Source: Akkermansia sp. (GTDB lineage Bacteria; Verrucomicrobiota; Verrucomicrobiia; Verrucomicrobiales; Akkermansiaceae). Taken from it: a stretch of 64,000 nt of DNA. The notes below the pieces were generated by a model. The model did not search any database. It had not been told where the DNA came from and saw only the letters and a list, made by a program, of their open reading frames with translations. The DNA lies in assembly GCA_017521405.1 (NCBI GenBank), contig JAFXCP010000006.1:51602-115601 (forward strand), given 5' to 3'. Shown here in pieces: positions 1 to 64,000 of the stretch. Position 1 is the first letter of the stretch; every line of letters begins with the position of its first letter. The translations under genes and the position numbers were made by a program.

Positions 1-1122
1 GAAGCATACGGCCGGTATGTCTTTCTGCGGATTACCTTGGCTGATAAATTCAAAGGCTCCCAATTTGCTGATTTCCTTCGCCAGATATGCGGCTACGTTA
101 TAGGCTGCCATATGGATATTTTTGTACCCCTCCTTACCTAGGCGCACAAAGTTGTAATACTGGGCAATTACTTGCCCTGCCGGGCGGGAGAAGTTGATGG
201 CGATGGTGGGAATGCTTCCGCCCAGGTAGTTTACTGCAAAGGTGAGTTCCTTGGGCAGTTCGTTTTCATCCCTCCAGATTACCCAACCACAGCCCAAGGG
301 AGCAAGCCCATATTTGTGCCCGCTGGAGCTGATGGATTTGACGCGAGGAAGACGAAAATCGAAGGGAATTTCCGGGGCACAGAAGGGGGCAAGGAATCCA
401 CCGCTGGCTGCATCTACGTGTATATCCACATCCGGACCTCCTGATGCGGCAAGTTTATCCAGTACTTGTGCCACGGCTTCGGGAAACTCATACTGCCCTG
501 TGTAGGTAACACCAAAGGTGGGTACCACGCAGATGGTGTTTTCATCCACACGGCGGAGGATTTCTTTTTCACTCATGCAGTATTGGCCCTTTTCCATGGG
601 GATTTCCCGGATTTCCACCCCCCAATAACGACAAAATTTGTGCCAGCAGATTTGTACCGGTCCGCATACTAAATTGGGTTTGTCGCAAGGTTTGCCCTCT
701 TCTTGTCTTTTCCGGCGCCAGCGCCACAGGGCGGCCATTCCACCGAGCATGCATGCTTCGCTGGAGCCAATGGTGGAGCAGCCGATAATGCGCTCTTGTG
801 CCGGGGCATTCCACAGGGAGGCAATCATGCGTACGCAGCGCATTTCCAGCTCCGCGCATTGTGGATATTCGTCCTTGTCAATCATGTTTTTGCTGATGCT
901 GAGATCCATCAGCTTGTGAATTTGCTCGTCATCCCAGGTTTGGCAAAAGGTTGCCAGATTTTGACGTGCGTTGCCATCGAGCAGGAGTTCTGCTTTGATG
1001 AGTTCGTAGGCATCCTCCGGGCGCATAGAATCCTCGGGGAATGCAGCGGAGGGTAGGGGCTTAGCCACATCCTCCGCGCCATAGATGCTTGTGCGGGTGT
1101 TATCGTGTTGGCAGTGTTTCAT
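1..1122 (-). CDS. gadB: Glutamate decarboxylase (partial, C-terminus off window)
   Basis: PLP-dependent decarboxylation of glutamate to GABA, which consumes a cytoplasmic proton and underlies acid resistance. The 374 visible residues follow the E. coli GadA/GadB pattern closely: the stretch [19 protein letters not shown] near residue 50, the block [26 protein letters not shown], and the PLP-lysine motif [13 protein letters not shown]. The gene runs off the left edge, so about 90 C-terminal residues are missing, including the pH-sensing tail. The ATG at 1122 has GGAGA just upstream. It lies 46 bases after lnt on the same strand. No gad antiporter (gadC) is visible, but it could lie beyond the edge. 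Family identity is very secure; the acid-stress role is inferred from the family. Confidence 0.97.
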
Positions 1123-1137
1123 GTCTCCGTAGAGACA
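1122..1137 (-). promoter_or_regulatory. Hairpin sequestering the gadB ribosome binding site
   Basis: Read on the minus strand, TGTCTC-TACG-GAGACA forms a perfect six-base stem closed by a C-G pair around a UACG loop. This is a UNCG-type tetraloop, one of the most stable known. The 3' arm contains the GGAGA ribosome binding site and ends on the first base of the start codon. It could reduce or thermally gate translation. The pairing is seen directly; the regulatory role is inference. Confidence 0.5.
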
Positions 1138-1168
1138 CTTGCCGCCACCTTCTTCGTGCAAAAACAGC

Positions 1169-3079
1169 TTATGGCTTCCTCCTCCAGCCGGGGATGCTTG
1201 TACCCAGTGCCAGCACTCCGCATACGCCTACTGCCCAGTTGCCCAATAAGGCAAAAAGAGTATAGCCCGCCTCTTTGTCCACCGGTAGCACGGCATAGCT
1301 ATACCCGGCCATGTGCGGGCTGCCATCCGCTTTACACAGCGCATGGATGAGGGCGCCATTGGGGGCAATGGCACAGGTAAGCCCCATATTGGCTGCCCTC
1401 ACCATTGGGCGGCGCAGTTCGATGCAGCGGAATGCTGCGTTGCGAGCCTGCTGTACGCCGCAAGCGGAGTTCCGGAACCATGCATCGTTCGAGATGTTGA
1501 TGATGACTTGCGGTCCCTTCCGAACAAATTTGGTAAGGAGAGGTCCTACGGTGTCTTCGTAACAGATGGCGGGAATGACACCCACTGTCTCATTCGTGCC
1601 GGGAACCGGCGTGGGGATGGGCATATCTCCTGTGCCGGGGCGTATACCTTCGTCAATCTGAGTTCCCGTCATTTCTGCGTAGATATCGCTAATCCATTGG
1701 AAGTTTTCCGCATAGGGAATGTACTCACCAAAGGGCATGAGGTGCTGCTTGGAAACAGTGGAAATGCTCTCTGCTCCGGCAGGAATAAAGGCCATGGAGT
1801 TGCTCATACCACGGTAGCGGGCTCGTGCCGAATCCTCAGGGAAAGGTTCCCAGAGGTATTCGTCCACGCCGGAGAAAAGGACGAAAGATTGTCCGCCGAG
1901 TTGCTGTATTTGCTCCCGCACCAGAGGTAATCCGTTCGGGGAAAAGAGGGAACTCTCCAAGATGCCGTCCGAGAGGAGTTGCCCGGTGGTGATGTTTCTT
2001 TGCAGGGGGGTACCCATGGCACTCTCCGGCCATACGACCCATACCGGCAGCTGTTGGATGATGCCGACTTCCGGGTTTTTCATTGCACGGCGTATGGTGT
2101 TTTTCTGGATGTCCTCGAAGGCGTTTCGAGTTGTGCGGAGGTACTCTCCATACAAGCCGGGTTGCATGGGTCCTCCTTCGATGCGTTCCCTCTGGTCAAT
2201 GTTGATTTGTACACCCATTACCGGAAGTTGTAACACACTTTCCCTTTGCATCATGTGCGTAGGGGAGTATGCCTTGGAAAGTGCGAGTCCTCCCAAAAAG
2301 AGGCCAAAGAGAATAATGGCCATACCATAGAAATCCCAAGGGGGACAGCCTTTCCCCACACCATGAAAGTGTTTCCATGTGCGGCGGAAAGCACCCCAGA
2401 GGATGATGGCGGTGCAGGCAGGAAGGAAGGAAAGCGCGGCCGTGCCTACATATTCCGCCCACTGCACCATGGAGAGCCCGTTGTAGAGACCCATACCTAG
2501 GCTGTTCCAACTGAAACCGAGGGTGCCGCTGGCACGCATCCATTCGATGCAGACCCACAGGGCACCGCCCCCCAGTGCCGCACGGAGGGTGGAGAGCAAA
2601 TCCCGGTGTGCCCAAGCGGCCCACACTTCTTTTTTTTGCGGATAGGATAAGGATTCCGTGGCGGGACCTTCTTCCAGTCTGGGGCGTAAAAGGGTATTAG
2701 CTATGCCTCCCCAAAGCCCCACCAGTAGCGCGTATACGGACATGAGTGGAAAAAAGGCGATGGCCAAAAAGATGGGCTGGGGAATCCGGAATACATACCC
2801 CACATTGTGAATCCACCAGAAGGATACGCAGTACCACCCCATGCCGTACAGCCAGCCATGGAAAAATCCGCGCCGAAAGCCTCGCTCCCCCAGCCAGAGA
2901 ACGCTTAGAAACGGCAGCAGCCCCGCCCATACCCAATTGCCAAAATCGTACGGAGGAAAGGCAAGTGCCATGGATGCCCCGGAAAGAAGGCAAACTAACC
3001 ACCCTAAGCGCAAAAACAAGCTGCGCCGGGGCTCTGCTTTAGCGAGCGCGGCCGCCGAATCGGCAGGTTGTGGACTCAT
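1169..3079 (-). CDS. lnt: Apolipoprotein N-acyltransferase
   Basis: Transfers an acyl chain from phospholipid to the N-terminal cysteine of apolipoproteins, the last step of lipoprotein maturation in the inner membrane. The 636-aa protein has an N-terminal half of hydrophobic segments, starting near residue 25, followed by a nitrilase-like domain. The catalytic triad context is visible: Glu in WPESAMGTP, Lys in [13 protein letters not shown], and Cys in AICYEDTVG. It is longer than E. coli Lnt (512 aa) because of loop insertions, one around residues 135-165 between membrane segments. It follows a small membrane protein gene by 20 bases and precedes gadB. No clear Shine-Dalgarno is seen before the ATG. 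Confidence 0.95.
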
Positions 3080-3099
3080 TGTGTGTGTAAGGGAGGGGA

Positions 3100-3651
3100 T
3101 TACAGCTCGTTTGCCGGTATGCAGGTAAAGCCCATGTGGTGCAGTTCCGCGCTGCCCTCATTGCGGTAGGATATTTCCACCCTCCAGAGAGGTTCCTCTG
3201 TATTTAGCTGGTGAAGGAGGTAATCATCCCCCGTGGTGTAGCCGGTTTCAATGCGTACTGTGGCGTTTTTGCCCTCGGTTTTAATGTTATTGCTTTCCCG
3301 GGATTCAAAAGTTCCGGCGTTGTAGGGCAGGTAAACGGTATCACCCTGCTGGTTGCCCCGGCTATTAAGAACCTCCAGCACAAGGTGCCCTTTCCCGGTG
3401 CCTTCGCCAAGTTGCAGGGTGATTTCGGGGTAGCAATGGCTTCGCAGTTCCATACGAGCGTCCCCGACAGAGCTTTTCCAGCATGCTTGCATACTATCGA
3501 TGGAGATGTTCTCCCCCTTCCACGGAAATACGATGCCGCCCTCCCGCCAATTATCTACAGGCAAGGCATTGTATACATAGAGCCCTGCACCCAGAGCTGC
3601 CATGAGGGAAAGACACCCTACCCCTCCCCATATTTTTTGAGAAAGGCTCAT
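3100..3651 (-). CDS. Single-span exported protein of unknown function
   Basis: Encodes 183 aa from the chosen ATG, which has GGAG eight bases upstream. The N-terminus is a short basic stretch, one hydrophobic segment (about residues 9-26), then an extracytoplasmic domain predicted to be mostly beta, with three cysteines and many charged residues. An in-frame ATG at 3696 would add 15 residues. It sits just after a TACAAA sequence that could be a -10 element, so a near-leaderless longer form cannot be excluded. It is 20 bases upstream of lnt and probably co-transcribed with it. I do not recognise the family. Confidence 0.75.
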   Translation of the reverse strand: MSLSQKIWGGVGCLSLMAALGAGLYVYNALPVDNWREGGIVFPWKGENISIDSMQACWKSSVGDARMELRSHCYPEITLQLGEGTGKGHLVLEVLNSRGNQQGDTVYLPYNAGTFESRESNNIKTEGKNATVRIETGYTTGDDYLLHQLNTEEPLWRVEISYRNEGSAELHHMGFTCIPANEL

Positions 3652-3800
3652 TTTTAGTTCTCCGTTGGCTTTCTTTTGAGTATCCTGCTCGCGCATGACT
3701 CCATTTTGTACCGAAAAATGCAATGATGCAACAAAAAAGGTTTACATTCCGCAAAAAAAGAGTAAAAAATAAGGTCGGTTCAAACCAACCCATACACAAA

Positions 3801-4034
3801 ATGGCCGATATCGACGATAAAACTGAAAAAAATGTACCCGGTAAGTTCTATGTGGATTGCAACTGCATCGACTGTGACCTGTGCCGTGAAACCGCTCCCG
3901 ATTTCTTCGCTCGCGATGATGATGAGGGTGTTTCCTATGTGAGCAAGCAGCCTGAGACGGACGAGGAAATCGCCCTGTGCCAAGAGGCTCTTGAAGGGTG
4001 CCCCGTACAGGCTATCGGTGACGATGGGGAGTAA
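3801..4034 (+). CDS. Small single-cluster ferredoxin
   Basis: A 77-aa electron carrier of the Bacillus/Thermotoga 4Fe-4S monocluster type. The cluster motif is CIDCDLC (C-x2-C-x2-C) near residues 23-29, followed by RETAPDFF and the distal cysteine in EGCPVQAI. A further cysteine two residues before the motif (CNC) is unusual. The long acidic surface (DDDEGVS, ETDEEI) is typical of ferredoxins. An upstream in-frame start at 3723 would add a basic leader unlike the family, so the ATG at 3801 is preferred. It is divergent from the 3651 gene and ends in a strong terminator at 4073. Its redox partners are unknown. Confidence 0.88.
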   Translation: MADIDDKTEKNVPGKFYVDCNCIDCDLCRETAPDFFARDDDEGVSYVSKQPETDEEIALCQEALEGCPVQAIGDDGE

Positions 4035-4072
4035 AGCCCCGCTGCCGGTAAGAGTTTAATCCTCTGGATTGA

Positions 4073-4106
4073 GCGGTTCGGAGGTGCGTTCCTCCGAACC
4101 GCTTTT
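4073..4106 (+). terminator. Rho-independent terminator after ferredoxin
   Basis: A perfect 12-base stem, GCGGTTCGGAGG with CCTCCGAACCGC, has a six-base loop and is followed by TTTTCTT. It lies only 12 bases before the start of the next gene on the same strand. Confidence 0.9.
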
Positions 4107-4118
4107 CTTACCAAAATT

Positions 4119-4607
4119 GTGGCACGCAAAAAGAAAGCAGAGGCTTTGCCTCTTGCCGCGCCTCTTCCGGTCTCCCGCCGAGTAGAGCCGCATTATCGTA
4201 TGCACCGTATGCCGGATGGTTCGGAGCGGGCAGAGCCGGTGCAGAGCTTCGCGGAGGTGTGCCGAAACCAAGCCTTGGCCGATTTTCTGGGGGGATGCCC
4301 GGAGGCTTTCTCCGGGGAGCATATGCGCCCCATGGATTCCATTTTGGGGGAATTGCTCAGCGAGCTAAAATTGCAGGAGGAGGCATTTGCTCCTGCCATT
4401 TTGGACGAGGCCTGGTTGCAGGCCGTGGGACCCGGATTGGCAGATGTGTCTCGTTTGGTCGCAGTTTCTCGTAAAAGTGCGCGTGTGGTGGTGAGCCACC
4501 CGAGTGTGCGTTACGAGGTGACGAGGCTGCGCCCTCAGATTATCCAAGCTCTGAATCGCTCGTTTGGCGAAGGTGTTGTGGCGCGGCTCAGTTTAGTGAA
4601 TAGCTAA
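4119..4607 (+). CDS. dciA: DciA-like (DUF721) replicative helicase-loading protein
   Basis: The 162-aa protein has a basic N-terminus (MARKKK) and a C-terminal DUF721-type domain. The region from about residue 70 shows a helical start (SILGELLSELKLQE), AWLQAVGPGLADVSRL, VVVSHPSVRYEVTRLRPQIIQALNRSFGEGVVARL. This matches the DciA family, which loads DnaB helicase in bacteria lacking DnaC or DnaI. The start is GTG at 4119 with no Shine-Dalgarno, directly after the ferredoxin terminator. An ATG at 4200 is an alternative. dnaA is also in this window, although 45 kb away. Family call is good; function is inferred from the family. Confidence 0.8.
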   Translation: MARKKKAEALPLAAPLPVSRRVEPHYRMHRMPDGSERAEPVQSFAEVCRNQALADFLGGCPEAFSGEHMRPMDSILGELLSELKLQEEAFAPAILDEAWLQAVGPGLADVSRLVAVSRKSARVVVSHPSVRYEVTRLRPQIIQALNRSFGEGVVARLSLVNS

Positions 4608-4617
4608 TGCTTGTTCG

Positions 4618-5301
4618 CTATTCCTGCGGGGAATAGTAATAACCGATTCCTCGTTCTGTGACAATACAGGAGGCGTACTCTCCTAATTTCTGGCGCAGTC
4701 GTTTAATGTGCGTATCTAAGGCGCGTGTTTGGGTTGTGTCTGCGTAGCCCAGAATGAGGTTTTGGAGCTTGTAACGGTCCTGTACTTTTCCCGGGCGCTC
4801 CAGCAAGTAGGCCAGTAGTTTGAACTCGGAGGTGGTTAGGTCTAAGGTGGCTCCATTGAGGGTGGCGTGCAGGCTATTCTTATCCAAGCTAATAGGTCCG
4901 GCAGAGATGAGCATTCTGGTTGCACTCTGGTTCGCTCTTTTTAAAATGTTTCGTACGCGGAGTACCAACTCCTTGGTGCTGAAAGGCTTGGTAATGTAGT
5001 CATCTGCTCCGAGCGCTAGGCCTTCTAATCGGTCGTCCGGCTGTGCTTTTGCTGTGAGAAAGAGGGTGGGGATGCCGGCAGTGAGCGGATTAGCCTGCAT
5101 GGCGCGGAAGATTTCCAGCCCATTCATTCCGGGTAGCATCACATCCAAAATCACACAATCCGGGATTTTTGCGCGGATGAGTTCCCAGGCCTCCGTGCCA
5201 TGATGTACCATGGAGGTGTTCCAGCCCTCCCGCTCTAAGCGAAAGGCCACCAAGCCTGCGATGTCCTCATCATCTTCCACTATCAGAATGTGCATGCTCA
5301 T
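4618..5301 (-). CDS. OmpR/PhoB-family response regulator
   Basis: The 227-aa protein has a receiver domain (residues 1-120) with acidic pocket EDDED, phospho-acceptor Asp in CVILDVMLPGMNG and the conserved Lys in ITKPFSTKEL. It is followed by a winged-helix DNA-binding domain with TSEFKLLAYLLERPG and DTHIKRLRQKLG. Two in-frame ATGs (5301, 5295) are plausible starts. No histidine kinase lies next to it. It trails hprK-nif3-rluD on the same strand, 89 bases after rluD, so it may have its own promoter. Target genes cannot be inferred. It converges with dciA. Confidence 0.93.
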   Translation of the reverse strand: MSMHILIVEDDEDIAGLVAFRLEREGWNTSMVHHGTEAWELIRAKIPDCVILDVMLPGMNGLEIFRAMQANPLTAGIPTLFLTAKAQPDDRLEGLALGADDYITKPFSTKELVLRVRNILKRANQSATRMLISAGPISLDKNSLHATLNGATLDLTTSEFKLLAYLLERPGKVQDRYKLQNLILGYADTTQTRALDTHIKRLRQKLGEYASCIVTERGIGYYYSPQE

Positions 5302-5390
5302 ACTTGTGTGTTGGTAGGTGGATTTCAGCACATACGATGGGAGTTTTCAAGAATATTTTTGTGACGCTAAAGCCACATGGCGAAGATGTG

Positions 5391-6332
5391 CTATACTTGT
5401 GCTGCCTCTTCCCACAGTGGGAGCTCCGCCCCAATAAGCCATGGCGTATATTCCGGCGGAATGGGGGATTGCAGGGCGATGCGCTTGCCCGTGGATGGGT
5501 GGTTGAATGCCAAGCGCCATGCATGCAGCATGAGCCGCCCGGGTTTTGCTTTTTGCCGTTGCGGGTGAGCATAAATGGGGTCTCCCACCAGCGGATGCCC
5601 TAAATGCAGCATATGTACTCGTATTTGGTGGGTGCGCCCGGTGTGCAGAGTACACATGACGAGGGATGAATCCGTGGAGGCATCGTAGTGCAATACCTGC
5701 CAATCCGTAATAGCTGGTTTGCCGGACCCCGGATTAACTACTGCCATTTTGAGGCGATTAACCGGGTGGCGCCCTATGTTGGTAAAGATGGTGCCGGTAT
5801 TTTCTTTGGGGCAGCCTTGCACTACGGCAAGGTAGATTTTCCCAGTATCCCGGTTGGCAAATTGCGAGGTAAGGGAGAGGTGGGCAGAATCGTTTTTGGC
5901 CACGACGATGCAGCCGCTGGTATCCTTATCCAAACGGTGAACAATACCGGGGCGTTCTACGCCGCCTATGCCGGAGAGCCCGTTTCTGCAGTGCCATAAC
6001 ACAGCGTTTACCAAGGTGCCATCCGGGTTGCCTGCGGCCGGGTGTACCACCATGCCGCTTTCTTTATCGATGACAATAACGTCCTCGTCCTCGTAAAGCA
6101 CGGAGATGGGGATATCCTGTGGTTGTGCTTCTGCAGGTTCCGGTTCCGGGATGTTGATTTCGATACGCATCATCCGTTCCACCGGGGTTTTAGCCTTGGT
6201 GGATTTTCCGTTAATCGTGATTTGGCCTTCTTTGATGAGAGCTTGGATTCTGGCTCGGGAAAGCTCCGGAAGCTGTGCTGCCAAAAATTGATCCAAGCGG
6301 GTGCCGAAGGAATCTTCTACAATGATGAGCAT
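5391..6332 (-). CDS. rluD: RluA-family 23S rRNA pseudouridine synthase (RluD-like)
   Basis: Isomerises specific uridines in large-subunit rRNA. The 313-aa protein begins with an S4 RNA-binding domain (FGTRLDQFLAAQLPELSRARIQALIKEGQITING) and continues with the catalytic domain, where the signature HRLDKDTSG carries the catalytic Asp. Length and domain order match RluD (326 aa in E. coli). It lies 17 bases after the Nif3-like gene. Assignment to RluD rather than RluC rests on the N-terminal S4 domain and general resemblance. Exact target uridines are not shown by sequence. Confidence 0.92.
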   Translation of the reverse strand: MLIIVEDSFGTRLDQFLAAQLPELSRARIQALIKEGQITINGKSTKAKTPVERMMRIEINIPEPEPAEAQPQDIPISVLYEDEDVIVIDKESGMVVHPAAGNPDGTLVNAVLWHCRNGLSGIGGVERPGIVHRLDKDTSGCIVVAKNDSAHLSLTSQFANRDTGKIYLAVVQGCPKENTGTIFTNIGRHPVNRLKMAVVNPGSGKPAITDWQVLHYDASTDSSLVMCTLHTGRTHQIRVHMLHLGHPLVGDPIYAHPQRQKAKPGRLMLHAWRLAFNHPSTGKRIALQSPIPPEYTPWLIGAELPLWEEAAQV

Positions 6333-6349
6333 AGCGTTGAGTTTCTCGC

Positions 6350-7111
6350 TTACATGCCGGTGGGATGGTCGATGAAGATGCAGGGAAGCCCGAAAGAATC
6401 TTCCAATAGCTTCCCGATAGCCTTCACTCCGAATGTCTCCGTAGCATAGTGCCCGGCAAAAAGGATGTTGATTCCCATGTCTCGTGCGGCGTTGCTTACC
6501 CAGTGGTTTTCTTCCCCTGTCAGGTATGTACTGTATCCTTTAGCTTGTACTTGGTAAATTTCCTCACCTCCGCCGCCGGAGCATAGAACAATGCGCCCGG
6601 CCGGTGCAGACTCATCGTGCATTACGCCGGTGACTTCGGCACCGGTGATGGCGGCGTATCGCTGGCTGAGTTCTCCCACGGTGCCGGGGTAGAATCCGGA
6701 AAGACCAATCAGGGTGCCGTGGTAGTCTAACTCCGGTTTTACGTCCTGCAAGCCCAGTTCTCGGGCTATGCAGGCATTATTCCCCAATGTGGGGTGCATA
6801 TCCAGCGGAAGGTGGGCGGAATACACGGCCAAATTTCCCTGTAGGCAGGTTTCCACCTTGCGTTTCCACCACCCGGTGAGGGGGCGCAATCCGCACCAGA
6901 AAAGTCCGTGGTGAAGTATCAGCAAATCCGCACCTGCTGCCACGGCGGCTTCCAGTGTTTGTTGGGAACCATCCACGGCTAGTGCAACTTTGTTAACGCT
7001 GCCGGAGTTTTCCACCTGCAGCCCATTCATGGCTACGGCGGCGTCTTTAATTTCTGCTATCCGTAGGGTGGTGTCCAGCAGGTCGGCAATTTGGTGAAGG
7101 GGGGTACTCAT
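6350..7111 (-). CDS. Nif3/YbgI-family dinuclear metal protein
   Basis: The 253-aa protein matches the NIF3-like hexameric di-metal family, sometimes called GTP cyclohydrolase I type 2. Metal-ligand context is visible: LLILHHGLFW near the first third, YSAHLPLDMHPTLGNN, and near the C-terminus FAGHYATETFGVKAIG with His and Glu. The shorter form lacks the inserted CutA-like domain found in Bacillus. It is 11 bases after hprK and 17 before rluD, in a likely operon. The biological substrate of the family is unsettled. Confidence 0.92.
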   Translation of the reverse strand: MSTPLHQIADLLDTTLRIAEIKDAAVAMNGLQVENSGSVNKVALAVDGSQQTLEAAVAAGADLLILHHGLFWCGLRPLTGWWKRKVETCLQGNLAVYSAHLPLDMHPTLGNNACIARELGLQDVKPELDYHGTLIGLSGFYPGTVGELSQRYAAITGAEVTGVMHDESAPAGRIVLCSGGGGEEIYQVQAKGYSTYLTGEENHWVSNAARDMGINILFAGHYATETFGVKAIGKLLEDSFGLPCIFIDHPTGM

Positions 7112-7122
7112 AAGCTTGGTGT

Positions 7123-8097
7123 TTAGTCGGCATTGCCTCGGTAAATGGTTTTGCGTGCGATTTCTCGATTCAGGCGTTTATTAAATTCCCCGGCCATATC
7201 GTAGCCGCTTTCGCGCAGGTATTTGCCTAAAGCTGCCACTTCTACCAGTCGGGACATATCACGCCCCGGTGCTACCGGCAAGTTGAGACGTTCGACATCC
7301 ACGCCGAGAATGGAGGTCGTTTTGTGTTCCATGCCAAGGCGTTCAATTTCCGTCATCTCTCCGGCAAAGAGGTTAATGATGAGGTCAATGCGCTTTTCCC
7401 TTCGGTAGGCTTTCAGACCGAATAAGTTGGTTACATTGATGATGCCCAGCCCGCGGATTTCGATAAAGCCGCTGCTGAGGGATGGTGCATGGGCAATGAG
7501 TTCCCCTCCTAAATTGCGGATGCGTACCATATCATCGGCCACCAAAGCTGCACCGCGTTCTACTAAACCGAGGGAAATTTCGCTCTTGCCTACGCCTCCT
7601 TTCCCGGTAATCAGTACGCCCACGCCACGCACATCGACCATGCAACCATGTACGGTGGTGCTATCGGCGAATTCGTTCTCCAAAATGACTGTGGCCCGAT
7701 TTACGAATTCCATGGTGAGCAAATCCGAGCGGAATACGGAAATGGAATGGCTGTCCGCAATTTGGAGTACATCTTGCGGCACATCATAGCCGCGTGCAAA
7801 GATAAAACAGGGGGTATCTTCGGCGCAAATACCCTCCAAGCGAGTGTGGCGTTCTTCTCCTTGAAGGGTGGAAAGATAGGCCATTTCTGCGGCTCCGAAT
7901 ACTTGGATGCGCTCGTGTGCAAAATAGCCGAGATAACCCGCAAGTGCCAAGCCCGGGCGGTTCAATGCCGGCTGGATGATATATCTGCTCATCCCTGCCG
8001 GAGTATTTAGCAGTTGTAATTCCAAATCGGTCCTGTATTTCTCGTAGAAACGAGCCACAGGCACTTGCTCCACTTTACGGACGATGGGGTCTTTCAT
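7123..8097 (-). CDS. hprK: HPr kinase/phosphorylase
   Basis: Phosphorylates and dephosphorylates HPr on serine, linking carbon status to regulation. The 324-aa protein has the N-terminal HprK domain (to about residue 130) and a kinase domain with Walker A GKGGVGKS at residues 165-172, preceded by GCMVDVRGVGVLI, then ALVADDMV and the family signature EIRGLGIINV. The catalytic His lies in TTVHG. No HPr or EI gene is in the window. In many non-Firmicutes HprK belongs to an incomplete regulatory PTS, which is a family-level inference here. It is the first gene of a run with nif3 and rluD, driven by a promoter right at its start. Confidence 0.96.
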   Translation of the reverse strand: MKDPIVRKVEQVPVARFYEKYRTDLELQLLNTPAGMSRYIIQPALNRPGLALAGYLGYFAHERIQVFGAAEMAYLSTLQGEERHTRLEGICAEDTPCFIFARGYDVPQDVLQIADSHSISVFRSDLLTMEFVNRATVILENEFADSTTVHGCMVDVRGVGVLITGKGGVGKSEISLGLVERGAALVADDMVRIRNLGGELIAHAPSLSSGFIEIRGLGIINVTNLFGLKAYRREKRIDLIINLFAGEMTEIERLGMEHKTTSILGVDVERLNLPVAPGRDMSRLVEVAALGKYLRESGYDMAGEFNKRLNREIARKTIYRGNAD

Positions 8098-8100
8098 ACC

Positions 8101-8137
8101 GGACTTTATTGTACACGATGTTCACTGTGGGAGTCAA
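8101..8137 (-). promoter_or_regulatory. hprK promoter with near-leaderless start
   Basis: The minus strand shows TTGACT (8137-8132), an 18-base spacer and TACAAT (8113-8108). Transcription would begin near 8101, leaving about four bases before the hprK ATG at 8097. Confidence 0.75.
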
Positions 8138-8143
8138 GACTTC

Positions 8144-8811
8144 CTACACGCGCAGAAAAGCCTTATGTTTGTACAGAAAGTGCAGTACCACCCAGAATAA
8201 TCCATAGGAACAAAGAGCAAAGAGTAGGGTGGCATGCTCCTCCCCGCACAAGCGGCTTACGCCATAAAAAAGCGGGTGGGCAATACCCCACCACAGGTTG
8301 TGCCCGTGGGGACCATGTACCTCTGCCAGAAGGTAGGCCAGTAGTGCATTGCAGCCAATGACTTGCAGCGGGTAGGCCAGCCAGTGCAAATAGGTGCAGC
8401 AGTCAAATAATAAGTGAAATAATGCCAGAAGCAGTAAACACCAGCCACCGCTCCACAGTACCATGGTAGTTGTAAACAGGTGCTTGATGAGGGGCGTGTC
8501 TTTTTCCAAGCCCCATGCTGCCAGTGACCTTGCAGGTGGCAGTCGATGTAATAGGCCAAATTGTTGCGGGGCTGGAAGAGTCCTGCTTCCTGGTGCTGAT
8601 AGGGTACAAAACGTAACAATGCCCAGTATAGCAGTAGGCTGCATAAAAGTACGATGGAACTAATTAGGTATCCTTCTGCAATGGCTTGCAATGTGTTACA
8701 GAATTAGCTCATATGCTCCGTTTCGGCACTTGCAAGATTTCCTTGCACCAGCATGCCTCGCAGGGCATCGATGCTGATGATTCTTTGCCGGGCAGGGGCG
8801 GTGGTGAGGTT
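8144..8811 (-). pseudogene. Decayed DUF5009/HGSNAT-like membrane acyltransferase
   Basis: Pieces of a heparan-alpha-glucosaminide N-acetyltransferase-like (DUF5009/NagX) protein are spread over two frames. The upstream piece carries the hallmark N-terminus RIISIDALRGM and ends at an in-frame stop at 8706-8704. The same frame then continues with LQAIAEGYLISSIVLL, FVPYQHQEAG and NLAYYIDCHLQGHW, which belongs more than 100 residues later in the family. Near 8520 the reading shifts frame to LEKDTPLIKHLFTTT, WSGGWCLLLLALFHLL and IGCNALLAYLLAEV up to 8144. So there are at least two internal deletions, one stop and one frameshift. It directly follows the 8810 gene. Function is certainly lost unless the window has sequencing errors, which could not explain the deletions. 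Confidence 0.82.
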
Positions 8812-9754
8812 ATTTTGAGCTATGGGTAAACGATTCTCCGAAAATGCGACCAAAGACGGGACCATTAACAAAATCGGCCAGTTCTGCCACGCCGTAGCAG
8901 CCATTTGCCTGCCACTCCTGAAGGAGAGGAATTACTCTGTGTGCTACAAGGCGAGCCGTGGGTGCTGCTGTTCCCCAGCAGTCCGGCCAAGGCTGAGCCG
9001 GATTAGCGAAGTTTTCCAAAAGTTCGTGTCCTAGGTGACGAAGTTTCGGTGCTAAGGTACGGGCGGTCTGTTCATCACAGACGGAAGCCATACGGAATAA
9101 GAAACGCAGCAATTCTTGCTCCACCCTGCTCCCGCAGAAACGCTCCGGAAGCCCGCTGGGAGCACCTGCGACCAAATGGCGTACCGGGTTATCCAGAGTC
9201 ACACTCTTCGGTAGTACGGGGGTAACCAAATCGGCCGCTCCATCCTCTGCATCTAGTACTATTTCTTGTACTGCTAAACACGTCGATTCCTTATTTTGAA
9301 AGGATTGCTGCATGCTTATCTTCCATACAAGCATGATATGTTGCTGACGATGTATCTTTCCATTGGGCATGCGCAGGTGCGAGTGCCCCATATCGTAGAT
9401 ACCATACTGTGTGTGCGTGTGCCGGAGGGAGCTTTCCGCATGCAAAATCGGGGCTGCGCTGCCGATAATAAGTTTCTCTCCTTCAGTGGAAAAGTTCAAC
9501 GTCCACGCTGCTTTTCCCTTTAATCGGCGGAAGATATCCTCGTCTCCCACAAACACTGTTCTTGCCGGACTGTTTGCAAGATTCCAAGTGTAGTTAATTC
9601 GGAGAGGATGAGCCGGCTTTTTTTCTAAATATATCATTTGCACGGATGGAAACTGCACAGAATCTGCTTGCCATGCCGGTCTTAGCGCCACACACAAATA
9701 TGCTGTGGTAAAAAAGGCAAGAAGTACAGCAATGCGAGTAAACCATTTCCTCAT
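8810..9754 (-). CDS. Membrane-anchored or exported protein of unknown function
   Basis: Encodes 314 aa from the ATG at 9754. The N-terminus MRKWFTRIAVLLAFFTTAYL is a signal anchor or signal peptide. The rest shows no family I recognise: a beta-rich first half with several His residues (HTHTQYG, HSHLRM) and a helical C-terminal half with HLGHELLENF. The ATG at 9781 would lie upstream of the predicted transcription start, so it is rejected. It is divergent from hisC and followed at once by the acyltransferase pseudogene, which may once have been its partner. Confidence 0.7.
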   Translation of the reverse strand: MRKWFTRIAVLLAFFTTAYLCVALRPAWQADSVQFPSVQMIYLEKKPAHPLRINYTWNLANSPARTVFVGDEDIFRRLKGKAAWTLNFSTEGEKLIIGSAAPILHAESSLRHTHTQYGIYDMGHSHLRMPNGKIHRQQHIMLVWKISMQQSFQNKESTCLAVQEIVLDAEDGAADLVTPVLPKSVTLDNPVRHLVAGAPSGLPERFCGSRVEQELLRFLFRMASVCDEQTARTLAPKLRHLGHELLENFANPAQPWPDCWGTAAPTARLVAHRVIPLLQEWQANGCYGVAELADFVNGPVFGRIFGESFTHSSK

Positions 9755-9756
9755 CG

Positions 9757-9792
9757 TTGTTCTATTGTAAACCGGTGGCATGCCCGAATCAA
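9757..9792 (-). promoter_or_regulatory. Promoter of the 9754 gene, near-leaderless
   Basis: The minus strand shows TTGATT (9792-9787), a 17-base spacer and TACAAT (9769-9764). The expected start near 9757 leaves about three bases before the ATG at 9754. It is back to back with the hisC promoter. Confidence 0.65.
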
Positions 9793-9795
9793 GGC

Positions 9796-9830
9796 TTGAG
9801 TTCCGGCATGACAGGTATATAATGTTCCCA
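9796..9830 (+). promoter_or_regulatory. hisC promoter, short leader
   Basis: TTGAGT (9796-9801), a 16-base spacer and TATAAT (9818-9823). Transcription near 9830 gives a leader of about seven bases before the ATG at 9837. The ATG at 9822 lies inside the -10 element and cannot be used from this promoter. Confidence 0.75.
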
Positions 9831-9836
9831 TCTGCT

Positions 9837-10940
9837 ATGTGTCAGGACATTTCCTTCTACGCTAATTCCTTTGTGCAATCCCTCGTCGCTTATCGCCCCG
9901 GCAAACCTATTGCGGAAACTGCTCGGGAGTTGGGGTTAAACCCGGAGCAAATTATAAAGCTGGCTTCAAATGAAAACTCATTGGGTGCTTCTCCCAAAGC
10001 CATCGAGGCAATGCAGCGTGCTGTGGGCGGTGTGCATTTATACCCGGATGGGGCATCATACGCTCTGCGTAAACGATTAGCCGAGTTTCATGCAGTGGAA
10101 ATGGAGCAAACTGTGGCGGCGGCCGGCAGCAGTGAGTTAATAGAGCTGCTGGGGCATGCTTTCCTCTCCGAGGGGAAGGAGGTCATAGCTGCTCAATACA
10201 GCTTTGCCATGTATTCCATCGTGGCTCGTTTGTTGAATGCCCGTTATGTGGAAGTGCCTAATCGCGCGCGGTGGATTCACGACTTGGAGGCCATGCTGGC
10301 AGCCATCACCCCGCAGACTCGTCTGGTATTCATTACCAATCCCACCAACCCTGTGGGTTCTATGGTGGGGCAGCAGGAGCTGGATGACTTCATGAACCAT
10401 GTGCCTTCTCATGTGGTAGTTGCCATTGATGAGGCTTATATTGACTTTGCCGCAGAACAGCCTGATACCATTAAATATGTGCGGGAGGGGCGCAATGTGA
10501 TTGTTCTGCGTACTTTCTCGAAAGCGTATGGGCTGGCCGGTGTGCGCGTGGGCTATGGTATTACAACGCCCGCTATTGCGGAGCTTTTGCATAAGGCTCG
10601 TAGCCCCTTTAATGTGAATTTGGTGGCTCAGGTTGGCGCTCTGGCGGCACTGGAGGATAGGGAGCATCTGGCTGCTTCCGTGCATATGGTGGAGGTAGGT
10701 CGCCGTCTGTACGAAGAAACCTTTGCTGCGTGGGGCATGGAATATGTGCCGAGCCATACCAATTTCATTTTGGTAAATGTGGGCTGTGGCCGGGAAATTT
10801 ACCAGCGTGCTTTAGAACAGGGTGTTATTACCCGGCCTATGGATGCTTATGGCCTACCTCAATATATTCGCATTACCATTGGCACAGAAAAGGAAAATAC
10901 ACGCTGCTTGGAGGTGCTGGGTATGCTATTGGGTAAGTGA
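9837..10940 (+). CDS. hisC: Histidinol-phosphate aminotransferase
   Basis: PLP enzyme of class I/II aminotransferases converting imidazole-acetol phosphate and glutamate to histidinol phosphate in histidine synthesis. The 367-aa protein shows KLASNENSLGASPKA, YPDGASYALRKRLA, TNPTNPVGS, VAIDEAYIDFA, and the PLP lysine in RTFSKAYGLAGVRVGYG, all typical of HisC. The start is chosen from the promoter position. No other his genes are adjacent, so it may also serve related aromatic transaminations, as in other bacteria with isolated hisC. Confidence 0.95.
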   Translation: MCQDISFYANSFVQSLVAYRPGKPIAETARELGLNPEQIIKLASNENSLGASPKAIEAMQRAVGGVHLYPDGASYALRKRLAEFHAVEMEQTVAAAGSSELIELLGHAFLSEGKEVIAAQYSFAMYSIVARLLNARYVEVPNRARWIHDLEAMLAAITPQTRLVFITNPTNPVGSMVGQQELDDFMNHVPSHVVVAIDEAYIDFAAEQPDTIKYVREGRNVIVLRTFSKAYGLAGVRVGYGITTPAIAELLHKARSPFNVNLVAQVGALAALEDREHLAASVHMVEVGRRLYEETFAAWGMEYVPSHTNFILVNVGCGREIYQRALEQGVITRPMDAYGLPQYIRITIGTEKENTRCLEVLGMLLGK

Positions 10941-11043
10941 TACCCCTAGCTTTAAGTGGTTTTATATTCTCTGCCGTCCTCCTTTCATTGGTGTGTGTTG
11001 GCGCTTGAACGGAGAAATCTTCCAAAAAATAATCAATTTTTAC

Positions 11044-11072
11044 TTGACTCCGATACGCCTATTGTGTATACT
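11044..11072 (+). promoter_or_regulatory. tRNA-Cys promoter
   Basis: TTGACT (11044-11049), a 17-base spacer and TATACT (11067-11072), 20 bases upstream of the mature tRNA. The stretch 10941-11043 between hisC and this promoter shows nothing recognisable. Confidence 0.85.
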
Positions 11073-11091
11073 CCGTCCGCACACAGCACAA

Positions 11092-11165
11092 GGCGGGATA
11101 GCCAAGTGGCCTAAGGCAACGGTTTGCAAAACCGTCATTCGTGGGTTCAAATCCCACTCCCGCCT
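11092..11165 (+). tRNA. tRNA-Cys (GCA)
   Basis: A complete cloverleaf can be drawn: acceptor GGCGGGA/TCCCGCC (11092-11098 with 11158-11164), anticodon stem ACGGT/ACCGT around loop TTGCAAA with anticodon GCA at 11126-11128, and T arm GTGGG-TTCAAAT-CCCAC. Discriminator is U. CCA is not encoded. Confidence 0.97.
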
Positions 11166-11179
11166 CGAAAACAGAGAGC

Positions 11180-11215
11180 GCAATAGCAGGTGAGTATGCC
11201 TGTTATTGCGTTTTT
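11180..11215 (+). terminator. Terminator of tRNA-Cys transcript
   Basis: Stem GCAATAGCAGG (11180-11190) with CCTGTTATTGC (11199-11209), one G-U pair, eight-base loop, then a T-rich run. Confidence 0.85.
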
Positions 11216-11243
11216 CTTTTTTTGGGGAGGGCGTGGGGGCTGC

Positions 11244-11285
11244 AATATAAAAAGCGTGCAATCCGTATAGTGGATTGCCCGCTTT
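11244..11285 (-). terminator. Terminator of the glycosidase gene
   Basis: Inverted repeat 11251-11264 with 11272-11285 (14 positions, one mismatch), seven-base loop. On the minus strand it is followed by TTTTTATATT. Confidence 0.8.
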
Positions 11286-11306
11286 TGTTTCTGGCTCGAG
11301 GATTGA

Positions 11307-13865
11307 TTATAAGGAAACGCCTTCCATGGCTATTACCTCGAAGGGGTGGAGGGTAATGGCGATTTCCTGGTCGACATCGAGTGTTTTGTTCATTACGGAA
11401 AGAATGCGCTGGTCTTGGAAGGAGCTGCGGAGACGTATGGAACCCTTGATATAGGGCGGAATATCTAAGAGCTTACGCAGACTTGTTTGCATGGTTTTGG
11501 TGTGAGCCGAGGAGTTACGAAGGGAAAGGGTGCATTTTTCCCGATTCCATGAGGCCCAACCATAAATATCTCCATCCTTGCCGTCCCAAGGATTGCCGCC
11601 TACCCAGTGTACGTCTGCCAGTACATCGGCATTTCGGCGAATCCAAGAGATACAGTTAGCCAATTCATCCCAGAGGAGTCCTCCTTGTTGATCCATGAGG
11701 TCAGAATCAACATAGATTTCCTGAAGCCCGGAGCCACAGGTGAATGCTGCACGCATTTCTTTGATACAGTTGGTCGGTGCTTTGCTCATAACCTGAGGCG
11801 GTCCGTTCTTGGTAATCATGGTGCCATGGGTCATGATGGAGTTGATGGGCATGAGCGGGGCACCTGTGACGAATACCTCATGTACAAGGCGGTCGCGGTA
11901 GGTAATCCATTTGTCTCGGGGGTCGCCCATGTTGCCGGCCATGCCAAAGTCATCTTCTTGGCGCCACACGGAGTCCGCATGCAGGAACCAGAAGGGACTG
12001 GCCCACGTGCCGACGGATGTGTTGATAAAGATGTCGGGGCGGCTCTTTCGCAATGTTTTCAACACGCGAAGAATGCCTTCCGCATCTTCCAGAACTCCGG
12101 GGCCTTTAGCATGAAACTTCGTGGAAATGCCGTCAAATTTGAAGTATCGCATGTCGTACTGCTGTACCATGTAGCGGCAGCGGTCAAGGAAAGCTTCAAA
12201 GTATTCCGGGTTAGAAAGCTCAAAATTGCTGATTTGGTTATTCGGGTGAGTTTTGTTCCAATACCGGATACGCTGCCGTTTGGAGGAACCATAGCCACCT
12301 ACTGGCCCAAGCCAAGTGCCGATGCCGGCGTTCATGCCGACAGCCACTTTGTTGAGTTCGGTGAATCCCTGCGGGAAACCGGCATGGAAGTCCCAGAGGC
12401 TGTTAAAATCGTCCCAACCATCATCGATGATGAATCCATCAATGCAGACTCCGCGTTTGCGGAACATTTCCTGCTCCCAGTGGCGAATGATATCCAGCGA
12501 GATTTTTTCCGTGGTGCGCTTGAGCGGATCCTGATTATCGTGCCGAATGATGCCCACCTCGTACCAATCGTTGTAATGGGCGAAGATGCGGTAGGGAACA
12601 GGTTTTTCTCTCTCCAAGTAGCAGAGGAAGGAACGTCTTTCTTGTTGCGGGGCAAAGAGACCGATGACGGAACTGACCTCCCAAGTCTCATTCGGTTGAA
12701 GGGCCGTTTTTCTCACCCATGTGCCGCGAACGAGGTTTTCCGGCAGTGCCTGTACATTCTCCTGTGCATATCCAAGCCCAAGGGAAAGGCCTATACGACC
12801 ACTGCTTGTGATGCTTTCTGTTTTGGTTTCCACCCAGTATCGAAGGTGGTAAGTGCCTTTTTCCGGGACAGAGATGCTGTATGTGTTGTTTGCAGTGCTG
12901 GTGCCGGCATATCCGGGGTGGATATCCTCACTAATGACCTGACCGGAGGGGGTAACAAGCTGTACTCCAACGATGTTGAGCCGATGATTGCCTTTTTCGT
13001 ACTTAAAATGGATATGGCATGTGCCCCCTTCTGTGAACATGACATTGCCTTCCGCCATGCGCAGGTGTTGCACCACCGGTCCTTTTCTGGCATTGTAGAT
13101 GTCTCCGTAAACAGCTTGGAAGCTCTCCGGCACGGCAAAGACATGACCAAACATGCCGGGCGTCCAAGACTCCGGGCTCCATGCATCTTCGGAATCGTTC
13201 GGAGCATTGCCCACTGTCATGACGGACATTGGCGTTTCCAATCCTAAGAAAAGATTTTTTGTTACGGCTACCGTGCCGTGGGTTGTGTTGCCGGAAATCG
13301 TGGGGAAGCCTTCGGGTTCTGCCGTGCGAACATCCAATGGAGTGATGGTGGCAAAGGATACGGGTTTTGCGGTGGAGATTTCAAGAGCTTGCCGGATATA
13401 GTGAGAGCCATCTCGCAGGATGGCTTTCCACACCACGGAGAAAGAGCCATCGGGGGCGGCAAAGGTGGCACTAATGGCTTTGCCTTCACATTGGTCTGCT
13501 ACGCGCAAGGAGTCCCTATTTGCTTCCAGATTCTTTACCTCCGGGGCGGAGGTGAGTACCATATCCGAAGAGGTAAGCTGCTGCCCATAAGCCAAATTAA
13601 TGGTGAATACGGCTCCCCCCCCGGCATCCAAAAGAGGAGTCCCATCTTTTGCCTTCATGCCTTGGAAGGTGACTCCGCCGGTGGGGCTTTGTCTGAACTC
13701 GGCACTGAAGAGCTGGTTAGAGAGAGTAAAATCGCACCCGCCATCAGCACTGGTGCTGATGTGTGCCTGAGCTTTGCCGGGATTCGTTCCCGGATATTCT
13801 ACCGCAGAGAGAGGAAGCGCGGAAAGGAGTGCCGTAAGAGAGAGAATGTAAGGTGTGCATTTCAT
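11307..13865 (-). CDS. Secreted clan GH-D glycoside hydrolase (alpha-galactosidase-like)
   Basis: The 852-aa protein starts with a cleavable signal peptide (MKCTPYILSLTALLSALPLSA) and an N-terminal beta-sandwich region to about residue 430. A (beta/alpha)8 domain of GH27/GH36 type follows. Visible clan features are HYNDWYEVG, GVCIDGFIIDDGWDD, the probable nucleophile Asp in YFKFDGIS, and a candidate acid in WRQEDDFGMAG. The C-terminal part is a small beta domain. Overall resemblance is to GH36-like proteins of gut Bacteroidota and Verrucomicrobiota, but the exact substrate (alpha-galactoside, alpha-GalNAc or other) cannot be read from the sequence. It is monocistronic with its own promoter and terminator. 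Confidence 0.8.
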   Translation of the reverse strand: MKCTPYILSLTALLSALPLSAVEYPGTNPGKAQAHISTSADGGCDFTLSNQLFSAEFRQSPTGGVTFQGMKAKDGTPLLDAGGGAVFTINLAYGQQLTSSDMVLTSAPEVKNLEANRDSLRVADQCEGKAISATFAAPDGSFSVVWKAILRDGSHYIRQALEISTAKPVSFATITPLDVRTAEPEGFPTISGNTTHGTVAVTKNLFLGLETPMSVMTVGNAPNDSEDAWSPESWTPGMFGHVFAVPESFQAVYGDIYNARKGPVVQHLRMAEGNVMFTEGGTCHIHFKYEKGNHRLNIVGVQLVTPSGQVISEDIHPGYAGTSTANNTYSISVPEKGTYHLRYWVETKTESITSSGRIGLSLGLGYAQENVQALPENLVRGTWVRKTALQPNETWEVSSVIGLFAPQQERRSFLCYLEREKPVPYRIFAHYNDWYEVGIIRHDNQDPLKRTTEKISLDIIRHWEQEMFRKRGVCIDGFIIDDGWDDFNSLWDFHAGFPQGFTELNKVAVGMNAGIGTWLGPVGGYGSSKRQRIRYWNKTHPNNQISNFELSNPEYFEAFLDRCRYMVQQYDMRYFKFDGISTKFHAKGPGVLEDAEGILRVLKTLRKSRPDIFINTSVGTWASPFWFLHADSVWRQEDDFGMAGNMGDPRDKWITYRDRLVHEVFVTGAPLMPINSIMTHGTMITKNGPPQVMSKAPTNCIKEMRAAFTCGSGLQEIYVDSDLMDQQGGLLWDELANCISWIRRNADVLADVHWVGGNPWDGKDGDIYGWASWNREKCTLSLRNSSAHTKTMQTSLRKLLDIPPYIKGSIRLRSSFQDQRILSVMNKTLDVDQEIAITLHPFEVIAMEGVSL

Positions 13866-13889
13866 AGCAAAAGGGAAATAGCTTTTGGT

Positions 13890-13919
13890 ATGCTATCATA
13901 TTCCGCAGCATGATGTCAA
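13890..13919 (-). promoter_or_regulatory. Promoter of the glycosidase gene
   Basis: TTGACA (13919-13914), an 18-base spacer and TAGCAT (13895-13890) on the minus strand, about 25 bases before the ATG at 13865. Confidence 0.6.
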
Positions 13920-13984
13920 ATTATGTTTTGTTTTGCACGGGGCGGAAGTGCCCACATATGTCAAGGTGCGGGCAGGGTTTAACA

Positions 13985-14013
13985 TTGACAGAAAGGGGTG
14001 TTTGCGGTATGGT
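13985..14013 (+). promoter_or_regulatory. Promoter of the RlmI-like gene, near-leaderless
   Basis: TTGACA (13985-13990), a 17-base spacer and TATGGT (14008-14013). Transcription near 14020 leaves about three bases before the ATG at 14024. Confidence 0.65.
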
Positions 14014-14023
14014 GGATGCCGTT

Positions 14024-15208
14024 ATGGCAGGCCTTATTATCGCACCGAAAGCGAGAATTTTTCACGGACACGATTGGGTGTATGGAACAGAAGTGCGAAC
14101 GGTTTTCGGTAATCCGAAACCCGGGGATGTGGTGCTGTTGAAGGACCAGCGGGATCGCTATTTGGGTTCCGCTATGTATAATCCGCATTCGCAGATTGTG
14201 GCACGGCGCTTTTCTCGCCGCAAGCAGGATTTGGACCGCGATTTCTTTGCACGTCGTATTTCTCAGGCTTTGGCATTGAGAGAACGCTATTTGCCGGGGG
14301 AAGAGTTGCTGCGCGTTGTATGGAGCGAGAGCGATGGCCTGCCCGGGTTGATTGTGGACCGCTATCGGGATGTACTTGTGGTGCAGACGCTCACGATGGC
14401 GATGTACCAGCGTTTGGGGCTTATTCGGGATATTTTGGGGGATTTGTTCCGGCCTCGCAGCATTATAGTTCGGAATGATTCACCTATGCTTCTTGCAGAG
14501 GGAATTGAGCCGGAGACCTATGTGGCCTATGGTGAACAACCCGAGCCGTTTGTGGCAGAGGGCCGCGGACTGAAATTTCTGGTGGATTTGGCCACAGGGC
14601 AGAAAACAGGTTTGTATTTGGACCAGCTCCAGAATTATCAGGAAGTGGCTCGCTTTGCTCGTGGCCGCCGGGTTCTGGATTGTTTCTGTAACCAAGGGGG
14701 CTTTGCGTTGGCCTGCGCTAAGGCCGGAGCTGCCGGCGTAACAGCGGTGGATATTTCCGGAGAGGCGATTGCTTCCGTGCGCCGCAATGCAGAGTTGAAT
14801 GGTGTGCAGGTGGAGGCAGTGGAAGAAAATGCCTTCGATTTCCTGAAACGGGAGAGCGATAAGGTTCGCAATGGCGCAGACCCCCAATGGGATATGATTA
14901 TTCTGGATCCCCCCAGTTTTACCCGCAATAAGAAGAGCTTGGCCGGAGCTTTGCGCGGCTACAAGGAAATTCATCTGCGTGCTATGCAAATGCTGCCGGT
15001 GGGAGGGGTATTGTCCACGTTCAGCTGCTCACACCATATCAATTCGGATGTGTTCCGGCGCACAATTGGGGAGGCAGCCGTGGATGGACACAGCACGCTG
15101 CGTTTAGTGCAAACCCATGGACAGAGCCCGGATCACCCCATTCTTCTCAATATCCCTGAGACAGAATACCTAAAGGGCTTTACCTTTGAAATGGTTCCCG
15201 GACGATAA
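14024..15208 (+). CDS. Class I rRNA large-subunit methyltransferase, RlmI family
   Basis: SAM-dependent methyltransferase of the RlmI/YccW type, which makes m5C in 23S rRNA. From the chosen ATG the protein has 394 aa, close to E. coli RlmI (396). An N-terminal PUA-like domain (GHDWVYGTEV, GDVVLLKDQRDRYLGSAMYNP) precedes the catalytic domain, with SAM motif VLDCFCNQGGFALACA, the acidic TAVDIS, catalytic IILDPPSF and late motif STFSCSHH. The start at 14024 fits both length and promoter. Upstream starts at 13910 or 14009 would give unrelated N-termini. A paralogue is at 26187. The target nucleotide is inferred only from the family. Confidence 0.88.
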   Translation: MAGLIIAPKARIFHGHDWVYGTEVRTVFGNPKPGDVVLLKDQRDRYLGSAMYNPHSQIVARRFSRRKQDLDRDFFARRISQALALRERYLPGEELLRVVWSESDGLPGLIVDRYRDVLVVQTLTMAMYQRLGLIRDILGDLFRPRSIIVRNDSPMLLAEGIEPETYVAYGEQPEPFVAEGRGLKFLVDLATGQKTGLYLDQLQNYQEVARFARGRRVLDCFCNQGGFALACAKAGAAGVTAVDISGEAIASVRRNAELNGVQVEAVEENAFDFLKRESDKVRNGADPQWDMIILDPPSFTRNKKSLAGALRGYKEIHLRAMQMLPVGGVLSTFSCSHHINSDVFRRTIGEAAVDGHSTLRLVQTHGQSPDHPILLNIPETEYLKGFTFEMVPGR

Positions 15209-15218
15209 GAATTTCAGG

Positions 15219-17117
15219 ATGCATCGATTATTTTCCATTGCTGCATTGCTATCCCTTGCACCTTTGCCGGCGGAGCCTCTGCCGGATAGTGGCGATGTGG
15301 CTTTGCCGCCCCAAGCAACTGCAGCGGCTCCTGTGCCGAATGCATCGGAGGTGGTGGTGCTGGGGTATGGCCACTTTGCTGCTTCGGCAGGGATGAGGGG
15401 AGTCAGCGCGGCTGCGTTTGAGGCTCAAATGCAGTATTTGAGGGAGCAGGGGCTCATTCCTGTGGCTCCTGCGGATATGGTGGCATGGCTGGAGAATCGC
15501 GGCACGCTACCGCAGCGCAGCGTGTTGATTACTTTGGATGTGGCTGATTCCGCAGCCTATACAGTAGCCTTTCCCATTTTGAAAAAATATGGGTATCCTT
15601 TTCTTATTTTTGCAGATGGGGGCAACTTTGAGGCGGATGGGCACAGCCTTGGTATTAAGGAACTGAAGGAAATGCAGTTGGCCGGGGGAAGTGTGGGCAG
15701 CCGTACTCTCACATGCCCCGCTGCGGAAGTTTGGAAAAAAGCAGCGGAGCAGGGGACGGAGGCTTCCGTGAAATTGGCAGAAAAGGAGCTGGGTGTATCC
15801 GCCCAACGAATTACGGCTGCTCTGGGCGAATGTGAATATTTTTCTTTTCCCCATGGATATGCGGATACTACTATGCTGGAAAATTTACCCGTGTATGGAT
15901 ACTCCGTTGCCTTCAGTTGTTACGGAGCGCGGGTGCATGGGCATTCCGCTCCTTTAATGCTGCCCCGTTACATGGTGCCGGATATGCCCTCTTTTGCAGC
16001 GGCTTTAGGAAATGGGCAAGCGCAGGAAACGGCTCGAATTTTGCATAGAGTACGAGATATGGCGGCGGCATTACTCCCCATGCCCCCGAAGGACGAGGAA
16101 CTTCCTTCCGGACCGGATGAAACCGCAGCTCAGGCGGAGCTGCCCGGCGGAGAGGTTGTTTCCTTGCATCAGGTGCTCCCTCCCCCCCAATTGTCTGTAA
16201 GCTCTGAGGATTTAGCTCCCCGCCCGGTATGTACGCTCCCGGCTGCGGGTACGCTGGAACGCCGCACTCCGGCATCGGACTGGGTGAGCCGTTCCTTCAG
16301 CCGACCTCTTGTCCCGAGGGAAAAAACACGAGTGGCTGTTTTGGGGTATCACGATTTTAGTAATACTAAGCCCGTGAGCGAGATGCGCATGCGGACGGCG
16401 GAGTTTTGCCAGCAGATGCAGTATATTCAGGATGCCGGGTTAACGGTGATTACCATGCAGGATTTCTTAGAGTGGCGGCATGGTACTCGTTGTTTGCCGG
16501 AACGCTGCGTATTGATTACGATTGATGATGGGTGGAAAAGCGTTTATACCGATGCTTATCCCATATTAAAAGCATATGGGTATCCATTTACACTTTTTTT
16601 GTATACCAGCTATATTCAGGTAAGGGGGCATTCGCTAACGCAGGCTCAAATCCGAGAGATGATGGAACATGGTGCCACAATAGGTAGCCATTCCACCACG
16701 CATTACTATCCCAGCCAGTGGAAGCGCTATGCACAGGATTCCCCGGAGTATGCCGCCCAAGTACAGCAGGAATTGCCGGATTCGTTTGCTCGTTTAAGGC
16801 AGCTTTTCGGCGCATGCTCCACCTATTGCTATCCGGGGGGATACCACACGCCTCCCATGTTGGAGAGTTTGCGAGCCATGGGGATTCAGGCTGCATTTAC
16901 TGTGCTGGAATCCAAGGTGAATTGCGAGGAGCCCCCCCTGTTGGTACACCGTTACATGGTTTTCGGCACGGATCCCCGCATTTTCCGCAGAGCTGTTAAT
17001 TTTGATGGTGTGCCCGGGGTGAAACCAACAGCTCAGGGCATTACGGAGGCTAGGGCACGAGCTCGGGCTTTCTACCCTGCCGCATTCGAGACTTTAACGA
17101 AGCCACAAAAACCATGA
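15219..17117 (+). CDS. Exported protein with two polysaccharide deacetylase domains, the first degenerate
   Basis: The 632-aa protein has a signal peptide (MHRLFSIAALLSLAPLPA) and two homologous NodB domains. Both begin with VLGYGHF or VLGYHDF and carry YPFLIF or YPFTLF. Domain 2 keeps the catalytic and metal residues: DD in LITIDDGW (residues 436-437) and two His in GSHSTTH (491, 495). Domain 1 has LITLDVAD at the first motif and GSRTLTC at the second, so the second Asp and both His are gone. A Pro-rich linker joins them. It overlaps cstA by four bases (ATGA). A role in remodelling peptidoglycan or surface glycan is likely; the substrate is unknown. Confidence 0.88.
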   Translation: MHRLFSIAALLSLAPLPAEPLPDSGDVALPPQATAAAPVPNASEVVVLGYGHFAASAGMRGVSAAAFEAQMQYLREQGLIPVAPADMVAWLENRGTLPQRSVLITLDVADSAAYTVAFPILKKYGYPFLIFADGGNFEADGHSLGIKELKEMQLAGGSVGSRTLTCPAAEVWKKAAEQGTEASVKLAEKELGVSAQRITAALGECEYFSFPHGYADTTMLENLPVYGYSVAFSCYGARVHGHSAPLMLPRYMVPDMPSFAAALGNGQAQETARILHRVRDMAAALLPMPPKDEELPSGPDETAAQAELPGGEVVSLHQVLPPPQLSVSSEDLAPRPVCTLPAAGTLERRTPASDWVSRSFSRPLVPREKTRVAVLGYHDFSNTKPVSEMRMRTAEFCQQMQYIQDAGLTVITMQDFLEWRHGTRCLPERCVLITIDDGWKSVYTDAYPILKAYGYPFTLFLYTSYIQVRGHSLTQAQIREMMEHGATIGSHSTTHYYPSQWKRYAQDSPEYAAQVQQELPDSFARLRQLFGACSTYCYPGGYHTPPMLESLRAMGIQAAFTVLESKVNCEEPPLLVHRYMVFGTDPRIFRRAVNFDGVPGVKPTAQGITEARARARAFYPAAFETLTKPQKP

Positions 17118-18622
17118 TAGGTATTCTTGTTTTCATCTGCTGTGTTCTTTTGCTTGTAGGGGGCTATTTTTTGTACGGTCGCTTGGCAGAAAAGGTGTAT
17201 GGTTTTGATGCTTCTGCTCCGGCACCCAGCTGTACACAAAAAGATGGAGTGGATTATGTGCCTCTCCCCGTGTGGAAGGTGTTTCTCATCCAACTGTTGA
17301 ACATTGCCGGTCTGGGACCTGTTGTGGGGGCTCTCAGTGGGTGTTTATTCGGCCCGGTGGCCTTGGTGTGGATTGTGTTGGGGTGTATTTTTGCAGGAGC
17401 TTTGCACGATTTGCTTTCTGCCCTTATGTCGCTGGAGAATAAGGGAGCCAGCCTTCCGGAGTTGATTGGTAACACGCTGGGACCCACCGCGCGCTATTTA
17501 ATGCGCCTCTTGTGTATTTTCCTGCTGCTCATGGTGGGCGTGGTGTTCACGCAGTTACCGGCCGGTATGCTGCACGGGCTTGTGACCGATGTGTCTTCTT
17601 TTTGGTGGGCTGTGATTATTTTGGCATACTATTTTATGGCTACGGCTTTGCCTATCAACGCATTAATTGGGCGTATCTATCCTTTTTTCGGTGCCGTATT
17701 TCTTTTCATGGCTTTGGGGCTTGCCATTATGTTGCCCCTTAGTGGGCATGAGGTGTTACCCCGCCTGAATACTGCGGAGGTGATGCATCCTGCGGGCTTA
17801 TCCGTATGGCCCATGATTTTTGTGACCATTGCCTGCGGTGCCATATCCGGTTTCCATGCAACACAAAGTCCGCTGATGACTCGCTGCCTGCCGGAAATGC
17901 GGCACGCACGTTGCGTATTTTATGGCGCGATGATTGTGGAGGGGCTTGTTGCTCTGGTGTGGGCAACTGTGGGACTCACACTGCGCGATGTGTTGACTGA
18001 TTATGCTCTGGTGCCGGATGCTGCTACCGGCAAAAATGTGCTGCAACAACTGGCGGAACCGGGGGGGATTTCCTTTGCTGCCCTCACCATGGCTTCCCCC
18101 TCCATGGCTATTAACTACGCTTGTGAGATGTTGCTGGGACCTGTGGGGGCTTTCTTCGCTGTACTGGGGGTGGTTATTCTTGCCATTACCAGTGGTGATA
18201 CGGCCATGCGCAGTTGCCGCCTCATGCTGGCGGATGTACTTCACCTTGGGCAAAGGAATACTTGGATGCGCCTAGCTCTTTCCTTGCCTCTCTTTGCCGT
18301 GGTGATTGTTCTCTTCCAGTTGGAAATTGGCGTTATATGGCGCTATTTCGGCTGGGCTAATCAGGCGTTGGCATGTTTTACTCTGTGGAGTATTGCGGTG
18401 CATATGAAATCGCACGGTCGCAATTCATTGATGCCTTTGTTGCCGGCCTTGTTCATGACATCTATGTGTACCACATTTCTGCTGTACGCTCCGGAATGCG
18501 GCATATGTTTCTCCCTCACCGTATCTACGTTGGTAGGTGTTTTAGTCTCATCCGCCTGTTTGCTTCTTTTCCTGCTGAAGAGGAGGCGCGGGCAAAGCAA
18601 TTCGCCCCATGGCACATTGTGA
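17114..18622 (+). CDS. cstA: CstA-family peptide/pyruvate transporter
   Basis: The 502-aa protein has about 13 hydrophobic segments throughout. Family hallmarks near the N-terminus are YGRLAEKVYGFD, DYVPLPVWKVFLIQLLNIAGLGPVVGALSG and GALHDLLSALMSLENKG, matching carbon-starvation protein A. In the middle it has ISGFHATQSPLMTRCLPEM. It is the shorter CstA form (E. coli CstA is about 700 aa), lacking the long C-terminal part. Known family members import peptides or pyruvate. It is translationally coupled to the deacetylase gene by an ATGA overlap. Confidence 0.92.
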   Translation: MIGILVFICCVLLLVGGYFLYGRLAEKVYGFDASAPAPSCTQKDGVDYVPLPVWKVFLIQLLNIAGLGPVVGALSGCLFGPVALVWIVLGCIFAGALHDLLSALMSLENKGASLPELIGNTLGPTARYLMRLLCIFLLLMVGVVFTQLPAGMLHGLVTDVSSFWWAVIILAYYFMATALPINALIGRIYPFFGAVFLFMALGLAIMLPLSGHEVLPRLNTAEVMHPAGLSVWPMIFVTIACGAISGFHATQSPLMTRCLPEMRHARCVFYGAMIVEGLVALVWATVGLTLRDVLTDYALVPDAATGKNVLQQLAEPGGISFAALTMASPSMAINYACEMLLGPVGAFFAVLGVVILAITSGDTAMRSCRLMLADVLHLGQRNTWMRLALSLPLFAVVIVLFQLEIGVIWRYFGWANQALACFTLWSIAVHMKSHGRNSLMPLLPALFMTSMCTTFLLYAPECGICFSLTVSTLVGVLVSSACLLLFLLKRRRGQSNSPHGTL

Positions 18623-18679
18623 GAGCATTTGTCTCTTGCTATCAGTGGCATTTTCTGTTAAAGTTCAGCACAGGAAGGC

Positions 18680-21283
18680 ATGGACGACCTTGACGAATAC
18701 CAGAATAAGCGGAAGGCGGCGGAGGATCGTCGTCGGAGTCGCGCTGCCCGCAAAGAAACGGTAGTGCACCGTAGTTTGGGGGAGTTGCTGCGTTCTTTCC
18801 TGCTGAAATGCTGCATCGTATTGGGAATTTCCGCTCTTGTGCTGGCGGGGCTTGGATATGTAGTTTTTGAATCCGTTACGGCTAAGTATCAGAAATGGGC
18901 GGAGGAGTTTAATCTTGAGGATATTAATAATCTGGACCACCCCTGCATTATATATGATCGCAATGATGAGGAGATAGGTCGTATATACGATGAAAATCGT
19001 AGCTATGTGACTATTGATAAAATATCCCCTGCGATGATAGATGCTCTTGTGGCACAGGAGGATAAGAATTTTTGGAAGCATAAGGGGTTTGATCCCATGG
19101 GGATTGTTCGTGCCGTTAAGGAGGCGATGGCCGCCGGCGGTAAGGTGAATCAGGGTGCTTCGACGATTACTCAGCAGCTTGCTCGAAACGCCTACGATTT
19201 GGAGGTGCGTACGCAAGCTCGCGGCGGAAGTCGCTACGAGCGTAAAATTGTAGAAATCTTTTTGGCTCTTCGTATAGAAAAGAAATACGATAAGCGCCAA
19301 ATTATGGAGTTTTACTTAAACCGCATCTATTTCGGTCGCGGGTATTATGGTATTCGCTCAGCTTCCTTGGGCTATTACGGCAAGGAACCGGCGGATTTGA
19401 CGGTGCGGGAGGCTGCCAGTATCGCGGCACTCATTAAAAACCCGGAGAACTATAATCCCATACGTAATGCGGAGTTGAACTGGCGGTGGAGAAACGATGT
19501 TATTGACCGCATGGAGCGTTCCGGCTACTTGACAGCCGGAGAAGCAGCCCGGGTGAAGGACCAGCCCCTTGGATTGAATCCTAATCCCTTGCGCCGCAAT
19601 ACCTCGCATTTGCATGCCATGGTGCAGCAGCTTGCAGTGGGAATTTTCCAAAACCCCGAGCGTGGAGAGGAAATCATTAAAAGCCGTGGTATTAAAATCT
19701 ACACCACCATCGACCGCCGTATGCAGGAGTCTGCGGAGAAAGCGCTGGTGAGCCGTTTGGAGGAAATAGAACAGCATAAGGATTATAAACACGTTCGCTT
19801 TACGGATGTATCCGATCCTCGCTGTGCACAGCATCGTTATGTGGATGGTGCTGTGTACGCAGTGGATAACCATACCGGGGCTGTGCTGGTGTACGTGGGC
19901 GGACGTAGTTTTGACAGGGATAACTTCGATATCATCGAATCCGGCCGTCGCTCCGTGGGTACGGCCATGCTGCCTTTCTTGTACATGTGTGCCTACGATA
20001 ACGGCTATTCTCCATGCTCTCGTTTGCTGGATGATGCCATGGATAACCGCTTGGCCGGCATAGGTGGAACCGAGGGTATACTTGGCGAATGGGGCATGGA
20101 AGTGGAAAAAGGGCGTTATCTGGATTCTGTCACAACGCGCCAGAGTTTAGAATGGTCAAAAATCGCAGCCTCTGCCCGCCTAGGCATAGCTCTTGGCTCC
20201 CACCCGCAGAAGGGGGCAAAGGCCTTCCAAAATACCCTGCAAGCCGTGGGTATTACCCCTCCGCCGCGTAATCCCTCCAGCACGGAGGCAAAACCACAGT
20301 ATTATCCCCGTGTTTATCTTGGTACGGAGCCGGTCTCTCTTAAGGAGATTACGATGGCCTACACCGTGTTCCCCAATGCCGGGACTCGTCCCATTGCCCC
20401 GTATATTGTGGCTAAAATTACGGATAGTAATGGGAAGATTCTGTGGGAAAATCCCCTCTCAGTCTCTCATCGCAAGGTGAGGAGTACCGGTGCCTGTACT
20501 GCATATCGCTTGCATTCTATTATGAGGGAATCCTTGGAAAAAGGTTCTGCCCAGCGAGTGCGCCCCCTGCTGCCGGATTCCTTTGGCGGTGCAGTTAAGA
20601 GCGGCACTAATTATGATTTTTCGGATACGGCTTTGTTTGGTTACACCTCTTCCTTTACTTGTGGTATTTGGGTGGGCTTCCTGAACGACCACCACCCCAT
20701 ATATCCGGGTGCTTTCGGCTCTGATACCTGTGGTCCCATTCTGGCATCTATTCTTCAGGCATCTGCCGGGCGCATGGAGGATAAGAATATCCCGATTCCG
20801 GCAGATACGGAAGAAGTGGAAATCTGCACATCTTCCGGTCAAATAGCCACTAATTTCTGCTTTGAATCAACAATGAAGGATGGCAAACCCGGCTATGTCC
20901 GAACCACATACCGGGAGTATTTCCCCAAGGGAGATGTGTCTTTGGGGCATTGTGCCGTTCATGGGGATGGCAGCCCCTCCCTCACGGATTTTCTGGACAT
21001 GAACTCCGGTACGCTGAGTTCCTCCCGAGTGCTTCCCGTGGTGCCGATTTTGCCCAGAACTCCGGCGCTCATTGGTGAGGACCCCTACGATTCCGAGCTT
21101 ACCCTTAATCCTCGTTATAAGGATGCAGCTGCTTTGGCGGAATCCTCCGGTATGGCGGAGGAAATCTCCGCAGCAGATGATGATACCCCGGAGGAGGTGA
21201 CGCCTACCGCTGTGGATAGTAATCTGGAGCTTCCCCGACCGAGCCCGCTTAGGCATTTGCCCCTTGTTCCCCTTCAGTTGTAA
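18680..21283 (+). CDS. Class A penicillin-binding protein with damaged transpeptidase domain
   Basis: The 867-aa protein has a cytoplasmic basic N-terminus, one membrane span (about residues 41-64), a GT51 glycosyltransferase domain and a transpeptidase fold. GT51 motifs are intact: EDKNFWKHKGFD (catalytic Glu 127) and QGASTITQQLARN. In the transpeptidase domain the serine motif that should read SxxK is GTAMLPF (residues 427-433), with Thr for Ser and Leu for Lys. The SxN position reads SKI. Only the third motif (KSGT, 640-643) remains. It is therefore probably a glycan polymerase whose cross-linking domain is structural. The C-terminal tail of about 60 residues is acidic and Pro-rich. Confidence 0.9.
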   Translation: MDDLDEYQNKRKAAEDRRRSRAARKETVVHRSLGELLRSFLLKCCIVLGISALVLAGLGYVVFESVTAKYQKWAEEFNLEDINNLDHPCIIYDRNDEEIGRIYDENRSYVTIDKISPAMIDALVAQEDKNFWKHKGFDPMGIVRAVKEAMAAGGKVNQGASTITQQLARNAYDLEVRTQARGGSRYERKIVEIFLALRIEKKYDKRQIMEFYLNRIYFGRGYYGIRSASLGYYGKEPADLTVREAASIAALIKNPENYNPIRNAELNWRWRNDVIDRMERSGYLTAGEAARVKDQPLGLNPNPLRRNTSHLHAMVQQLAVGIFQNPERGEEIIKSRGIKIYTTIDRRMQESAEKALVSRLEEIEQHKDYKHVRFTDVSDPRCAQHRYVDGAVYAVDNHTGAVLVYVGGRSFDRDNFDIIESGRRSVGTAMLPFLYMCAYDNGYSPCSRLLDDAMDNRLAGIGGTEGILGEWGMEVEKGRYLDSVTTRQSLEWSKIAASARLGIALGSHPQKGAKAFQNTLQAVGITPPPRNPSSTEAKPQYYPRVYLGTEPVSLKEITMAYTVFPNAGTRPIAPYIVAKITDSNGKILWENPLSVSHRKVRSTGACTAYRLHSIMRESLEKGSAQRVRPLLPDSFGGAVKSGTNYDFSDTALFGYTSSFTCGIWVGFLNDHHPIYPGAFGSDTCGPILASILQASAGRMEDKNIPIPADTEEVEICTSSGQIATNFCFESTMKDGKPGYVRTTYREYFPKGDVSLGHCAVHGDGSPSLTDFLDMNSGTLSSSRVLPVVPILPRTPALIGEDPYDSELTLNPRYKDAAALAESSGMAEEISAADDDTPEEVTPTAVDSNLELPRPSPLRHLPLVPLQL

Positions 21284-21297
21284 TTTTTTTCGATACC

Positions 21298-22704
21298 ATG
21301 AATAACACTCAATCACTGGCAGCCACTCAGGAAAAGGCGTTCCGTATTAACATGGATCGCCAAGTCTATGGCTCATTTGCGGAAATCGGAGCAGGGCAGG
21401 AAACGGCCAATTGGTTCTTCCGTTCTTCCGGTGCTGCCGGCACCGTGGCAAAGACAATCTCTGCTTATGATATGACGGTGAGTGATACTTTGTACGGCCC
21501 GGTGCGCCGCTATGTATCCGAGGAGCGCCTGAAGCAGATGATGGATTATGAGTATACGCAGCTCATCAATCGCTTGGGGGATAAGCGCGGCAAGGATACC
21601 TGCTTTTTCTCCTTCTGCAATACCGTTAAATGCAAGGGGTATCGAGATAATGGTCCTTGGTCTGCGTGGGTGGGCGTTCGCTTCCAACTCCGCCCCGGGG
21701 CTGAGCCGAGCGATTTCGTGATGCATGTGCGCCTGCTGGTGCCGGATCACGATGTGCAGATGCGTATTTTAGGCATTCTGGGAGTGAATTTGTTGCATGC
21801 CATTTTTTACGACCGCGATGGAATGGATGATTTCGTTAACAGCGTGGGGGATAATCTGGACCCGGCCTTTTTCGAGGTCGACTTCATGCGTTTTTCCGGG
21901 AATGGCTTTGCCATGTTTGACAACCGCATTCTCGCGTTGCAGTTAGTGCGTAGTGGCTTGAGCCATGCTACCATCCTTTGTCCGGATGGCACTGTGGCAC
22001 AGCCTGCGGATTTGTTGTACAAACGCCCGATTGTGCTGATGCGCGGCAGTTTCCTGCCTCTCTGTAAGATTCATTTGGAGATGATGGATAGTGTGCGCCA
22101 CAAGTTCTGCGAGGAGCTTTCGGAGGAAGCTCAATCCAAGGTGGTGGATATCTGTGAGATTTCTCTTTCAAACCTGTTGCGAGGGCAGGGAAATGAGGTG
22201 GATTTACTGGATTTCCTGGACCGAGCGGATGCGTTGGCTGCTTTGGGTAAGACTGTGCTTGTGACTAACATGCCTTATTTCGATCGTATTACCACTCTTC
22301 TTAATGAGTTTACTAAGGAACCCGTGGCCATTGCACTCTCCATCGGCTTGCTGAACGAACTCTTTAAGGAAAAATGGGCAGATGCCCCGGGGGGCATTTT
22401 GGCCAGTATGGGGCACATTTTTGTGAATAAGACGAAGTTTTACGTTACTCCGTGGATTAACAGGAGCACGGGTGAGTTTGTTACGGCGGGAACTTATCGA
22501 GCCCCGGAGAAGTACCACTATCTCTACCGGCATCTGCGCGAAAACGGTAACATTGTGGAAGTACCCTATTTTAACCAGAAGTTGCTATTCCGCACACCTC
22601 GGGATATTATCCGCATGATTCAGGAGGGGGATGCGACTTGGAAGGAATACGTGCCGGAGGCTGCATACCGTATGGTGGAACACATTAAGGGAGGAGAAAG
22701 CTAA
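21298..22704 (+). CDS. Conserved 468-aa cytosolic protein of unknown function
   Basis: A soluble protein with no signal peptide. Its N-terminal pattern INMDRQVYGSFAEIGAGQE, WFFRSSGAAGTVAKTISAYDM and the block LYGPVRRYVSEERLKQMM I recognise as a conserved family of Bacteroidota and Verrucomicrobiota. Its members are often mislabelled in databases, for example as TonB-dependent receptor. Nothing here resembles a receptor or a known enzyme motif. The stop overlaps the start of sufS (TAATG), suggesting coupled translation and perhaps a link to cysteine desulfuration. Function is unknown. Confidence 0.85.
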   Translation: MNNTQSLAATQEKAFRINMDRQVYGSFAEIGAGQETANWFFRSSGAAGTVAKTISAYDMTVSDTLYGPVRRYVSEERLKQMMDYEYTQLINRLGDKRGKDTCFFSFCNTVKCKGYRDNGPWSAWVGVRFQLRPGAEPSDFVMHVRLLVPDHDVQMRILGILGVNLLHAIFYDRDGMDDFVNSVGDNLDPAFFEVDFMRFSGNGFAMFDNRILALQLVRSGLSHATILCPDGTVAQPADLLYKRPIVLMRGSFLPLCKIHLEMMDSVRHKFCEELSEEAQSKVVDICEISLSNLLRGQGNEVDLLDFLDRADALAALGKTVLVTNMPYFDRITTLLNEFTKEPVAIALSIGLLNELFKEKWADAPGGILASMGHIFVNKTKFYVTPWINRSTGEFVTAGTYRAPEKYHYLYRHLRENGNIVEVPYFNQKLLFRTPRDIIRMIQEGDATWKEYVPEAAYRMVEHIKGGES

Positions 22705-23924
22705 TGCCTTGCCCCGCAGCGGAGGATTTTCCCATTCTTGCCACGAAGGTAGGCAAGCATCCCCTTGTGTACTTGGATAATGCCGCCACCACGCAAAAGC
22801 CTGTGCAAGTGCTGGAGGCAGAGCGGCGTTACTACACGCAGCAGAATTCCAACATTCACCGTGGGGCTCACTACCTGAGCCGATTAGCAACAGAGGAACA
22901 TGAGGCGGCTCGCTCTACGGTGGCAGAGTTCCTGCACGCCGGCTCACCCGGAGAGATTATCTTCACCTCCGGTTGCACGGCAGGCATCAATTTAGTGGCT
23001 CAGGTGCTGGCTCTTTCCGGTATGGTGAGGGCAGGGGATGAAATCTTGGTAAGTACGGATTCCCACCATTCCAACATTGTACCGTGGCAAATGCTTTGTG
23101 AGCGCACGGGGGCAGTGCTGCGCCCTATCCCGCTGACTCCGGAATTGCAATTCGATATGGCGGCGTACGAGGGGATGCTCTCCGCTTCCTCAAGAATTGT
23201 CTCTGTACCCTATATCTCCAATGCTTTGGGAGCCGTTAATCCTGTGCCGCAAATTATTGCTGCCGCCAGAAGGAATAATCCCGATACGCTGATTTTGGTG
23301 GATGGAGCCCAGAGTACAGCCCACCTCCCTGTAAATGTGCAGGAACTTGGCTGCGATTTTTACACTTTTTCCGGTCACAAGGTGTATGCCCCCACGGGTA
23401 CCGGTGCCCTTTGGGGGCGAAAATCCCTCTTGGAGCAGCTTCCCCCGTGGCAGGGCGGTGGCGAAATGATTAGTGAAGTTACCTTCGCCCGTACCACCTA
23501 CAATACCCTTCCTTTCAAATATGAGGCCGGTACCCCTAACATTGCCGGCAATATCGTCTTGGCAGAGGCCTTGCGCTATGTGCAGCAAATCGGACTGCGG
23601 GAGATAGATGCCCACGAATCCGAGCTGACTCGTCTCCTGTACGATGGCTTGGAATCCCTTGGCGGCATCCGTATCCTTGGCCCCAAAGAACCCCGGGGTG
23701 CCCTCATTTCCATTACCGTACCCGGTGTTCACCATTATGATTTGGGTACTCTGCTGGACCAAATGGGAGTTGCCGTGCGCACCGGTCATCACTGTTGTCA
23801 GCCCTTCATGCAATCTTTAGGAATTACCGGCACCACTCGCTACTCCTTTGCTCTGTACAACACGAAGGAGGATGTGTACCGCGCTATCTCTTGTACCGAA
23901 CGTGCCCTCAATATGCTCCGCTGA
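22704..23924 (+). CDS. sufS: Cysteine desulfurase SufS
   Basis: PLP enzyme that takes sulfur from cysteine as a persulfide for Fe-S assembly. The 406-aa protein shows VYLDNAATTQKP, NIHRGAHYLS, GCTAGINLVA, STDSHHSNIVPWQ, the PLP lysine in FSGHKVYAPTGTGALWG, and the catalytic Cys in VRTGHHCCQPFM, all of the group II SufS type. It is one base overlapped with the upstream gene. The rest of the SUF machinery is dispersed: sufE at 25768 and sufCBD at 30.5-33.8 kb. Confidence 0.95.
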   Translation: MPCPAAEDFPILATKVGKHPLVYLDNAATTQKPVQVLEAERRYYTQQNSNIHRGAHYLSRLATEEHEAARSTVAEFLHAGSPGEIIFTSGCTAGINLVAQVLALSGMVRAGDEILVSTDSHHSNIVPWQMLCERTGAVLRPIPLTPELQFDMAAYEGMLSASSRIVSVPYISNALGAVNPVPQIIAAARRNNPDTLILVDGAQSTAHLPVNVQELGCDFYTFSGHKVYAPTGTGALWGRKSLLEQLPPWQGGGEMISEVTFARTTYNTLPFKYEAGTPNIAGNIVLAEALRYVQQIGLREIDAHESELTRLLYDGLESLGGIRILGPKEPRGALISITVPGVHHYDLGTLLDQMGVAVRTGHHCCQPFMQSLGITGTTRYSFALYNTKEDVYRAISCTERALNMLR

Positions 23925-23967
23925 GGTCACTTTGTGCCGAAAAATGTCAATTTGCAAGATATTTTGC

Positions 23968-24115
23968 TTGACTTTTCTTGAATAAATTGTATCCTGACTG
24001 GCCGTCTTGGGCTTCGCTGCCCGAACGAGACATCCCGGCGGGTGACGTATGCGCACCGACGTCGGAAGAACTCCAAACAAACCATCATTTCCAAGAATAG
24101 AAAGAAATCAATTCC
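23968..24115 (+). promoter_or_regulatory. rplY promoter and structured leader
   Basis: TTGACT (23968-23973), a 16-base spacer and TATCCT (23990-23995) predict a leader of about 110 bases. The leader contains the hairpin GGGC-TTCGCT-GCCC (24009-24022) and a perfect palindrome CCGACGTCGG (24056-24065). A structured leader on a ribosomal protein gene suggests autoregulation, but no known motif was matched. Confidence 0.5.
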
Positions 24116-24670
24116 ATGACGGACTATTCCATCAAAGCCTCCAAGCGCACGGTTGTGGGCACCGGTAAGCTGAATGCTCTTCGAGCTCAGGGTATCCTTC
24201 CGGGCGTTATCTATGGGCCTGCAGTTAAGGAAAACATCAACATCCAGCTTTCCGCTGCTGATGTGCGTACTCTGCTGAACTCCGTATCCTCCGATAGCTT
24301 CCTTGTGAACATCGATGTGGACGGTGAGATTATCTTGGCTCTGACCAAGGATGTGCAGCGTAACTTCCTGACGGACGCTACCACGCACCTCGACTTCGAG
24401 GCCGTGACCGCCGATTCTGTGGTGAAGATCATGGTTCCCGTGAAGCTCGTGGGTACGCCCGTGGGTACAACGATGGGTGGTGTGGTACACCAGATTGTGC
24501 ACGAACTGCCTGTGCGCTGCGCTGTGAAGGACATCCCCGCCTGCATCGTGGTCGATATTACGGAGGTTAAGATGAACGAGTCCATCCGCCTTGCTCAGGT
24601 GGAGCTTCCCGCTAACGTAACTTCTCCGTTCAACGGTACGGTGGTGCTTGCTTCCGTGGTGAAGCCCTAA
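24116..24670 (+). CDS. rplY: 50S ribosomal protein L25 (general stress protein Ctc form)
   Basis: Binds 5S rRNA in the large subunit. The 184-aa protein is the long two-domain form: an N-terminal 5S-binding domain with LRAQGILPGVIYG, then the C-terminal TL5-type beta domain with VPVKLVGTPVGTTMGGVV and ELPVRCAVKDIPACIVVDIT. It is monocistronic, with its own promoter and a terminator at 24694. Confidence 0.94.
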   Translation: MTDYSIKASKRTVVGTGKLNALRAQGILPGVIYGPAVKENINIQLSAADVRTLLNSVSSDSFLVNIDVDGEIILALTKDVQRNFLTDATTHLDFEAVTADSVVKIMVPVKLVGTPVGTTMGGVVHQIVHELPVRCAVKDIPACIVVDITEVKMNESIRLAQVELPANVTSPFNGTVVLASVVKP

Positions 24671-24693
24671 TTCCTTACCGCAATATATTTACG

Positions 24694-24727
24694 AAGGCGG
24701 TCTCCTCAAATGGGAGGCCGCCTTTTT
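24694..24727 (+). terminator. rplY terminator
   Basis: AAGGCGGTCTCC (24694-24705) pairs with GGGAGGCCGCCTT ending at 24724, with one G-U pair, followed by T residues. Confidence 0.85.
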
Positions 24728-24844
24728 AACTATGCTTTGGAAGCCCCCGGCAAGGCGAGATTTGCTATGCTGGCGGAATATAATCTTTACACGGGAAAAG
24801 AAAAGTGGTAGCTTGTGTGCTTTCCCAGATCGTTCCAAAATACT

Positions 24845-25759
24845 ATGAAAAACCTTCTTTCCATCGAAGAATTGACCGGCGATCAGATTCGCGAACTCCT
24901 GGCCCTTGGTCACCAGCTCAAAGCTGAACGCGGGAATCACAGCACGCTGCCGCTTGCCGGGCAGACGTGGGCTCTCATTTTCTCCAAATCTTCCACACGT
25001 ACCCGCGTCTCTTTCGAGGTGGGTATTTCCGAATTGGGCGGGCGGCCTATGTTCCTTTCTACCCGCGATATCCAACTGGGGCGCGGAGAACCAATCAAGG
25101 ACACAGCCCGTGTGTTGGGGCGGATGATTCATGGCGCGGTCATTCGCACCTTCGACCAGCAGGATGTAGTGGACTTTGCCGCATACTCCGGAATTCCCAC
25201 GATTAACGCCCTTACGGATTTGGAGCATCCCTGCCAAATCTTGGCCGATTTGCTCACCATCGAGGAACAGTATGGTGTGGGCTCCTGGAAGGATATGAAG
25301 ATTTCTTTCCTGGGCGATGTGGATAATAACATGGGACGCTCTTGGATGTGGGCTGCTAAGCATTTGGGCTTTACCCTTGCACTGGCCGGCCCGGAGCAGG
25401 CTCTCCCCAAGGCGGATACCCTCGCGGCTCTTGCTTGCCCGAACATCATCTGCACCACGGATGCTGCCGAGGCTGTACGGGATTGTACCGTCATCAATAC
25501 GGATACATGGATTTCCATGGGGCAAGAGGCAGAGAAGGGGACCAAGGAGAAGGCTTTCTTCCCCTATCAGGTGAACAATGAGTTGCTTCGCTTAGCGGAG
25601 AAGAACCATTGTGTAATGCATTGCCTGCCTGCTTACCGTGGATACGAAATTACGGACGAAGTGTTGGAGGCTAATGCCCCGATTATTTTCCGCGAGGCAG
25701 AAAACCGCTTGCACGCCCAGAAAGCTGTTCTTTACACCCTGGCCACCAGTAAGTCCTGA
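24845..25759 (+). CDS. argF: Ornithine carbamoyltransferase
   Basis: Makes citrulline from ornithine and carbamoyl phosphate in arginine synthesis. The 304-aa protein shows the carbamoyl-phosphate motif SKSSTRTRVSFE, LEHPCQILADLLT, the ornithine-loop region, and HCLPAYRG near the C-terminus. The ATG at 24845 gives the typical N-terminus MKNLLSIEELT. A start at 24815 would add ten atypical residues. A -10-like TATAAT is at 24779-24784 with no good -35. sufE follows nine bases later. The family also includes catabolic forms, and ArgF versus ArcB cannot be separated from sequence alone. Confidence 0.94.
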   Translation: MKNLLSIEELTGDQIRELLALGHQLKAERGNHSTLPLAGQTWALIFSKSSTRTRVSFEVGISELGGRPMFLSTRDIQLGRGEPIKDTARVLGRMIHGAVIRTFDQQDVVDFAAYSGIPTINALTDLEHPCQILADLLTIEEQYGVGSWKDMKISFLGDVDNNMGRSWMWAAKHLGFTLALAGPEQALPKADTLAALACPNIICTTDAAEAVRDCTVINTDTWISMGQEAEKGTKEKAFFPYQVNNELLRLAEKNHCVMHCLPAYRGYEITDEVLEANAPIIFREAENRLHAQKAVLYTLATSKS

Positions 25760-25767
25760 AAACAGTA

Positions 25768-26190
25768 ATGAGTTACGAGGAGCGTATAGAGGCCCTGCTC
25801 GATGATATGTCCGTCTTTGAGGATTGGACGGAAAAATACGAGTATATCATCTCTCTGGGGAGAAAACTGCCCCCCATGCCGGAGGTGTACCGCAAAAACA
25901 GCAACCTGATTAAAGGCTGCCAAAGCCGCGTGTGGGTAGGTACGGAATTAGATAATGGGAAACTCCTTATCCATGCAGATAGCGATTCCCTCATCACCAA
26001 GGGGCTGATTGCATTGTTCATTCGGCTCCTTTCCGGTTTGACGCCGGAGGAGATTCTCGCGGCAGATATGCAGCGTCTGGATGAGTGCGGCTTGCGGGAG
26101 CATTTGGCTTCGACTCGGGCCAACGCCTTGACAACGATGGCCGCCACCATCCGCAAAGCCGCAGACCAAGCCACCACGTTGCTACTGTGA
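25768..26190 (+). CDS. sufE: SufE-family sulfur acceptor
   Basis: The 140-aa protein accepts persulfide sulfur from SufS and passes it to the SufBCD scaffold. The family signature is present: RKNSNLIKGCQSRVWV with the acceptor Cys (residue 51), followed by DSDSLITKGLIALFI and GLTPEEIL. It lies between argF and a methyltransferase gene, overlapping the latter by four bases (GTGA), so it is away from sufS (3 kb upstream) and the sufCBD operon (5 kb downstream). Confidence 0.95.
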   Translation: MSYEERIEALLDDMSVFEDWTEKYEYIISLGRKLPPMPEVYRKNSNLIKGCQSRVWVGTELDNGKLLIHADSDSLITKGLIALFIRLLSGLTPEEILAADMQRLDECGLREHLASTRANALTTMAATIRKAADQATTLLL

Positions 26191-27068
26191 GCCCCCTGCA
26201 ACAGCGCATACTGAGCAGATTGCAAAAACTGCCCCCGGAGACAAACGCTTACCGAGTCTCCGATGGGGACATGTACCCCGGGGTTTTTATTGACGCACTG
26301 GCGGAGCGCCTGCTGGTTTCCCTCCGTAACGTGGAATTGCCACAGGCTTTGCTCCGCCAGTTGCAGGAATCCGGTCGCCCGGTTTTCTTAAAACGCTTGG
26401 ATAATGATGTCAAGACTGCGCCTGTGCAGATTGCCGGATCGCAGCTTCCTTTGCGTTTTGAAATCCGGGAGAATGGAGTGCTGTATATGATGGATATGGC
26501 AGCGGGCTATTCGCAGGGGATTTTCTTGGACCAGCGAGATAACCGTGCCCAAGTACGCGCTCTTTGCCGCCCGGGGATGACCCTGCTGAATACCTTTGCT
26601 TACACGGGCGCATTTTCCGTGTGTGCAGCACTGGCCGGAGCTTGCACCACAACCTTGGATTTAGCCCAACCCTGCCTGACTTGGTGCCGGGAAAATATGG
26701 AATTGAATGGGATAGACCCGGCAGCCCATCATTTTTGCAAGGGGGATACACTGCACTGGTTGGAACGTTTTGCACGCCAAGGCCGAGGCTTCGATGCCAT
26801 TGTGCTGGACCCCCCCACTTTTTCCCGCGATGCCAAGGGGCGCATTTGGCGCGTGGAAAAGGATTATGACCGTTTGGTGGAAAAAGCCGCTGCTTGTTTG
26901 AATCCCGGCGGCTGGCTCTTTTGTTCCACCAATTGTCGCAAACTCTCTCCGGCGGCTTTCCGGCGCATGGTTGCGGCCGGTATTCCTGCGGCTAAGCTCA
27001 AAACTTCCCCCATGCCCTTCGATTTTGATGGAGATGCCTACCTCAAATCGCTTTGGGCCTATCTTTAA
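26187..27068 (+). CDS. Class I SAM-dependent methyltransferase, RlmI/RlmK-like
   Basis: The 293-aa protein starts at GTG 26187, chosen because the GTGA overlap with the sufE stop implies coupling. The longer ORF from 26085 is frame-shifted sufE. The N-terminal part (YRVSDGDMYPGVFIDALAERLLVSL) resembles the substrate domain of RlmI-type enzymes without a full PUA domain. The catalytic part has GIFLDQRDNR, LLNTFAYTGAFSVCAALAGA, FDAIVLDPPTFSRD and LFCSTNCRKL. It probably modifies rRNA, but the target is unknown. It is a distant paralogue of the gene at 14024. Confidence 0.85.
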   Translation: MSPLQQRILSRLQKLPPETNAYRVSDGDMYPGVFIDALAERLLVSLRNVELPQALLRQLQESGRPVFLKRLDNDVKTAPVQIAGSQLPLRFEIRENGVLYMMDMAAGYSQGIFLDQRDNRAQVRALCRPGMTLLNTFAYTGAFSVCAALAGACTTTLDLAQPCLTWCRENMELNGIDPAAHHFCKGDTLHWLERFARQGRGFDAIVLDPPTFSRDAKGRIWRVEKDYDRLVEKAAACLNPGGWLFCSTNCRKLSPAAFRRMVAAGIPAAKLKTSPMPFDFDGDAYLKSLWAYL

Positions 27069-27450
27069 CGGACCTCGCCGCAGATACTATATTTTGTGGT
27101 GGATTATCGCAAGGTCTGCCTTATTCTGCCCTTCCTTGGAAACACCGCTCAAGAAAGCTAATCTCTCTGTTTATCGGCGTTCTGGTGTGTGTCCTTCAAT
27201 TGCTTTTATTGAATAATTCTAAAGAAGGCTAAAGATTTATTGAATACAAGATATAGTATGTAAGCAAAAAAGATGCAACTATATTTTGTGCATGGAAAAT
27301 GCTTGTTGCTGCATTTTTTTGCTTGCAAAGCGGATGCCTTCCTGCTAAAGTGGCGTCCAGCAAAAGCACCTAGGGGGAAGGAAGGATTCCACCGACAGAT
27401 GTGCCGGCGCGGAGACTTCCGCAACCAAATATAACGCAGTCTTACTTACT
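27069..27450 (+). promoter_or_regulatory. nrd upstream region with NrdR-like boxes and a structured leader
   Basis: This 382-base gap holds no gene. ACTATATTTTGTG occurs twice exactly (27086-27098 and 27278-27290) and matches the core of the NrdR box. A weaker box, ACAAGATATAGTATGT, lies at 27246-27261, so two sites are 30 bases apart, about three helical turns, as is usual for paired NrdR sites. Downstream, nested pairings can be drawn: GCAC/GTGC (27366-27369 with 27401-27404) enclosing GGAA/TTCC (27376-27379 with 27387-27390), and a hairpin GCGGA-GACT-TCCGC (27409-27422). No nrdR gene is in the window. Box recognition is by eye. Confidence 0.5.
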
Positions 27451-29568
27451 ATGCCCGAGATTATCAAACGAAATGGAAAGCGCGAACGCTTTGAGGCCTA
27501 CAAGGTACAGCAGGCCATCGAGAAGGCGTTCCATGCCTCTCAGGAGGAGTATAACCCCCTGGTATATGCTAATGTATTAGATGCCCTGAAGCACGAGGAA
27601 TACCTGCCCGTGGAGAAGGTGCAGGATATTATTGAAAAGGAATTGATGAGTGCCGGAGCTTACGAAACGGCACGCAATTTCATTAAATACCGTTTCCTGC
27701 ACAAGCTGCAGCGCGAGCAGATTGGCGGTCTTTATCAGGGGAATACTTGGGTGGATTGTAAGCAGACGATTGAGGAGTATATTGGTAATACAGACTGGCG
27801 TATTAAGGCAAACTCTAACACCACTTATTCCAATGCCGGGTTGGTTAATAATACTGCGGGCAAGGTGATTGCTAACTACTGGCTGGATCAGGTGTATACC
27901 CCGGAAGAAGGTGCAGCCCACCGCAATGGCGACTACCATATTCACGATTTGGACTGCTTAACCGGATACTGCGCCGGTTGGAGTCTGCGCGCCCTGCTCA
28001 ACGAAGGGTTCAATGGTGTGCGTAGTCGTGTCAATAGCCGTCCTCCCAAGCACTTCCGCGAAGCCTTGGGACAAATGGCTAACTTCCTTGGCATTCTGCA
28101 AAGTGAATGGGCAGGGGCACAGGCATTCAGCTCTTTCGATACATACCTTTCTCCCTACCTCTTCAAGGACCGTCTGGAATATGTGGAGGTGAAGAAAGCG
28201 CTCCGCAGCTTCGTGTATAACCTGAATGTGCCTTCCCGCTGGGGGCAGAGCCCATTCACCAATGTGACCATCGACTGGACTGTGCCCCGCGACCTCCGCG
28301 AGCAGCCTCCCTTGTCCGCCGGCAATCACATTTTCGAAGGCTTACACGATGAGAAACTTCTGGCGATTGCTCGCGAACGCGGAGCCGACAGCCTGACGGA
28401 GCTTACCTATAAGCACTTCCAGCCGGAGATGAAGATTATCCAGAAGGCATTTTACGAGGTGCTGACGGAAGGTGATAGCACCGGCCAGCCCTTCACCTTC
28501 CCGATTCCCACCGTAAACATTACTGAAGATTTCGACTGGGAAGATGAGAACGTGGGTCTTCTCTTCGAAAATGCTGCCAAGATAGGCTCCTCCTATTTCC
28601 AGAACTTTATTGGCTCCCAGTATAAGTTCGATGAGAACGGCAACAAGATTATCGACGAGGAAGCATACAAGCCGGATGCCGTGCGCTCCATGTGCTGCCG
28701 CTTGCAGCTGGATTTGCGCGAACTTCTCAAGCGCGGCGGCGGCTTATTCGGCTCTGCGGAAATGACCGGTTCCATTGGTGTGGTGACTATCAATATGGCT
28801 CGTTTGGGCTACCTGTATAAAGGGAATAAGAACCTTCTGTACAGCAAATTGGCAGAGTTGATGGATCTTGCCAAGAACACACTGGAGAAAAAGCGCGTGT
28901 TCATTAACATGCTCTATGACCGAGGTCTGTACCCCTACACCAAGCGTTATCTGCCGCACCTTCGTAACCACTTCTCCACCATTGGTTTGAATGGTATTAA
29001 CGAGATGCTTCGTAATTTCTCCAACGATACTATGACTACCGCTACCCCGGAGGGTATCGCCTTTGCGGAGGAAGTACTGCACTTTATGCGCGACCGTATC
29101 CGTGGTTACCAAGAGGAAACCGGCAATCTGTATAATCTGGAAGCCACTCCGGCAGAGGGTACTACGCACCGCTTTGCCCGCGAGGACCAAAAACGCTTCC
29201 CGGATATCATCCAATCCGGCACACCCGGGCACCGCTATTACACCAACAGCTCCCAGCTGCCTGCCGGTTACACGCACGACCTTTTCAAGGCTCTCCAGAT
29301 GCAGGATAAGCTGCAATGCTGCTACACGGGCGGTACCGTATTCCATATGTACATGAATGAGGCAATTTCCTCCCCGGAAGCCTGCCGCGATATTGTTCGC
29401 AAAGTCCTTACCAACTTCAAGATGCCTTACATTACGGTAACTCCTCTCTTCTCCGTGTGCGACAAGCATGGTTACCTGAAGGGACGCCACGATTTCTGCC
29501 CCCTTTGTGACCAAGAAGTCATTGAAAAGGCCCGCAGAGAAGAGCAGCCCGAGCTGCCCCTCTATTAA
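27451..29568 (+). CDS. nrdD: Anaerobic ribonucleoside-triphosphate reductase, catalytic subunit without glycyl-radical domain
   Basis: Class III ribonucleotide reductase, making dNTPs without oxygen. The 705-aa protein begins with an ATP-cone (MPEIIKRNGKRERFEAYKVQQAIEKAF), followed by the ten-stranded barrel with HIHDLDCLTGYCAGW, YLSPYLFKD, SMCCRLQLD, GSIGVVTINM and GLNGINEML. The C-terminus has the Zn-site pairs CDKHGYL and CPLCDQE, then stops. The glycyl-radical segment that normally follows in the same chain is absent and is encoded by the next gene (29608). It was read without frameshift to a clean TAA. It is activated by NrdG (29831). Confidence 0.93.
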   Translation: MPEIIKRNGKRERFEAYKVQQAIEKAFHASQEEYNPLVYANVLDALKHEEYLPVEKVQDIIEKELMSAGAYETARNFIKYRFLHKLQREQIGGLYQGNTWVDCKQTIEEYIGNTDWRIKANSNTTYSNAGLVNNTAGKVIANYWLDQVYTPEEGAAHRNGDYHIHDLDCLTGYCAGWSLRALLNEGFNGVRSRVNSRPPKHFREALGQMANFLGILQSEWAGAQAFSSFDTYLSPYLFKDRLEYVEVKKALRSFVYNLNVPSRWGQSPFTNVTIDWTVPRDLREQPPLSAGNHIFEGLHDEKLLAIARERGADSLTELTYKHFQPEMKIIQKAFYEVLTEGDSTGQPFTFPIPTVNITEDFDWEDENVGLLFENAAKIGSSYFQNFIGSQYKFDENGNKIIDEEAYKPDAVRSMCCRLQLDLRELLKRGGGLFGSAEMTGSIGVVTINMARLGYLYKGNKNLLYSKLAELMDLAKNTLEKKRVFINMLYDRGLYPYTKRYLPHLRNHFSTIGLNGINEMLRNFSNDTMTTATPEGIAFAEEVLHFMRDRIRGYQEETGNLYNLEATPAEGTTHRFAREDQKRFPDIIQSGTPGHRYYTNSSQLPAGYTHDLFKALQMQDKLQCCYTGGTVFHMYMNEAISSPEACRDIVRKVLTNFKMPYITVTPLFSVCDKHGYLKGRHDFCPLCDQEVIEKARREEQPELPLY

Positions 29569-29607
29569 CCCCATTTCACCCCCAACCAATAGAAATAAAC
29601 AACCGAC

Positions 29608-29823
29608 ATGAGCAACACAGACATTAAGCCTGTCTACAAGACAGACGAACAAATCCTGGCAGAACATGCCGAGGAACGCACCAAGTGCACCGTCTACACC
29701 CGCGTCATGGGGTACCACCGTCCGGTGGAGACCTTTAATGCCGGTAAGCAGGGCGAGTTCGAGGAGCGTTCCCACTTCGAAGAGCCCGGTTGCCCCTGTG
29801 GCTGCGACGCTATCCTGAAGTAA
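29608..29823 (+). CDS. Separate glycyl-radical domain of anaerobic ribonucleotide reductase
   Basis: This 71-aa protein contains the region CTVYTRVMGYHRPVETFN and GKQGEFEERSHF. It corresponds to the extreme C-terminus of usual NrdD proteins, where the Gly of the (R)V-x-GY motif carries the stable radical. It ends in CPCGC, which may be metal-binding. It has its own ATG, 39 bases after the nrdD stop and 7 bases before nrdG, so the three genes form one transcript. The inference is that the radical domain docks in trans with the 705-aa subunit, similar in principle to how YfiD/GrcA repairs pyruvate formate-lyase. Confidence 0.85.
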   Translation: MSNTDIKPVYKTDEQILAEHAEERTKCTVYTRVMGYHRPVETFNAGKQGEFEERSHFEEPGCPCGCDAILK

Positions 29824-29830
29824 AAGGCAT

Positions 29831-30532
29831 ATGCGTCATCCCGCAGACATTACCCCACTTACCTTTCTGGATTACCCCAAAAAGGCGGCGTGTATCTTCT
29901 GGTATACAGGGTGTAATTTGCGGTGCCCGTACTGCTATAATCCCGAGCTTGTACTTGGGCGTGGCGGCGGGCTGGATGAGATGGCTTTCCTCCGGGAGCG
30001 TGCCGGCTTTCTCGATGCCGTCGTGCTTTCCGGGGGGGAAGCCTCCCTCAACCCGGATATAGTACCCCTTTGCCGTCAAATTCGCGAGATGGGCTACCTC
30101 GTGAAGATTGATACTAATGGCAGTAACCCCAAAGTTATTCGGGAGCTTTTGGAGGAAAAACTCATTAACTATGTGGCATTAGACCACAAAATGCCTTCCA
30201 CCCGCAGTTGGCGCTTACCCGGGGGCAATGTTCTCTTTGATAAATTTAAGGAAACGCTCCGACTCCTACAGATTCATTCTTTACCGCACGAGGTGCGTAC
30301 AACCGTGCATCCCGGTTTATTGGATGAGGCCGATATTCTCCAGATGATTCGGGAAGCTCATTCCCTCGGATACCGAAACACCTATTATCTGCAATTTTTC
30401 TTTGATGCAGGGAAGGGCAAAACTTTGGGGAATTTACCCCCTCCCGAGCGCCGTTATGACCGGCGCTTGCTGGATGACATGTCCCCCCTAACCATAGGAT
30501 ACCGAAATTTCCCGGAGGATAGGTATAAATAA
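29831..30532 (+). CDS. nrdG: Anaerobic ribonucleotide reductase activating enzyme (radical SAM)
   Basis: Generates the glycyl radical on NrdD using SAM and a 4Fe-4S cluster. The 233-aa protein has FLDYPKKAACIFWYTGCNLRCPYCYNPEL with the C-x3-C-x2-C cluster motif, VVLSGGEASLNPDI, and KIDTNGSNP, typical of the NrdG/PflA activase family. It is longer than E. coli NrdG (154 aa) and resembles the form found with two-domain NrdD of anaerobes. It lies seven bases after the small radical-domain gene, which is its likely substrate. It converges with sufD. Confidence 0.94.
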   Translation: MRHPADITPLTFLDYPKKAACIFWYTGCNLRCPYCYNPELVLGRGGGLDEMAFLRERAGFLDAVVLSGGEASLNPDIVPLCRQIREMGYLVKIDTNGSNPKVIRELLEEKLINYVALDHKMPSTRSWRLPGGNVLFDKFKETLRLLQIHSLPHEVRTTVHPGLLDEADILQMIREAHSLGYRNTYYLQFFFDAGKGKTLGNLPPPERRYDRRLLDDMSPLTIGYRNFPEDRYK

Positions 30533-30542
30533 TGGGGAAGCA

Positions 30543-31646
30543 TCATTCCCGGTATCGGGAGATTGCATCTGCCAAAAAGCCCTCTGCCACCAAAAGCTGA
30601 GCCTCGTGTTTCGGGATTCCTCGGGAGAGGAGATAGAAGAGCTGCTCCTTATCCATGGGGGAGGAGGCACTGCCGTGAGAGCATTTCACCTTATCTGCCA
30701 GAATTTCCAGTCCCGGTAGGGAATGGATAGTGGCATCCTCGCTCAGCAGCATGTTACGGTTCGTTTGGTAAGCATCGGTATGGTGGGCTCCGGCGGCTAC
30801 ATAGATATTTCCGGCAAAAATGGCGGTTGCATTGCCATCCACCACATTCTTGTACAATAAGTTGCTGGCAGAATTCCCGCAGTGGTGGATTTGGCGTGTG
30901 TGTTGATCCAGTACTTCATGCCCCTTTAAACGATTGGCGGAGAAAAGGTGGATATCTGCCCGTCCACTGCTGTACGGAATCTCCGCCAGAGTTTCCTCTC
31001 GGGCCCAGAGGTGGCCTTCATGCCGGGTAAGGTGCTTCACCACGGCGTCCATAGCCGTAATGTTGGTGATGTTCATTACCCGGGAAGCACCGCTGCCACA
31101 TTCTTCCAATTCGATAGAAAGCTCTGCCCCCTCTGCTGCTTGGATGCAGCGGGTGCAGACCATGGTACCTGCACCATGGGTAATATGCCTCTCGATGATG
31201 CGAGCCTTCACCCCGGGTTCTGCCATAATGCAGGTGGTAGGCGTAAAGAGGTCTTCTGTTTCGTAGGTGATGATGATGGGCTCATCGATGCTTTCTTCGA
31301 TGAAGATACTTACTCCGCTTTCAAAACGTTCCAAATGCAATGCAAGAATCCTGTCGGAGCCGATAGTTTGCATGAGTATTTCATTCTCCTTTAGCTCCGG
31401 CATCATCTCCTCCGCCACACCCTCGGGAGCCTGGATACGGATGCTTCCGCGGGAGGTAATCTGGCGATTGCCCAGAAGTTCCACCAATTGTGAGGCATAC
31501 TTGTGCGGCCGGCCATAACGCCAATCTTCACAAAGCCGTGTGGGGGTATCGGCGTTTGCTAAGCGGGCTTGTGCCTCCGCTTTTTCCAAGGCTAGTTTCA
31601 AATCGTTGTTGTCGGGAAAATCCATAATAGGTGCAGGGTGGTGCAT
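30543..31646 (-). CDS. sufD: Fe-S assembly protein SufD
   Basis: Partner of SufB in the SufBC2D scaffold for Fe-S cluster assembly. The 367-aa protein has a variable N-terminal helical part (DNNDLKLALEKAEAQ) and the beta-helix core, ending in the conserved SufD pattern HHTDAYQTNRNMLLSEDATIHSLPGLEILADKVKCSHGSASSPMD and a C-terminal helix. The start ATG at 31646 overlaps the sufB stop by one base (TGATG). It is the last gene of fur-like-sufC-sufB-sufD. Confidence 0.95.
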   Translation of the reverse strand: MHHPAPIMDFPDNNDLKLALEKAEAQARLANADTPTRLCEDWRYGRPHKYASQLVELLGNRQITSRGSIRIQAPEGVAEEMMPELKENEILMQTIGSDRILALHLERFESGVSIFIEESIDEPIIITYETEDLFTPTTCIMAEPGVKARIIERHITHGAGTMVCTRCIQAAEGAELSIELEECGSGASRVMNITNITAMDAVVKHLTRHEGHLWAREETLAEIPYSSGRADIHLFSANRLKGHEVLDQHTRQIHHCGNSASNLLYKNVVDGNATAIFAGNIYVAAGAHHTDAYQTNRNMLLSEDATIHSLPGLEILADKVKCSHGSASSPMDKEQLFYLLSRGIPKHEAQLLVAEGFLADAISRYRE

Positions 31647-33049
31647 CAACCAATAGAATCTTCCATCTCCAAATCGATGAGCCGACGGAGTTCTACGGAG
31701 TATTCCATGGGGAATTCTTTGACTAAATCATTAATGAAGCCGTTGACGGCTAAGCTCATAGCTTGCGCTCGTGTCAGCCCTCGTTGTTGCAGGTAGAAAA
31801 GCATTTCCTCATCCACTTGTGATACGGAAGCCTCATGTTGCACGGCACTGGCATTACCATGCACGGAAATAGCCGGATACGTGTCCGTTCTGCTTGTAGC
31901 GTTGATGAGCAGAGCATCACATTCCGTATTGTTGCGGCAGCCTTTCATGCCTTTAAGTACATTTACTTCACCTCGGTAGCTGGCACGCCCCGTTCCTATG
32001 GAGATGGATTTGGCCACGATGTTAGAACTTGTTTCCGGCGCGGCATGAATCATTCTGGCTCCTGTATCCTGTAATTGGCCGGAATGAGCCAAAGATATAC
32101 TTACCACCTCGCCGCGGGCGCGGCGGCCTTGGAGGATAACGGCAGGGTACTTCATGGTGAGGCCGGAGCCTAAGTTGCAGTCAATCCATCGAATTTCCGC
32201 ATCTTCCATGGCCAAACCCCGCTGAATAACCAAATTGTAGACATTTGTGGCCCAGTTTTGTACGGTGACGTATTGAATTTTAGCACCTTTAAGTGCCACC
32301 AGCTCCACTACGCCGGAATGTAATGTAGCGGAGTTATACTGGGGAGCCGTGCAGCCTTCCATGTACATTAACTCTGCTCCTTCATCTGCAATAATCAGCG
32401 TGCGCTCAAATTGGCCCATGCTTTCGGAATTAATGCGGAAATAGGCTTGCAGGGGCTGAGTGAGGCGCACCCCTTTCGGTACATAGATAAAGGAACCGCC
32501 GGAGAATGCCGCATGATTCAGCGCGGAAAATTTATTGTCACCCACGGGGATGACTTTCCCAAACCATGGGCGGAAGATATGCTCGTAATCTTTGAGCCCT
32601 TCCGTGGAGTTGACGAAGATGACGCCTTGCTTGCTGAGTTCTTCCCGCATGTTGTTATAAGCGGTCTCGGAGTCGTACTGAGCATCAACGCCTGCAAGAA
32701 AGGCTCGTTCCTGCTCCGGAACGCCAAGACGCTCAAACGTGCGTTTCATGTCCTCAGGCACTTCGTCCCAGGTTCGGCTGGGAGTCACACCATGGGAAAG
32801 GTAGTAGCGAAAATGCTCGAAATTCACATTTCGAATACCCTCCGGTGCCCAGTGCAGGGGCATAGGCATTTCGTTAAATTTTCGCAGGGCGTCCTTACGG
32901 AATTGGCGCAACCAGTTCGGTTCTCCCTTAGCATCGCATATGTAATCGATGGTGGCTTCAGTAAGTCCGTAGCCTGCATCGAATTTATGGTTCTCCGGCA
33001 TGGAGAACGCACCCCTAGTATCCATCTGGAATGGTGTATCGTCCATCAT
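31646..33049 (-). CDS. sufB: Fe-S assembly scaffold SufB
   Basis: Main scaffold subunit on which clusters form. The 467-aa protein carries family features: [23 protein letters not shown]-like [51 protein letters not shown], and the C-terminal block [11 protein letters not shown] with [11 protein letters not shown] and [21 protein letters not shown]. Its start overlaps the sufC stop by four bases (ATGA), with GGAGG just upstream. A second in-frame ATG follows immediately. Confidence 0.96.
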
Positions 33050-33795
33050 TCCTCCGTGTTTTTCAGGAAATCAAAGCCGTTCTGCTCGATGTACTCCACC
33101 AGCTCAAAGCCTGCTGTGCGTACAATTTGCCCTTGGTAGAGGACATGCACCACATCCGGGCGAATATAATCCAGCAGGCGCTTGTAGTGGGTAATAACCA
33201 GAAAGCTGCGGAAGGGCGCACGCATGGCGTTTACTCCTTCCGATACTATGCGTAGGGCATCCACATCCAATCCGCTATCCGTTTCATCCAAAATGGCGTA
33301 GCTGGGATTCAGCATCATCATTTGGAGAATGTCGTTGCGTTTTTTTTCGCCGCCGGAAAAACCTTCGTTCACGGCACGAGCGGTAAACCTGGGGTCCATA
33401 CCCAGCTGCTTCATATAGCCACGCAGGGTTTTATAAAAGCTCACGGCCTCCACTTCCTCTCCTTGCGGGAGGCGAGCTTGCATGGCGGCTCGCATAAAGT
33501 TGGCATTAGTTACTCCGGGAACTTCAACAGGGTATTGGAAGGCGAGAAAAAGCCCGGCACGGCTGCGCTCGTCCACACTCATGGAGAAGAGGTCTTGCCC
33601 ATCCAACTCAGCAGAGCCGGAGATAACTTCATAATCCGGGTGTCCGCATAGTACTTTGGAAAGTGTGCTTTTGCCGGAGCCGTTCGGCCCCATGATGGCA
33701 TGAACCTCACCTTTGGGAATCTCCAGATTGATACCATTGAGGATGACCGCACCATCCTTGACGCGGGCATGCAAATCCTTGATGATTAGACTCAT
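33046..33795 (-). CDS. sufC: Fe-S assembly ATPase SufC
   Basis: ABC-type ATPase that drives SufBD. The 249-aa protein has Walker [12 protein letters not shown], the Q-loop [12 protein letters not shown], the SufC-specific signature [15 protein letters not shown], Walker [17 protein letters not shown] and the switch His in [12 protein letters not shown]. It overlaps both neighbours by four bases, indicating tight translational coupling across the operon. Confidence 0.97.
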
Positions 33796-34244
33796 TTTCT
33801 TTCAATCACTAAACTTTTTTGCGGCACTCGACCGCGCAGGCATGTATCCATGCTGGTAATGCAGGTGCCCGGGGGTAAATCAAACACATCCTCCGGACGC
33901 AGACCTGTTTTCAAATGAATATCCAAAACAGTACCGCTGGCATCATCAATCAGGTGTACATGCGGTTCCAAGTTGGCACAGAAACGAGAGGGTCCATTAT
34001 CAAAATTGAGGTGGTTAATTAGCCCGGTTTCAGCCAATGTTTCCAAACAATTATACACCGTAGCCAGAGAGATGCCGGGCAGAATTTGCCGAGCCCGCTC
34101 AAAAATTGAGGCTGCAGTGGGGTGGTCGCACGAACCAAGTACGGCCTCCAGTACCGCACGCCGCTGGCGAGTCATGCGAACGCCGGCCGTGCGTACCAAT
34201 TCTGCGGCCATGGCTCGGGGGGTAGATGTCTTTGCGATGCTCAT
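33792..34244 (-). CDS. Fur-family regulator heading the suf operon
   Basis: The 150-aa protein has a winged-helix domain ([48 protein letters not shown]) and a short dimerisation domain. It lacks the usual structural Zn motif: where Fur/PerR have HxHxxCxxC it reads [10 protein letters not shown], and no second CxxC is present. Cysteines occur instead at other places, including a pair spaced C-x6-C (TCITSMDTC). Being the first gene of the suf operon, it is likely an autoregulator responding to iron, Fe-S status or redox. No Fur-type inverted repeat could be recognised in its promoter. Confidence 0.85.
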
Positions 34245-34260
34245 ATTCGATTACGCAGAA

Positions 34261-34289
34261 ATTATAACGAATCCAATAAGGAAGCGCAA
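34261..34289 (-). promoter_or_regulatory. suf operon promoter
   Basis: TTGCGC (34289-34284), a 17-base spacer and TATAAT (34266-34261) on the minus strand. The start near 34254 leaves a leader of about ten bases. Confidence 0.7.
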
Positions 34290-34347
34290 GGATAAAGAAC
34301 AGAATGACAGAGAGCTTCTCTGCGAAGTTCTCTTAGTCCATTAAGCA

Positions 34348-34902
34348 TCAGCGGTATGTTGCCAGTTTTTTGAGCTTCTTGGACAGGGTGATTTTGGCGG
34401 CAGAAGAGACGCGATCCACAAAGAGAAAACCATCAAGATGATCACACTCGTGTTGCAGGCAGCGTGCCAGCAGACCTCCGCAATCCAGTTCCATTACGGA
34501 GCCATCCAGCATCGTCAACTTGGCTCGCACCGATTCCGGGCGGGAGACATTGGCTCGAATGTTGCGTACACTTAGGCAGCCTTCCGTAAAGAGATACTCT
34601 TTTCCGTATGCCTCCAACTCAGGGTTGACAAACACCAGAGGCATGATGCTGCGGAGGCTTTTTTCCTCTCCGTTAACGATGATGGTAGATGGTTCTTCCT
34701 CGTCTTCGTCCTCGGGAATATCGATGACAACCATGCGGATATTCAGACCAACCTGCGGCGCTGCCAAGCCGATGCCTTCTGCCTCGTACATTGTTTCCAA
34801 CATATTGTCAGCCAATGTTTTGAGGTCTTCGTTAGGGAGTTGGACAGGGGCACTGACGGCACGCAGGACAGGGTTTCCGTATTGGGTAATATCGAGAATC
34901 AT
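34348..34902 (-). CDS. def: Peptide deformylase
   Basis: Removes the formyl group from nascent proteins. The 184-aa protein contains all three catalytic motifs: GIGLAAPQVG, EGCLSVR (metal Cys) and QHECDHLDG (HExxH with two metal His). An acidic insert (EDEDEEEPS) lies between the first and second motifs. It ends near the suf promoter region and starts 12 bases after the next gene upstream, so the two are probably co-transcribed. Confidence 0.96.
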   Translation of the reverse strand: MILDITQYGNPVLRAVSAPVQLPNEDLKTLADNMLETMYEAEGIGLAAPQVGLNIRMVVIDIPEDEDEEEPSTIIVNGEEKSLRSIMPLVFVNPELEAYGKEYLFTEGCLSVRNIRANVSRPESVRAKLTMLDGSVMELDCGGLLARCLQHECDHLDGFLFVDRVSSAAKITLSKKLKKLATYR

Positions 34903-34914
34903 GGAGTGGAATAA

Positions 34915-36342
34915 TCAGGCATTATCTTTTTGGGGAGCAGGGGCGGGCTTACCTTTTCCTTTTCTTTTCCCGGATTTTGTGTTCCCGGGGGTCGGTTTAG
35001 AGGGTTCGGGTGCAGCATCCCCCTTGGGGTACCAGACTGCATTGTCCCCGGTAACGACCAGAAAGCCCTGTTCCAGCAGCCAAATCATATCTGCCACATA
35101 AGGCGCGTGCGCTTCCGTAGCTGCGGCTTTGCTCTCCTCATCCGTGCCGGCAGGTACACCGGAAAGTGCTGCAAACATGGCATCCGCCTTCTTGCCGGAA
35201 TTTTCCTTAGCCCAGTTGATGATGGCCATCATGCGATCCGCCAGAACGGTATCTGCCGGAATGGCTCGCACGCGGCTGGGACCGGTAAAGTGGTTACCAT
35301 GCCATTTGTAAATGGGCATATGGTGGCGAGCCATGCCATGGCAAAGATTCGGAATGAGCATTTGCGGGAAACGGCGAGTCTTATCGGAAAGAATGGCCAC
35401 ATGAGCCGCTAAGCCCGGAGAAAGCAGGGGGCGAGGCGTGGCTCCATTGATAAAGACTTTATCCGTTACTTCGTACACGGAGGCGTAATGATTTTCCCGG
35501 AAGTCCGCATCCACCGCAGTTGTGGAATCCAACACAAGCTGCTCAGCGCCTTCGCGAGTGGGTTTCCACACAGTTCGCGTGGAAGCCGCTTTAATCCAAT
35601 CCGCTACTTTTTGTTCATCCTTTTCCACGGTAATTCGGCTGCGGAAAGCATCCAAGGGCATATAGGAGTACCGGGAGCGGTAAAGATTCATGAGGGCGGG
35701 TTGGTATCCATGCCAGTTCACCGGGCCAATGATTTCTCCGCCAATGCCGCAAACGGCCACCGCGTTAAAATTGCCTTTAGGTGCTTCTGTTTCTATCTCC
35801 TCGGTCTTGTACAACTCCGAGAACCAAGGTGCTTTCCATAGGTAGGCCAGAGCCTCTGCTTCCGATAACCAACAGGCTTGGTCTTTTGTGGAGCGATGCA
35901 GGGGGGAGCCCCCTTCCAGCTTCATGAATACGAGATCATAACGAGATTTGTCGGCCATGACCACACGAGCTAAATCCATAAGGGGCAGGGCTCTTTTCTG
36001 CTTTTGGATTTCGGAGGAGAATACCTCCAGAATGGAGTTGCCGGGGCGGAGTTCCACCCGGAAGCCTTCTGCAGGCTGGGGCAATTCGCGCGGGGGACGC
36101 TGGGGGTGTTCTCGGCGAGAGTCGGGGCGTCTGCCTTCGGAACGGGGTTTCACGGAGCGTGCGGGGCGTCCCCCCTCGCGGGAGAAAGCGCGCGGTTCCC
36201 GTTCCTGCTGGTAACGTGGTTTAGAAATGGCTTGTTGTCCCGCAGCGGCTCCGGGGCGAGCCCATGAAGGGCCAAACTGAAAATCGGATAATTCGGAGAG
36301 ATTGAGGGGGCTGGTACCCGGATTCTGCGGTTCTTCCTTCAT
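34915..36342 (-). CDS. Basic low-complexity protein of unknown function
   Basis: Encodes 475 aa. Residues about 24-95 are rich in Arg, Pro, Glu and Ser (EREPRAFSREGGRPAR and similar), suggesting a disordered nucleic-acid-binding tail. The middle (about 95-430) is an ordered domain with no motif I know: LEVFSSEIQKQKRALPL, GPVNWHGYQPALMNLYRS, HMPIYKWHGNHFTGPSRVR. The C-terminus is again Lys/Pro-rich (KSGKRKGKGKPAPA). No signal peptide or membrane span is seen. It is co-directional with def, 12 bases apart, which hints at a link to translation, but that is speculation. Confidence 0.8.
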   Translation of the reverse strand: MKEEPQNPGTSPLNLSELSDFQFGPSWARPGAAAGQQAISKPRYQQEREPRAFSREGGRPARSVKPRSEGRRPDSRREHPQRPPRELPQPAEGFRVELRPGNSILEVFSSEIQKQKRALPLMDLARVVMADKSRYDLVFMKLEGGSPLHRSTKDQACWLSEAEALAYLWKAPWFSELYKTEEIETEAPKGNFNAVAVCGIGGEIIGPVNWHGYQPALMNLYRSRYSYMPLDAFRSRITVEKDEQKVADWIKAASTRTVWKPTREGAEQLVLDSTTAVDADFRENHYASVYEVTDKVFINGATPRPLLSPGLAAHVAILSDKTRRFPQMLIPNLCHGMARHHMPIYKWHGNHFTGPSRVRAIPADTVLADRMMAIINWAKENSGKKADAMFAALSGVPAGTDEESKAAATEAHAPYVADMIWLLEQGFLVVTGDNAVWYPKGDAAPEPSKPTPGNTKSGKRKGKGKPAPAPQKDNA

Positions 36343-36370
36343 AAATAGTGTAAAACTTTAACTGCTGCAT

Positions 36371-36399
36371 AGACTAGCGCGAAATGCGCCCCATTGCAA
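36371..36399 (-). promoter_or_regulatory. Promoter of the 475-aa gene and def
   Basis: TTGCAA (36399-36394), a 17-base spacer and TAGTCT (36376-36371) on the minus strand, about 28 bases before the ATG at 36342. Confidence 0.55.
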
Positions 36400-36442
36400 C
36401 CATTTTTTGTGCGGGAATGGGTAAAAATACGGCAGTGGGGGA

Positions 36443-38077
36443 CTATTCTTCTGTAAATTCCACACCCAGCAGGCATATGTCATCGTCCGTATTGGTGTTG
36501 CCTGTGAACTGGTGCATCCCGGCTAGAGAAATATCCAGCATTTCGCGTACGTTTTGCGGAGTGCGTTCCCGAAGGAAGTCCATAACGTGGTTAACCCCCA
36601 TCTCTTCTCCGTTTTCATTTTGTGCCTCGGTGAGTCCATCGGTATAGAGCATGAGTTTCATGCCGTTTTCCAAACGGATTTCGCTTTCGCGGAACATGGC
36701 ACTTTCCATAAGTCCCAATGCCGGAGAACGTGGAATGGGTGGTTGTAGTGTGCGACCGGAGGCAGAAAGGACAATCGGTGCCGGATGCCCGGCACTGGAA
36801 AGCGTGAGCCGCCTCTTATCCAAATCCAGATACACATAGCAAGCAGAGGCAAACATGGTGATGTTTGCGTGGCTGAATATGCGGTAGAGCTGGCGATTGA
36901 GAGAGGAAAGCAACAGTCCCGGTGTATCGGCAAGATTGGATACTTGTTCCATGAGACCCCTTAGCATGGAGGCAATGAGTGCAGCGCGGACGCCGTGCCC
37001 CATCACATCGCAAATGAGCATGCCAACTCCGGATTGCCCAATGGGGAATACCTCAAAACAGTCTCCGGCCACTCCGGCGGAGGGCATGTACACATGGTGA
37101 AAGTGGGCACGGCGTATGCTGCCATCCCTGTGTGTCCACTCGCGGTCGGGAATGTTAATGGGTTGCAGAGCTTGCTGAATTTCCCTTGCGAGACCAATCT
37201 CCTTCTCCAGGGCTTTGTTTCGCTCATCCAAGTGTTTGGCCAATCTTTGATAGCGTTGCTGGGTTTCGATAAGTTTGGTCACATCCGAGGAGATACCGAC
37301 GATGCCTTTCACTGTGCCGTCTGCTCCGAACCAAGGGAATTTAGAAACGCGGCTCCATGTGTTTTTACCCCCCTTCCACGTTTCGTGGTGAATGCGGTTG
37401 GTAATCGGCCGCCCGGTACGCATAATTTCCTCTTCTTCCCGGCGGGCGATTTCGCACATTTCCTGAGAGAAGAAATTGGCATCCGTGCTGCCGATGATAT
37501 CAGAGGGAGTGCGTACTTTCATTTTGCGTGCCGTGGCTTCGTTAGCGATGACGAAGCGGCTTTCCCTGTTCTTGAAATAGATGTTATCCGGTAGGTAGTT
37601 GATGAGTGTACGGAACAGGTCTCGATCCTCCATTGCATGCAAATCCGCCATCTTGCGGCGGGTAATGTCCACCCAAACGCCTACAAGCCGCACGGGTTTA
37701 TGGTGTTCATCATATTCCAACAGTCCGTTGACTCGAATCCAACGCCACCCTCTGGAACGCTGGTTGAGCAGGCGAACTTCTACGCGCAAAGGGGCAGATG
37801 TGGGGCGCCCTACATATCGCTTGACCGTGGATATGAAGAAGGAACAATCCTCCGGATGGATGGTGTTTTCCGGGTCCGTGAATATATTGGGTGCCCACTC
37901 ATCCATGGGTAATCCCATCATCCGCACACATTGTTCGGAACAGTAAAACCCACCACTGGCAAAGTCCCAATAATACACGCCCTCTTCTGCTGCCCGGAGG
38001 GCCTTGCGCACCATTTCCCATTGGAATACTCCGGGTACGTTGCGCTTGTTATCCTTGTTTGGAGAACTATCCGTCAT
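36443..38077 (-). CDS. PAS-domain SpoIIE/PP2C serine phosphatase
   Basis: The 544-aa cytosolic signalling protein has two PAS/PAC modules (about residues 20-145 and 150-275; EGVYYWDFASGGFY, RRKMADLHAMEDRDLFRTLINYLPDNIYFKNR, VKGIVGISSDVTKLIE). A coiled coil (about 278-310) leads to a PP2C domain with LQPINIPDREW, SAGVAGDCFEVFPIG, MLICDVMGHGVRAALIASMLRG, SAGHPAP, LMLYTDGLTEAQNENGE and the terminal DDICLLGVEF. All metal-binding Asp contexts are present. Such proteins usually act on an anti-sigma-factor antagonist. No partner is adjacent, so the output is unknown. It is divergent from tpiA. Confidence 0.92.
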   Translation of the reverse strand: MTDSSPNKDNKRNVPGVFQWEMVRKALRAAEEGVYYWDFASGGFYCSEQCVRMMGLPMDEWAPNIFTDPENTIHPEDCSFFISTVKRYVGRPTSAPLRVEVRLLNQRSRGWRWIRVNGLLEYDEHHKPVRLVGVWVDITRRKMADLHAMEDRDLFRTLINYLPDNIYFKNRESRFVIANEATARKMKVRTPSDIIGSTDANFFSQEMCEIARREEEEIMRTGRPITNRIHHETWKGGKNTWSRVSKFPWFGADGTVKGIVGISSDVTKLIETQQRYQRLAKHLDERNKALEKEIGLAREIQQALQPINIPDREWTHRDGSIRRAHFHHVYMPSAGVAGDCFEVFPIGQSGVGMLICDVMGHGVRAALIASMLRGLMEQVSNLADTPGLLLSSLNRQLYRIFSHANITMFASACYVYLDLDKRRLTLSSAGHPAPIVLSASGRTLQPPIPRSPALGLMESAMFRESEIRLENGMKLMLYTDGLTEAQNENGEEMGVNHVMDFLRERTPQNVREMLDISLAGMHQFTGNTNTDDDICLLGVEFTEE

Positions 38078-38161
38078 TACCCTTTAATTTATCCTTTCCG
38101 CGAGCCTTTTTCAAGCAGAAAGCATACTAAATGTACTTTTTTTTGAAGGCACGCTTTATAC

Positions 38162-38190
38162 TTGACTTATGGCGGCATTCGCGCTAGGCT
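38162..38190 (+). promoter_or_regulatory. tpiA promoter
   Basis: TTGACT (38162-38167), a 17-base spacer and TAGGCT (38185-38190). The leader to the ATG at 38222 is about 25 bases. Confidence 0.6.
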
Positions 38191-38221
38191 CGTGCTGTCA
38201 TAACAAGACACATTGAATACT

Positions 38222-38986
38222 ATGTCCCGTACTCCTATCATTGCCGCTAACTGGAAGATGAACAAGGGCCCGAAGGAAGCCAAGGAATTCCTCGCAGCCC
38301 TGAAGGAAGAGAAACTTTGCGATTGCAAGTCTGTTGATAAGGTGATTGTGCCTCCCTTTATCACCATTCCCGCTGTTATGGAAACGCTGAATGGCTGCAC
38401 CTGCATTGGTGTGGGTGCTCAGGACGTGAGCGACCGCGACAATGGTGCCTTCACGGGTGAGATTTCCACCGCCATGCTCAACGAGTTGGGCTGCACCTAT
38501 GTGGTGCTGGGCCACAGCGAGCGCCGCCAGTACCATGGCGAGACGAATGCATACATCAACAAGAAGATTAAGAAGGCTTTGGCTGCCGGCATTATCCCCA
38601 TCTACTGCATTGGCGAAACGCTGGAGCAGCGTGAGGGTGGCCAGCTGGAGACTGTGCTTAAGAGCCAGGTGGTGGAAGGCTTGGAAGGTCTTACTCCTGA
38701 AGAAGTGGCCGGCATCGTAATTGCATACGAACCCGTGTGGGCTATCGGTACCGGTAAGACGGCTTCCGCTGCGGATGCTCAGTCCGCCCATGCATTTATT
38801 CGTGGCGTACTTGCCGATACAGTGGGTAAGGAAGCTGCGGAGAAGGTACGCCTGCAATATGGTGGCTCTGTGAAGCCCGATAATGCTGCGGAATTGATGA
38901 GCCAGCCTGATATCGACGGCGCGCTTGTGGGTGGCGCTGCTCTGAAGGCTGATTCCTTCGCTGCTATTATTCGTGCTGCTCTGTAA
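38222..38986 (+). CDS. tpiA: Triose-phosphate isomerase
   Basis: Interconverts dihydroxyacetone phosphate and glyceraldehyde 3-phosphate in glycolysis. The 254-aa protein has the N-terminal IIAANWKMNKGP (catalytic Lys), VLGHSERRQYHGE (catalytic His), YEPVWAIGTGKTAS (catalytic Glu) and LVGGAALKADSF. The ATG at 38222 is chosen over an upstream TTG. Monocistronic, with a strong terminator. Confidence 0.97.
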   Translation: MSRTPIIAANWKMNKGPKEAKEFLAALKEEKLCDCKSVDKVIVPPFITIPAVMETLNGCTCIGVGAQDVSDRDNGAFTGEISTAMLNELGCTYVVLGHSERRQYHGETNAYINKKIKKALAAGIIPIYCIGETLEQREGGQLETVLKSQVVEGLEGLTPEEVAGIVIAYEPVWAIGTGKTASAADAQSAHAFIRGVLADTVGKEAAEKVRLQYGGSVKPDNAAELMSQPDIDGALVGGAALKADSFAAIIRAAL

Positions 38987-39010
38987 GCTGCACCATTTAA
39001 CTTATTTTTC

Positions 39011-39050
39011 GGAGACCGCCCTGCGAGAAAGCAGGGCGGTCTCCATTTTT
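39011..39050 (+). terminator. tpiA terminator
   Basis: Perfect 14-base stem GGAGACCGCCCTGC (39011-39024) with 39031-39044, six-base loop, then ATTTTT. It lies 76 bases before the phage-like gene, which shows that the longer ORF start at 38973 is not used. Confidence 0.95.
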
Positions 39051-39125
39051 CTGATATGGGCAATAAGTGTTGCCCTGCTGGGAGCCTTGCCTGTTTGGCA
39101 TGTTTATGCTATTGCCTTAACTGTT

Positions 39126-41621
39126 ATGCAGGAAGTACCCAATTTATTAGGATTAACATCGGGAGAGCTTTCCCCATGGCTTTCCGCCAGATTTGATTTG
39201 CAGGCATACCAGCGCGGAGCCTTGCGAATGGAAAATTTCCTCACACAGCCATATGGCGGAATTCAACGCCGACGCGGGACTGAGTACATACATCCGGCGG
39301 CTGTGAATGATGCCGCAGCTGTGCGGCTTTTTCCATTTTGCTATGCAGAGGACGATGCCTTGTTGCTGGAATTCTTCCCGGGAGGGATGCGGGTATACCG
39401 GGATGGCGTGTTATTACTAGGTGCGGATGGAACCCCCTATGTGCTTTCCGTGCCGTGGGTAACATCCGCAGAGTTGGCGGCACTGCACTTTACGCAGGTG
39501 AACGATACGATTTACGTTTGCTGCCCGGCGCATCCGCCTGTGGTGCTTTATCGATATGGGAACACGAATTGGCGTTGCGTGGTGTCCGAATATGAATCGT
39601 ATCCCCGTGAAACACACATCATCCAAAATGATTTTTTGCATGTGGATGTAGAGAAAGACGGAGAATATGCCACTCTGCGCTTGGATGAAGGAGATTCCTC
39701 TTTTACCCCGGAGATGGAGGGGAAAGAATATCTGTTGGCCGATGCGGATATCCCCACTAGAATCTTGTTTGAGAACACCGTTCAAGCGGTAACAGCCACT
39801 GCCTTTCCCGCCTCTCTAGCCAATGCCACCATAAAGGCAGGAACCGATTTGCAAATATACATAAAGGCTGCCTATACCTATTATTTTTACCGCTGTATAC
39901 GGCGTTATACACCGGATTGCTATAATGGCAGCGATGACCCGGAAGATTATCCTGCTTATTTTATGCCCGGGGTGATGCGCATTGGAGCAACGAATAACCA
40001 GCCATATGAGGTTTGCGGCGATTGGGAGCTTTACACCACAGGTACATGGGATGCCCACTGGGAGCTTTGGAGAAGTTACGATACCCCGGAGGATGAACCG
40101 GATTTTTATCTCTGGAATTGGACTCGCATTCGGACCTTTTCTCAAACAAAGTATGTAGAACGCCAAAATTGGGCTTTATCCGGTTCAGAGGAACGCCCCT
40201 GCCGTTTGGTGCTAGTGTGCCGCAGTGCAGATGCCACAACTCTGGGAGCCTTCATGTACATGAAGATATTGGGAGGCCAACGTGAGTATAAGTTCCTGAT
40301 TGATTCGGTGCTGGATGCTAAAACCGCCCGGGCCAAAGTGTTGCGCCGCTACATGGGGAAAAACACGAACTTCGCTACAAAATCCTGGAGTTTTGGTGCA
40401 ATAGGGGCTAAAAATGGGTACCCCCGTTTTTCTGCCATGTTTCAAAACCGCCTTTGGCTGGGAGGAATGCCGGGATTGCCTACCACATTGCTGGCCAGCG
40501 CAATGGATGATTACAGAAACTTCTATACAGGCTCTAACGATGATGATGCTATGCACCTTACTCTGGTGAGTAATGACCAGAGTCGCATTTGTTGGATGTG
40601 TGCCACACGACAGCTTCTTATAGGCACCGCTGATAGTGAGTGGGCCTTGACTTCCAGTAACGGTAATGTGCTTTCTGCCACAACAGCTTCATTCCAGCGC
40701 CAATCTTCCGTGGGAAGCTTGTTTATGCCTGCCCAAACTGTGGAGAATACCGTTTTATTTGTACAGCGAGGCGGGCGCCGGTTGCGTGAAATTGCTTATC
40801 GTCTGGAGGCGGATGGTTTCAATGCCTCGGATATTAGTTTACTTGCGGAGCATTTGTTTAGCAGTGGCGTGAAGGAATGGTGCGTGCAACGCGGTGCCGA
40901 TGCTTATGTTTGGCTGCTAATGAATGATGGCACAGTAGCAGTGCTGACTCTCAATCTGGAGCAGCAGGTGACGGCTTGGCAGCGCGTGAGTTTTCCCGGG
41001 CGCAAAGTGCATCATTTAACCGCCGTGCAGAGTTTGCATGGTAAATCGGATGAAATGTGGTTTGTGATGGAATACGAAAAGGATACCTCTCTGGTATTGG
41101 AGCGCCTGTGTGCCGATGGTTTCTTTGTGGATTCTCAGCGTCGTCTGGAGGTGCCGGAATCCGGTCTCATCGATTCTTTGGATGCCCTCGCTGCACATGA
41201 GGTTTTGGTGTACACAGATTCGACGGGGTGGAACACATTTCGTGTAGAAAAAGATGGCACACTGAGACTCCCGGAGCATTTTGCCGGGCGGAAGTTGGTG
41301 CTGGGCTTGCCTTATTTTTCAGAACTGCATACGATGCCCTTGGAAAGCATCAATAGTTTTCATTCCGTTCGCCAGTTAGGGCGATTCCGCTTAAGGGTGT
41401 TGGATTCCTCCCTGCGCTTTGAATACCGCAGTTCCCACCACAGGAGGTGGGAGTATTACACCCCGGAAACGGACCATTTAGAGCCACCCTATACCGGGTC
41501 TGTTCGCATGCCGCAGATGCCGGATGCCGGAGTAGGGGAGAGTTTTTGCCTACGCTGTAGCGGCGGGGATGATTTTAAGCTCTTGGCCATTAGCATAGAG
41601 GTGGATTTCCATGGCAAATAA
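39126..41621 (+). CDS. Solitary phage tail/portal-associated structural protein
   Basis: The 831-aa protein resembles structural tail proteins of podovirus-like phages and prophages. The N-terminus has LTSGELSPWLSARFDL, MENFLTQPYGGIQRRRGT and VRLFPFCYAEDDALLLEF. The middle has MFQNRLWLGGMPGLPTTLLASAMDDYRNF, NDDDAMHLTLVSNDQSRICW, QLLIGTADSEWAL and VENTVLFVQRGGRRLREIAYRLEADGF. These blocks occur in this order in phage proteins that bind the capsid-tail interface. No other phage gene, integrase or att repeat lies nearby: tpiA is upstream and an MBL-fold gene downstream. The frame is open throughout. The ATG at 39126 begins just before the conserved part. Confidence 0.85.
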   Translation: MQEVPNLLGLTSGELSPWLSARFDLQAYQRGALRMENFLTQPYGGIQRRRGTEYIHPAAVNDAAAVRLFPFCYAEDDALLLEFFPGGMRVYRDGVLLLGADGTPYVLSVPWVTSAELAALHFTQVNDTIYVCCPAHPPVVLYRYGNTNWRCVVSEYESYPRETHIIQNDFLHVDVEKDGEYATLRLDEGDSSFTPEMEGKEYLLADADIPTRILFENTVQAVTATAFPASLANATIKAGTDLQIYIKAAYTYYFYRCIRRYTPDCYNGSDDPEDYPAYFMPGVMRIGATNNQPYEVCGDWELYTTGTWDAHWELWRSYDTPEDEPDFYLWNWTRIRTFSQTKYVERQNWALSGSEERPCRLVLVCRSADATTLGAFMYMKILGGQREYKFLIDSVLDAKTARAKVLRRYMGKNTNFATKSWSFGAIGAKNGYPRFSAMFQNRLWLGGMPGLPTTLLASAMDDYRNFYTGSNDDDAMHLTLVSNDQSRICWMCATRQLLIGTADSEWALTSSNGNVLSATTASFQRQSSVGSLFMPAQTVENTVLFVQRGGRRLREIAYRLEADGFNASDISLLAEHLFSSGVKEWCVQRGADAYVWLLMNDGTVAVLTLNLEQQVTAWQRVSFPGRKVHHLTAVQSLHGKSDEMWFVMEYEKDTSLVLERLCADGFFVDSQRRLEVPESGLIDSLDALAAHEVLVYTDSTGWNTFRVEKDGTLRLPEHFAGRKLVLGLPYFSELHTMPLESINSFHSVRQLGRFRLRVLDSSLRFEYRSSHHRRWEYYTPETDHLEPPYTGSVRMPQMPDAGVGESFCLRCSGGDDFKLLAISIEVDFHGK

Positions 41622-41660
41622 AATAAAACAGCAGGTGTTTTCGCACCTGCTGTTTTATTT
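41621..41660. terminator. Bidirectional terminator between the phage-like gene and the MBL gene
   Basis: Perfect 17-base stem (41621-41637 with 41644-41660), six-base loop, A-rich on one side and T-rich on the other, so it can end transcripts from both sides. The stop codons of both genes are part of the stem. Confidence 0.93.
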
Positions 41661-43026
41661 AGCTCAGCTTGTAGGATATTCCCGGTTGGGGGATGAGCAC
41701 TTCAGCTTCGGGAAGTACGGTTTGGATGGCGCCTTGGAGGGATTCCAGAGCCTCCGGATCTCCATGTACCAGCAGAACTTTCCGGGGCGCTAAACGCTTA
41801 GCGTAATCAATCAAGGCTTGCCGCGAGGCGTGGCCGGAGAAATCGAAGCTTTCCACTCTGCAATTCACCGGATGGCTTTGCTTGCTCTTTTCCCTCAGGC
41901 ACACCTTTTCTCCGTGGGGCGTATCTTTTACTCTCCCCGCAGGGGAGTCCGGGTCGCTGTAGCCCACGAAGAGAATGGCATCGTTGGGGTGCGTAATAAT
42001 TTGCTCTGCCAGCTGGTGGGAAACCGTGTGTTCACTCATCATGCCGCTGGATACAACATAAATGTTCCCCGGGGATGCCACGAGAGGTGCAGCTCCCTGT
42101 TTGGGCAGCCCGTGGGTTTCCACGCTCTCCTTAAGTCTGTACCCGGGCATCAGTCTGGGGGTGCTATCGGCCAACTTATCATACAGAGCGGTGATTTTGG
42201 AGCTGAGGCCACCGAAGTAGACAGGGACATCAGGGATAAGCCCTTGCTCTTTGAATCGCCCGATTTCGCACAGCAAGCACTGGCTTTTTCCTAAAGCGAA
42301 TACGGGGATGAGTACAGCACCATTATTTTCCAGAACTTCTCGAATGGTATCGGCAAAGCGCCGCATTTCCTTTTCCCGGGTGTAGTCTGCATCTCGTTCG
42401 GTGCAGCCGTGCGTGCTTTCCATAATGAGGATATCAATTCCGCTTTCCGGAAAATCGGCTCCGGGGATAAGCGTTTGGTTGTCGAATTGGACATCTCCCG
42501 TATAGAGGATTGTGGTGCCTCCGGCGGATTCCAACTCAACACCACAGGACCCCAGAATATGCCCGGCATCGTGTAACGTGGCCAAAACACTTCCATTGCG
42601 CCCGATGCGGAAAGGCGCATTGTAAGCACGGGGCATCCAGCAGCGTGCAGCATGGTCCAATTCTGCATGGGTGTAAAAAGGATATTCCACAATTCCTTCC
42701 TGTGTACGTTTGGCCGTCATCACATTAACGGAATTATGCAGCATTGCCAGGCCAATTTCTGCCGTGGCTGTGGTCATGTTTACCTCGGCTGCTGGGAATT
42801 CATCTTGCAGTACGGGAAGTGTACCAATATGATCCAAATGGGAGTGGGTAATAAAGATAGCATCCGGGTCTGCGGCTCCAATGAGCCCAAATTCGGGTTG
42901 GGCGGCAGAACCTTCTTTTTTGGGGTGCATTCCGGAATCCAGAATCACCCTCACTCCGTCCAAATCAAGGAGATAACAGTTCGAACCAATTTCTGTGGAA
43001 CCTGAAAGATTCGTAAAAGTAATCAT
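41659..43026 (-). CDS. MBL-fold beta-CASP RNA-processing exonuclease-like protein
   Basis: The 455-aa protein shows metallo-beta-lactamase motif 2 in FITHSHLDHIG, motif 3 in HDAGHILGSCG, motif 4 in LYTGDVQFD and the CPSF-type motif ESTHGCTERDADY. The beta-CASP part includes VLIPVFALGKSQCLLCEI, IYVVSSGMMSEHTVSHQ, RVESFDFSGHASRQAL and LVHGDPEAL. It lacks extra KH or RNase J C-terminal domains. It is like YSH1/CPSF73-type bacterial proteins that cleave RNA, although the substrate is unknown. The ATG at 43026 gives the standard start (MITFTNLSGSTEIGSNCYLL). Confidence 0.9.
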   Translation of the reverse strand: MITFTNLSGSTEIGSNCYLLDLDGVRVILDSGMHPKKEGSAAQPEFGLIGAADPDAIFITHSHLDHIGTLPVLQDEFPAAEVNMTTATAEIGLAMLHNSVNVMTAKRTQEGIVEYPFYTHAELDHAARCWMPRAYNAPFRIGRNGSVLATLHDAGHILGSCGVELESAGGTTILYTGDVQFDNQTLIPGADFPESGIDILIMESTHGCTERDADYTREKEMRRFADTIREVLENNGAVLIPVFALGKSQCLLCEIGRFKEQGLIPDVPVYFGGLSSKITALYDKLADSTPRLMPGYRLKESVETHGLPKQGAAPLVASPGNIYVVSSGMMSEHTVSHQLAEQIITHPNDAILFVGYSDPDSPAGRVKDTPHGEKVCLREKSKQSHPVNCRVESFDFSGHASRQALIDYAKRLAPRKVLLVHGDPEALESLQGAIQTVLPEAEVLIPQPGISYKLS

Positions 43027-43098
43027 ACGTCTGCCCCTAGTTTGCCGCAAATGGCGGGAAATGTCAATGCGCTACTCTGTCCTCCCGGTACGGTGAAT

Positions 43099-43935
43099 TT
43101 AGCGCCGGCGGAACAGACCGTAGCGCGGAGAAAAGAGGTAGGCCAGCATAAAAAAAGAGCCCAAAACCACTATGATGGTAGCACCTAGGTGCCACTCCAG
43201 TGGATATGAAAGGAAAAAAGCCATCACAGAGCCCAGACCGCCAATGAGACCTCCTCCCCAAAAAAGGAGACTGCTGCGATTCGTCAGCAAATGCATCGTG
43301 GCGGCCGGTGCCACGAGCAGCCCCAGTGTGAGAAAGGCTCCCACAGCTTGCAGGGAGGAGACAAGTACGAGAATGATAAGGGCAAAGATGCCGTAGTTAA
43401 AGGCACGCGTCGGGATGCCCATGCTTGTGGCCGCTCTGGAATCGAAAAGACAAATCATGAGCGGTCGGTACAGAATGGTGATGCTCAGCACAGCCAAAGC
43501 TCCGCAGGCGTAGGCAATCCATAGGTCGGCGTTGCTCATGCTCATAATGTTGCCGAAAAGCCAGTCATCCACTTTTTGCTGGAGACCTAAGCGGATGAGG
43601 ACGATATAGCCGCAGGCAAAGGCTGTGGTATGGAGTACGGAGAGAGCCGTGTCATGTTCAACTCGGGAGGTACGGGATACGAACAGAGACCCCAGCCCCA
43701 CCATGAGTCCGGCAATAATGGCTCCCACAAGTATGCTGAATTGGAAAAGACCGAACAAGAGAATAGCCAAGGCAATACCGGGAAGAAGGGCGCAGGAAAG
43801 AGTGCCTATTTGCAGGGAGGAGCGGCGGAGTAGTATAAGCGCACTTACGAAGCCATTGGAGAAACCTATGACGGCACATGCCCAAAGGCTACGCTGAGCT
43901 AAAGGCTCCTGAAGAAATTGCAGAAAGGTATTCAT
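43099..43935 (-). CDS. Metal ABC transporter permease (ZnuB/MntB type)
   Basis: The 278-aa membrane protein has about eight spans and the ABC-3 family pattern: SNGFVSALILLRRSSLQIGTLSCALLPGIALA, VEHDTALSVLHTTAF and GAFLTLGLLVAPAATMHLLTN. It overlaps the ATPase gene by four bases (ATGA). It is the last gene of the operon znuA-like, small protein, ATPase, permease. Zinc versus manganese cannot be told from the permease alone. Confidence 0.93.
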   Translation of the reverse strand: MNTFLQFLQEPLAQRSLWACAVIGFSNGFVSALILLRRSSLQIGTLSCALLPGIALAILLFGLFQFSILVGAIIAGLMVGLGSLFVSRTSRVEHDTALSVLHTTAFACGYIVLIRLGLQQKVDDWLFGNIMSMSNADLWIAYACGALAVLSITILYRPLMICLFDSRAATSMGIPTRAFNYGIFALIILVLVSSLQAVGAFLTLGLLVAPAATMHLLTNRSSLLFWGGGLIGGLGSVMAFFLSYPLEWHLGATIIVVLGSFFMLAYLFSPRYGLFRRR

Positions 43936-44720
43936 TTTTGTGCCGAGGATGTATAGCCAAAGGCTTTTATAAGATTTTCCGGAGAGAGAATTGTTGCAGT
44001 GGGTCCTGCGGCAAGGAGCTGCCGTTTGAGCAGCAATGCTTCATCAAAAATCTGCGGTGCCGTAGCTAAATCGTGGTGGGAGGCAATGACCAAACGCCCT
44101 TCCGAGGCCAAATCCTTCAATATGAGGCTAAGCGCTTCCACCCCGGGAACATCCAAGCCGGTAAAAGGTTCATCCAGCAAAAGAATGTGCGCTTCCTGAG
44201 CCAAAGCTCTGGCCAGGAAGCAGCGTTGCTGTTGCCCTCCGGAAAGAGCCCCGATTTGGCGTTTTTGCAGCTCTGTTAAGCCTAGCGTTTCCAAGGCTTT
44301 GTCCACAATTTCCCTGTCGTGTTTACGGAAAGCTCTCCACATGCCCAGATTAGGGTATCGCCCCATTTCTACCAGCTCTCGCACGGTAATGGGGAAAGCC
44401 CAGTCCACTTCTGAGCGTTGGGGGAGATAAGCCGTTTCACTGCGGAATTGGGATAAATCGTTTCCATTCCACAAAATGCACCCGCTGCGGGGGCGGAGCA
44501 ACCCCGCCAGAAGATTGAGCAAGGTGGATTTCCCGGCTCCATTGGGGCCGATGAGCGCTAGCGTATGCCCGCAGGAGATGCTGTAAGAAATGTCTTCCAA
44601 TACGATATGGGTTCCATAAGCGGCGGAGAGCTGTTTTATACTGAGATGATGCTCCCTGCTATGGGTGTGTGCACCGCCCCAGCATATGTGATTTTGGTGG
44701 ATATGGGATGCCGTTACCAT
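43932..44720 (-). CDS. Metal ABC transporter ATPase with His-rich N-terminus
   Basis: The 262-aa protein has Walker A IGPNGAGKSTL, Q-loop AYLPQRSEV, signature GALSGGQQQRCFLARAL, Walker B HILLLDEPFTGLD and switch His in ASHHDLAT. The ABC fold starts at about residue 26 (HLSIKQLSAAYG). Before it is an extension with seven His and one Cys (SHIHQNHICWGGAHTHSREHH). No alternative start codon lies inside the extension, so it must be translated. It could sense cytosolic zinc. The gene overlaps the upstream small gene by seven bases. Confidence 0.93.
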   Translation of the reverse strand: MVTASHIHQNHICWGGAHTHSREHHLSIKQLSAAYGTHIVLEDISYSISCGHTLALIGPNGAGKSTLLNLLAGLLRPRSGCILWNGNDLSQFRSETAYLPQRSEVDWAFPITVRELVEMGRYPNLGMWRAFRKHDREIVDKALETLGLTELQKRQIGALSGGQQQRCFLARALAQEAHILLLDEPFTGLDVPGVEALSLILKDLASEGRLVIASHHDLATAPQIFDEALLLKRQLLAAGPTATILSPENLIKAFGYTSSAQK

Positions 44721-45151
44721 GAAAAAGTGCAGATGTTGTGCAGCTCCGGGCTATGCGGGGTGTTCCAAAGTGTTTTTTCCTGAGCCTCGCGCCCCTCCGG
44801 TTCCAGTACGACGCCTACCGCCTGTGTTTGCTCACAATCCGGCTTGCTCCATCGTGCGAGGATTTCCAGTTCAAGGGAAGGGGTATTCGGCAGGGAGATT
44901 TCTGTTTCCCACGGGCTTTCGGCATCCGGCGGGAGGGTGGCTATGAGTTTGCCTTGGTGGTGGATTTTAAGCTCCTGTAAAGTGCCGGTGTAATGGATGC
45001 TGGTGTAGTAGGTGCCGGCGGGGAGCATTTCCTCTGCACTGCTTATTTCCCGGGGAAAATGCTGCGTGCTTTCCTCCGTGAGTCGGAGAAGGGGAAGCCC
45101 GGCGGCAAGAACCCCCAGCAGCGTCAGTACAATAGTTTTGAGCGGAGCCAT
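44714..45151 (-). CDS. Small membrane-anchored protein within the metal transporter operon
   Basis: Encodes 145 aa with an N-terminal hydrophobic segment (TIVLTLLGVLAAGLPLL) and an extracytoplasmic beta-rich domain (GTYYTSIHYTGTLQELKIHHQG, TPSLELEILARW). I recognise no family. Its place between the binding-protein and ATPase genes, with a seven-base overlap to the latter, suggests an accessory role in metal uptake. The C-terminus contains His and Cys residues (SPELHNICTFSW). Confidence 0.72.
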   Translation of the reverse strand: MAPLKTIVLTLLGVLAAGLPLLRLTEESTQHFPREISSAEEMLPAGTYYTSIHYTGTLQELKIHHQGKLIATLPPDAESPWETEISLPNTPSLELEILARWSKPDCEQTQAVGVVLEPEGREAQEKTLWNTPHSPELHNICTFSW

Positions 45152-45159
45152 GCCTTTTG

Positions 45160-46023
45160 TTAATTTTGAGCCGAGAGCCCGGCGGCAATGTGTTTCACAT
45201 TTTCACGGAACATGGAAGCATAAGAATCATGGCCGGGAGCAATTCCATCCAAAATAATAGGACGTATCCCGGCACCGATTTGGTCTGCAAGAGTTTGCAT
45301 GGCTCGTGGGGATTCGTTAATGTCGTAAAAAAGGCAGGTTACGTGCTGCTCCCTCAACTCTTTGAGCAGGTGAGCCATGCTGGCCGTATCTCCCTCACTC
45401 TCGTGGGCTATGCCATGAATTGCAATGGCCGTGAATCCGAATTCCTTGCAGAAGTGAGCCGTGGCTGCATGCGATGTGGTAAGAATTCGCTTATCCTGCG
45501 GAATGCGGCTAAAGGCCAAGCGAGCTTCGCGAGTCAAGGTATCCATTTCCTTGGCATATTCGCGCTGTTGTTTTGCCATGGCGTCCTTTGCCTGCGGTGC
45601 CAGTGGGGACAGTGCTCGCAGCATTGCGCGAGATGCTCTTTTCATATTGTTCGGAGTACTCCACCAATGAGGATCTGCTCGCCTGCTGCCGGGCAGATAC
45701 ACATCGGGAATGGCATTGCCTAAAGAAAGAATGGTTGTCCCTTCGGAGATGCTCTGCTGTAAATCCTTCATGTATGGCTCTAAATTCTTACCGCAGGCCA
45801 GAATAATTCTGGCACCCGCCGCACGGGCAATATCTCCCGCCGTGGGTTGGAAGGCGTGCAGTTCTCCGTTTTCCGGAAAGAGGTTGACCACCTCCACTTG
45901 CGCCCCGCCGATTCGACGAGCCATTTCGCTCAGGAGCGGGTGCAGACTAGCCACCTTTACCTGTGCCTGTACATGGGCTAAACAGAGCAGGGAAGCAAGG
46001 ATGCTAAGCAGGAATCGTTTCAT
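45160..46023 (-). CDS. Periplasmic zinc/manganese-binding protein (ZnuA-like)
   Basis: Cluster A-I solute-binding protein of 287 aa with a signal peptide (MKRFLLSILASLLCLAHVQA). Family features are VASLHPLLSEMARRIGG, LFPENGELHAFQPTAGD (first metal His), DPHWWSTPNNMKRASRAM (second), LTTSHAATAHFCKEFGF (third) and a final Asp in LDGIAPGHDSYASMF. The long helical backbone lies between them. The acidic/His loop typical of ZnuA is short. It starts at ATG 46023, almost at the predicted transcription start. Confidence 0.92.
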   Translation of the reverse strand: MKRFLLSILASLLCLAHVQAQVKVASLHPLLSEMARRIGGAQVEVVNLFPENGELHAFQPTAGDIARAAGARIILACGKNLEPYMKDLQQSISEGTTILSLGNAIPDVYLPGSRRADPHWWSTPNNMKRASRAMLRALSPLAPQAKDAMAKQQREYAKEMDTLTREARLAFSRIPQDKRILTTSHAATAHFCKEFGFTAIAIHGIAHESEGDTASMAHLLKELREQHVTCLFYDINESPRAMQTLADQIGAGIRPIILDGIAPGHDSYASMFRENVKHIAAGLSAQN

Positions 46024-46030
46024 GCGCCGC

Positions 46031-46060
46031 ATTGTACACGCGCGGGTGTGCGCGTGTCAA
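46031..46060 (-). promoter_or_regulatory. Leaderless promoter with operator palindrome for the metal transporter operon
   Basis: TTGACA (46060-46055), an 18-base spacer and TACAAT (46036-46031). The transcript should start one or two bases before the ATG at 46023. Between the two elements is a perfect inverted repeat, ACACGCGC-GGGTGT-GCGCGTGT (46036-46057), overlapping both promoter hexamers. It looks like a repressor site, perhaps for a Zur, MntR or other metal sensor. Confidence 0.65.
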
Positions 46061-46089
46061 TCCGGCTCTGGGTCATGGATGGATCCGCA

Positions 46090-46332
46090 TCAGGAAATCC
46101 ACATATCCGGGGAGGGATTATCCCAATCATCCGGCTTAACGAGTTTGAGGGTAAAGCTCCCCTTAGTGCAGTAAAACCATTTTGCTTCGTGCTTGTGAGC
46201 GTTCCAGCCTCGCACAACATCGGTATCCGGGTGGTGGATGATGTAGCATCTTCGTACGCCTTCGAAATGAAAATCATTGACAGAAGAAATCTACCCGCGA
46301 TGGTTCCGATATATGCTGCCTTGGATTTCCGT
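46090..46332 (-). pseudogene. Decayed WxcM-like sugar epimerase/isomerase
   Basis: The minus strand encodes a recognisable cupin-type sugar epimerase fragment: VNDFHFEGVRRCYIIHHPDTD, VVRGWNAHKHEAKWFYCTKGSF, TLKLVKPDDWDNPS. An in-frame TAG interrupts it just upstream, at the place where family members have a residue after HRG in their N-terminal block (IYRNHRG-stop-ISSVND). There is no start codon at the 5' end, and the reading stops at 46090, well short of the usual 130-140 residues. So it has lost both ends and has an internal stop. Related genes make nucleotide-sugar intermediates for surface glycans. It fills most of the 329-base gap between pyrD and the transporter operon. Confidence 0.72.
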
Positions 46333-46352
46333 AATCCTGATAGGCGGGGAAA

Positions 46353-47393
46353 TTAAGCGCTGAAATAATCTCTTATAGCGGCCGCAGCACCCTTCACCAG
46401 CGGCGGACCATGATAAATGAATCCGCTGTATAGCTGCACAAGAGAGGCACCGGCCTTAATTTTAGCTACGGCATCCTCCGGCGTGGTAATGCCGCCTACG
46501 CCGATAATGGGTATGCTGCCGTTGAGTGCTTGGGCAAAGGCTTCCAAAGTTTCATTAGCTCGGTTGTAAAGTGGTTTGCCGGACATGCCACCGCTTTCTT
46601 TGGCCGCAGGATGCCCCTCCACGCCCTCGCGGGTGGTTGTGGTATTGGTGCAGATAAGACCATCCAGCTGGCAGTCTTGGAACACCTGGGCAAGCTCGGT
46701 AATCTGCTGCTCGCTCATATCCGGGGAAACTTTCATAACGAGTGGTACATATCGTCCCGTATCGTTGGAAAGGTTGGCCTGTTCGCTCTTGAGCAAGGAA
46801 AGCAAATCTGCCGCAGAATCCGCCTTGGCCAAATCCTGCAAATTGGGTACATTGGGGCAGGAGAAGTTAATGGCCACATAATCCGCCACATCCCACACAG
46901 CTCGGAGGCATGCCAAATAATCCTGATGCGCCTCGGAGTTGGGGGTCACTTTGTTCTTGCTGATATTGACCCCCAAAACACCTTGGAACCCGCTGGTGCG
47001 GCGAATGTTCTCCACACCCTCATCCACACCGGGATTGTTGATGCCCATGTGGTTAATAATAGCTTGCTGGGGAATACAGCGGAAGAGGCGAGGCTTGGGG
47101 TTTCCCGGTTGCGGGCGGGGCGTGAGGGTGCCTACTTCGACAAAGCCGAATCCCAGTTGCCCAAATGCTGCATAGGTGTTCGCCTCCTTATCCATGCCGG
47201 CCGCCAACCCCACTCGGTTGGGGAATTGAAGGCCCATCACTGTGACGGGGTCGCTGATGCGGGAGCCTGCCACGAGGGGCAAAATGCCCAGCTTCTCCGC
47301 CATGCGGAGACCGGAAAGGGTGACGGTGTGCGCTGTTTCCGCATCCATTTTAAAGAGGACGCTGCGAGCTATCTGGTAGAGTCTGGGATTCAC
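46353..47393 (-). CDS. pyrD: Dihydroorotate dehydrogenase, class 2
   Basis: Quinone-linked, membrane-associated enzyme of pyrimidine synthesis. The 346-aa protein has the class 2 N-terminal helix region, PNRVGLAAGMDKEAN, VEVGTLTPRPQPGNPKPRLFR, IINHMGINNPGVD, NISKNK, and NFSCPNVPNLQDL with the catalytic Ser typical of class 2. Near the end it has IIGVGGITTPEDA and ASLVQLYSGFIYHGP. Monocistronic as far as can be seen. Confidence 0.97.
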   Translation of the reverse strand: MNPRLYQIARSVLFKMDAETAHTVTLSGLRMAEKLGILPLVAGSRISDPVTVMGLQFPNRVGLAAGMDKEANTYAAFGQLGFGFVEVGTLTPRPQPGNPKPRLFRCIPQQAIINHMGINNPGVDEGVENIRRTSGFQGVLGVNISKNKVTPNSEAHQDYLACLRAVWDVADYVAINFSCPNVPNLQDLAKADSAADLLSLLKSEQANLSNDTGRYVPLVMKVSPDMSEQQITELAQVFQDCQLDGLICTNTTTTREGVEGHPAAKESGGMSGKPLYNRANETLEAFAQALNGSIPIIGVGGITTPEDAVAKIKAGASLVQLYSGFIYHGPPLVKGAAAAIRDYFSA

Positions 47394-47477
47394 GGATAAG
47401 AGAGTAATGTGTGTTTGGTCGGAGTGTGTACGGAGGGGATTCTACGCCCGGGGAGGGCAGATGGCAATACTTTTCTT

Positions 47478-48347
47478 TTATTCCTCCTCCACAAGCTGGG
47501 TAATGCTGCCAATCTCCGGACAGGAAAACTCCACTGTATCGCCCGGTTTGAGGTAAACGGGCGGATTCATCCCCATGCCGACTCCTCCCGGGGTGCCGGT
47601 GGACACCACATCTCCGGCGTTAAGCGTCATGAATCGGGAAACATAGGCCACAAGCTCTGCCACGGGCATCATCAGCTCCGCTGTGGAGGCTTTTTGGCGA
47701 ATTTCTCCGTTGACTTTCAAGCAGAGTTCCAAAGCATCCGGGTTGGGAATTTCATCCTTGGTTACCAGAATGGGCCCGAAGGGGGCAAAGGTGTCGTAAC
47801 TCTTTCCCTTGGTCCATTGCCCGCCGTGTTCCAGCTGGAAAGAACGCTCGGAATAGTCACACATAAGTGTATAACCCACAATAGCGCGGCGCACCTCTTC
47901 CGGGGTGGCATTGTGAAGCGTATCGCCTATGATGACGGCAAGCTCCACCTCGTAATCCAGCTTGGTGGCACCGGGTGGATTCAACACATAGGCAAGATCT
48001 GAACTGATGGCCGAGGTGGCCTTGAGAAAGAGGGATGGTTCCGTGGGCGCATCTCCGCTAAATTCCTGAGCATGGGCGGCATAGCTTTTGCCCAAGCAAG
48101 CAATAGTGCAAGGCTGCACATGCAACGCACTGGAGACGGCAAGCCCCTTTCCATCCACCGGTACACCATCGGCAGCACCTTGGGAAATCCAAGTTTCTAT
48201 TTCCTTGCGGAGCTTTTTGCCTCCGGGAAGCATAGCCATCCAGAGTTGCTCATCCTGAGCGGTTACATCAATAAAGCAATTACGTTTGGGAACCCAAAGG
48301 CCAATGGTGCTTTCGCCTTCTTCATCCACATAGTATTGGAGTCTCAT
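47478..48347 (-). CDS. Fumarylacetoacetate hydrolase-family protein
   Basis: The 289-aa protein has an N-terminal small domain and the FAH fold: IACLGKSYAAHAQEF, LFLKATSAISSD, KLDYEVELAVIIGDT (metal Glu and Glu), VAYTLMCDYSERSFQLEHGGQWTKGKSYDTFAPFGPILVTKDEI-type blocks, and GDVVSTGTPGGVGMGMNPPVYLKPGDTVEFSCPEIGSITQ. Such enzymes act as 2-keto acid hydrolases, decarboxylases or acylpyruvases. The substrate cannot be stated. Confidence 0.92.
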   Translation of the reverse strand: MRLQYYVDEEGESTIGLWVPKRNCFIDVTAQDEQLWMAMLPGGKKLRKEIETWISQGAADGVPVDGKGLAVSSALHVQPCTIACLGKSYAAHAQEFSGDAPTEPSLFLKATSAISSDLAYVLNPPGATKLDYEVELAVIIGDTLHNATPEEVRRAIVGYTLMCDYSERSFQLEHGGQWTKGKSYDTFAPFGPILVTKDEIPNPDALELCLKVNGEIRQKASTAELMMPVAELVAYVSRFMTLNAGDVVSTGTPGGVGMGMNPPVYLKPGDTVEFSCPEIGSITQLVEEE

Positions 48348-48376
48348 GGCAGAATAATAGGGGGGGGGATAGTAGC

Positions 48377-49042
48377 TTACATGTTGCCCCAGTCATCGAG
48401 TGTGTCCGGGATATCATCGAGCTTGGGGGAAATGCTGTCCGCCGGGACGGAAGGTGGCTCCGGCGGGGGCGTTGTAGCCTCGGCGGGGGCGGAATCCGAG
48501 TGTGGTTCTGTGTCCGCTGCTTCGGTATAAGGGGAAATGGGGTGGTAAGGAGCAGGTTCCTCCCCGGTTATGCCGGGGGCAAAGGGCGTATCCGCAGGCT
48601 CTTCCGTCGTCTGCTCCTCCTCCATCGGTGTTTCATCCTCCTGCTGTTTATCGTTTTCATTACTTGCTTCCGATATGCTGCGATAGAGGAAAACGCGATC
48701 CCCCTGCATCACATGTCCGGCTCGTATATCCGCCGCGATGATGTTGTTGCTCACGTGCTGGGAGGAAGAAACAAGAAGATTGGCAATACGCTCCGTGCTG
48801 CCGTCCGCGGGGTGGGTTATGAGTACGGTACCTTCCACCGGAATGGGACCAATAATGCGTAACAGGGCAAATTGACGGGAAGCATACACTTGGTGTACCT
48901 CTCCGAGATAGAGCGGTGCAGGGATTTCAAGAGCTGGCTTCCCTTTATCTCCCTCTTTGCTTGCCATGTTTTGCTGCTGCAAGCAGGCAACCTGCCCAAG
49001 CAGCAGCCCTCCCAACAATCCTACCCGGAAGTATCTTTTCAT
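48377..49042 (-). CDS. Probable lipoprotein with an acidic, Pro-rich tail
   Basis: The 221-aa protein starts with a signal sequence MKRYFRVGLLGGLLLGQVAC whose Cys at residue 20 fits an imperfect lipobox (QVAC). A small folded region follows (YLGEVHQVYASRQFALLRIIGPIPVEGTVLITHPADGSTER). It includes a GDRVFLYRS segment and then a long acidic, Pro/Thr-rich tail (EEEQTTEEPADTP, EATTPPPEPP). The upstream ORF extension overlaps the Rrf2 gene and is rejected. Function is unknown; the fold may be an OB- or SH3-like barrel. Confidence 0.72.
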   Translation of the reverse strand: MKRYFRVGLLGGLLLGQVACLQQQNMASKEGDKGKPALEIPAPLYLGEVHQVYASRQFALLRIIGPIPVEGTVLITHPADGSTERIANLLVSSSQHVSNNIIAADIRAGHVMQGDRVFLYRSISEASNENDKQQEDETPMEEEQTTEEPADTPFAPGITGEEPAPYHPISPYTEAADTEPHSDSAPAEATTPPPEPPSVPADSISPKLDDIPDTLDDWGNM

Positions 49043-49068
49043 GGCAAATAGGAGAATGCGCGGGCAGA

Positions 49069-49509
49069 TTAAAAGATGTTGCAGCAATCCTGTCCATCTT
49101 TTTGCTGCATGAGGGTATCCAAAGTAACGCTCTCCAAATATTGTTGAATCACATTCCCCAGCCCTTGCCAGATGTTTACGGTGCTGCATGTTTGCTTCAT
49201 GGGGCAGGGGGATTTAGCTGCGTTGAGGCAAGGCACCGGCAGCATATCCCCCTCCGCTGCCGTAAGAATCTCGTAAACGTTGTATTCCTCCGGCTTGCGG
49301 GTAAGGGCATAGCCCCCGGCTTTACCGCGAACACTGCTCACTAATTTATCCTTTAATAAGCGGGATATGATACTTTCCATGTATTTGATGGTAATATTCT
49401 GGCGCTCCGCAACTTCCCGCAGAGCCACAGGCGTCCCTTTCTGGGAGCTTTGCGCTAAATCCAGCATAATCCGAAGCGCATAGCGCCCTTTTGTTGATAT
49501 CCGCATCAT
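49069..49509 (-). CDS. Rrf2/IscR-family transcriptional regulator
   Basis: The 146-aa protein has a winged-helix N-terminus (RISTKGRYALRIMLDLA, ITIKYMESIISRLLKDKLVSSVRGKAGGYAL). The C-terminal region carries three cysteines, C-x9-C-x5-C (PCLNAAKSPCPMKQTC), consistent with an Fe-S cluster as in IscR-type proteins, though the spacing differs from IscR, and a Cys pair near the C-terminus. It could regulate Fe-S or cysteine genes such as the dispersed suf genes, but no direct evidence exists. It has its own promoter region upstream, after the dnaA terminator. Confidence 0.9.
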   Translation of the reverse strand: MMRISTKGRYALRIMLDLAQSSQKGTPVALREVAERQNITIKYMESIISRLLKDKLVSSVRGKAGGYALTRKPEEYNVYEILTAAEGDMLPVPCLNAAKSPCPMKQTCSTVNIWQGLGNVIQQYLESVTLDTLMQQKDGQDCCNIF

Positions 49510-49551
49510 AGGTGATGCTGGTATTCTCTTTTAAATCCTACTAATAGTCAA

Positions 49552-49585
49552 GGAAAAAATAAAGCCCTGTCTAAGAGGACAGGGC
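49552..49585 (-). terminator. dnaA terminator
   Basis: Stem GCCCTGTC/GACAGGGC (49564-49571 with 49578-49585), six-base loop. On the minus strand it is followed by TTTATTTTTT. Directly after it, TTGACTATTAGTAGGATT may contain the -35 and operator of the Rrf2 gene. Confidence 0.85.
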
Positions 49586-49611
49586 CTGTATCTTGTTCTT
49601 TTGAGGGAAAA

Positions 49612-51072
49612 TTAGGCAAGAGCGGCAGAAAACCGTTCGAGCAAGCCACGTAGTGCAGGGTCCTTTTGCATTTTGTTTTCAATGGTGCGAGTGGCATGCA
49701 AAACGGTTCCGTGGTCTCGTCCGCCGAAAGCGGCTCCTATATCCTGCAAGGAGCTGCATGTATGCTTGCGGGCAAGGTACATAGCCACTTGCCGAGGATG
49801 GGCAATAGCGGCAGTGCGGCGTGGGCCATTGATATCGGACGTACAGAGGTGGAACTCCTCCGCCACTCGCTGTTGGATGTCCTCAATGGAAACGGTGTTG
49901 AACAGGTAGCTGGTGCGGGGCGTTGTCATTAAGTCCCCGAGATTTTCGCGCAGGAACGCTATACTGGGGCTGCTGTTATGCAGTACGGCATAAGCACTGG
50001 CGCGTACCAGCCCGCCTTCCAAGGAACGTACGGAGCTTGTGATACTCCGGGCAAGGAAATGCACAATTTCCTCGGAAAGAACCTGTTTTTCCCAGTGCTG
50101 CATCTTTTGGCGGAGGATTTCCACTCTGGTCTCATAGCTGGGAGCGGTAAGTTCCACTGCCATCCCCTGTTGGAAACGAGTCACCAGGCGGGAATCCATG
50201 TTCGTGATGTGGGACGCTGGGCAATCTGCCGAGAGAATAATCTGTTTCCCGCTATCAAATAAGGCGTTGAACGTGTGGAAAAATTCCTCCTGCGTCTTCT
50301 CTGTGCGAGCCATGAACTGCACATCGTCAATCATCAGCACATCGGCTTTGCGGAATTTGCGGCGGAAATTGTTCAGAGCATCCCCCTTCTTACGCACTGC
50401 CTCGATGTAGGAATTGGTGAACTCCTCGCAAGTAACGTACTGTACCACCACCTCCGGCCGCCGGGCACGGATGGCATGCCCGATGGCGTGCATTAAATGC
50501 GTTTTCCCCAGCCCGGATGCACCGTGGATGAAAAGCGGGTTGAACATCCGCTGCTCCGAGTGAATCAGGGCTTGGGCTGTGGTATAAGCAAAATCGTTAT
50601 TGGGTCCCACCACCATATTCTCGAACGTGTAAGCCTCGTTCAGCTTGGTGCCTTCCTTAATCTTTTTTTTGGTGCGGGGCGGGGTTGCTGTGGATGCCTC
50701 CTTATTGGTTGCAGGGGCGGAAGGCTCAGCCTGCGGCTGCACCTCTTCCTTTTTCTGCTCTGTAGTAGTGGGTTTTTGCTCGTTGAGCGCAGCCGCGATG
50801 GCGGCGGATTGCTCCCCGGCTTCCACAAATTGTAACTCTCTCGGTGTTCCCATCACACTTGCGATGGACATCTCCATGTACTCGCGATAATTCATCTCCA
50901 GCCATGCAATCATCTGGCCGCGCGGGTACTCTATGATAAACTTGCTGCCTGTATCTTCAATCAGGCTCAGCTCGGAGATGAACTCAACACCGTATCCCCC
51001 CGCATGCCCGCGGGCTTCCAGATCCATCAGAATCCGGTCCCACAGGTCTCTGTTCTCTTCCTTACGGCTCAT
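49612..51072 (-). CDS. dnaA: Chromosomal replication initiator DnaA
   Basis: AAA+ protein that opens the origin. The 486-aa protein has an N-terminal domain I (to about 85), a variable acidic/Pro linker (about 90-140), an AAA+ core with TFENMVVGPNNDFAYTTA, Walker A IHGASGLGKTHL, Walker B DVLMIDDVQFM and sensor SRLVTRFQQGM. The C-terminal DNA-binding domain IV has AIAHPRQVAMYLARKHTCSSLQDIGAAFGGRDHGTVLHA. Neither dnaN nor gyrB flanks it. thiL lies upstream beyond an AT-rich region. Confidence 0.98.
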   Translation of the reverse strand: MSRKEENRDLWDRILMDLEARGHAGGYGVEFISELSLIEDTGSKFIIEYPRGQMIAWLEMNYREYMEMSIASVMGTPRELQFVEAGEQSAAIAAALNEQKPTTTEQKKEEVQPQAEPSAPATNKEASTATPPRTKKKIKEGTKLNEAYTFENMVVGPNNDFAYTTAQALIHSEQRMFNPLFIHGASGLGKTHLMHAIGHAIRARRPEVVVQYVTCEEFTNSYIEAVRKKGDALNNFRRKFRKADVLMIDDVQFMARTEKTQEEFFHTFNALFDSGKQIILSADCPASHITNMDSRLVTRFQQGMAVELTAPSYETRVEILRQKMQHWEKQVLSEEIVHFLARSITSSVRSLEGGLVRASAYAVLHNSSPSIAFLRENLGDLMTTPRTSYLFNTVSIEDIQQRVAEEFHLCTSDINGPRRTAAIAHPRQVAMYLARKHTCSSLQDIGAAFGGRDHGTVLHATRTIENKMQKDPALRGLLERFSAALA

Positions 51073-51460
51073 CTCCTTTTTCTTCCTTGTGCTATCTTTT
51101 TCTTTTCCTGTTCTGCCTCCCTGTTTTGTGGGGGCGGGCTGACAGGTGCGGGGGAACTATGCCACGAGTTCCTGTTCAGAAAAAGATTTTTTTGTTTCGC
51201 GCTTTATTGCCCGCACGCGCTATGCCCTGTTCCATGAGCGTTCCACACTACGAAAAAAATTATTCTGAGCATGGGTGGATAGTTAAGTTTTGTTGATATT
51301 TATATTTTCTTTTCGCCGGAATGGGAAAAGTCTTGTGGAACATTTTTGGAGCTTTATATAAAACATTGATTGTTAAGTAGCTAAACTAATTTATGAACAA
51401 AATGAAACAGGAGCCCGGAAGGTATAGTCCGCCTTATCTTAACATGCGTAAGAGAGCCGA
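51073..51460. other. AT-rich dnaA upstream region, candidate origin
   Basis: A 388-base region without a gene between dnaA and thiL. Three sequences with the TCCAC core resemble degenerate DnaA boxes: CGTTCCACA at 51239-51247, GGTGGATAG at 51274-51282 and TGTGGAACA at 51334-51342. Next to them is an AT-rich stretch (about 51342-51410). None matches TTATCCACA fully, so this may be only a DnaA-autoregulated promoter. Confidence 0.4.
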
Positions 51461-52354
51461 TTAGAAGCAGAAATGCTGCCACCCGGAACCAAGCTCGGAA
51501 GCACCTTCCGCGACAAGGGAGCCGATGCAGAAAAGCGGCATCGGAAGGGAAAGAGAGGGAAGTCGCTCAGCCAAAGCGGGAGGGAAAGCCATAAGCAGCT
51601 CGTAATCCTCCCCATCACAAAGAGCCTGTTGAGGCGTGCAGCCGGCATGGCAAGGCAAAGCCTCCGTAGAGAGAGCAAAACCACACTGCGAGGCTTGCGC
51701 CAGACGCGGCAAATCGGTTGCTAACCCATCAGAAAGGTCCATCATTGCAGAAGGGCGCATATCGGCCTCCATGAGCGCTCTGGCGAGGGATACACGCGGT
51801 TCAAAATCCAAATGTCTGCCGCTGGGGAAAGAGCCCCCCAGCCGTCCGGAAACGTAGAGTAAATCTCCGGGGCTACCCCCGGACCTCAAAACGGCTTTGC
51901 CATGCTCTACCCTCCCGGTCAGCGCCACGTTGATAACAAGGCCATCGTATGGCAGGGAGGATGTCTCCCCCCCGGCAATGGAAATATGGTAGCCGGAGGC
52001 GAGCGCCGCCATTCCCCTGTAAACACCCTCCAGAAGGCTCACAGGCCTCGATGGGTGGCAAAGCAGGGTAATGAGGGCATGCTCCGGCAAACCGCCCATA
52101 GCGGCAATATCGGAGACAGCGCGGGCGAGTGCTTTGCGGCCGATGCGCTCCGGCTCCGTCCCCGGGAGGAAATGGACCCCTTCCACCACTACATCCGTTT
52201 TCAGCAGAGAATCCCACCGGGCATCCCTTTGCACCACGGCACAATCATCCCCGGCACCATGCAGGAGCCTATCGTTGGAGGGGAGCAGGGGCAGTAAGCG
52301 ACGGAGAACAGCATTCTCCCCCAAGGCAGAAAGCGGTGTATGGGGCATGGTCAT
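51461..52354 (-). CDS. thiL: Thiamine-monophosphate kinase
   Basis: Makes thiamine diphosphate from thiamine monophosphate. The 297-aa protein has HGAGDDCAVV, LLKTDVVVEGVHFL, GRKALARAVSDIAAMGG, ISIAGGETSSLP, and MMDLSDGLATDLPRLA with LCDGEDYELLMA, the expected ThiL motifs. The ATG at 52354 overlaps the CPBP gene stop by one base (TGATG), so it is preferred over the longer ORF. It is the last gene of the run that starts at 60985. Confidence 0.95.
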   Translation of the reverse strand: MTMPHTPLSALGENAVLRRLLPLLPSNDRLLHGAGDDCAVVQRDARWDSLLKTDVVVEGVHFLPGTEPERIGRKALARAVSDIAAMGGLPEHALITLLCHPSRPVSLLEGVYRGMAALASGYHISIAGGETSSLPYDGLVINVALTGRVEHGKAVLRSGGSPGDLLYVSGRLGGSFPSGRHLDFEPRVSLARALMEADMRPSAMMDLSDGLATDLPRLAQASQCGFALSTEALPCHAGCTPQQALCDGEDYELLMAFPPALAERLPSLSLPMPLFCIGSLVAEGASELGSGWQHFCF

Positions 52355-53163
52355 CAGGTAAAGAGGATAAGAACGCAAAGAACGGAAAGAGCATTAAACA
52401 CGGCATGGATGGCGATGGGTAGCCACAGGGTTTTGGCTCTCTCGTACGCCATGCACTGCACCATACCGAACAGGAACAGAGGAACCGCCTGCGGAAGTGC
52501 CACATGCACCGCGCTGAAAAGCAGTGCGGATGCCAACATGGCCGGAATAGCACCGCCCCAGTGTTTCAGGATATTGTAAAGAATCCCTCGGAAACAACAC
52601 TCCTCCGCAAGGGGCGCCACAATAACCGCCATGATGATAAGGAGAATCCTTGTCCCCGTGGAGCCTTGTGCAATGTGGTAAATAACATCCTGATACAGGG
52701 GACTCCCCGTTTGCTCTGCCACGTATTGCAGGAATCCCATACTTTCCAGAATCTGGGAAGGTATTATAATGGCAGCAAGAGCAAGGAAAAGCCATGCCAC
52801 TAAGCGCTTGAGACCTATGTGTGTCTCCGGGCGCCATGGTAAACGCACTATGCAGAGAATAATGAGCGGAAGATAAATCAGAATTTGCGAGGCAAGGGAG
52901 GAAACAAGCTCAAGCGTGGAAAGGGGCTCCCTGCTTGTGTATCCTGCGGAATCAGAGAGCAAGGGAAGTGCCGTAGCACCCGTATAAATCAGGAAAAAGA
53001 AAAGAGCCAGCAGCTGCTCCCACAGAGCAGGGAAGCCCTTCTCGGGAAACATAGGCACCTGTGGGGTCGCGATTTTTTTTCTCAGCATGCCGAAGAAAAC
53101 CGGTAGCAAGCAGAGCGCCAAACTGCCCAAAAGAATAATGAGAGCTAAAGTCGTATAGTGCAT
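52354..53163 (-). CDS. CPBP-family intramembrane metalloprotease
   Basis: The 269-aa membrane protein has about seven or eight spans. The CPBP/Abi catalytic motifs are present: APLAEECCFRGILY (EExxxR) and SAVHVALPQAVPLFLFG (FxxxH), then HAVFNAL. Related proteins are CAAX proteases or bacteriocin-immunity proteins. Coupled to thiL by overlap and 15 bases after the phosphopantetheinyl transferase gene. Substrate unknown. Confidence 0.92.
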   Translation of the reverse strand: MHYTTLALIILLGSLALCLLPVFFGMLRKKIATPQVPMFPEKGFPALWEQLLALFFFLIYTGATALPLLSDSAGYTSREPLSTLELVSSLASQILIYLPLIILCIVRLPWRPETHIGLKRLVAWLFLALAAIIIPSQILESMGFLQYVAEQTGSPLYQDVIYHIAQGSTGTRILLIIMAVIVAPLAEECCFRGILYNILKHWGGAIPAMLASALLFSAVHVALPQAVPLFLFGMVQCMAYERAKTLWLPIAIHAVFNALSVLCVLILFT

Positions 53164-53178
53164 AGAGAGAATGAATGG

Positions 53179-53751
53179 TTAATAGACCAGAGCCCCGCAA
53201 TAGCCGGGCATGGGAGAGAATAAACGGATTTGCAGAGCTGTATCGAACTGGGGAATAATTCGCCCATCCTTGTAAATGAAAGGATATTGCTTAGCATTCC
53301 ACATGCTCTCACCTGCGTGTTTAACCAGAGCCTCCGAGGCGCACCAGCAATCATAAAACTCGTGTTCCGGGCACCCGCGAGCCCGGAATGCAAGCCATTG
53401 TTCCTCCGCCATAAATCGGGGTGCGAGTTGTTGGAAATTGCGCGTGCGGATGTATTCAACATCCACCCCTATTTCCGCATGATGGAAAGCAAGGCACAGG
53501 CAGTCCCGGGAGTGGCTGATGTTAAAATGAATCCCGGGAGAGAAAGGCTTATCGTGTTCTCCCGTCCGAATGAGAACTTCCTGTGGGGCGCAATGGCTGC
53601 GGCGCGCTAACTCCATTCGGAGTATCGCGCGGGAGAAGAGAGCCGTTTTCCCACGGCGCAGCCTCTCCGCCTTCTCCTCTTCCGGCAGCATGGATAATGC
53701 TTCTTCCTGAGAGAATGGCAAATCCGCAAAATGGTATATAAGGTAGTCCAT
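53179..53751 (-). CDS. Sfp-type 4'-phosphopantetheinyl transferase
   Basis: The 190-aa protein resembles Sfp/AcpT enzymes that attach phosphopantetheine to carrier proteins. Motifs are GEHDKPFSPGIHFNISHS and LCLAFHHAEIGVDVEYI, with the metal-binding Asp and Glu. The last motif, usually WxxKEA, reads WCASEALVK: the motif Lys is replaced by Ser, while a Lys follows three residues after Glu-Ala. It may be active or weakened. No polyketide or peptide synthase is in the window, so the carrier protein is unknown. Confidence 0.85.
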   Translation of the reverse strand: MDYLIYHFADLPFSQEEALSMLPEEEKAERLRRGKTALFSRAILRMELARRSHCAPQEVLIRTGEHDKPFSPGIHFNISHSRDCLCLAFHHAEIGVDVEYIRTRNFQQLAPRFMAEEQWLAFRARGCPEHEFYDCWCASEALVKHAGESMWNAKQYPFIYKDGRIIPQFDTALQIRLFSPMPGYCGALVY

Positions 53752-53757
53752 GGCAGC

Positions 53758-54249
53758 CTATAGTGTTATGTGACGAAGACGGAGGCTTTGAGCATCTAAC
53801 ACGGCAAAGCCCGGTTTTTCCTGTCGCCCGTATATTTCTCCGGGGTTAATGAGCGGAACCTTGCCTATCTTCTCTACGGCAGCACAGTGCGTGTGCCCAT
53901 AGAAAACAGCATCATAAATTCCCCTTTGTGCGGCCTTTTGTGCAGTCCACGGCAGGTGGCACATGAAGAATAGCCTTTGCCCGAGACGAAGCTCTGCCGT
54001 ATCCCCATGCAAACAAACATGGGGATACTGCTCTGCTACACGGTAAAAGGCATGGCGGTCATACTCATTATTACCAAAAACCACATCCAGAGCCTGTGTC
54101 CATTCCTCGCAGAGCATACGGAACGTAGAAAGCATAGCCAAATCCCCCAAACAAAGTAAATGCTCACAGCCGGCTTCTCGTGCAGCGTGAAGTGCCAGTA
54201 GCAGGTGTGTGGTGTGGTCATGAATGTCGGAGAGAATGGCAATGCACAT
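53758..54249 (-). CDS. YfcE/MJ0936-type metallophosphoesterase
   Basis: The 163-aa protein begins MCIAILSDIHDHTTHLL, with ligands D-x-H. It continues with HLLCLGDLAML (GD), VVFGNNEYDRH (GN), FFMCHLP and FYGHTHCA (GHTH), then INPGEIYGRQ, the standard order of calcineurin-like phosphoesterases. The ATG at 54249 is used because the longer ORF reads through the end of the preceding gene. It lies five bases after the 54255 gene. Probable phosphodiesterase of unknown substrate. Confidence 0.92.
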   Translation of the reverse strand: MCIAILSDIHDHTTHLLLALHAAREAGCEHLLCLGDLAMLSTFRMLCEEWTQALDVVFGNNEYDRHAFYRVAEQYPHVCLHGDTAELRLGQRLFFMCHLPWTAQKAAQRGIYDAVFYGHTHCAAVEKIGKVPLINPGEIYGRQEKPGFAVLDAQSLRLRHITL

Positions 54250-54254
54250 AAGAA

Positions 54255-56390
54255 TTACTGCGTGCTGAAGATGGGAGAAAACAGGAGAACCTTTTCCATT
54301 GGCTCCCCATAAGGTATGGCGGTGAGCATATCCTGTCCCACATACCAAAGAATTGTACCCTCCTCCATAGTTTGGTACAGAATAGGCTGTCCCTTTTCAT
54401 CCACGTAGCCACAATAGCGGGGGGTAATGTTAAGCACCTGCTGAAAATTGTGAGCCATTTCCTTGGCATAATCTGCACCGGCGTGCTGCCGGAACCAGCG
54501 GGAATACGCTTCTTCTGCCTCCTTGGTTTCCTGCGCGGGAGAAATCCAGCAAGTCCCATGGAGTGGCACATTCTTCCTCTCTTGCTGTAAGCGGCGGAAG
54601 GACTTAATGTGTTTTTTGAGGGTGGGAGCATAGTGCATGCCGGAAATCGCTTTCCAACTGTGCAGCTCCAGTACTCGTACCAGTGTGCTGTACACATATG
54701 CCTTAGCAAGAGCCGGACAATCCTCGCTTTCTAAATTAAGCACGTTGGTAAGCACGGCCGGAATACTGGCCGACATGAGGAAACGGGGCTTATTGTCCAG
54801 AATAGCAATCTTATGAAGCGGTGTTGTATCGATTTTTCGGCTCCAGACGTGGTGTGGATCCTGCCATTCCACTTTGCGCTGGTGGCTCATGGATTTAGCC
54901 GGGTCCAGCCCGGAACGCAGAAAGACCACGCGCTTATTCCGCACCACCGGCGATTCGTCGGCATAACACACTTCTCCCTCCGCATTCGTAAGCTCAAAAA
55001 TCGGCCGGCGGAGTGCCGGGTTAGAGAATAATTCATCCAGCAGTTGAAGCTGCTGCCGTGTTGCCGGAAACGCACTCGGGAAGGTACCTTTTTCCCCCAG
55101 CAGACACGCCGTGGCATCTTCCAACTGCTTCGGTGTTAAATCCCGGCGGTAGACTCTTATACCATTCTGCACTTCATCCGCATCCGGCAAAATATCTCGT
55201 ATTTTCAACCACTCCGCAGCCGGGGGATAATGCTCTGCCTGAACTCCCAGCAGCATCTCCCTGTACTGTGCATACGTGTGGGCAGAGGGAAAAAGTCTCA
55301 TTCCCTTCAGCATATTCTCCGCACTTCGGAGACTACGAGCTACCTGCTGCTCTTCCTTACGGAGGGGAATAAGGTGTTTTTCGGCAATTCCGTAGGCATC
55401 CCTCGCATCGGCATAAAGCTCAAGCAAGCGGGAAACTTCCCCGGCCCTGGCTTGCAGCTCGGAGATGTCCTCCTCCGGCTTTCCCTGAAAAACGATGGGG
55501 GAGAAAGGCTTTTGCAACTGCGCCAGTGCTTCCTCCTTCTGCCGGAGCATGTTTTCCTGCTCAATAGTACAAATTTTTTGCCAGCGCACATTCAGCTCCG
55601 GGCGATACTCTCCCACCATTTGCCGCAACCGCTCAATTTGAGCCTTGGTGCCGATGGAAACCCCATCCGCATATTCGCGCCGCTCCGCCTGTCGCAGTAA
55701 GAGATCGAGTTGTGTGCATTTTTCCTGAATGCTCTGCAGCCGGTTTCGTAGTTTTTGGGCTTCCTCGTGCGTGCGGGAACAGAAGAGTCGATTCAACCCG
55801 GTATCGTAAGCGTGCAACCTGTTTTCCGCCTGCCCCCACAGGCCTTCTATTCGCGTGGCTGCCAGTACATCGGCGGCATGTGCGGCTTTCTTTTGCAGGA
55901 AAAATCCTGCACTGTACAGCCCGCCGAGCAGTAGAAGCACCAAAATTGCCGGACGCCGCATGCGGGATACCAGCCCCTTCTGCCCCAATCGGCGTTGGAG
56001 TGCATTGCGGTATTGCTCCATCTGGCGCCACTCTGCGGCATCTGCGGAGTGGGTAAGCTGTTGCTGAAGAGACTTCAGCTCCTTATGCTTTTTTTTCAGC
56101 TCCCGAGGGGGTAGGGAGAGGATGAGTTCCGGCTCCCTGTGGTATTCCTCCAGTAGTTGCACAAGGCGTTTCCGCGAGCGTATGGCTTTGTGGTGGTGTT
56201 GCTCTAACTCCTCCTTTTCAAAAGAAAAAAGCTCCCCGTGCAGCAAGTGGTATAACTCCTCTCTGGCCCACTTATCCAGAGGGTTAGTCTGCAGAAGCTC
56301 CTCTAAATAGGCACGTGCCTCCTCGCGTTTCCCGGCTCTGGCCAAACGCTGGAGTTTTGCTTGCTGCGGAGTCTTTCTCTGCCGTCTCAT
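54255..56390 (-). CDS. Coiled-coil membrane protein of the GTPase operon
   Basis: The 711-aa protein has a helical, TPR-like N-terminus (residues 10-50, RLARAGKREEARAYLEELLQTNP), charged coiled-coil helices (about 55-140), one membrane span (about 147-165, PAILVLLLLGGLYSAGFF), further coiled coil (about 170-330) and a C-terminal region without recognised motifs (about 340-711). The ATG at 56390 overlaps the preceding gene by four bases (ATGA), so the two are coupled. A structural or membrane-tether role in a complex with the two upstream proteins is inferred. I know no family for it. Confidence 0.8.
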   Translation of the reverse strand: MRRQRKTPQQAKLQRLARAGKREEARAYLEELLQTNPLDKWAREELYHLLHGELFSFEKEELEQHHHKAIRSRKRLVQLLEEYHREPELILSLPPRELKKKHKELKSLQQQLTHSADAAEWRQMEQYRNALQRRLGQKGLVSRMRRPAILVLLLLGGLYSAGFFLQKKAAHAADVLAATRIEGLWGQAENRLHAYDTGLNRLFCSRTHEEAQKLRNRLQSIQEKCTQLDLLLRQAERREYADGVSIGTKAQIERLRQMVGEYRPELNVRWQKICTIEQENMLRQKEEALAQLQKPFSPIVFQGKPEEDISELQARAGEVSRLLELYADARDAYGIAEKHLIPLRKEEQQVARSLRSAENMLKGMRLFPSAHTYAQYREMLLGVQAEHYPPAAEWLKIRDILPDADEVQNGIRVYRRDLTPKQLEDATACLLGEKGTFPSAFPATRQQLQLLDELFSNPALRRPIFELTNAEGEVCYADESPVVRNKRVVFLRSGLDPAKSMSHQRKVEWQDPHHVWSRKIDTTPLHKIAILDNKPRFLMSASIPAVLTNVLNLESEDCPALAKAYVYSTLVRVLELHSWKAISGMHYAPTLKKHIKSFRRLQQERKNVPLHGTCWISPAQETKEAEEAYSRWFRQHAGADYAKEMAHNFQQVLNITPRYCGYVDEKGQPILYQTMEEGTILWYVGQDMLTAIPYGEPMEKVLLFSPIFSTQ

Positions 56391-59224
56391 GAGCCTTTCT
56401 GCTTTGTCTGCAACTGGAAGAGCCACACAAGATCTCCGTGTTCCCCCACATGGAGCCGCTTCAGCATCAGAATCAAGGTGCGCTTGTTGCGGGTGCGGTA
56501 GCGCTCCGTTTCATGAGCATATGCCTTGGAAAGACTGCGGGAAAGCACCTCACATATTCTTTGGCGAATCAGGCGGCGCGTCTCCGGGATTTGTAGTATC
56601 TCACCCAATTGGCGTCTGGCCTTGCGTGCCTGCCATTTGTCGGATATAGCCATCTCGTAACTCAGGGTGAGAGCCGGCTCCTTGCGGAATATCTGTTGCA
56701 GAATGTTGCAGAATACCTTGTTATTAAAGAGTTCGCAGTACTCGCTTTGCAACTTCTGGCGTTCCTTGCGGGAAAGCTCTGTATTATCCAACTCCATGCA
56801 AATGCGGTACAGATTAGCGAGACTGTAAGTGGCATTACCCTCCGGCACCTCCCCGCAGCAGCTGGTATTCGCCACGGTTTGGAAAACGCGCATCAACTGT
56901 TCTCCCGGGGGTAATTTAGATTGCAGAGAACATTCGAAGGTTGTTTCCGTCTCTGTTTCCGTGAGCAGTTTACTATTCCAAGCAATGCGGGGATTTGTTT
57001 CCTTATCGACCGGGGCTTCCGCCAAACTGTTATGCCCGCCTAAGCCCGGTAGCTGTACCTGCAGCTTGCCAATCTTTCGGTGTTGTTCCAGCTCGGTCCA
57101 CGGGTATACCTTCGGAACTTCCAAGAGAAGCTGGCAGCGTTTCCCCTTTTGCCGGATGCTAAGCTGAGTACTCTTAATCGCAAAAATGCTGCTATCCACC
57201 TTGGGTAAATCGGCGGGCTTATCCGCAGTAATGGGGAAGCCAAAACGCGGCACCAGAAGAACAGGGCTAAGATATTGCTCTGTTTCCGGAACGGGGAAAC
57301 CAATAATAACGGGAGCAGAACGGCATGTGGCGGAAATGAGACGCCCTCCGCGTTCCGTCAGCAATACATCCCCCATATCCTCTCCATTGGCGGCGGTGGA
57401 CAAACGCAAAATGTAAGTACCCTTTTTCTCTCCCGGTAAAATATGCAGCACACAGCCCGGCGCTTGCAAGGTTGTTCTTTGCGGCGGCAAAATCGTACCG
57501 TTCGGGGCAAAATCCGCCCGCACCCACTCCCCATAGTTCACTTGGCAGGGAGCTTGGTGCAGGAGCTGTTGTAATTTTTCCGGCAGGACATCTCCCGCCA
57601 AAACAGGCTGGGGCAGGAGGGCAATGCGCGGGGGCAAAGGTGCGGCATTCTGCTCGGTTTCCGCCGTTTTTTCGGCCTCGGTGGAGGCAAGCAGGGTGGT
57701 CTCCGGGGTGGGGGGGAGGAGCTTTGCGGTGTAGTGGCTAAAGGGCGGTTTGTGTAATTCCGAAAGTACCACGGGCTCCTGCTCCATCAGTTTGGCCCAT
57801 AGTTCCTTCTCTTCCTGCGTGAGAGCAGGGAGTAGCTCCTGCCGGTCCTTCCCATGCGAAACTTGCAGCAAATAAAACCTCACCAGTCGTCCTTCCGAAA
57901 TTTCCAACATGCGGCCGTATGCACAGAGCCTGCGCAGATATTGCGTGTGTTCTGAGGCTGTCAGTTCGCCGGAAATCGTGAGAATGCTCAGCAATTCCTT
58001 AAGCGCAGCCGTTTTGTCACCGGGCTTTTGGGGTGATACGGAGCCTATCTCCAGCGCAAGCTTTTGTAGCTGCACCCTGCTGGCATGCCACTCCTCCTGC
58101 GATGCGGCGAGATTTTCCAGCGCATTCAGGGCACTTTGCAGCACAGCGGTTTGATTTTCCTGCGCTATTTCTTCAGTCATCTGTGCCGGGGGGAGGGCAT
58201 AATCGATGATTTCATGCACTCCGGCTGCAATTCCCAGCACCAAAAGAACGGCGAATCCTCCCCCCAGCATAAGCCTCAGGGGATGCTGCCCTGGGGCAGA
58301 TTCATATCCGTAAATTTCCTCATCCGTCTCCTCTATGTAGGAATAATGCAAGCCATGGTCTTGCAGGATTTTTTGCACAGGAGGCGTTTCTGCCTTGGGG
58401 ATCGGGGGCTCCATGGCAGAACTTGCCGGCGGCAACCCCGGGGAAGCAGCGCTGACGGAGAGCTGCATTTCCGGGCCGATATGCAAAGCCGGGCGTTTTT
58501 GTCTTGCGGCTCTTTGTACCCAGGGGCATGCCTCTCCCACGGTAATGCGGCATGTCTCGGCAAAAGTATCCGTTTCATCACCGCAAGTGGTAAAGGTAAC
58601 CCCCCAGCCGTGGGTCGGAGTAAGCCAATCACTCTCGTGGAAAAGGTGCAGAATGCTGGTGGAGGCAATCCCCTTGGGAACGATAACGAGACAATCGCGC
58701 TCATAAGGCGGTGTAAAGAACGCTTTTGCGTTGGATTTATGCCCGGTAATCTTTTTCCAAGTGGGCTGAGCAGTAGCATCCGGCAAATCTTGCAGAGAAA
58801 GCTCCGGCTCGCCGGAAAGGTAAGCCGGCGGCCCGCTCCAGCACTTGCGCCAGAAACCCTTGTTTTGCAGCGCCAGCATAATACCTGCCGGGGTGGGGCC
58901 CAGCTCATTTCCCAAAAGTTCCAATACCTCGGCGCGGGTTAGGAGCAGGTGGTGAGCAATGTGGCAGGCTCGGCCGGTATAATCGGCTCCGGCCATTTGT
59001 GCACAGGTAAGCACATGGTACTGCTCCCCGCCGGATTCCAGTATGCGGTATGAATACTGTGCGCCACTCACTACCGGAAAGTCCGGCTCCCGGAAATTGC
59101 TCAGAGCCGTTACTCGGCGCCGGAGAATCCGGGGCATCTCCTGCGTGCAGGCAACCGTTCCATAGCCGGACAACGCTGAATCCAGCAAAGTCGGGGCACT
59201 GGTATGGATGAGCTGGTAAGACAT
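56387..59224 (-). CDS. GAP1-N2-like GTPase-associated membrane protein
   Basis: The 945-aa protein begins with a domain (about 1-240) that resembles GAP1-N2 of GTPase-associated systems: SALSGYGTVACTQEMP, YSYRILESGGEQYHVL, AGADYTGRACHIAHHLLL and WGVTFTTCG. Then come a Pro-rich linker, one membrane span (about 317-340), a helical region, and a large C-terminal part that includes a beta-rich section (about 540-770) and an all-helical end (about 800-945). It lies 18 bases after the GTPase gene. The assignment rests on remembered family patterns. By that family, it would be the adaptor/regulator of the GTPase. Confidence 0.7.
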   Translation of the reverse strand: MSYQLIHTSAPTLLDSALSGYGTVACTQEMPRILRRRVTALSNFREPDFPVVSGAQYSYRILESGGEQYHVLTCAQMAGADYTGRACHIAHHLLLTRAEVLELLGNELGPTPAGIMLALQNKGFWRKCWSGPPAYLSGEPELSLQDLPDATAQPTWKKITGHKSNAKAFFTPPYERDCLVIVPKGIASTSILHLFHESDWLTPTHGWGVTFTTCGDETDTFAETCRITVGEACPWVQRAARQKRPALHIGPEMQLSVSAASPGLPPASSAMEPPIPKAETPPVQKILQDHGLHYSYIEETDEEIYGYESAPGQHPLRLMLGGGFAVLLVLGIAAGVHEIIDYALPPAQMTEEIAQENQTAVLQSALNALENLAASQEEWHASRVQLQKLALEIGSVSPQKPGDKTAALKELLSILTISGELTASEHTQYLRRLCAYGRMLEISEGRLVRFYLLQVSHGKDRQELLPALTQEEKELWAKLMEQEPVVLSELHKPPFSHYTAKLLPPTPETTLLASTEAEKTAETEQNAAPLPPRIALLPQPVLAGDVLPEKLQQLLHQAPCQVNYGEWVRADFAPNGTILPPQRTTLQAPGCVLHILPGEKKGTYILRLSTAANGEDMGDVLLTERGGRLISATCRSAPVIIGFPVPETEQYLSPVLLVPRFGFPITADKPADLPKVDSSIFAIKSTQLSIRQKGKRCQLLLEVPKVYPWTELEQHRKIGKLQVQLPGLGGHNSLAEAPVDKETNPRIAWNSKLLTETETETTFECSLQSKLPPGEQLMRVFQTVANTSCCGEVPEGNATYSLANLYRICMELDNTELSRKERQKLQSEYCELFNNKVFCNILQQIFRKEPALTLSYEMAISDKWQARKARRQLGEILQIPETRRLIRQRICEVLSRSLSKAYAHETERYRTRNKRTLILMLKRLHVGEHGDLVWLFQLQTKQKGS

Positions 59225-59242
59225 ACGGGCGCAGGGCGTGTA

Positions 59243-60985
59243 CTAATTCTGGGCGGCCGGGATAAGAGCAGGCTCCACCTCGTGCAGAGCCCACAGCATG
59301 GGCTCCGTTACCCGGAAGGGGCGCACCTGCCCACTGGCAGGACCGATGAGCGTGGTGCCGCTGATTTCATCCCGGAATTCCACGGGCGATTCCCCCAGCG
59401 CACTGGCGGCAAAATAGCGCACATTGGCGGATATAGCCTCCGCATTTGTGCAGATATGCGGTGCAATGTTGAAAATAAACTGCCGCAAGCGTTCGGAATT
59501 GAGGTTAATATGCTCCGGCATAAACATACCATTGCGCGTGGCTGGCAGAAGAGGCTCCGGTCCCAGCAGGTGCTTCCATGTATCGCATTTCCCGATGATG
59601 ATGGCCATGGGAATATTCAGCTTTTCGGAAGGAGGCAGATTCAGGCGGGTGCGGAGGCGCATTTCCGATTCTGCCAGCAGCATTGCCTGCCGTCCCGGGC
59701 GGTACAGAGAATTCCGCAGCTGCGGGTCATTACTGCTGTCCTGGAGTAAGCGCCGGAATCCGGGGTTCGCCGTCGGGTCGAACAGGAAAAGAATGGCAGA
59801 GGCCACAGCCAGATGGTGGCTGCCCGGGGTCAGTGCCGTATCCCGCCCGGGCTGAAAATCCTCCCCGGCATTATCGTACAGCACAATGGAATGCGTCTCC
59901 CCATCCTTATTCAGGTTATAGATAAAAGGGCGGGGCATATTGGCAAACACACCATTTCTCCACACCTTGTGGTAGAGCCGCCCCTGCATTCGTGTTTTGC
60001 CAATATAAGCCTCCTGCGGAGTCTGGGCGGAGAAGAGGCGCTCGCACATATCATTGAGCGGTTCATTGCTCACGGGGTCTGCGTCCCGGAAAGGTAAGCC
60101 GAAATCCCTGGGAAACTGCAATTCCAGCTCCCGCACCAGAGAAGCCAGATAATACGTTTTACCCGCTGCCGGCACCCCCACCAATGAAATAATGTGCTGG
60201 TGGGTCTGGGAGAAGAAGGGCGGGAGCTTTTGGTGGCAATGGGGGCAGGCATACTCACTGCACGAAGAGCCACACGCATCCACCGGCATCCCCTGTGCAT
60301 TTGTCTCCTCCGGGAGGAAGCGGAGCATATCATCCTCGCCCAGAATATCATCCCCCATCAAATCCGGATGCACGGCAATGGCCAGCTCCTCTCCGGGTTT
60401 GAAAAACTCCCAGCAGGAAGGACAGCGCAGGGATTCCGGTCGGTGTGCAGGCAGGGGTGCTTCCTCCGGCTCCTCCGTGGTGTGCATGGCATAATCCGCC
60501 ACATCCAGAACATCATGCAGGTAAAAAGCGCAATGCTCCAGCCCTTGGAACGTGGCCAGAATACCTTGCGGTAATTCCCTGGCCACCACGGGCAGGCTCC
60601 TTAGCGCGTAGGGGCCGTACCACTCGCAAGCCTCTGCGTTATACAAGTACCATACGGAAGGGTCGTACTGGCTAAAATCCGGGCGCGAGGCCTCATTCCC
60701 ATACCAGCAGATAAAGCAACCGCCCTCCAGTACGAAGAGATACATCGTCTCCGGGCGAATAACCACATCCCCATTCATGCTAATGCCATTCAGAGAATAC
60801 CCGGCCACCTTGCCATGCGGGAAAAATCGGCAGGCTCCATCCCGCTGGGCGAAAGACCCGCCGCTCTGCGCGCGCATGCGCACGCGAAAAGTATTCTTTT
60901 CCCCGGCGCCTATCGTCATAAAGTTGCCGTCGGAGGTGCGTAATTTCGCTTTAAGGCAATCGTAAATGTAGAGTTGCTTATTCAT
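59243..60985 (-). CDS. GTPase with FHA-like N-terminus and Zn knuckles (DO-GTPase2-like)
   Basis: The 580-aa protein shows an FHA-like N-terminal beta domain (about 5-95, IGAGEKNTFRVRM, GYSLNGISMNGDVVIR), then a GYF-like segment (about 111-150, VWYLYNAEACEWYGPYAL). Two CxxC pairs follow (CPSC 188-191 and CPHC 247-250), which may bind zinc. The NTPase domain has Walker A GVPAAGKT (270-277) and YYLASLVREL, G3-like VLYDNAGED and G4-like IIIGKCD. This order resembles the double-GTPase type 2 proteins of predicted conflict systems. It is the first gene after a strong promoter and upstream of the GAP1-like partner. GTP specificity is inferred. Confidence 0.75.
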   Translation of the reverse strand: MNKQLYIYDCLKAKLRTSDGNFMTIGAGEKNTFRVRMRAQSGGSFAQRDGACRFFPHGKVAGYSLNGISMNGDVVIRPETMYLFVLEGGCFICWYGNEASRPDFSQYDPSVWYLYNAEACEWYGPYALRSLPVVARELPQGILATFQGLEHCAFYLHDVLDVADYAMHTTEEPEEAPLPAHRPESLRCPSCWEFFKPGEELAIAVHPDLMGDDILGEDDMLRFLPEETNAQGMPVDACGSSCSEYACPHCHQKLPPFFSQTHQHIISLVGVPAAGKTYYLASLVRELELQFPRDFGLPFRDADPVSNEPLNDMCERLFSAQTPQEAYIGKTRMQGRLYHKVWRNGVFANMPRPFIYNLNKDGETHSIVLYDNAGEDFQPGRDTALTPGSHHLAVASAILFLFDPTANPGFRRLLQDSSNDPQLRNSLYRPGRQAMLLAESEMRLRTRLNLPPSEKLNIPMAIIIGKCDTWKHLLGPEPLLPATRNGMFMPEHINLNSERLRQFIFNIAPHICTNAEAISANVRYFAASALGESPVEFRDEISGTTLIGPASGQVRPFRVTEPMLWALHEVEPALIPAAQN

Positions 60986-61006
60986 TTGCCCTGTATATCG
61001 CTAAAA

Positions 61007-61035
61007 AATGTAGCAAAACCGGGCAGGGGAGTCAA
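61007..61035 (-). promoter_or_regulatory. Promoter of the GTPase-associated operon
   Basis: TTGACT (61035-61030), a 17-base spacer and TACATT (61012-61007) on the minus strand, about 20 bases before the ATG at 60985. AGGG precedes the start codon. Confidence 0.75.
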
Positions 61036-61063
61036 GACAAAGAGGCGGGGACGCGCCGAGAAA

Positions 61064-63067
61064 TCAATCCTCATCCAGCATATTGTGGATGGAAGCAAAG
61101 AAATCCATGCAATCCTCCTCCGATGCCGGAGCCTTCATCAGCCGGTCGTAATCGACAAACTCGTACATTGTGGCGGGAATCTCCCGTATAAAACAGGAAG
61201 GCGCGCAGCGCTCCTCCTGCCCGTAGCGGTTGCGCTTGGCGCAGTAGGTCATCGTAAGCCGTTCCCTAGCGCGGGTAATCCCCACATAGAAGAGGCGGCG
61301 CTCCTCATCCAGACTTCCCTCATCCACGGAGCGTGTATGCGGCAGCAGTCCCTCCTCCACCCCCACAATATACACATGGGGAAACTCCAGCCCCTTGGCT
61401 GCATGCATAGTAATAAGGCACACACCACTCTTTTTTTCAATATCCTCATCCTCCCGCTCATCATCCAGACTAAGGGAAGCCAGGAAATCCGTCAGCTTAT
61501 GCCCCGGGAGCCAGAATTGCCGCAAGGCCACCTTAATATCATCAATTGCCGCCAAGCGCCGTTGGCGTTCCTCCTCTGTTTTGCAAAGGCGGGCAATGTA
61601 ATCCTCGTAGCCCGTCTCCTGCAGGAAATCCTGAAGAATATCCACAAAAGGACGTTCACTGGCGGCAAACTCCGTACCATAGCGCGTTACCAAGTCCGTA
61701 AAAGTGCCTATACTGTTTTGGGAGCGAGTGGAGCATTCGGCAAGAAAAGAAATATCCAGCAGCGTGGCCCACAGGCTCTTTTTATGCTCCCGGCTCCAGT
61801 CAATAGCGAAATTGGCCGTTGTTGTGCTAATACCTCGGGGTGGCGTATTGAGTACCCTTAGCAAGTGCAAATCCGCATCCGGATTATCCATCATCATCAG
61901 GTAACTGAGCAAATCCTTCACCTCCCGGCGGTCGAAAAAGCTCTTGGTGCCCACCATGCGGTACGGAATGTGGCGCTCGCGCAGGGCCATTTCCAGCGGG
62001 CGGCTTTGGGCATTGGCGCGGAAAAGCACGGCAAAATCATCCCATTGCTGCTTGCCCATGGCATGCAGCTGTTCAATCTCATCCGCCATGAATTCGGCCT
62101 CCTCCTGAGACCCCGGCATAGCCATGAGCCGCACCGGGTAAACCCCCACCTTATTGGTGCGCAGAGTCTTATCCCGGCGGCCGCTGTTGTGGCGAATGAG
62201 CGTATTGGCACAATCCAACACCTGGCGGGTACAGCGGTAATTCTCCTCCAGCTTAATCACCTTGGGATTCGGGAAAAAACTCTCGAAATCCAGGATGTTC
62301 GAAATCTGAGCCCCGCGCCACCCATAGATAGATTGGTCATCATCCCCCACCACGCACACATTATGCTCCGGCCCTACAAGCTGGCGAAGCAAACTCATTT
62401 GGAGCGAATTCGTATCCTGAAATTCATCCACTGTTATGTGGGAAAAACGCTTATTCCATTTCTCATGCACCGTAGGGTAGCAACGCAACAGCCGCTCCGT
62501 TAAAATCAGTAAATCATCAAAATCCACTGCATTTTGCGCTTTCAACTCCCTTTGGTAAGCCCTCGCCACTGCTGCAATAAGCGTATCCTCAATCTGCTCC
62601 GGCCCCAGCCCTGCATTCCTCACTCGCGACATTTCCCCCAGCACCTGTGCCGGCTCCAGTTTCTCGCGTCGCGCCCCATACTCCATAATCAGGCGTTTAA
62701 GCAGCCCGCTCTGGTCACTCCCCGTATAAATGGAAAAATTTTCCTTATACCCGAGCCGCCCGATATCCTGCCGCAAAATTCGCACACAGAGAGAATGAAA
62801 CGTACACACCGTCATCGCCCGCGCTGCTTTACGGTCCACCAGCCCGGCCACACGGTCGGCCATCTCATTAGCTGCCTTGTTGGTGAACGTAAGAGCCAGA
62901 ATACCACGCGGATTCACCCCCCGCTCAATCATGTGTGCAATACGGCAAGTCACCGTGCGGGTCTTGCCCGTACCGGCCCCGGCCAGAATAAGTACCGGTC
63001 CGTTGAGTGTCTGCACGGCCATCTTTTGGGCGGGATTCAGGCTGTTGATGTCGAACTTTTCTGCCAT
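61064..63067 (-). CDS. UvrD/Rep-family DNA helicase
   Basis: Superfamily 1A ATP-dependent 3'-5' helicase of 667 aa. Motifs visible: LNPAQKMAVQ (Q motif), LAGAGTGKTRTV (Walker A), ALTFTNKAANEM, ITVDEFQDTNSLQ (Walker B), VVGDDDQSIYGWRGA, KLEENYRC, FAVLFRANAQSRPLE, ISLDDEREDEDIE-type linker, LITMHAAKGLEFPHVYIVGVEEGLLPH and LFYVGITRARERL. It is closer to Rep/PcrA than RecB in length. The ATG at 63067 is preferred since it begins at MAEKFD, directly before the conserved part. Its role in repair or replication restart is the family norm. It ends 29 bases upstream of the GTPase operon promoter. Confidence 0.93.
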   Translation of the reverse strand: MAEKFDINSLNPAQKMAVQTLNGPVLILAGAGTGKTRTVTCRIAHMIERGVNPRGILALTFTNKAANEMADRVAGLVDRKAARAMTVCTFHSLCVRILRQDIGRLGYKENFSIYTGSDQSGLLKRLIMEYGARREKLEPAQVLGEMSRVRNAGLGPEQIEDTLIAAVARAYQRELKAQNAVDFDDLLILTERLLRCYPTVHEKWNKRFSHITVDEFQDTNSLQMSLLRQLVGPEHNVCVVGDDDQSIYGWRGAQISNILDFESFFPNPKVIKLEENYRCTRQVLDCANTLIRHNSGRRDKTLRTNKVGVYPVRLMAMPGSQEEAEFMADEIEQLHAMGKQQWDDFAVLFRANAQSRPLEMALRERHIPYRMVGTKSFFDRREVKDLLSYLMMMDNPDADLHLLRVLNTPPRGISTTTANFAIDWSREHKKSLWATLLDISFLAECSTRSQNSIGTFTDLVTRYGTEFAASERPFVDILQDFLQETGYEDYIARLCKTEEERQRRLAAIDDIKVALRQFWLPGHKLTDFLASLSLDDEREDEDIEKKSGVCLITMHAAKGLEFPHVYIVGVEEGLLPHTRSVDEGSLDEERRLFYVGITRARERLTMTYCAKRNRYGQEERCAPSCFIREIPATMYEFVDYDRLMKAPASEEDCMDFFASIHNMLDED

Positions 63068-63132
63068 GGAAGCGCGTCCAAGGGTAGCAGATATCGCCCC
63101 GCGCTGGCAAGCAGAAAATCCGTCCCCGCACC

Positions 63133-64000
63133 TCACAACCAAAACGCCCCGGCACCTCGCACCCCCTGCAAATCCACATACCGTGTCCGCAGCAGGGAAG
63201 CATCCCGGTGCCCCACCTCATACTGCAGCGCCGTATAACTGCGGAAATGCCCCAAATGGTAACTCGCAAAAGTATGCCGCAGCACATCCTGCCGCCAGGG
63301 GCGGGCAGGGCTGCCCCAGCCCGCCGCACGGTGCAGCGCCGCCCAATGCCGCCCCCAGCTCGCAGGGCAAATACGCCCGCCGCCCCCCGCCGCAGCCCTC
63401 TCTAAAATACGCCGCAGCGGAGGATGAATCGTCACCCGCCGCGCTCCACCCGTCTTACTGTGCCGCGCCTGGAGCGCAATATACCCATGCACCAAATCCA
63501 CCGCATCCCAAGTAAGCCGCGCCACCTCGTGCGGCCGAATCCCCGCATACAACATCATCCCCACCGCAGGTAGGCAAACCCCGCCCTCGTACACCCCCGC
63601 CGCCTCCAGCAACTGCTCCATCTCCCCCGGGCTTAAAATCTCCACCCGCCCCTCCACCACCCGCGGCACCTCCACCCGCGCCACCGGATTCTCCGCACAC
63701 CACCCCCGCCGCCACGCCGTGGAAAACACCGCACTCAGCACCGCCCGCGCCTTACGCAACTGCACCGGAGTCGAAAAAGCCCCCCTCAAATACCCCTCGC
63801 AATCCCGCGCACTCATCCCCCGCACCCGCCGCTGCGCCAGCCCCTCATTCCGCCGCATCAGCCGCCTGCACACATAGCGAAAATCCGAAAGCGTACGCGC
63901 CCGCCTATCCTTGCGCGCCTCCAGCGCCTCCTCCACCGCCCGCTCAAAACACACCGTCCGCTCCTGCTGCTCCAGCGCCGCCGCCCCCGCCGCCACACAC
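63133..64000 (-). CDS. Tyrosine recombinase/integrase, GC-rich (5' end uncertain)
   Basis: A phage-integrase-type protein. The visible part has an N-terminal SAM-like core-binding domain (LSDFRYVCRRLMRRNEGL, LRKARAVLSAVFSTAWRRGWCAENPV) and a catalytic domain with the Arg in YAGIRPHEVARLTW, a Lys in HSKTGGARRV, LRHTFASYHL and VGHRDASLLRTRYV (His and Tyr). In place of the usual H-x-x-R the sequence reads DVLRH, so the first His is Asp, a variant I associate with one integrase group. The reading frame remains open to the right edge; a GTG at 63996 is possible but unsure. Base composition is much richer in G and C than its neighbours. Confidence 0.87.
   Translation of the reverse strand, partial: CVAAGAAALEQQERTVCFERAVEEALEARKDRRARTLSDFRYVCRRLMRRNEGLAQRRVRGMSARDCEGYLRGAFSTPVQLRKARAVLSAVFSTAWRRGWCAENPVARVEVPRVVEGRVEILSPGEMEQLLEAAGVYEGGVCLPAVGMMLYAGIRPHEVARLTWDAVDLVHGYIALQARHSKTGGARRVTIHPPLRRILERAAAGGGGRICPASWGRHWAALHRAAGWGSPARPWRQDVLRHTFASYHLGHFRSYTALQYEVGHRDASLLRTRYVDLQGVRGAGAFWL

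Follow-up and report, generated by a model that had tools for sequence, protein, structure and literature searches.

A conserved gene trio of Akkermansia encoding an FHA-fronted GTPase, a GAP1-N2 protein and a coiled-coil membrane protein is a candidate GTP-controlled trans-envelope complex

Introduction

Sequence comparison led to the naming of the GAP1 and DO-GTPase families in 2020. Loci of the GAP1-N2 type, those of verrucomicrobiae included, are classed in the main text of Kaur et al. 2020 (PMC7159879) as conflict systems that combine a constant switch with variable parts, and a calcineurin-like phosphoesterase is given there as the commonest effector domain of the GAP1-N1 systems. The words MotA, TolQ, ExbB, ExbD, PilM, pilus, Zorya, stator, proton and Akkermansia are absent from that main text. 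In the passages that the literature offers under the terms DO-GTPase, GAP1-N1 and GAP1-N2, no experiment on these proteins is reported, and our literature search returned no paper joining the GAP1/DO-GTPase core to MotA/ExbB-type or PilM-type genes.

The gliding motor of Myxococcus is controlled by MglA, a small Ras-like GTPase of a family other than DO-GTPase, and we know of no GAP1, FHA or GYF part in the AglRQS/MglA system. The motor itself, AglR-AglQ-AglS, is described in the source text available as a trans-envelope complex of one MotA/TolQ/ExbB-type and two MotB/TolR/ExbD-type proteins (PMC4488436). A survey of stators names ExbBD, TolQR, AglRS and Zorya types in its main text, where the word GTPase does not occur (PMC12505986).

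How does the Akkermansia locus described here compare with these systems? With the GAP1-N2 systems, as set out in the main text of PMC7159879, it shares a DO-GTPase2 with CxxC pairs, a GAP1-N2 gene directly downstream, membrane spans, the combination of a constant switch with variable parts, and GYF-bearing partners (found in planctomycetes in that account). It differs from them, again as that text presents them, in that no FNIII component, tubulin, HSP70 or kinase was found in the trio, and in the FHA-GYF front of its GTPase, a recurrent large partner protein and the MotA/ExbB or PilM/PilO genes of its relatives. FNIII was sought in the three proteins of the trio and in 20 proteins of the relatives' loci without a match, and for this reason we regard the trio as a variant GAP1-N2/DO-GTPase system rather than an ordinary member of the kind. 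The core pair of GTPase and GAP1 is known from the text of PMC7159879, and the motor-type and PilM-type gene clusters of the relatives are the new, and strongest new, element.

Results

The locus and its neighbourhood

The locus lies in a stretch of 64,000 nt (the window) from contig JAFXCP010000006.1 of Akkermansia sp. (GCA_017521405.1), and all coordinates are positions within this window; loci and genomes from elsewhere carry L and G numbers. Three minus-strand genes stand head to tail, with a gap of 18 bases between gene 1 and gene 2 and an overlap of 4 bases between gene 2 and gene 3, which confirms the initial annotation of three adjacent or overlapping genes, and this tight spacing is conserved across the genus. 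The promoter annotated ahead of them exists as a sequence, but the number of TTGACT-17-TACATT-like sites in the region is not above chance. The features are as follows.

61007..61035, minus strand: sigma-70-like promoter sequence, TTGACT-17-TACATT, ending 21 bases upstream of gene 1
59243..60985, minus strand: gene 1, FHA, GYF-like, CxxC-pair and DO-GTPase2 protein, 580 aa
60686..60985, minus strand: FHA domain of gene 1, residues 1-100 (predicted fold)
60482..60664, minus strand: GYF-like region of gene 1, residues 108-168 (position and model strands)
60236..60424, minus strand: two CxxC pairs, C188, C191, C247 and C250 (55/55 genus rows)
60155..60178, minus strand: Walker A / G1, GVPAAGKT, residues 270-277
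59861..59875, minus strand: G3, DNAGE, residues 371-375 (D371 in 44/55 and E375 in 34/55 rows)
59582..59593, minus strand: G4, GKCD, residues 465-468 (K466 and D468 in 55/55 rows)
56387..59224, minus strand: gene 2, GAP1-N2 protein with one span, 945 aa
58928..59224, minus strand: GAP1-N2 domain, residues 1-99 (Pfam PF20013, E 8.3e-10)
58274..58453, minus strand: proline-rich linker before the span, residues about 258-317 (proline content)
58217..58273, minus strand: membrane span of gene 2, residues about 318-336 (hydropathy)
56390..58216, minus strand: variable, probably periplasmic C-terminal part, residues 337-945 (identity to L002-L015 is 23-30%, against 69-78% for the GTPase)
54255..56390, minus strand: gene 3, one-span coiled-coil protein, 711 aa
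55896..55952, minus strand: membrane span of gene 3, residues about 147-165 (hydropathy)
54807..55007, minus strand: possible SH3-like barrel in gene 3, residues 462-528
54258..54734, minus strand: C-terminal region common to the relatives of about 1000 aa, residues 553-711 (BLASTP, profile comparison)
53758..54249, minus strand: calcineurin-like phosphoesterase, Metallophos_2 (PF12850, E 9.2e-26), 5 bases after gene 3

The phosphoesterase gene is possibly an extra member of the operon and is followed by genes for a phosphopantetheinyl-transferase-type protein, an Rce1-like (CAAX protease) protein and an AIR-synthase-type protein, which we call ThiL-like. A DnaA-type gene (window 49612-51072; PF00308, E 1.4e-59) stands behind the thiL-like gene, a position kept in relatives. 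Upstream of the trio (window 61064-63996), in the place taken by panC and an ABC ATPase in close relatives, are genes for a UvrD helicase and a recombinase of the phage-integrase family, and GC content reaches 0.60 with a GC skew of -0.28 in window 62001-64000.

An FHA-fronted GTPase and two membrane proteins

What do the three genes encode? Gene 1 passes the Pfam cut-off for DO-GTPase2 (PF19993, 32.5 bits vs 27), and gene 2, which begins 18 bases downstream, passes that for GAP1-N2 (39.3 bits vs 24), so that the original assignment to the GAP1-N2/DO-GTPase kind holds. The predicted structure gives residues 1-100 of gene 1 the beta-sandwich fold of an FHA domain, as the initial annotation had proposed; by sequence and fold, an FHA fold precedes a GTPase of TRAFAC type (DO-GTPase2) in this protein, and genes for two one-span proteins come next in a conserved order. 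The phosphothreonine-contacting arginine of FHA domains would, on our assumption, fall at residue 27, which is alanine in the window protein and arginine in 9/55 genus rows; N66 is kept in 53/55. Pfam GYF_2 matches two of the seven gene 1 relatives scanned, and the window protein gives no Pfam GYF match. From the cysteine pattern, the CxxC pairs are a probable zinc ribbon, with the best Pfam zinc model at an E value of only 0.51. Across the 55 genus rows the nucleotide-binding residues of G1, G4 and G5 are kept and those of G3 vary. The GTPase is 68-78% identical to 14 named relatives, all of them Akkermansia or Akkermansiaceae MAGs and mostly from ruminant gut.

Proline makes up on average 14.2% of the 60 residues preceding the span of the GAP1 protein vs 6.3% of the GAP1-N part, and is higher there in 60 of the 68 GAP1 proteins with a clear span. 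This linker is a plausible docking site for GYF and could also be plain disorder. Length ranges from 266 to 1052 aa among GAP1 proteins, and it is the C-terminal ~600 residues that form the truly variable part of the system; the initial annotation had suggested a possible component or effector here, and no effector domain was recognised. Pfam GAP1-M is unmatched at E <= 1 in the window protein and in the relative L074, and matched in L064 (1.8e-10) and L081 (4.8e-12). GAP1-C is unmatched in the window protein and three relatives, in a Pfam library that may hold no GAP1-C model.

A direct relation of gene 3 to proteins of about 1000 aa at loci outside the genus is shown for its last ~160 residues only, where BLASTP finds L074 (E 3e-4) and profile comparison finds the ~1000-aa proteins (E 3.7e-4, probability 36%); the link otherwise draws on iterated profiles, layout and gene order. 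The 711-aa protein had first been thought a possible swappable effector. This idea finds no support, because a related large protein accompanies the GTPase and GAP1 in 30/32 loci outside the genus. Protein 3 is a recurrent core partner, though a few genomes do without it, some Akkermansia among them despite its recurrence elsewhere.

The orientation of both membrane proteins was read from lysine and arginine counts on the two sides of the span in 72 gene-3-type and 68 GAP1 proteins with a clear span each; ten GAP1 proteins below 330 aa and 16 proteins lacking a clear span, among them the L003 GAP1 just under the threshold, fall outside this count. The excess lies on the N side in 68/72 gene-3-type proteins (0 reversed, 4 equal) and in 53/68 GAP1 proteins (7 reversed, 8 equal). 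Under the positive-inside rule the positively charged side of a span is cytosolic, so the N-termini would be cytosolic and the large C-terminal parts periplasmic. Proteins 2 and 3 have one span each by sequence, which agrees with the initial annotation, and probably outward C-termini. That annotation had also seen no obvious toxin, and indeed no toxin domain exceeds the cut-offs of Pfam, NCBIfam or PADLOC in the trio, where PADLOC matches are weak only (E 0.015, 0.11 for gene 3).

Occurrence within Akkermansia

The GTPase occurs in 53/77 genus genomes, and in 45 of these 53 the order is GTPase, GAP1, gene 3, phosphoesterase. Gene 3 is missing in three (G292, G300 and G307; loci L102-L104, the same genomes as L012-L014), the trio has no adjoining phosphoesterase in two (L067, at a contig end, and L130, a divergent copy elsewhere), GTPase and GAP1 stand by themselves in one (L068, the copy of G193), and two are undecided (G319, with the stretch not covered, and G297, cut inside GAP1). 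Together with the relatives outside the genus, this context survey shows that the trio co-occurs in other genomes, as the initial annotation would have it.

The phosphoesterase is present in 72/77 genus genomes, trio-less ones included, and its surroundings were inspected in 14 of the 24 GTPase-negative genomes. Ten of these stretches hold none of the three genes, three hold gene 3 alone (G335, G337, G340), and in G005 GAP1 and gene 3 stand with a transposase-looking ORF (judged by eye) at the place of the GTPase. The trio is absent from larger-genome Akkermansia, for example G021, G024, G113 and G033; the core is not obligate.

Gene 3 precedes the phosphoesterase with no GTPase or GAP1 beside it in L140, L141 and L142, whose genomes have no GTPase at E <= 1e-5, and gene 3 may therefore have a use of its own. 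A divergent type of trio, with a gene 3 of 829-910 aa, is a second copy in G051 (L072) and G300 (L132) and the only copy in G288 (L130); a Sel1-repeat gene follows it in L072.

Vertical inheritance and uneven rates of change

The window and the same eight rows group together in the trees of all four genes, with support of 100/98 for the GTPase, 94/89 for GAP1, 95 for gene 3 and 95 for the phosphoesterase, the last two being FastTree values; in the GAP1 tree the nine-row group is drawn at 94/89 and supported at 13 rows. Pairwise distances of all gene pairs correlate over 44 loci (r 0.67-0.83), with 0/999 permutations as high. Identity to L002-L011 and L015 is 73-78% for the GTPase, 54-61% for GAP1-N, 24-30% for GAP1-C and 30-33% for gene 3. 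The GTPase is more alike across relatives than the neighbour genes are and the outward parts less alike, so that, as judged from these alignments, the GTPase is slow-changing and the apparently outward-facing halves of proteins 2 and 3 are fast-changing.

In the 25 of 26 close pairs listed, every dN/dS value of the three genes that can be computed lies below 1, at 0.02-0.25 for the GTPase where dS is finite, 0.13-0.57 for gene 3 and 0.07-0.74 for the GAP1 C-part, many synonymous distances in these pairs being saturated. The trio shows purifying selection. In L118/L119 and L125/L128, synonymous distances jump between neighbour genes (for L118-L119, 1.06 in the GTPase vs 0.09 in GAP1), a sign of local allele exchange. 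The trio has no phage match, two distant plasmid matches and no match in viral contigs. It looks unlike a mobile defence cassette in having the same neighbours in 45/53 GTPase-positive genus genomes, the same tree as the flanking gene and purifying selection.

Relatives with channel or PilM-type genes

Among 288 genomes of the phylum the GTPase was found in 51, 43 of them outside the genus, and 30 of these 43 supplied 32 loci (two genomes gave two loci each), from which the locus gene profiles were also built. A MotA/ExbB-type channel gene lies in the cluster in 17/32 loci and a PilM-type gene instead in 6/32. Neither module is found in 5/32, with a flank of at least 3 kb, and 3/32 are cut by an edge, one of them (L061) with a channel match just past the stretch on the same contig. 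The remaining locus, L078, has no GAP1 and is not counted as a GAP1-N2/DO-GTPase system. The large gene-3-related protein stands beside GTPase and GAP1 in all but L057, which is cut, and L078. What comes before the GTPase is the channel genes in L077 and the large protein in L060.

The operon channel genes are above the Pfam MotA_ExbB cut-off in all five tested, and Thr196, Thr237 and Thr238, which we take to be pore residues as in other MotA/ExbB-type channel proteins, are invariant in 17/17. One or two genes for one-span coiled-coil partners accompany the channel in 15 of the 17 loci, and both partners have an invariant Asp at their span (15/15 and 10/10). These partners agree with ExbD/TolR/MotB in topology and invariant Asp only; two proteins scanned gave no match to a Pfam ExbD model, and partner profiles were negative against the small ExbD-like proteins of the window's genome (E 0.15 and 0.34).

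Is the channel tied to the GTPase? The operon-type channel (E < 1e-115) occurs in 22/288 genomes, all 22 GTPase-positive (hypergeometric 3e-19, uncorrected for relatedness). Because 11 of the 22 supplied the query alignment, they hold the GTPase by construction; the remaining 11/11 hold it as well (1.5e-10, likewise uncorrected for relatedness). The search is two-humped, with 22 genomes below 1e-115 and the others at 1e-38 to 1e-63, where open frames are mostly longer (402-570 aa except one of 291). A separate MotA/ExbB-type family, mostly in frames of 460-570 aa, is seen in G254, G066, G190, G038 and others, in many Verrucomicrobiota, and its similarity to the operon channel reaches only 1e-38 to 1e-63. 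Within the strong group, 20 of 23 matches lie within about 10.5 kb of the GTPase match on the same contig, two lie on a contig with no GTPase match and one lies at 23 kb.

The operon-type channel is absent from the 23 genus genomes of the phylum sample. Motor genes are absent from the window's contig, where the four MotA_ExbB matches of the genome do not lie, and no operon-type profile finds a match in the window other than those of GTPase, GAP1 and gene 3. The Akkermansia trio is a reduced form devoid of motor genes, and any motor reading therefore rests on the relatives.

The GAP1 proteins of the six PilM-type loci are all short (312-361 aa) and have no clear span after residue 240. In L081 (15005-18277), GTPase, GAP1 and the large protein are followed by a PilM-type, a PilO-like and a third small gene (PilM_2, E 1.4e-9; PilO weak, E 0.004, below cut-off); like PilM/PilO stretches occur in L047, L080, L083 and L084, and PilM only in L079. 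GYF-fronted proteins with trypsin, PrsW, RDD, DUF4190 or DUF805 parts adjoin the large protein at L050 (5728-7071), L049 (892-3165), L074 (1353-2003) and L077 (376-1119), some of the GYF matches being below the Pfam cut-off.

Comparison with described envelope machines

The relatives' operons have the one-plus-two make-up of AglR-AglQ-AglS as the available text of PMC4488436 gives it. This is an analogy only, with membership not claimed, and the window itself has no motor genes. Like Zorya, the operons combine a MotA-family channel with one-span partners, and their channel proteins match ZorA models weakly (best E 3.6e-6), as the L064 large protein does the ZorC model (E 3.6e-4). They differ from Zorya in the length of the 17 channel proteins (283-369 aa vs 461-1063 for ZorA models) and in the presence of GTPase and GAP1, and the window trio has no channel. 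The window trio does not qualify as Zorya, since no ZorA-type MotA channel with a ZorB partner was found at its locus, the four MotA_ExbB matches of the genome being on other contigs. With the PilM-PilN-PilO platform of type IV pili, L081 shares PilM_2 and a weak PilO after the core, and five more loci have like genes; it differs in that the PilM part of L081 sits in a 601-aa protein with a membrane region, and the platform genes are absent from the window.

Discussion

The trio is a real, conserved and probably membrane-bound GTPase system, in which a likely GTP-driven switch and two single-span proteins probably work together across the envelope. We propose that it forms a predicted GTP-controlled trans-envelope complex, for signalling or force transmission, of the GAP1-N2/DO-GTPase kind, a proposal we consider evenly poised between right and wrong. 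With its FHA and GYF parts the GTPase would dock on both membrane proteins from the cytosolic side, the likeliest contact being that of GYF with the proline-rich linker of GAP1. The conformation of protein 3 and of the GAP1-N2 domain would then depend on GTP binding and hydrolysis, and the conformational signal would cross the two spans to the fast-evolving periplasmic domains, which may sense the cell wall or outer envelope or act on it.

What was this device for in its ancestral form? Since the core shares an operon with MotA/ExbB-type or PilM/PilO-type genes in the relatives, it was probably an energised or assembly-controlling envelope machine gated by the GTPase. We suggest tentatively, and expecting to be wrong rather more often than right, that the GAP1-N2/DO-GTPase loci of Verrucomicrobiota are the control unit of an ion-driven trans-envelope machine and not primarily a toxin-deploying immunity: an FHA-GYF-DO-GTPase/GAP1 clutch would gate a dedicated MotA/ExbB-type motor through a spanning coupler of 1000 aa, PilM/PilO-type genes would be an alternative output, and Akkermansia would keep clutch and coupler without the dedicated motor. 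Under the main proposal of a GTP-controlled complex, the Akkermansia form would retain the switch and its two spanning partners and serve as a sensor or coupler; alternatively, it may borrow one of the genome's four other MotA/ExbB-family proteins.

An alternative hypothesis is that the trio is a phage-defence or cell-death system. Sensing or execution would then fall to the periplasmic halves or to the neighbouring phosphoesterase, with a threshold set by the GTPase, and an infected cell would be killed or stalled once the system is activated. The main text of PMC7159879 classes GAP1-N2 loci as conflict systems, and the constant and variable pattern seen there recurs in the trio, which is patchy in the genus (53/77), has a calcineurin-like phosphoesterase directly after it and carries signs of local allele exchange in some pairs. 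However, the same neighbours are kept across the genus and inheritance is vertical (four trees with the same nine-row group), dN/dS is below 1 where computed, no toxin domain was found and PADLOC matches are weak, there are two distant plasmid matches but none to phage or in viral contigs, and the phosphoesterase also occurs in trio-less genomes (72/77 in all). We favour an envelope machine over a defence or cell-fate role because the locus is fixed and vertically inherited and the relatives carry motor-type genes; defence is possible, with less support, and on balance we think it unlikely.

Could the trio instead regulate growth, division or polarity with no motor involved? Here the GTPase would position or license envelope enzymes and proteins 2 and 3 would be membrane receptors. 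The housekeeping-type genes beside the locus, the slow evolution of the GTPase (dN/dS 0.02-0.25 where dS is finite) and the PilM/PilO-type genes of six loci fit such a role, but the outward parts evolve fast, and the absence of the trio from G021, G024, G113 and G033, all Akkermansia with larger genomes, means that growth of the genus does not need it; we regard this role as quite improbable. That motor genes are gone from Akkermansia, that partial states exist (gene 3 by itself, GAP1 plus gene 3, GTPase plus GAP1) and that GAP1 varies widely in length might also point to a decaying remnant of a larger motor operon, passing through stepwise loss with no present function. Long open frames, dN/dS below 1 for all three genes where computable, tight spacing and conserved nucleotide-binding residues argue against decay, which we think very unlikely indeed.

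The operon link between the core and the channel gives a concrete and testable function, that of a GTPase gating an ion-driven envelope machine, and frames a clear choice between defence and envelope physiology. Moreover, the division into a constant part (the GTPase), a recurrent part (gene 3) and a variable part (the GAP1 C-terminus) tells where the sensed ligand may be sought.
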